DNA from: Desulfonatronospira sp.
GTDB taxonomy: Bacteria > Desulfobacterota > Desulfovibrionia > Desulfovibrionales > Desulfonatronovibrionaceae
Assembly: GCA_003554505.1 (NCBI GenBank)
Contig: PWGS01000236.1
Coordinates: forward strand, 1-17,311
Length of the DNA stretch: 17,311 bases
Direction of reading: 5' to 3'
Shown here: piece by piece, positions 1 through 17,311 of the stretch
How the letters are laid out: each line of letters begins with the position of its first letter
How positions within the stretch are numbered: the first letter of the stretch is position 1
The notes under the pieces: generated by a model
What the model was told of the DNA's origin: nothing
What the model saw: the letters and a program-made list of their open reading frames with translations, nothing else
The model's database searches: none
Translations under genes and position numbers: made by a program

Positions 1-1
1 G

Positions 2-43
2 CCCATCTTTTACGAGCATCCGGACTTTAAGGGCTCTCACTAA
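2..43 (+). CDS. Possible C-terminal end of an upstream gene (partial)
   Basis: Frame 2 is open from the window edge for 13 codons and ends in TAA; the readable tail is PIFYEHPDFKGSH. The other two plus frames also close nearby, so the choice rests only on this peptide looking protein-like and on the following gene running in the same direction 46 bases later. Its hydrophobic-then-polar ending would fit the cytoplasmic tail of a membrane subunit, but that is a guess. No function can be assigned from 13 residues. Confidence 0.3.
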   Translation, partial: PIFYEHPDFKGSH

Positions 44-49
44 CTAGCC

Positions 50-70
50 AGCCCTGATATAAGGGCTTTT
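50..70 (+). terminator. Weak hairpin with short T run, possible attenuator
   Basis: AGCCCT (50-55) and AGGGCT (62-67) form a 6-bp stem around a GATATA loop, followed by three further T residues. Another AGGGCT copy at 30-35 can pair with the same AGCCCT, so two mutually exclusive hairpins are possible. The stem and T run are short, so this is at best a leaky terminator or processing site between the upstream gene and the 41-residue membrane protein. Confidence 0.3.
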
Positions 71-89
71 AAACAAAACAGGAGGAACC

Positions 90-215
90 ATGGAATTCTA
101 TACAATGCTTGAATTTGATATATTCACCAAGAACTGGGCTTATATCTTTATGGGTGTAGCCGTGGTCACCATGCTTGGCTGGTGGCTGTTTTTAACCGGT
201 CGGGATGAAGATTAG
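90..215 (+). CDS. 41-residue single-span membrane protein
   Basis: This short ORF has an excellent ribosome binding site, AGGAGG four bases before the ATG, which is the main reason to believe it. The 41-residue product has an acidic, aromatic N-terminus, one hydrophobic segment at about residues 17-36 (beginning WAYIFMGVAVV and containing a Gly-Trp-Trp), and a charged GRDED C-terminus, so it should be an N-out or N-in single-pass inner-membrane peptide. It ends in TAG. Its size and layout recall the tiny membrane subunits of respiratory complexes in sulfate reducers (for example HmcD-like proteins), but I cannot identify a family with certainty. It lies 75 bases before the next plus-strand gene and probably shares a transcript with it. 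Confidence 0.7.
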   Translation: MEFYTMLEFDIFTKNWAYIFMGVAVVTMLGWWLFLTGRDED

Positions 216-290
216 TGTCCCCGGGGGCAGCGGAGCAAAACGCGGCCTCTTGCTGGGACCTGCATAAGACTTGAAAACAGGAGAAAAGAT

Positions 291-647
291 ATGAAACCAA
301 TGAAATTTGCCGTACTGGGCTTGATCCTGGTTCTTTTGTCGGTGTCTATTGCTTACGCTGACGGCCGGCCAGACCCCATTGTAGGCATTGAAGGAGATCT
401 GTCCCACGTCATAAGCAGTGCCATGTGGTTCGTCCAAAACATGGTCCTGTTCGGAATCGGGGCTGTTATCTCCCTTGCTCCAACAATCATCGCCATGATA
501 AGAAGCCACAACAAGCTGGCACAGATAGCCGCTCTGAATGTATTTCTGGGAATTATTGTTGTGGGCTGGATAGGGGCGCTCATATGGAGCTTCACCGGTA
601 ATGTCCATCCCCAGAAATTCCTGGACCGCTTCGGCAGCACAGCCTGA
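291..647 (+). CDS. Superinfection-immunity (Imm)-like membrane protein with signal peptide
   Basis: The 118-residue product starts at an ATG preceded by AGGAG at seven bases. Residues 1-23 look like a cleavable signal peptide ending AYA|D, although it could remain as a membrane anchor. Two hydrophobic spans follow, at about 45-70 and 83-102. Between and within them is the pattern LAPTIIAMIR...NVFLGIIVVGWIGALIW, the layout of the Imm superinfection-immunity family (named after phage T4 Imm; also common in bacterial chromosomes), where a Pro-Thr-Ile segment and a charged loop precede Leu-Asn-X-Phe-Leu-Gly and a Gly-Trp. The bacterial members' function is generally unproven. It is the last gene before the shared terminator and ends in TGA. 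Family placement is from motif memory and is moderately secure; an anti-phage role is not shown by this sequence. Confidence 0.75.
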   Translation: MKPMKFAVLGLILVLLSVSIAYADGRPDPIVGIEGDLSHVISSAMWFVQNMVLFGIGAVISLAPTIIAMIRSHNKLAQIAALNVFLGIIVVGWIGALIWSFTGNVHPQKFLDRFGSTA

Positions 648-674
648 TGAAATATTGAACTCCAACAGAAGATA

Positions 675-706
675 AAAAAAGGCCGGGCAATTGCCCGGCC
701 TTTTTT
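675..706. terminator. Bidirectional intrinsic terminator
   Basis: A perfect 16+16 palindrome: GGCCGGGC (681-688) pairs with GCCCGGCC (693-700) around an AATT loop, flanked by a run of A on the left and six T on the right. It therefore forms a hairpin plus U-tract on both transcripts. It sits between the end of the plus-strand Imm-like gene (647) and the end of the convergent minus-strand FemAB gene (726), exactly where a shared terminator is expected. Confidence 0.93.
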
Positions 707-725
707 ACGTGCAAAGCCCTTGCTG

Positions 726-1793
726 TTACCCCCGCACCAGGTTGTCCGTATTGGTAAAAGCCTGGTATTTCTGCTCGTCAATGGGGAAGTCCCAGGATCC
801 GCTGCGCATTTCGATATTCCCCCCGAAACCTGTCTTGAAGCGGTAAAGCCCGTAAAAAGGATGCTCAGGATCAGCTCCAGGGGACACTGCCCCCATGTCG
901 TACCTCAGGCACCCGCGAAGCCTTGACTGTCGCATGGCCTCCCAATGCACGGCGTAAGAACCCATGAGGTGCCGCCTGGAACTGGAAGATGCCCCATAAA
1001 GGAAATGGGCGGTATGGCCGGATATGGCCACTATTCCGCCTGCCAGGAGCTCGTGGTTGCAGGTGGCCAGGACAAACAGGACTTGGGAATTGCAGGGATC
1101 ATGGATATGTGTATTGAAAATGGCTGCAAAATGCTGGTAGGCACATGTGGCAAACCCATTGCGAACAGCAGTCTGCAGATATAAATCGTAAAAAGCAGGC
1201 AGATGCTCCACTGAACCGGTATGCACCTCTACTCCCCTGCGCCCTGCCAGTCCTATGTTGTAGCGGGTCTTGGGTTTCATGCGCCCCAGGATATCCTTTT
1301 CCGGCAGATCCAGGTCAACCACAAGGGTGCTGGCCACGGTCATATCCATTGACGTCTTTCTCAGGTTCCAGAACTGGGTGCCCATGTTCATGCGCATCTC
1401 CCGCAGCCTGGATTCAGGAAAGCCCACCAGCTTGCCCTGCTGCATCTCATAAGCATACTGGGACTCCCAGGGCAGGTCATACCTGATGAATGCCGTATCC
1501 GGACCCAGGGGCTGGATCATTGCCTGGGACAGGGCCTCCAGAAAAGGTCCGTATTCTTCCTTGCCCGGAGAAACTTCCGGGCCCTGAGGCACAAACGCGG
1601 ATTTAAGACCAGGTCCATACTTCTGCAGCAGAACCAGTACATCACCTGGAGATGAAGCCGGTTCAGGCTGAATGTCAAAGGCCAGAACCCGGCATCCCAG
1701 CCTGGATTTAACCCTGGCCCAGTAAAGAGTCTGAAACAGTATGTCTGTGGGCAGCAGCTCCTGCGGTTCTTTGGGTTTTAGCTTTATGTCCAT
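726..1793 (-). CDS. FemAB-family peptidoglycan bridge aminoacyltransferase
   Basis: The 355-residue product fits the FemA/FemB/FemX family, which transfers amino acids from aminoacyl-tRNA to the peptide stem of peptidoglycan precursors through tandem GNAT-like folds. Visible family marks are KPKTRYNIGLAGRRGVEV at about 173-190, the core HFLYGASSSSRRHLMGSY at 263-280, RYDMGAV at 298-303 and the ending GLYRFKTGFGG (315-325) followed by SWDFP. The frame is open upstream into lysR, but the ATG at 1793 has AAAGG about six bases before it and lies 20 bases after the lysR stop, so that start was chosen. It is probably cotranscribed with the LysR regulator and ends at the shared terminator. FemAB-like proteins outside Firmicutes are often uncharacterised, so the substrate (lipid II or another acceptor) is unknown. 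Confidence 0.85.
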   Translation of the reverse strand: MDIKLKPKEPQELLPTDILFQTLYWARVKSRLGCRVLAFDIQPEPASSPGDVLVLLQKYGPGLKSAFVPQGPEVSPGKEEYGPFLEALSQAMIQPLGPDTAFIRYDLPWESQYAYEMQQGKLVGFPESRLREMRMNMGTQFWNLRKTSMDMTVASTLVVDLDLPEKDILGRMKPKTRYNIGLAGRRGVEVHTGSVEHLPAFYDLYLQTAVRNGFATCAYQHFAAIFNTHIHDPCNSQVLFVLATCNHELLAGGIVAISGHTAHFLYGASSSSRRHLMGSYAVHWEAMRQSRLRGCLRYDMGAVSPGADPEHPFYGLYRFKTGFGGNIEMRSGSWDFPIDEQKYQAFTNTDNLVRG

Positions 1794-1813
1794 GAGATAC
1801 CTTTGATGTTTTA

Positions 1814-2722
1814 TTAATCTGCTGGTTCCTGCCCCAGTTCTCTGCGGATATGCTGCATAAGCACAGAAGCGCAGAGAAAAAGAGTGCGCCTGTTGTGCTT
1901 GATGAGATAGAACCGCCTCAGCATATTCAAACCAGATACTTCCAGCCTTGCCAGCTGACCACTGCAGAGCAGTTCTTCTACAGCCAGCCTGGATGTAACA
2001 CCGGCTCCCAGACCGGAGAGCACGCAGCGTATCATGGCTTCTGTTGAATGCACCAGTGCTTTTGCCGGAAGTGAACAAGCATCGATTTTATGTTCCTGCA
2101 ATGCTTCATCCAGGGCCTGCCTTGTTCCGGAACCCTTTTCCCGCATTACCCAGGGGATATCAAGAAGCTGGTGCGGAGTCAGATCTTTGGAATACCTTGC
2201 AGCAAGCCCTGGAGGGGCTACCACCATAAGTTCGTCTGTAAAGAGCAGATAGTTCTCCAGATCAAAATGCTCGGCATAACCGCCTACAAGACCGAAATCC
2301 AGCCTGCCCTCAAGCACGTCATGGCTTATATTTATGGAATCGCCGATGCGCAGGTCCACGCATACGTCGGAATAGAGATGCCTGAAAGAGGAAAGCACTC
2401 CCGGCAGCAGATAGGTGGCCGGAATGGTACTGCCCCCTATGAACACCAGACCGGAAACCTGGCTGGTAAGCTCCTGAATGCCTGATCTGGTCTCATTCAG
2501 GGTTCTGAATACATCCCGCACTCCGCGGTAAAGTATTTCTCCGGCCTGGGTGGGTATAACTTTCCTTCCGATGCGGTCGAAAAGAGATACACGCAATTCC
2601 TGTTCCAGGCTTATGATATGGGTGCTTATAGTGGGCTGGGAGAGGAAAAGATCCTTGGCAGCCAGGGAAAAACTCTGCAATTCGTAAACCCTGGCAAAGG
2701 CCTGCAATTTTCTGAATTCCAT
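1814..2722 (-). CDS. LysR-type transcriptional regulator
   Basis: The 302-residue product has the standard LysR layout: an N-terminal winged helix-turn-helix at about residues 1-60 with recognition region LFLSQPTISTHIISLE (25-40) and FDRIGRKVIPTQAGE (48-62), a linker helix, and a two-lobe substrate-binding effector domain starting near residue 91. The GGSTIPATYLLPGVL stretch (96-110) resembles the CysB/CysL-like group, and especially LysR proteins linked with selenium metabolism in delta-type proteobacteria; that sub-family call is inference. No strong Shine-Dalgarno precedes the ATG, and the leader is very AT-rich. The gene follows the ribosomal terminator by about 60 bases and is followed 20 bases later by the FemAB gene, which may be its target or merely its passenger. 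The ligand is unknown. Confidence 0.93.
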   Translation of the reverse strand: MEFRKLQAFARVYELQSFSLAAKDLFLSQPTISTHIISLEQELRVSLFDRIGRKVIPTQAGEILYRGVRDVFRTLNETRSGIQELTSQVSGLVFIGGSTIPATYLLPGVLSSFRHLYSDVCVDLRIGDSINISHDVLEGRLDFGLVGGYAEHFDLENYLLFTDELMVVAPPGLAARYSKDLTPHQLLDIPWVMREKGSGTRQALDEALQEHKIDACSLPAKALVHSTEAMIRCVLSGLGAGVTSRLAVEELLCSGQLARLEVSGLNMLRRFYLIKHNRRTLFLCASVLMQHIRRELGQEPAD

Positions 2723-2784
2723 GGCTTAAGCTTAGAATAAATAATATTAATTAACTCTATTTGCAAAACCTATACTAATTGCCC
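2723..2784 (-). promoter_or_regulatory. AT-rich leader with a possible lysR promoter
   Basis: The 62 bases between the ribosomal terminator and lysR are strongly AT-rich, unlike the surroundings. On the minus strand TTGCAA (2766-2761) lies 17 bases from TATTTA (2743-2738), a possible but poor sigma-70 pair; TATTAT at 2746-2741 is an alternative -10. AT-rich TTAATTAATATTA is partly self-complementary and could be a LysR autoregulatory site. None of this is decisive. Confidence 0.35.
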
Positions 2785-2813
2785 AAAAAAAAGGGCCACA
2801 TAATGACCCTTTT
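2785..2813 (-). terminator. Intrinsic terminator of the ribosomal cluster
   Basis: Read on the minus strand, AAAAGGGTC pairs with GGCCCTTTT (nine pairs including one G-U) around a seven-base ATTATGT loop. The right arm runs straight into a tract of eight T. It begins 14 bases after the rplQ stop and so ends transcription of the alpha operon before lysR. Confidence 0.92.
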
Positions 2814-2826
2814 GCAGGCTATTGAA

Positions 2827-3465
2827 TTATCTTGCACGTTCCGGATCTTCACCGGTCTCATCAGACTCGGACTCTTTAGCCTTATCCACCTGAACTGTAT
2901 CAGGTTTTTCCTCTGCTGCAGTCTCTGCTTCTTCAGACTCACGGGCCTGAGCCTCGTTTTCAGAAGATTTTTCCCTCTCTGATTCAGTGAAAGACTCTTT
3001 GTCTTTTTCAGCAGTCCCGGCATCAATAACCGGGGCAGCTGCAGGTGAGGTCTTAGCCGCTGTGCTTTCCTCGGTCCGGGTCTTTTTGGCTTGCGGCTCT
3101 GTTGCGGTTTCATAGGTGAACTCTATCAAAGCCAGGGACGCACTGTCTCCCACACGGGGCCTGGCGTACTTGACCACCCGGGTATAACCTCCACTGCGTT
3201 TGTCAAACCTGGGAGCAATATCATCAAACAGTCTCTTGACCAGCTTGTGATCGCCGAGAACCTTGTAGGCCTCTCGTTTGGCGCTCAGATCTCCGCGCAA
3301 AGCCAGGGGAACCAGCCGGTCGGCCACTCTGGACAGCTCCTTGGCCTTGGGCAGGGTGGTTTTGATCTTTTCATGTGTTACCAGTGACTTGGCCATATTT
3401 CTAAACATGGCCTTTCGATGTTCCCAGTTTCTGCTCAGGGACCTTCCGGATTTTCTATGCCTCAT
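2827..3465 (-). CDS. rplQ: 50S ribosomal protein L17 with a long acidic C-terminal tail
   Basis: Residues 1-120 are a complete L17: [20 protein letters not shown] at the start, [20 protein letters not shown] in the middle and [16 protein letters not shown] before the end of the fold. L17 binds 23S rRNA near the exit-tunnel side of the large subunit. The protein is 212 residues, against about 120-130 for most bacteria. Residues 121-212 form a low-complexity tail rich in Glu, Ala, Ser and Lys, with 27 acidic and 14 basic residues by my count, predicted disordered. The ATG lies inside the last codons of rpoA (11-base overlap), implying translational coupling. It is the last gene of the alpha operon. 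The tail reads as coding to its TAA stop with no frame break. Confidence 0.97.
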
Positions 3466-4498
3466 CGTCTTCTTTCCTTTTCAGCCATTCCTGGTATTTT
3501 TGCTCAAAATTATCTATCTGAGTGTTGAAATCATATCCCATCTGCTCAATAACCCGGCGGATGTCCACTAAAGACTTGCGGCCGAAGTTTTTGGTCCTCA
3601 GTAAATCATGCTCAGACTGCTGGATCAGCTCTCCCACAAGACGTATACCTGCATTCCTGAGGCAGTTGCCCGCACGAACAGGCAGCTCCAGCTCCTCGAT
3701 AGTCTTGAAAAGCTGGGGGTCAAGCCCTTCATCTGTACTGGTATCTATAACATTTACATCAGTCTGGCTTTCATCAAAATTGATAAACACAGACAACTGA
3801 TCCTTCAAAATCTTTGCACTGTATGCCAGTGCATCCTCGGGCAGCACCGAGCCGTCCGTTTTAATCTCCATTATCAGCTTGTCATAATTGGTCATCTGTC
3901 CCACCCTGGCCTGCTCAACCGTGTATGAAACCTTGCGGATGGGGGAAAAACTGGCGTCCATGGCTATAAGCCCGATCTCCTCGTCCAGGCCCTCGTGCTG
4001 CTCAGAGGGGACATAACCTTTGCCCATGCGGACCTCAAGGTTGATCACCAGATCAATGTCCTCGGAAAGAGTCGCTATATGCTGATCCGGGTTGAGCACG
4101 GTCACGTTCTGGTTGGTTTGTATTGCGTCAGCCTTGATCTGCCCTTTTTCATTTGCAACCAGCTTCAGGTTCTGAGGTTCGTCCCTGGTCATTCGAAAAC
4201 GCACCTGCTTCAGATTCAGGACTATGTCGGTTACATCCTCGACAACACCGGTTATGGTGGCAAATTCGTGAGGTGCATTTTCTATCTTGACGGAAACAAT
4301 AGCCGCTCCCTGCAGAGATGACAGAAGTATCCTGCGCAGAGCATTCCCGAGAGTGTTGCCGAAACCTCTCTCCAGGGGTTCGCAGGAAAATTTCCCGTAT
4401 TGCTCCGAAGACTTTTCATCCCTGAGAATCTGGTCGGGCCGGACCAGGCTGGACCAGTTCCTGGTATTGATCAGTTTGTCGTTCGTCTGGATTATCAT
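3455..4498 (-). CDS. rpoA: RNA polymerase alpha subunit
   Basis: The 347-residue product is a full alpha subunit. The N-terminal dimerisation domain (about 15-240) carries [20 protein letters not shown] at 48-66, the conserved helix on which beta and beta-prime assemble. The C-terminal domain (about 260-325) carries [18 protein letters not shown] with Arg275 and Asn278, and NFGRKS at 304-309, the residues that contact UP elements and activators (E. coli R265, N268, K298 equivalents). Past the C-terminal domain is a short charged tail, [18 protein letters not shown]. It is separated from rpsD by a 67-base gap with a strong hairpin, unlike other junctions, so its dosage may be set separately from the ribosomal proteins. 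Its TAG stop overlaps the rplQ start. Confidence 0.98.
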
Positions 4499-4514
4499 TT
4501 AAGCCTCTGTGATC

Positions 4515-4553
4515 AAAAACTTAAGGATTCAGGCCTGGAGCAGGCCTGAATCC
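4515..4553 (-). terminator. Strong hairpin between rpsD and rpoA, possible attenuator
   Basis: Thirteen bases, GGATTCAGGCCTG (4525-4537), are exactly complementary to 4541-4553 with only GAG between them. On the minus-strand transcript the hairpin is followed by UUAAG and then five U. The stem is strong but the U tract is displaced, so partial termination, RNase processing or 3'-end protection of the rpsD segment are all possible. It is the only large hairpin I see inside the ribosomal cluster. Confidence 0.6.
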
Positions 4554-4565
4554 GGACAGTCATAT

Positions 4566-5192
4566 TTATTTTGAGTAAAGCTCAACTATGAGCTGTTCAT
4601 TGATGGGGAAGGTGATGTCTTCCCTTGCAGGCAGGGTCTTTACGGTTCCCTTGAATTCCTGGTCATTGATCTCCAGCCAGTCCGGGGAGCCTCTGCGTGC
4701 CAGAACGTCCCTGGCATCCTGAATAACAGGCATCTTTTTGCTCTTTTCGATAACTCCGATGACATCTCCTTCTTTCATAAGAATCGAAGGTACATTCACC
4801 CTGTGGCCGTTGATGTGGAAATGACCGTGCCTGACCAGCTGCCTGGCCTGGGATCTGGAATTGGCAAAACCCATGCGGTAAACCACATTATCCAGCCTTC
4901 TTTCCAGCATCACCAGCAAATTTGTGCCGGTGGCACCTTTTCTGGAATCGGCAATCTCGAAATATTTCTTGAACTGACCTTCAAGAAGGCCGTACATGCG
5001 GCGAACCTTCTGCTTTTCGCGCAGCTGAAGGGCATAATCGCTGGACTTTTTCCTGGCCCTGCCGTGCTCTCCCGGTGGGTACGCCCGACGCTCGTAAGCG
5101 CACTTGTCTGTATAGCACCTGTCGCCTTTAAGAAGAAGCTTGGTTCCTTCTCTGCGGCACAACCTGCACTTGGATTCAGTATACCTGGCCAA
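4566..5192 (-). CDS. rpsD: 30S ribosomal protein S4, zinc-binding form
   Basis: The 208-residue product is a full-length S4, a primary 16S rRNA binder that nucleates 30S assembly. Cys9, Cys12, Cys26 and Cys31 near the N-terminus form the zinc site of the C+ type. The S4 RNA-binding domain is visible at about 96-160 ([35 protein letters not shown]). In E. coli S4 represses the alpha operon by binding its leader; whether it does here is unknown. The start is TTG at 5192, supported by AGGAGG nine bases upstream and by the usual MARY N-terminus. It follows rpsK by 17 bases. Confidence 0.97.
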
Positions 5193-5209
5193 CTCTTAAA
5201 ACCTCCTGA

Positions 5210-5599
5210 TTATACTCGACGCCTTTTGGGAGGACGGCATCCATTATGTGGTATGGGAGTGATGTCACGAATAAATGTAACCTTGAAACCGGACGAGTTG
5301 ATAGCCCGCATGGCTGACTCGCGGCCTGCACCGGGGCCTTTTACCAGTATTCCCACGGTACGCATCCCATTGTCGTGGGCAAGCCTGGCAGCAGTTTCTG
5401 CTGCTTTTTGCGAGGCAAAAGGTGTTCCTTTTCTGGACCCCTTGAAACCAACCATGCCCGAGCTGGACCATGATACTACATTCCCGGTCTGATCAGTAAT
5501 GGTCACAGTGGTATTGTTAAACGAGGCATTGATATGCACAATCCCCGTGGGTATATTCTTTTTCTCTTTCTTCTTCTTGGTTCTTTTGGGCTTTGCCAT
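5210..5599 (-). CDS. rpsK: 30S ribosomal protein S11
   Basis: The 129-residue product is a typical S11: [34 protein letters not shown] and the C-terminal [19 protein letters not shown]11 sits in the 30S platform next to S18 and helps shape the E and P sites. The basic N-terminus ([14 protein letters not shown]) is lysine-rich as in relatives. The ATG has GGAG eight bases before it, and the gene lies 14 bases after rpsM. Confidence 0.98.
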
Positions 5600-5613
5600 C
5601 TACAAGTCTCCGG

Positions 5614-5982
5614 TTATTTCTTTTTCTTGATAGTGGTTTTCTTGGGTCCCTTGCGAATGCGTGCATTTGTATGCGTACGCTGCCCCCTGACAGGCATGGA
5701 TCTGCGGTGCCTGAGACCGCGATAGCATCCGATATCCATGAGACGCTTGATATCGGCGCTTCTTTCCCGCCTCAGATCGCCTTCGACTTTATAGTTGTTT
5801 TCCAGTTCACCACGGATGGTATTAACCTCATCTGCGTTCAGGTCATCTGTCTTTTTGGTCCAGTCAACACCTGAAGCATCAAGAATCTTTAAAGCCGTGG
5901 TCCTGCCTATACCATAAATATAGGTCAGGGAAACACCGATCTTTTTCCTTTTGGGCAAATCCACTCCAGCTATACGTGCCAT
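5614..5982 (-). CDS. rpsM: 30S ribosomal protein S13
   Basis: The 122-residue product starts [19 protein letters not shown] and includes [14 protein letters not shown], the [20 protein letters not shown] segment and a basic tail ending KKTTIKKKK, which reaches toward the P-site tRNA. S13 lies in the 30S head and bridges to the large subunit. The reading frame is open upstream through rpmJ, but the ATG at 5982 is preceded by a GGGGG-rich Shine-Dalgarno and gives the conserved N-terminus, so longer starts are rejected. It lies 13 bases after rpmJ and opens the alpha segment. Confidence 0.98.
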
Positions 5983-5995
5983 TTTTCCCCCGCTC

Positions 5996-6109
5996 CTAGC
6001 CTTGTCTTTGTTTGTGACGCGGGTTGCTGCAAAGAATTCTAAGTACCCGCTTGCGTCTGACCACTTTACATCTGGCACACATCTTTTTAACCGATGGCCT
6101 GACTTTCAT
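5996..6109 (-). CDS. rpmJ: 50S ribosomal protein L36, zinc-binding form
   Basis: This 37-residue gene was read directly between map and rpsM. It begins [15 protein letters not shown] and ends [10 protein letters not shown]. Cys11, Cys14, Cys27 and His32 form the CCCH zinc site of the ordinary C+ type of L36, one of the smallest large-subunit proteins. A GGGGAG Shine-Dalgarno precedes the ATG by about seven bases. Its place after map and before rpsM is the common bacterial one; infA, which often precedes it, is absent here. It ends in TAG. Confidence 0.96.
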
Positions 6110-6124
6110 TTGCTATCTCCCCGA

Positions 6125-6895
6125 CTATTTATCCAAGATACTGAGTATTTCCGGACCATCCTTGGTTATGGCCACGGTATGCTCAAAATGAGCTGCTAAA
6201 CTTCTGTCCGATGTTTTGGCCGTCCAGTTGTCCGGCATAATCTCCACATGTTCGGAACCCAGAGAAAACATGGGCTCAATGGCCAGAACCATGCCTTTCT
6301 TCAGCGGCACTCCCGGCATTCTTGAAGGCACAAAATTGGGAATTTCCGGCTTCTCGTGCAGTCTGGCTCCAATCCCGTGCCCGACAAATCTTCTGATTAT
6401 GGAGCAGTTATGTTTCTTTGCATGCCTTTCGATGGCAGCGGAAATATCGTAAAGATCGTTTCCCGTCCTGGCCTGCTGAATACCTGCGTGCAGTGCATCC
6501 AGCGTGACCTGCATGAGCATCCCGGCCTCCTGGCTGATGTCGCCCACGGCAAAGGTCCTGGCGGAATCACCGAAAAAACCGCGGGATTGCACGCCCATAT
6601 CGATGCTCAGGATATCCCCCTCTTTCAGCTCGTCCTGGGTGGGGAATCCATGAACGATTACATCATTGAGCGAACAGCAAAGCGTATAAGGAAATCCCTG
6701 ATAACCCCTGAACGCTGGTCTGACATTGAATTCTTTGCACAGATCATTCGCCCTTTCCTCCAGGTCCATGGTGGAGATGCCGGGCTTAATGCGTGCTTCT
6801 ATATCATCCAGGATCCGGGCTACAATCTGATTGGCTTCTCGTAACAAAGAGATTTCATAGTCATTTTTTAAAAAAATGCCTCGAAATTTTTTCAA
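6125..6895 (-). CDS. map: Methionine aminopeptidase, type I
   Basis: The 256-residue product removes the initiator methionine from nascent proteins. The five pita-bread metal ligands are all visible: Asp99 (SIDMGV), Asp110 (GDSART), His173 (FVGHGIG), Glu207 (AIEPMF) and Glu238 (HFEHTVAIT); His82 in VIVHGFP fits the substrate-contact histidine. Length and the absence of an N-terminal extension mark type Ia. The start is TTG at 6895, three bases after the secY stop, giving the familiar MKKFRGIFLKN beginning; the Shine-Dalgarno (AAGG, nine bases) is modest, suggesting coupling to secY translation. The frame is the same as secY's, separated only by the TAG and a glycine codon. It ends in TAG. Confidence 0.97.
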   Translation of the reverse strand: MKKFRGIFLKNDYEISLLREANQIVARILDDIEARIKPGISTMDLEERANDLCKEFNVRPAFRGYQGFPYTLCCSLNDVIVHGFPTQDELKEGDILSIDMGVQSRGFFGDSARTFAVGDISQEAGMLMQVTLDALHAGIQQARTGNDLYDISAAIERHAKKHNCSIIRRFVGHGIGARLHEKPEIPNFVPSRMPGVPLKKGMVLAIEPMFSLGSEHVEIMPDNWTAKTSDRSLAAHFEHTVAITKDGPEILSILDK

Positions 6896-6898
6896 ACC

Positions 6899-8209
6899 CT
6901 AACGCCTTCCCTTAATCCTGGTCTTGGTCATAAGCCCTTCATAATGCCGGGATATCAGATGCGATTGAAACTGGGACATGGTATCCATGGCCACTACTAC
7001 CACGATCAGCAGGGCTGTTCCACCATAATAAAAAGGTACGTTGAATTCTTTAATCATGAAAACCGGCAGAACGCATACCAGGGAAAGATATATGGACCCG
7101 CTGAATGTCAGCCTTGACAGGACGGCATCAATGTATTCCTTGGTTCTGAGTCCCGGCCTTATCCCCGGGATGAACCCGCCCTGTTTTTTCAGATTTTCTG
7201 CAATATCTTTAGGATCAAATATGATGTCGGTATAGAAAAAGCAGAAAAACACAATCAGGGCCACAAATATCAAGTTATACACAAGGGATTCAGGCTGCAG
7301 ATGATTGGCCACCATTTCCAGAAATCCTGCCTGTGAAAAACTGGCTATGGTTGCCGGAAACATTAATATGGACGAAGCAAAAATTGCCGGTATGACCCCC
7401 GAGGTGTTCAGCTTGAGAGGCAGATGGCTGGTCTGCCCTCCGTACATCTTTCGCCCCATCATACGTTTGGCGTAATGTATAGGAAGCCTGCGCTGTCCTC
7501 TTTCCACAAACACGATAAAGAGCAGGACCCCGACAACAATGGCCAGGACAAAAACTCCCATGAACAGGGTCAGTTCACCTGCCGTGAAAAGCTGGTATAC
7601 ATTGGCCAGGGCCCCGGGGAAACCGGCAACGATTCCGGCGAATATTATAAGCGATATTCCGTTGCCCAGTCCTCTGGCTGTGATACGTTCGCCCAGCCAC
7701 ATGATGAATATCGTCCCGGTGGTAAGCGTAAATACTGTGGTCAGCCTGAAGGCCCATCCGCCTTCTATTACCACCGATGCTCCATCAGGACTGGTCATCT
7801 GCTCCAGGCCCACAGAAATGCCCATTCCCTGAACAAGAGTTATCATTACAGTGCCGTATCTGGTCCACTGGGTGATCTTTTTCCTGCCGGCCTCACCCTC
7901 ATCCTTTTTCCATCTGGACAGCGTGGGACTGACGACGGTCAAAAGCTGCATGATGATGGACGCCTAAATATACGGCATTATGCCCAGGGCAAAGATGGAG
8001 AAATTCTTTAGCCCTCCCCCGGCAAACATGTCAAAGAGCCCGAAGAGAGTGTGCTCTGCACCTGCAAAAAATTCGGACAGTGCCTGCCCGTCAATACCGG
8101 GCAGAGGGATATGCACCCCTATACGATACACGCCGAGTATAAAAAAGGTAAAAAGGACCTTGTTGCGCAGGTCCTTTAATCCCGATCCTCCAGATGCTGG
8201 CTGTTTCAA
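6899..8209 (-). CDS. secY: Preprotein translocase subunit SecY, interrupted by an in-frame amber codon
   Basis: The frame encodes 436 positions of a ten-span SecY, the channel of the Sec translocon, in its usual place after rplO. Residues 1-81 contain the first membrane span (about 17-36), HIPLPGID, and the plug region ending FALGIMPYI. Codon 82 (7966-7964) is TAG exactly where the conserved serine of PYISASII belongs. The same frame then continues ASIIMQLLTVVSPTL and runs, well conserved, through ERGQRRLPIHYAKR and the C-terminal GLRTKEYIDAVLSRLTF to a TAG stop. One base change (TCG to TAG) would explain it. The start is TTG at 8209, with AAGGA seven bases before it. An ATG at 7951 could give a 350-residue fragment lacking span 1 and the plug, but no good ribosome site precedes it. 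SecY is essential, so an error or a suppressed or reinitiated gene is likelier than a dead one. Confidence 0.93.
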
Positions 8210-8213
8210 GCTG

Positions 8214-8660
8214 TTATCCTTCCAGGGATTTTACTTGCCCACCGGCATTTACAATTTTTTCGGCAGCGGATTTGCTAAATTTGTGCGCAGTTATCTGAAC
8301 TGCAAAATTTATCTCCCCATCACCAAGGATTTTTTCCGGGTAATTCTTGTGAGCAAGTTTTTTACTGTATATGTCTTCCAGATTTATTTCAGATGCATTG
8401 GAAAAATGGCTGGCAAGCTGCTTCAGATTGACAGAACAATACTCCTCGCGGAAGCGGTTCTTAAACCCTCTTTTGGGGAGTCTCCTGGACAAAGGCATCT
8501 GACCGCCTTCAAAATGGGCTGGAATGCTCGCTCCTGCACGGCACTTCTGCCCTTTGTGTCCTTTGCCGCTGGTTTTGCCCTTTCCGCTGGCATTGCCTCT
8601 GCCCAGACGCCTGGGAGCCTTCTGCTCTTCAGGAAAAGGATAAAGTTCATGCAGATTCAT
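8214..8660 (-). CDS. rplO: 50S ribosomal protein L15
   Basis: The 148-residue product has the L15 signature: an N-terminal MNLHELYPF start, then the glycine- and lysine-rich GRGNASGKGKTSGKGHKGQK stretch that threads into 23S rRNA, and FEGGQMPLSRRLPKRGF. The globular C-terminal half ends GGQVKSLEG, shortly after the KFSKSAAEKI helix. The ATG shares one base with the rpmD stop (TAATG), so translation is probably coupled. It is followed four bases later by secY, the standard order. Confidence 0.97.
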   Translation of the reverse strand: MNLHELYPFPEEQKAPRRLGRGNASGKGKTSGKGHKGQKCRAGASIPAHFEGGQMPLSRRLPKRGFKNRFREEYCSVNLKQLASHFSNASEINLEDIYSKKLAHKNYPEKILGDGEINFAVQITAHKFSKSAAEKIVNAGGQVKSLEG

Positions 8661-8827
8661 TATTTAATAACCTCGACAAAGCTTTGCACGTTTTTAATCA
8701 TGCCCTGGATGCTGGCATTGTCCTGCACTTCAAGGACCTGGTTGGGCCTTTTGAATCCTAAAGCCTTGAGGGTTCTTCTCTGCACAGGCTTCATACCGAT
8801 AAAACTTCTCTTCAGTTTGATTTTCAT
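8660..8827 (-). CDS. rpmD: 50S ribosomal protein L30
   Basis: This 55-residue gene was read directly between rpsE and rplO. It begins MKIKLKRSFIGMKPVQRRTL, followed by KALGFKRPNQ, and ends with SIQGMIKNVQSFVEVIK, the usual small L30 fold with the R-X-T-L-K-A-L-G-F motif. The ATG has AGGAG eight bases upstream, and the TAA stop overlaps the rplO start by one base. Its position between rpsE and rplO is the conserved one. Some bacteria lack L30, so its presence is a positive finding. Confidence 0.97.
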   Translation of the reverse strand: MKIKLKRSFIGMKPVQRRTLKALGFKRPNQVLEVQDNASIQGMIKNVQSFVEVIK

Positions 8828-8856
8828 TTAGATATCTCCTGAGTGGCCTGTAAGAC

Positions 8857-9351
8857 TTACCTTACACTGGCATATTCAACGCTCTGGTCGCGCAGGCCGG
8901 ATACATGTTCCGGACTTGTCATCTGACTGAGACCTTCTACAGTTGCCTTGACCACGTTGTGGGGATTGTTGGTGCCAATGGCCTTGGTAAGTATGTTTTT
9001 TACTCCTGCGGCTTCCATGGCCGCTCTTACAGGTCCGCCGGCTATGATACCGGTTCCTTCACTGGCGGGCTTGAGCAGAACCCTGGCAGCTCCGTAGCGC
9101 CCGGTAACCTGAAAGGGTATGGTTGAGCCGCTCAGCACCATTTTTACCATTGTCTTCTTGGCCTTTTCAGTTGCCTTTCTAATGGCTTCAGGTACCTGGT
9201 TGGCTTTACCAAGACCGTAGCCGACTGTTCCGTGCCCGTCTCCAACAACAACCAGAGCACTGAACCTGAATCTGCGTCCGCCCTTGACCACCTTGGCCAC
9301 CCGGTTCAGGTATACTATTTTTTCAATGAGTTCCAAATCGTTTTGCTGCAT
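8857..9351 (-). CDS. rpsE: 30S ribosomal protein S5
   Basis: The 164-residue product has the N-terminal double-stranded-RNA-binding-like domain ([34 protein letters not shown]) and the C-terminal ribosomal fold ([37 protein letters not shown]). S5 lies at the mRNA entry and back of the 30S and affects decoding accuracy; spectinomycin-resistance positions fall in the KGGR loop, which looks wild type. The N-terminus is short ([18 protein letters not shown]) as in relatives. It lies 14 bases after rplR. Confidence 0.98.
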
Positions 9352-9365
9352 GAAATCATTTCCCC

Positions 9366-9716
9366 TTAAAACTTGAGGCCGCCCGCACGTGCTGCGTCAG
9401 CCAGAGCTTTTACCCTTCCGTGATAATAATAGCCGTTGCGGTCGAAAACTACGGGGGATATATTTTTGTCTGTTGCCTTTTCAGCCAGCTTCGCTCCAAC
9501 GCTCTGAGCTACTGTGGAATCCAGCCCGGTGGAGTCATCCAGGTTGTGTGTCGAGCAGGCAACCAGTGTACGGGCTGCTGTATCGTCTACAATCTGAGCG
9601 TAAATATGTCTGTTGGATCTGAATACCACAAGCCTGGGCATTTCCGCAGTACCCCTGATTTTTTTACGAATGCGATACTTGCGCTTGATCCGTCTTTGAT
9701 TCTTGGACAACTTCAT
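9366..9716 (-). CDS. rplR: 50S ribosomal protein L18
   Basis: The 116-residue product carries the L18 pattern: a basic N-terminus [20 protein letters not shown], then [37 protein letters not shown] and the ending [20 protein letters not shown]18 binds 5S rRNA with L5 and attaches it to the large subunit. The gene lies 11 bases after rplF and before rpsE in the standard spc order. Only a weak Shine-Dalgarno is visible, so coupling to rplF is likely. Confidence 0.98.
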
Positions 9717-9727
9717 GCGTCTACCCG

Positions 9728-10264
9728 TTATTTTTTACCGGATTTTCCGGCCTTTTGTTTGACTTCTTCATTTTCATATCTGATCCCCTTTCCCTTGTAG
9801 GGTTCAGGGGGTTTTACGCGCCTGATGACGGCAGCTGTCTCCCCTACAAGCTGCTTATCAATGCCGGAAAGGGTGATCCTGTTTTTTTCTACACTGCCTT
9901 CAACTCCTTTGGGAAGTTGAATGCGAACAGGATGCGACAGACCGACATTGAGTACCAGGGTGTCACCCTGCAGGTCTACCTTGTAGCCCACACCTATGAC
10001 ATCAAGGGATTTTCTGAATCCCTGGTGCACGCCCTGGACTGCATTGTTTATAAGAGTTCTTCTTAAGCCCCATTGCTCTCTGGCCCTGATGCTGTCGTCC
10101 ACCTTGTTTACCTGCAGTGTCTGTCCATCGATATTGATGTTGATCTTGGGATCAAGATCAACACTGAGTTCACCCTTGGGCCCTTTAACATGCAGCCGTG
10201 ACGCCTGCTGATTGATCTCAACGCCCTGGGGTATTTTAATGGGCTCTATTCCTATTCGTGACAT
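9728..10264 (-). CDS. rplF: 50S ribosomal protein L6
   Basis: The 178-residue product starts [17 protein letters not shown] and shows the tandem L6 domains: [12 protein letters not shown] and [11 protein letters not shown] in the first, and [20 protein letters not shown] with [16 protein letters not shown] in the second. The last segment is the conserved element that binds 23S rRNA near the factor-binding site. A lysine-rich tail ends KAGKSGKK. It lies two bases after rpsH. Confidence 0.98.
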
Positions 10265-10266
10265 GA

Positions 10267-10656
10267 TTACCTTCCCTCCCAGATCTCGCAGATAAGTTCA
10301 CCGCCGACATTTTGCTTCATGGCCTCCATGCCGTCCATTACACCTCTGGAGGTGGACACTATGCAGATGCCCAGTCCATTTCTAACAAGAGGAATCTCTG
10401 AAGCCTGGGAATACACCTTCCTTCCGGGCTTGCTGATTTTGCTCAGCCCCTTGATCACCGGCTTGCTGCCGTGATATTTAAGCCTTACCCGGATATTTCT
10501 GTCATCAGAAGTATAATCCTGGATAAAGCCCTTTTCGGCCATAATCTCGAGTATGGCTTTTTTGGCCTTGCTTGAAGGCATCTGCACTTCACGATGCAGC
10601 GCTGTATGGGCATTCCTGATGCGGGTCAGCATATCTGCAATGGGGTCAACGGACAT
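10267..10656 (-). CDS. rpsH: 30S ribosomal protein S8
   Basis: The 129-residue product begins MSVDPIADMLTRIRNAH and ends with the conserved RNA-binding motif SKPGRKVYSQASEIP, GLGICIVSTSRGVMDG and GGELICEIWEGR. S8 binds helix 21 of 16S rRNA; in E. coli it also represses the spc operon near rplE. No matching operator was recognised here by eye. An AGAGGAA ribosome site precedes the ATG. The gene is in frame with the upstream rpsN, but two TAG codons separate them. Confidence 0.98.
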   Translation of the reverse strand: MSVDPIADMLTRIRNAHTALHREVQMPSSKAKKAILEIMAEKGFIQDYTSDDRNIRVRLKYHGSKPVIKGLSKISKPGRKVYSQASEIPLVRNGLGICIVSTSRGVMDGMEAMKQNVGGELICEIWEGR

Positions 10657-10674
10657 GATTGTTCCTCTCTAGAT

Positions 10675-10860
10675 CTACCAGCTTGATTTTCTAACGCCAG
10701 GCAGTTCTCCTGCCAGGGACATGTTTCTAAAACATATGCGGCAAATTCCAAAATGACGCATAAATGCACGGGATCTGCCGCAAAGTGGACATCGGTTATA
10801 GCGCCTGGAGGAAAACTTGGATTTCCTTTGCGCTTTTACCATCAAAGCTTTCCTTGTCAA
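10675..10860 (-). CDS. rpsN: 30S ribosomal protein S14, short zinc-binding form
   Basis: The 61-residue product is the short C+ form of S14 (the long C- form is about 100 residues). Cys24, Cys27, Cys40 and Cys43 in [20 protein letters not shown] form the zinc site, followed by [19 protein letters not shown]14 sits in the 30S head near S3 and S10. The start is TTG at 10860, seven bases after a perfect AGGAGG; it gives the usual MTRKAL N-terminus. An ATG at 10842 is a possible shorter start but would remove conserved residues. It ends in TAG. Confidence 0.97.
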
Positions 10861-10872
10861 AACCAGTCCTCC

Positions 10873-11412
10873 TTACTTTTTAAAAGGCATGCCCAACAGG
10901 TTCAGCAGTGTCTTGCCTTCCTTGTCGGTGTTGGCTGATGTTACCACTGTAATGTTCATGCCCTTGGTCCGGTCAACCTTGTCCAGGTTGATTTCCGGAA
11001 AAATGGTATGTTCCTTGATGCCCAGGGTGTAGTTGCCGCGCCCGTCCATGCCTCTGTCCGGCAGGCCGCGGAAATCGCGGACTCTGGGTAGAGCGATGTT
11101 CAGGAGTTTATCCAGAAAGGCCCACATGCGGGCACGTCTGAGGGTTACTGTACAACCCACCGGCATCCCTTCCCTTAGTTTGAAGGCAGCTATGGATTTT
11201 TTAGCCCTGGTTACCACCGCTTTTTGTCCGGCGATCCTGGAAAGCTCTTCCACTGCATCCTGTATAAGCTTGTTATTCTGACTGCCCTCTCCAAGTCCCA
11301 TGTTCAGCGTAACCTTTTCCACCCTGGGGATCTGCATGGGGGAGCTGTAACTGAACTCTTTCTGCAGCTTTGGGCTTATCTCATCCTTAAAATATTTTTC
11401 CAGCCTGAGCAT
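10873..11412 (-). CDS. rplE: 50S ribosomal protein L5
   Basis: The product is about 179 residues, full length for L5, which holds 5S rRNA and contacts the P-site tRNA and S13. Marks include [53 protein letters not shown] and [15 protein letters not shown]. Two ATG codons stand in tandem; the second (11412) is five bases from AGGAG and the first (11415) only two, so the second is preferred, a one-residue difference. It lies within ten bases of rplX. Confidence 0.98.
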
Positions 11413-11420
11413 CATAACTC

Positions 11421-11741
11421 CTAAAAATTCTCTTCACATTTTTTGCAGTAACGAACTTTCTCTCCGTCTGCCGTTACTTTAAACCCCGGTTTGGTGGGAT
11501 TGGCACAGGCATCGCAAACCACTCTTACGTTGGAGATATGCAGCGGTGCTTCAGCGTCCTTTATGCCACCCTGCTCCTGCTTGTAGGGATTAGGCTTTAC
11601 ATGTCTTTTGATCTTGTTCAGACCTTCAACAAGCACTTTGCCCTTATTGTGATATATCTTAAGCCCCTTGCCTATCTTGGTCTTATCCTTTCCGGATATG
11701 ATCATTACTTTGTCGTTCTGCTTGATTTTCATCCTGCTCAT
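11421..11741 (-). CDS. rplX: 50S ribosomal protein L24 with C-terminal four-cysteine motif
   Basis: The 106-residue product has an N-terminal KOW domain ([20 protein letters not shown], then [16 protein letters not shown]) typical of L24, an early assembly initiator at the exit-tunnel mouth. Near the C-terminus VCDACA (Cys76, Cys79) and YCKKC (Cys99, Cys102) form two CXXC pairs that probably bind zinc, as in many non-enteric L24 proteins. The ATG at 11741 has GAGG nine bases before it and lies one base after the rplN stop; ATG at 11732 and a longer upstream start are less likely. It ends in TAG. Confidence 0.97.
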
Positions 11742-11742
11742 T

Positions 11743-12111
11743 TTATAAAACCTCTGGTGCAAGAGAAACTATCTTCATAAAATTTCTGCCGCGCAGCTCC
11801 CTTGCCCCCGGCCCGAAAATCCGGGTTCCGATTGGTTCCATATTCTTATTCAGAAGTACTGCCGAATTGTTGTCAAAACGGATATGGGAGCCGTCATTGC
11901 GCCCGATTTCTTTTTTGGTCCGGACAACCACGGCCTTGTAGATATCCCCTTTCTTGACCTTGGCTCTGGGCATGGCATCCTTGACCGACACCACTACAAT
12001 ATCACCTATGGATGCATACCTGCGCTTGCTTCCGCCCAGCACTTTGATACAGGCCACGCTTTTTGCGCCGGAATTGTCGGCTACATCCAATTTGGTCTGG
12101 ACTTGAATCAT
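11743..12111 (-). CDS. rplN: 50S ribosomal protein L14
   Basis: The 122-residue product is canonical L14: [60 protein letters not shown] and the ending [13 protein letters not shown]14 faces the small subunit and binds L19 and the silencing factor RsfS. The ATG follows AAGGTGG by about seven bases. Upstream lies an unusually long gap after rpsQ that stays open in a frame ending in the overlapping ATGA, so rplN translation may be coupled to a short upstream peptide. Confidence 0.98.
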
Positions 12112-12248
12112 TTTCTTCCACCTTCGTGTATCGTTATCTGTAAGAAGACGGGCAATATCCTTTCTTTACCAGCCATTCCTACATCCATTGTCCTTTGCCC
12201 TTGCACCTGCATGATCCAGTCTGTCTTGCGACTGACAATCTCCGCCTG
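12112..12248 (-). other. Long gap between rpsQ and rplN with a small ORF and a GNRA-type hairpin
   Basis: This 137-base stretch is much longer than other spacers of the cluster. On the minus strand a small hairpin at 12236-12219 pairs GTCAGTC with GACAGAC (one A-A mismatch) around GCAA, a GNRA tetraloop. After the rpsQ TAG the same frame stays open for 46 codons. It contains an ATG at 12212 that would give a 34-residue peptide (MQVQGQRTMDV start, HEGGRK end) whose TGA overlaps the rplN ATG as ATGA. No good ribosome binding site precedes that ATG. The region corresponds to the S10/spc operon boundary, where a spc promoter or leader could lie, but I see no convincing -35/-10 pair. Confidence 0.45.
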
Positions 12249-12518
12249 CTAGACTGCTTTTTCCAAAACCTTGTTCAAGTGCCATTTCTTTCTGGCGCTC
12301 AGGGGACGGTGTTCAATGATCTGAACCTTGTCGCCTATCTTTGAATCGTTTTGCGGATCGTGCGCCATGAACTTTTTTCTTCTGCGTATGTACTTCTTGA
12401 GCAGGGGATGCTTAATAAGGGTTTCCACTCGAACAACAATGGTCTTGTCATTTTTGTCGCTGATTACAAAACCCACCATTCTGCGCTTGCTTCCTAAGGC
12501 GCCCGGTTTACTTGTCAT
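12249..12518 (-). CDS. rpsQ: 30S ribosomal protein S17
   Basis: The 89-residue product is S17, an OB-fold primary binder of 16S r[43 protein letters not shown], then [20 protein letters not shown]. The ATG lies inside the last codons of rpmC (11-base overlap), so translation is coupled. The length matches the family, so the TAG at 12251-12249 is the natural end even though the frame stays open for 46 codons beyond it. It is the last gene of the S10 segment. Confidence 0.98.
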
Positions 12519-12714
12519 GGCCTGTTCCTGCCTCTTTTTCCCTGAGTATGGTTAATATTCTGGCTATATTCTTGCGAACCTGAGACAGCCTCTGCGTATT
12601 CTCGAGCTGACCTGTGGAGGGCTGAAATCGCAGGTTGAAAAGCTCCTGCCTGAACCCGTGCAGTTTTTCCTGCATGTCGGATTTGGAAAGCTTGCGGATT
12701 TCCTCTGGCTTCAT
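12508..12714 (-). CDS. rpmC: 50S ribosomal protein L29
   Basis: The 68-residue product has the two-helix L29 pattern: [40 protein letters not shown] and RVRKN-like ending [21 protein letters not shown]29 sits at the exit tunnel beside L23 and helps form the docking site for trigger factor and SRP. A GTG at 12726 would add four residues but overlaps the AGGAG ribosome site, so the ATG at 12714 was chosen (11-base spacing). It lies five bases after rplP. Confidence 0.96.
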
Positions 12715-12719
12715 AACAA

Positions 12720-13133
12720 CTACCACTCCTTTTCTACTATGACTGTCTTTACCGGCAGCTTGTAGGATGCTCTCCGCAGTGCTTCTCTGGCCAGTTCAGT
12801 ATTGGCTACTCCGCGAAGTTCATAAAGGACCCTGCCCGGCTTTACAGGAGCACACCATCCTATTGGGGAGCCCTTGCCCTTGCCCTGCCTGGTTTCAGCA
12901 GGCTTGGCCGTAATGGGCTTGTCCGGAAAGATCCGGATAAATACTTTACCGCCGCGTTTGATATGCCTCATCATGGCGATTCGTGCGGACTCTATCTGCT
13001 GATTGGTGATTTTTCCTGATTCAACAGCTTTAAGACCTATTTCCCCGAAATTCACATTGGTTCCTCTGGAGGCCTTGCCTTTGATTTTGCCTTTCTGCCT
13101 CTTTCTGAACCTGACTTTTTTTTGACTAAGCAT
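12720..13133 (-). CDS. rplP: 50S ribosomal protein L16
   Basis: The 137-residue product shows [20 protein letters not shown], then [13 protein letters not shown] [20 protein letters not shown], the central [20 protein letters not shown] loop that reaches the A-site tRNA region, and [16 protein letters not shown] at the end. L16 is needed for A-site tRNA accommodation. The residue before the GKGKG loop is Gln rather than the more usual Met, a conservative difference. The ATG lies two bases after the rpsC stop. It ends in TAG. Confidence 0.98.
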
Positions 13134-13135
13134 GA

Positions 13136-13771
13136 CTACCTGACCTCGTTTAATATATCGCCCTTGTATATCCAGACTTTGACGCCTATGATGCCATAAG
13201 TGGTTTTTGCCTGAGCAAAGCCGTAGTCAATATCGGCTCTGAGGGTATGCAGAGGAACTCTTCCTTCCCTGAGCCACTCGGTTCTGGCTATTTCAGCACC
13301 CCCCAGACGTCCTGCACAGGATATCTTTATGCCCTGGGCTCCGAATTTCTGTGCCAGGCTTACAGACCTTTTCATGGCTCTGCGAAAAGCAACCCTTCGT
13401 TCAAGCTGCAGAGCAATATTCTCAGCTACTAGCTGTGCATCGGTCTCCGGCCTTCTGACTTCGTTTACTTCGATGGAAAAATCGTTTTGAAATTTCTTTT
13501 TCAGATCATTTCTCAGATTTTCAATCTCTGCCCCCTTACGACCGATAACTATACCAGGTCTGGATGTGTATATTATGATTCGAACCTTGTTGGCTGCCCG
13601 CTCCAGTTCAATTCTGGATATGCCGGCATGATAAAGCTTTGCTTTAAGATAATTGCGCAGCTTTCTGTCTTCTATAATAAATTCCGGATAGTTGGTTTGG
13701 CTGTACCATCTGGATAACCAGTTCTTATTATAGCCAACTCTGAACCCGTAAGGATGTACCTTTTGACCCAA
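13136..13771 (-). CDS. rpsC: 30S ribosomal protein S3
   Basis: The 211-residue product begins [18 protein letters not shown] and includes the type II KH domain with the GRKG loop at 77-80 ([20 protein letters not shown]) and the C-terminal domain with [20 protein letters not shown] and [13 protein letters not shown]3 forms part of the mRNA entry helicase centre. The start is TTG at 13771, eight bases after AGGAGG, and gives the conserved N-terminus; no ATG is available there. It is in frame with the preceding rplV across a TAG and four codons. It ends in TAG. Confidence 0.98.
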
Positions 13772-13783
13772 GACAACTTCCTC

Positions 13784-14116
13784 CTATAACTCTTCAACTA
13801 TTACTGTGATATGGCTGGTTCTCTTCAGGATACGGTTGGCCCTGCCCATGGCCCTGGGCTGTATCCTTTTCAGAGTAGGGCCTGCGTCTACACGGACCTG
13901 CTTGACGTAAAGATTGTCCAGGTCCAGGCTGTAGTTCTGCTCTGCATTGGCCAGGGCCGAGTTGAGCACTTTCTTCAAAAGCCTGGCAGCCTTTTTGGGA
14001 GTATAGTTCAGGATATTTACTGCATCCTCAACGGGAAGTCCCCGAACATTGTCCCCCACCAGACGGGCTTTTTGAGGCGAAATCCTGATAAATCTGGCTA
14101 TTGCTCTGGTTTCCAT
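13784..14116 (-). CDS. rplV: 50S ribosomal protein L22
   Basis: The product is about 110 residues: [57 protein letters not shown] and the C-terminal hairpin region [20 protein letters not shown], which lines the exit tunnel and is where macrolide-resistance changes occur. That segment looks wild type. Two ATG codons stand in tandem (14119 and 14116); the second has better spacing from AGG and matches the METRAI start of relatives. It ends in TAG. Confidence 0.97.
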
Positions 14117-14133
14117 CATGTACCTGCTATCCG

Positions 14134-14418
14134 TTATTTGCGTTTGGCCTTGCTTTTCCGATCGCCTGCGTGGCTGTAGAATGTTCTGGTGGGTGCAAAC
14201 TCACCCATCTTGTGTCCGACCATATTTTCGGTGGCGAAAACTGGAATGAACTTCTTTCCGTTGTGTACAGCAAAGGTTAGCCCCACCATCTCCGGTGTTA
14301 TAGTGGACCTTCTGGACCAGGTCTTGATAACTTTCTTGTCCCTGGTTTCCTTGGCATTTTCCACCTTTTTCATCAGGTGATCATCCACGAAAGGGCCTTT
14401 TTTGACTGATCTTGGCAT
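14134..14418 (-). CDS. rpsS: 30S ribosomal protein S19
   Basis: The 94-residue product begins [20 protein letters not shown] and includes [40 protein letters not shown] and [21 protein letters not shown]19 sits in the 30S head with S13 and contacts the A-site tRNA region. An AGGAGA ribosome site precedes the ATG, in the 11-base gap after rplB. Confidence 0.98.
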
Positions 14419-14429
14419 GATCTCTCCTG

Positions 14430-15257
14430 TTATCTTCTGCGCTTGTTCACGATCAACTTATCCGAGGGCTTGTTCTTGCGCCTGGTTTTGTAGCCCTTGG
14501 TGGGCCAGCCCCAGGGAGAAACAGGGTGTCTTCCGCCGGAACTTCTGCCTTCGCCTCCGCCCAAAGGATGATCAATGGGGTTCATGGCCACGCCTCTTAC
14601 CTGAGGCCTTTTGCCAAGCCATCTTTTCCGGCCGGCCTTGCCGATGGAGATGTTTTCATGCTCTACATTTCCCACCTGCCCTATACTGGCTGTATTGGCT
14701 GCCAGCACCTTGCGTACTTCACCTGAGGGAAGCTTGACGAGAGCATATTTGTTTTCCTTGGCCACAAGCTGGGCGTATGTTCCGGCGGATCTGGCCATCT
14801 GCCCTCCCCGACCGGGAGTTAATTCAATGTTGTGGATTATTGTACCCACAGGAATCCTGGACATGGGCATGGCATTGCCGGGCTGGATATCGACACCTTC
14901 ACCCGCCTGCACCCAGGATCCAGTCCTTAATCCCGTTGGCGCCAGGATATACCTCTTCTCCCCGTCACTGTAAGACAGAAGTGCAATGCGGGCGCTGCGA
15001 TTGGGGTCATATTCTATGGAAACAACTTTGGCCGGGACATTGACCTTGTTGCGCTTGAAGTCGATAATCCTGTATTTACGCTTGGTCCCGCCGCCACGCC
15101 TTCTGGATGTAATCCTTCCGTAGTTGTTTCTGCCGCTTTTCTTGGTCAAACCCTCAAGAAGAGATTTTTCAGGCTCTACTGCAGTTATTTCCTGAAAGCT
15201 GGAAACTGTTTGGAACCTTCTCCCCGGTGAGGTCGGCTTTAATTTCTTGATGGCCAT
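14430..15257 (-). CDS. rplB: 50S ribosomal protein L2
   Basis: The 275-residue product is full length. It shows [20 protein letters not shown] (40-59), [20 protein letters not shown] in the SH3-like domain, and the conserved C-terminal [18 protein letters not shown] with His230, the counterpart of the E. coli His229 implicated in peptidyl-transferase function, then [20 protein letters not shown]2 is a primary 23S binder needed for subunit joining. The ATG lies four bases after the rplW stop. Confidence 0.98.
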
Positions 15258-15261
15258 CTGA

Positions 15262-15552
15262 CTATACCCCTTCGAAAAATTCTATCTTGTCTCCGGCAGC
15301 CAGGGTAACAAATGCCTTTTTATAACCCGGTATCTTGCCGCTGACACGGCCGAACTTCTTGCGCTGCAAGGAAGACCGACGCATGATGTTGACTTTGTCC
15401 ACCTTGACATTGAAGATGCTCTCGACTGCGCTCTTGACTTGAAACTTGTTGGCCCCGGGATGGATGGCAAAGACCACCTTGTTCTGAACTTCCTTGAGGT
15501 CGTTGGATTTTTCAGAAACAATAGGGCGTATCAGTATCTGCGTGCTGTGCAT
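15262..15552 (-). CDS. rplW: 50S ribosomal protein L23
   Basis: The 96-residue product begins [19 protein letters not shown] and contains [32 protein letters not shown] and [20 protein letters not shown], the standard L23 fold at the exit tunnel where trigger factor, SRP and SecY dock. The frame is open ten codons farther upstream inside rplD, but the ATG at 15552, one base after the rplD stop, gives the conserved N-terminus. No strong Shine-Dalgarno is visible, so it is probably translated by coupling. It ends in TAG. Confidence 0.97.
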
Positions 15553-15553
15553 T

Positions 15554-16174
15554 TTAGCCCAACCTTTCCTGCAGCTTTTCAACTGCCTGCTTGTCTATTA
15601 CCAGCTCTTGATGTTTGAGCACTTCATAAACATTGATGCTGTCGTGGGTGACGACTTCGACACCTGGAACGTTTCGTGCCGAAAGCTCAAGATTATTACT
15701 CTTTTCCGCGGTAACAATCAAGGGTTTTTTCAAACCGAGATTATTTTTTATGTCAACGAAGTCTTTGGTCCGAATCCGGTTCAGCTCTATCTTGTCCACA
15801 ATCTGCAGCTTATCCTGAGCGTACTTGGTGCTGAGAGCCATTTTCAGGGCCAGCCTGCGGACTTTTTTGTTCAGCTTGATGGAATAATCCCTGGCTTTCG
15901 GGCCATGTATGACAGCCCCTCCGCGCCAGAGGGGAGAGCGGCCGCTCCCGGCCCTTGCCCTGCCTGTACCTTTTTGCCTCCAGGGCTTGCGTCCGCCTCC
16001 GGAGATAAGCGCCCTGTTCTTGACCCCGACAGTGCCCGACCTCACCGCTGCCTTGTGAGCCCGGACAGCCTGGTGCATCAGTTCGGGCCTGACGCTTACG
16101 GAAAATATGTTTTCCTGAAGGTCGATAGCACCCACTTCCTGATTATCCTGTGAATATACTTTAGCACTTAACAT
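15554..16174 (-). CDS. rplD: 50S ribosomal protein L4
   Basis: The 206-residue product carries the long basic loop GGGRKPWRQKGTGRARAGS at 59-77, which reaches the exit tunnel and is a site of macrolide-resistance mutations (here apparently wild type). It is followed by RSPLWRGGAVIHGPKARDYS and the globular part with LALKMALSTKYAQDKLQIVD. In E. coli L4 represses the S10 operon by binding its leader; the leader would lie upstream of this window. GAGG precedes the ATG by five bases, in the nine-base gap after rplC. Confidence 0.98.
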   Translation of the reverse strand: MLSAKVYSQDNQEVGAIDLQENIFSVSVRPELMHQAVRAHKAAVRSGTVGVKNRALISGGGRKPWRQKGTGRARAGSGRSPLWRGGAVIHGPKARDYSIKLNKKVRRLALKMALSTKYAQDKLQIVDKIELNRIRTKDFVDIKNNLGLKKPLIVTAEKSNNLELSARNVPGVEVVTHDSINVYEVLKHQELVIDKQAVEKLQERLG

Positions 16175-16183
16175 GAGTACCTC

Positions 16184-16816
16184 TTAATCCTGCTTGTGAA
16201 GGACGACAAAGCCGTTTTTGGGTCCGGGGACCTGGCCCTTGACCAGTATCAGATTATCCTGGATTCGAACGGAAACAATCTCGACGTTTTTGTAGGATAC
16301 AGTCTTGTTCCCCATGCGCCCGGGCATCTTCTTGCCCTTGAACACCTTGCTGGGGTCGGCACACTGACCGATTGCCCCTGGAGATCTGTGCACCTTTTCG
16401 TGGCCGTGCGTCCTTGGCAGCCCGCGGAAATTCCAGCGCTTCATGACTCCTGCAAAGCCCTTGCCCTTGGAAGTACCCGTAAGCTTGATTTTTTCCCCGG
16501 GCTTGAATATTTCCACATTCAATTCCTGACCCGGCTCGAACTCATCCACGTTATCCGGAGTGAACTCGGTAAGCTTCCGGAAATAACCCTTCCCGGCCTT
16601 GGCCTGATGTCCTCTGGCCGGTTTGTTCAGCCTGTGTCCGGGCATGGAATCGTAACCTATCTGTATAGCTGAATAGCCGTCATTATCCTGGTCTTTCTTC
16701 TGGATCACGGGGCAGGGGCCTGCCTGTATCACCGTCACCGGTATGAATCTGCCGTCATCACCGAATACACTGGTCATGCCCAGCTTTTTGCCTATCAGTC
16801 CGATTGTGCGTTTCAT
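16184..16816 (-). CDS. rplC: 50S ribosomal protein L3
   Basis: The 210-residue product begins MKRTIGLIGKKLGMTSVF and includes the family core GKGFAGVMKRWNFRGLPRTH, HEKVHRSPGAIGQCADPSKV and FKGKKMPGRMGNKTVSYKNV. The glutamine in GAIGQ is the position methylated by PrmB in E. coli. L3 starts 50S assembly near the peptidyl-transferase centre. A GTG at 16825, touching the rpsJ stop, would add three residues, but TAGGTGAT is a ribosome site correctly spaced from the ATG at 16816. The frame is the same as rpsJ, separated by its TAG. Confidence 0.97.
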   Translation of the reverse strand: MKRTIGLIGKKLGMTSVFGDDGRFIPVTVIQAGPCPVIQKKDQDNDGYSAIQIGYDSMPGHRLNKPARGHQAKAGKGYFRKLTEFTPDNVDEFEPGQELNVEIFKPGEKIKLTGTSKGKGFAGVMKRWNFRGLPRTHGHEKVHRSPGAIGQCADPSKVFKGKKMPGRMGNKTVSYKNVEIVSVRIQDNLILVKGQVPGPKNGFVVLHKQD

Positions 16817-16825
16817 TTTTATCAC

Positions 16826-17143
16826 CTACAGCTTTATCTCGACATCGACGCCGGCGGGCAGATTGAGTTTGCCCAGGGCATCCACTGTCTGTTGTGTGGG
16901 CTCCATGATATCCAGCAACCGCTTATGCACCCTCATTTCGAATTGGTCCCTGGACTTTTTGTCCACATGCACCGAGCGGTTTACTGTGTATTTGTGAATT
17001 TTCGTGGGCAGCGGTATCGGGCCTGCTACACCGGCACCGGTATTCTTGGCGGAGTCGACTATCTCCACTACTGCCTTGTCCAGTATGCGGTTGTCGTAAG
17101 CTCTGAGCTTGATTCTGATTCGTTCGCTGTTCATAGTTGCCAT
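16826..17143 (-). CDS. rpsJ: 30S ribosomal protein S10 / NusE
   Basis: The 105-residue product shows [58 protein letters not shown] and the end [10 protein letters not shown]10 is a 30S head protein and, as NusE, joins NusB and NusG in antitermination and transcription-translation coupling. GGAG lies seven bases before the ATG, inside the tuf end; the two genes are four bases apart, so the S10 operon is probably transcribed from a promoter upstream of tuf or beyond. It ends in TAG. Confidence 0.98.
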
Positions 17144-17147
17144 ATCA

Positions 17148-17311
17148 TTACTCCACGATTTCCGAGACCACGCCTGCGCCCACGGTGCGCCCGCCTTCGC
17201 GGATGGCGAACCTCAGGCCGGGATCCATGGCTATCGGAACTATCAGATCTACATCGAATGTGGTATTGTCACCGGGCATCACCATCTCTACACCGTCAGG
17301 CAACGTCACTA
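17148..17311 (-). CDS. tuf: Elongation factor Tu, C-terminal end (partial)
   Basis: The last 53 codons of EF-Tu, cut by the window edge. The reading [20 protein letters not shown] followed by [20 protein letters not shown] and the ending VSEIVE is domain 3, which binds aminoacyl-tRNA and EF-Ts and holds kirromycin-type resistance positions. It ends in TAA four bases before rpsJ, the common tuf-rpsJ arrangement after rpsL-rpsG-fusA, which would lie beyond the window. Confidence 0.98.

Follow-up and report, generated by a model that had tools for sequence, protein, structure and literature searches.

An in-frame TAG interrupts the secY gene on a contig of Desulfonatronospira sp. (17,311 nucleotides, analyzed over its whole length and referred to hereafter as the window), and the question raised by this locus is whether the codon is a real stop that the organism reads, evades or suffers from, or a base that the assembly has wrong. 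The second answer, an incorrect base in the consensus of a fragmented metagenome assembly, is considered the most probable one (roughly 0.85), and the evidence for and against it is set out below.

The TAG is present in the assembly on the minus strand at 7966-7964 and corresponds to codon 82, counted from the TTG at 8209-8207. The surrounding minus-strand codons are ATG CCG TAT ATT TAG GCG TCC ATC ATC ATG CAG, giving the protein context PYI-stop-ASIIMQ, and the frame of 436 codons is open elsewhere up to its TAG terminator at 6901-6899, so that the initial annotation was right to describe an intact frame on both sides of the stop, with no change of frame. The isoleucine beside the stop is presumably part of the pore ring. 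The frame matches PF00344 (SecY) at 390 bits (cut-off, 32.2), all 306 positions of the model being covered with one TAG inside, and the 15 residues on either side of the stop are identical to those of the orthologue in the congener G005. In a sequence alignment the TAG falls at position 87 of the E. coli chain 5abb_A, which lies inside helix TM2b if that helix comprises residues A79-P100, as given in a figure legend (PMC7023257). The secY and map genes share one frame at window positions 6893-6901 (TAG GGT TTG), map beginning one codon after the secY terminator; loss of that terminator would fuse SecY to Map. The coordinates of the features discussed are collected in Table 1.

Table 1. Features of the window discussed in the text, in window coordinates.
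Feature	Position	Strand	Remark
Whole secY frame	6899..8209	-	TTG start to TAG terminator, interrupted at codon 82 only; PF00344 match
In-frame TAG, secY codon 82	7964..7966	-	TCN (Ser) in 29/29 relatives read
N-terminal piece, 81 residues, up to the TAG	7964..8209	-	
C-terminal piece, 350 residues, from the next ATG	6899..7951	-	
Second odd secY base, Ala328 to Asp	7227..7227	-	Residue invariant in the relatives compared
S8 terminator lost, GGT to GGG	10278..10278	-	TAG in cleanly aligning congeners; frame longer by three codons
L24 Val27 to Gly, GGT to GGG	11665..11665	-	Error signature
L14 Val102 to Gly, GGT to GGG	11807..11807	-	Error signature

A search for secY in 61 genomes, including the genome of the window, gave a match in 54 (53 others of the 60 searched), and codon 82 was read in the 29 relatives with fetched loci (L003-L031). 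All 29 carry TCN, encoding the serine that had been predicted for this position. The nearest relative is the sister genome G001, whose SecY protein is 98% identical and whose codon is TCG, one base away from TAG, as expected of the single-base event originally proposed. The SecY proteins of other Desulfonatronospira metagenome-assembled genomes, such as that on PWFB01000048.1 (which matches G001), show the same 98% identity, secY-map gene order and frame, and differ in having the serine codon TCG where the window's secY has TAG. Serine also occupies the stop position in all seven proteins fetched as closest or chosen (P0001 to P0007) from the 4442 found at E ≤ 1e-150; one public SecY among them, P0006, has 626 residues, with a long internal segment repeated, which is probably an assembly artefact. 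One other genome, G057, has stops inside secY in the search table (three TAA and one TAG). In Desulfothermus okinawensis JCM 13304 (L086:8891-10144, the same contig number and position as the G057 match), secY runs out of frame for approximately 45 to 50 codons and has four stops between good flanks, probably as a result of a pair of insertion or deletion errors. A literature search on premature stop codons together with metagenome-assembled genomes, sequencing errors or pseudogenes retrieved nothing, which does not tell whether such a case is in print.

Comparison with G001 shows that codons 1-81 of secY contain no residue difference and 24 synonymously differing codons, and that codons 83-436 contain 5 residue differences and 157 synonymously differing codons. 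By these counts, both halves were under strong purifying selection until very recently; because both are so strongly constrained, a long-standing pseudogene is not supported.

The draft genome, in which the window is contig 119, comprises 1,639,232 bases in 306 contigs and is 82.6% complete. This genome seems to derive from the same kind of soda-lake study as one whose text describes HiSeq reads and a MEGAHIT assembly (PMC6146748). In a sample of 101 genes from the draft (25,918 aligned codons), the secY TAG was the only clean interior stop found. The alignments contained 11 stop marks, 10 of which were set aside by eye: one is the secY terminator, reached by the longer map frame of G005; others lie near alignment ends (L184 at 5967 and 890, L153 at 5761 and L185 at 2591, the last near the alignment start with fair flanks) or in frames of spurious or antisense appearance (L180, three marks in L185, and window position 14278). 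The control, G001, gave one mark, at an alignment edge, in 47 alignments (12,814 codons). Two further observations concern the polymerase genes: rpoC is broken at seemingly the same point in both assemblies (G000:C298 and C43 in this draft; G001:C194 and C35 in the sister), and a single frame of 1532 residues in G005 (C2:706639-710076; L284, L285 in part) matches parts of both rpoB (positions 467-1190) and rpoC (307-768) and is a diverged beta-beta' fusion polymerase beside normal rpoB and rpoC genes.

Evidence that this assembly contains wrong bases comes from a known signature. The strongest motif of systematic Illumina errors is given in a passage of Meacham et al. (2011; PMC3295828) as GGT with the T called as G, and the same one-sided T to G change after GG is found in this assembly and in the window; in PMC4787001 the direction attributed to Meacham et al. 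is the reverse (GGG to GGT) of the one given in PMC3295828. Nonsynonymous GTG to GGG changes were found at 28 of 1033 sites, whereas the reverse occurred at 4 of 991 (binomial p = 1.9e-5), and they were concentrated after a further G (21/460, versus 7/573 after other bases). The sister G001, with 1/468 in this direction and 1/473 in the reverse, lacks the signature. Synonymous changes of the same kind show no excess (35 versus 44). When this genome was compared with G005 in well-conserved contexts (16,711 codons), valine was replaced by glycine 16 times and never the reverse, and threonine by proline 15 times with 2 reversals; these are two strand readings of one change. In G001 (8,845 codons), Val to Gly occurred once. 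Contigs L184, L148 and L152 of the draft likewise show GGT to GGG changes, in this one direction, at conserved places. Because so many of the hits fall on conserved residues that they are hard to credit as tolerated mutations, most of them are taken as wrong bases. One of those in the window abolishes the terminator of S8 (Table 1), and this loss supports a base error as the origin of the secY TAG without altering the probability given to it.

The error load of the assembly was related to the TAG by counting radical changes at residues invariant in the congeners, using 27 genes (the 25 in the window, rpoB and rpoC) from seven congeners and leaving out terminators and codons covered by fewer than five genomes. 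This genome has eight such changes in addition to the stop, and G001 has none; the other congeners have 4 (G005), 3 (G003), 6 (G004), 12 (G006) and 22 (G002). G006 and G002 have longer branches, as their many more unique synonymous changes indicate, and one of the four changes of G005, at S8 codon 128, is located past the point at which the S8 frame of its relatives terminates. Five of the eight radical changes of this genome are Val to Gly; the remaining three affect rpoA (Glu to Val), L15 (Val to Glu) and secY (Ala to Asp). The excess has uncorrected p-values of 0.0096 against G001 alone, 0.39 (not significant) against G005 alone and 0.038 in the pooled comparison. A random base change yields a nonsense codon 0.165 times as often as a radical replacement, and therefore approximately one stop is expected from errors on such a scale.

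Counting against a base error are the change itself, which is C to A in the context TTTCGG and thus outside the GGT motif described in the cited passage of Meacham et al. (2011; PMC3295828), the lack of a C to A excess across the genome sample (122, versus 137 in the other direction), the non-significant p-value of 0.39 against G005 alone, the radical changes counted in G006, G002, G003 and G004 (although on longer or other branches), and the finding of only one clean interior stop. Because the change lies off the motif, the argument that this particular base is wrong is circumstantial. An oxidised-DNA artefact or a mutator, suggested by the Ala to Asp change in secY, is not supported by the same C to A counts. 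A base error had been one item on the list of the initial annotation and is now favoured, the biological options on that list being without support.

The strongest of the competing explanations, itself improbable, is that the TAG reflects a genuine nonsense allele carried by some cells, recent and lethal or nearly so, or else damaged DNA, and was picked up because few molecules cover the site. A one-base change off the error motif would suit this explanation, as would the otherwise full constraint on both halves of secY, which is expected of a very recent event. However, such an allele would end the only SecY found, the search for a second secY in the draft (82.6% complete) having returned none, and would be expected to remain too rare to set the consensus; the other error-like changes in the same window also speak against this explanation.

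Very little credence can be given to decoding of the TAG by an amber suppressor tRNA absent from the draft, for example a tRNA-Ser whose anticodon has changed. Under this scheme, which is itself very doubtful, the lineage would decode a TAG within the lateral-gate helix of its sole SecY, export would depend on suppression, and the end of SecY would leak into Map, since the TAG terminator of secY is in frame with map and suppression would fuse the two proteins. The gene does resemble amber-suppressed or pyrrolysine-coded genes in having an in-frame TAG with conserved flanks, but differs from them in that no CUA tRNA and no PylS were found and TAG is a normal terminator. The 22 tRNAs recovered from the draft are an incomplete set that lacks tRNAs for Phe, His, Ile and Tyr, and no CUA anticodon occurs among them. 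When the draft was scanned directly for a CUA tRNA pattern, 4 matches were obtained, compared with 11 in the reversed control; two of the four belong to ordinary genes for tRNA-Leu and tRNA-Arg, and the other two fall outside any tRNA. As far as the incomplete genome allows, then, a uniform TCN in the relatives read is accompanied by no suppressor tRNA. G003, G004 and G005 each have a tRNA-Ser(CGA), and a suppressor at the corresponding place would be invisible here, because the surroundings of the G005 gene have no substantial match in the draft. TAG still terminates 22 of the 76 genes sampled (23 of 77 among the G005 orthologues) and 10 of the 25 window genes as assembled, secY included, and this ordinary use lends no support to its reassignment as a sense codon.

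Programmed readthrough, or insertion of pyrrolysine at codon 82, is less credible still. PylS exceeds the cut-off of 178.15 bits in 3 of the 61 genomes (G027, G035 and G047; L056, L055 and L054), which belong to one genus of the same order and may use pyrrolysine coding, and the draft contains a selenocysteine tRNA (G000:C141:14916-15004, L053), which makes TGA recoding likely in this organism. However, the best PylS match in this genome reaches only 19 bits and none of the six congeners passes, which leaves pyrrolysine at the TAG unsupported in this 82.6% complete draft and its congeners; the 100 bases 3′ of the stop fold like shuffled sequences (z = -0.02), giving no RNA signal there, and the relatives have serine.

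Production of SecY as two pieces is scarcely credible: the ATG at 7951, five codons after the TAG, does open a 350-residue frame, but translation resuming there would start within the helix broken by the stop, so that both pieces would carry broken ends of the lateral-gate helix TM2b (as delimited in the legend cited above), and the 81-residue piece, which as a query matched 276 proteins, of which the best 120 were examined (full-length proteins not being candidates), has among those listed one member, on the window's own contig of 17,311 bases, the next most similar being at most 86% identical, with no recurrence of the same split on another contig.

A base error, in which the secY TAG would itself be one of the errors of this assembly, therefore remains the favoured origin of the stop. 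A real stop would be striking, since an essential channel would then hinge on the reading of a stop codon. For stops in draft genomes generally, one-sided, motif-specific changes at conserved residues should be compared with a sister genome before recoding is proposed. Most likely, the living organism makes an ordinary, complete SecY with serine at codon 82.
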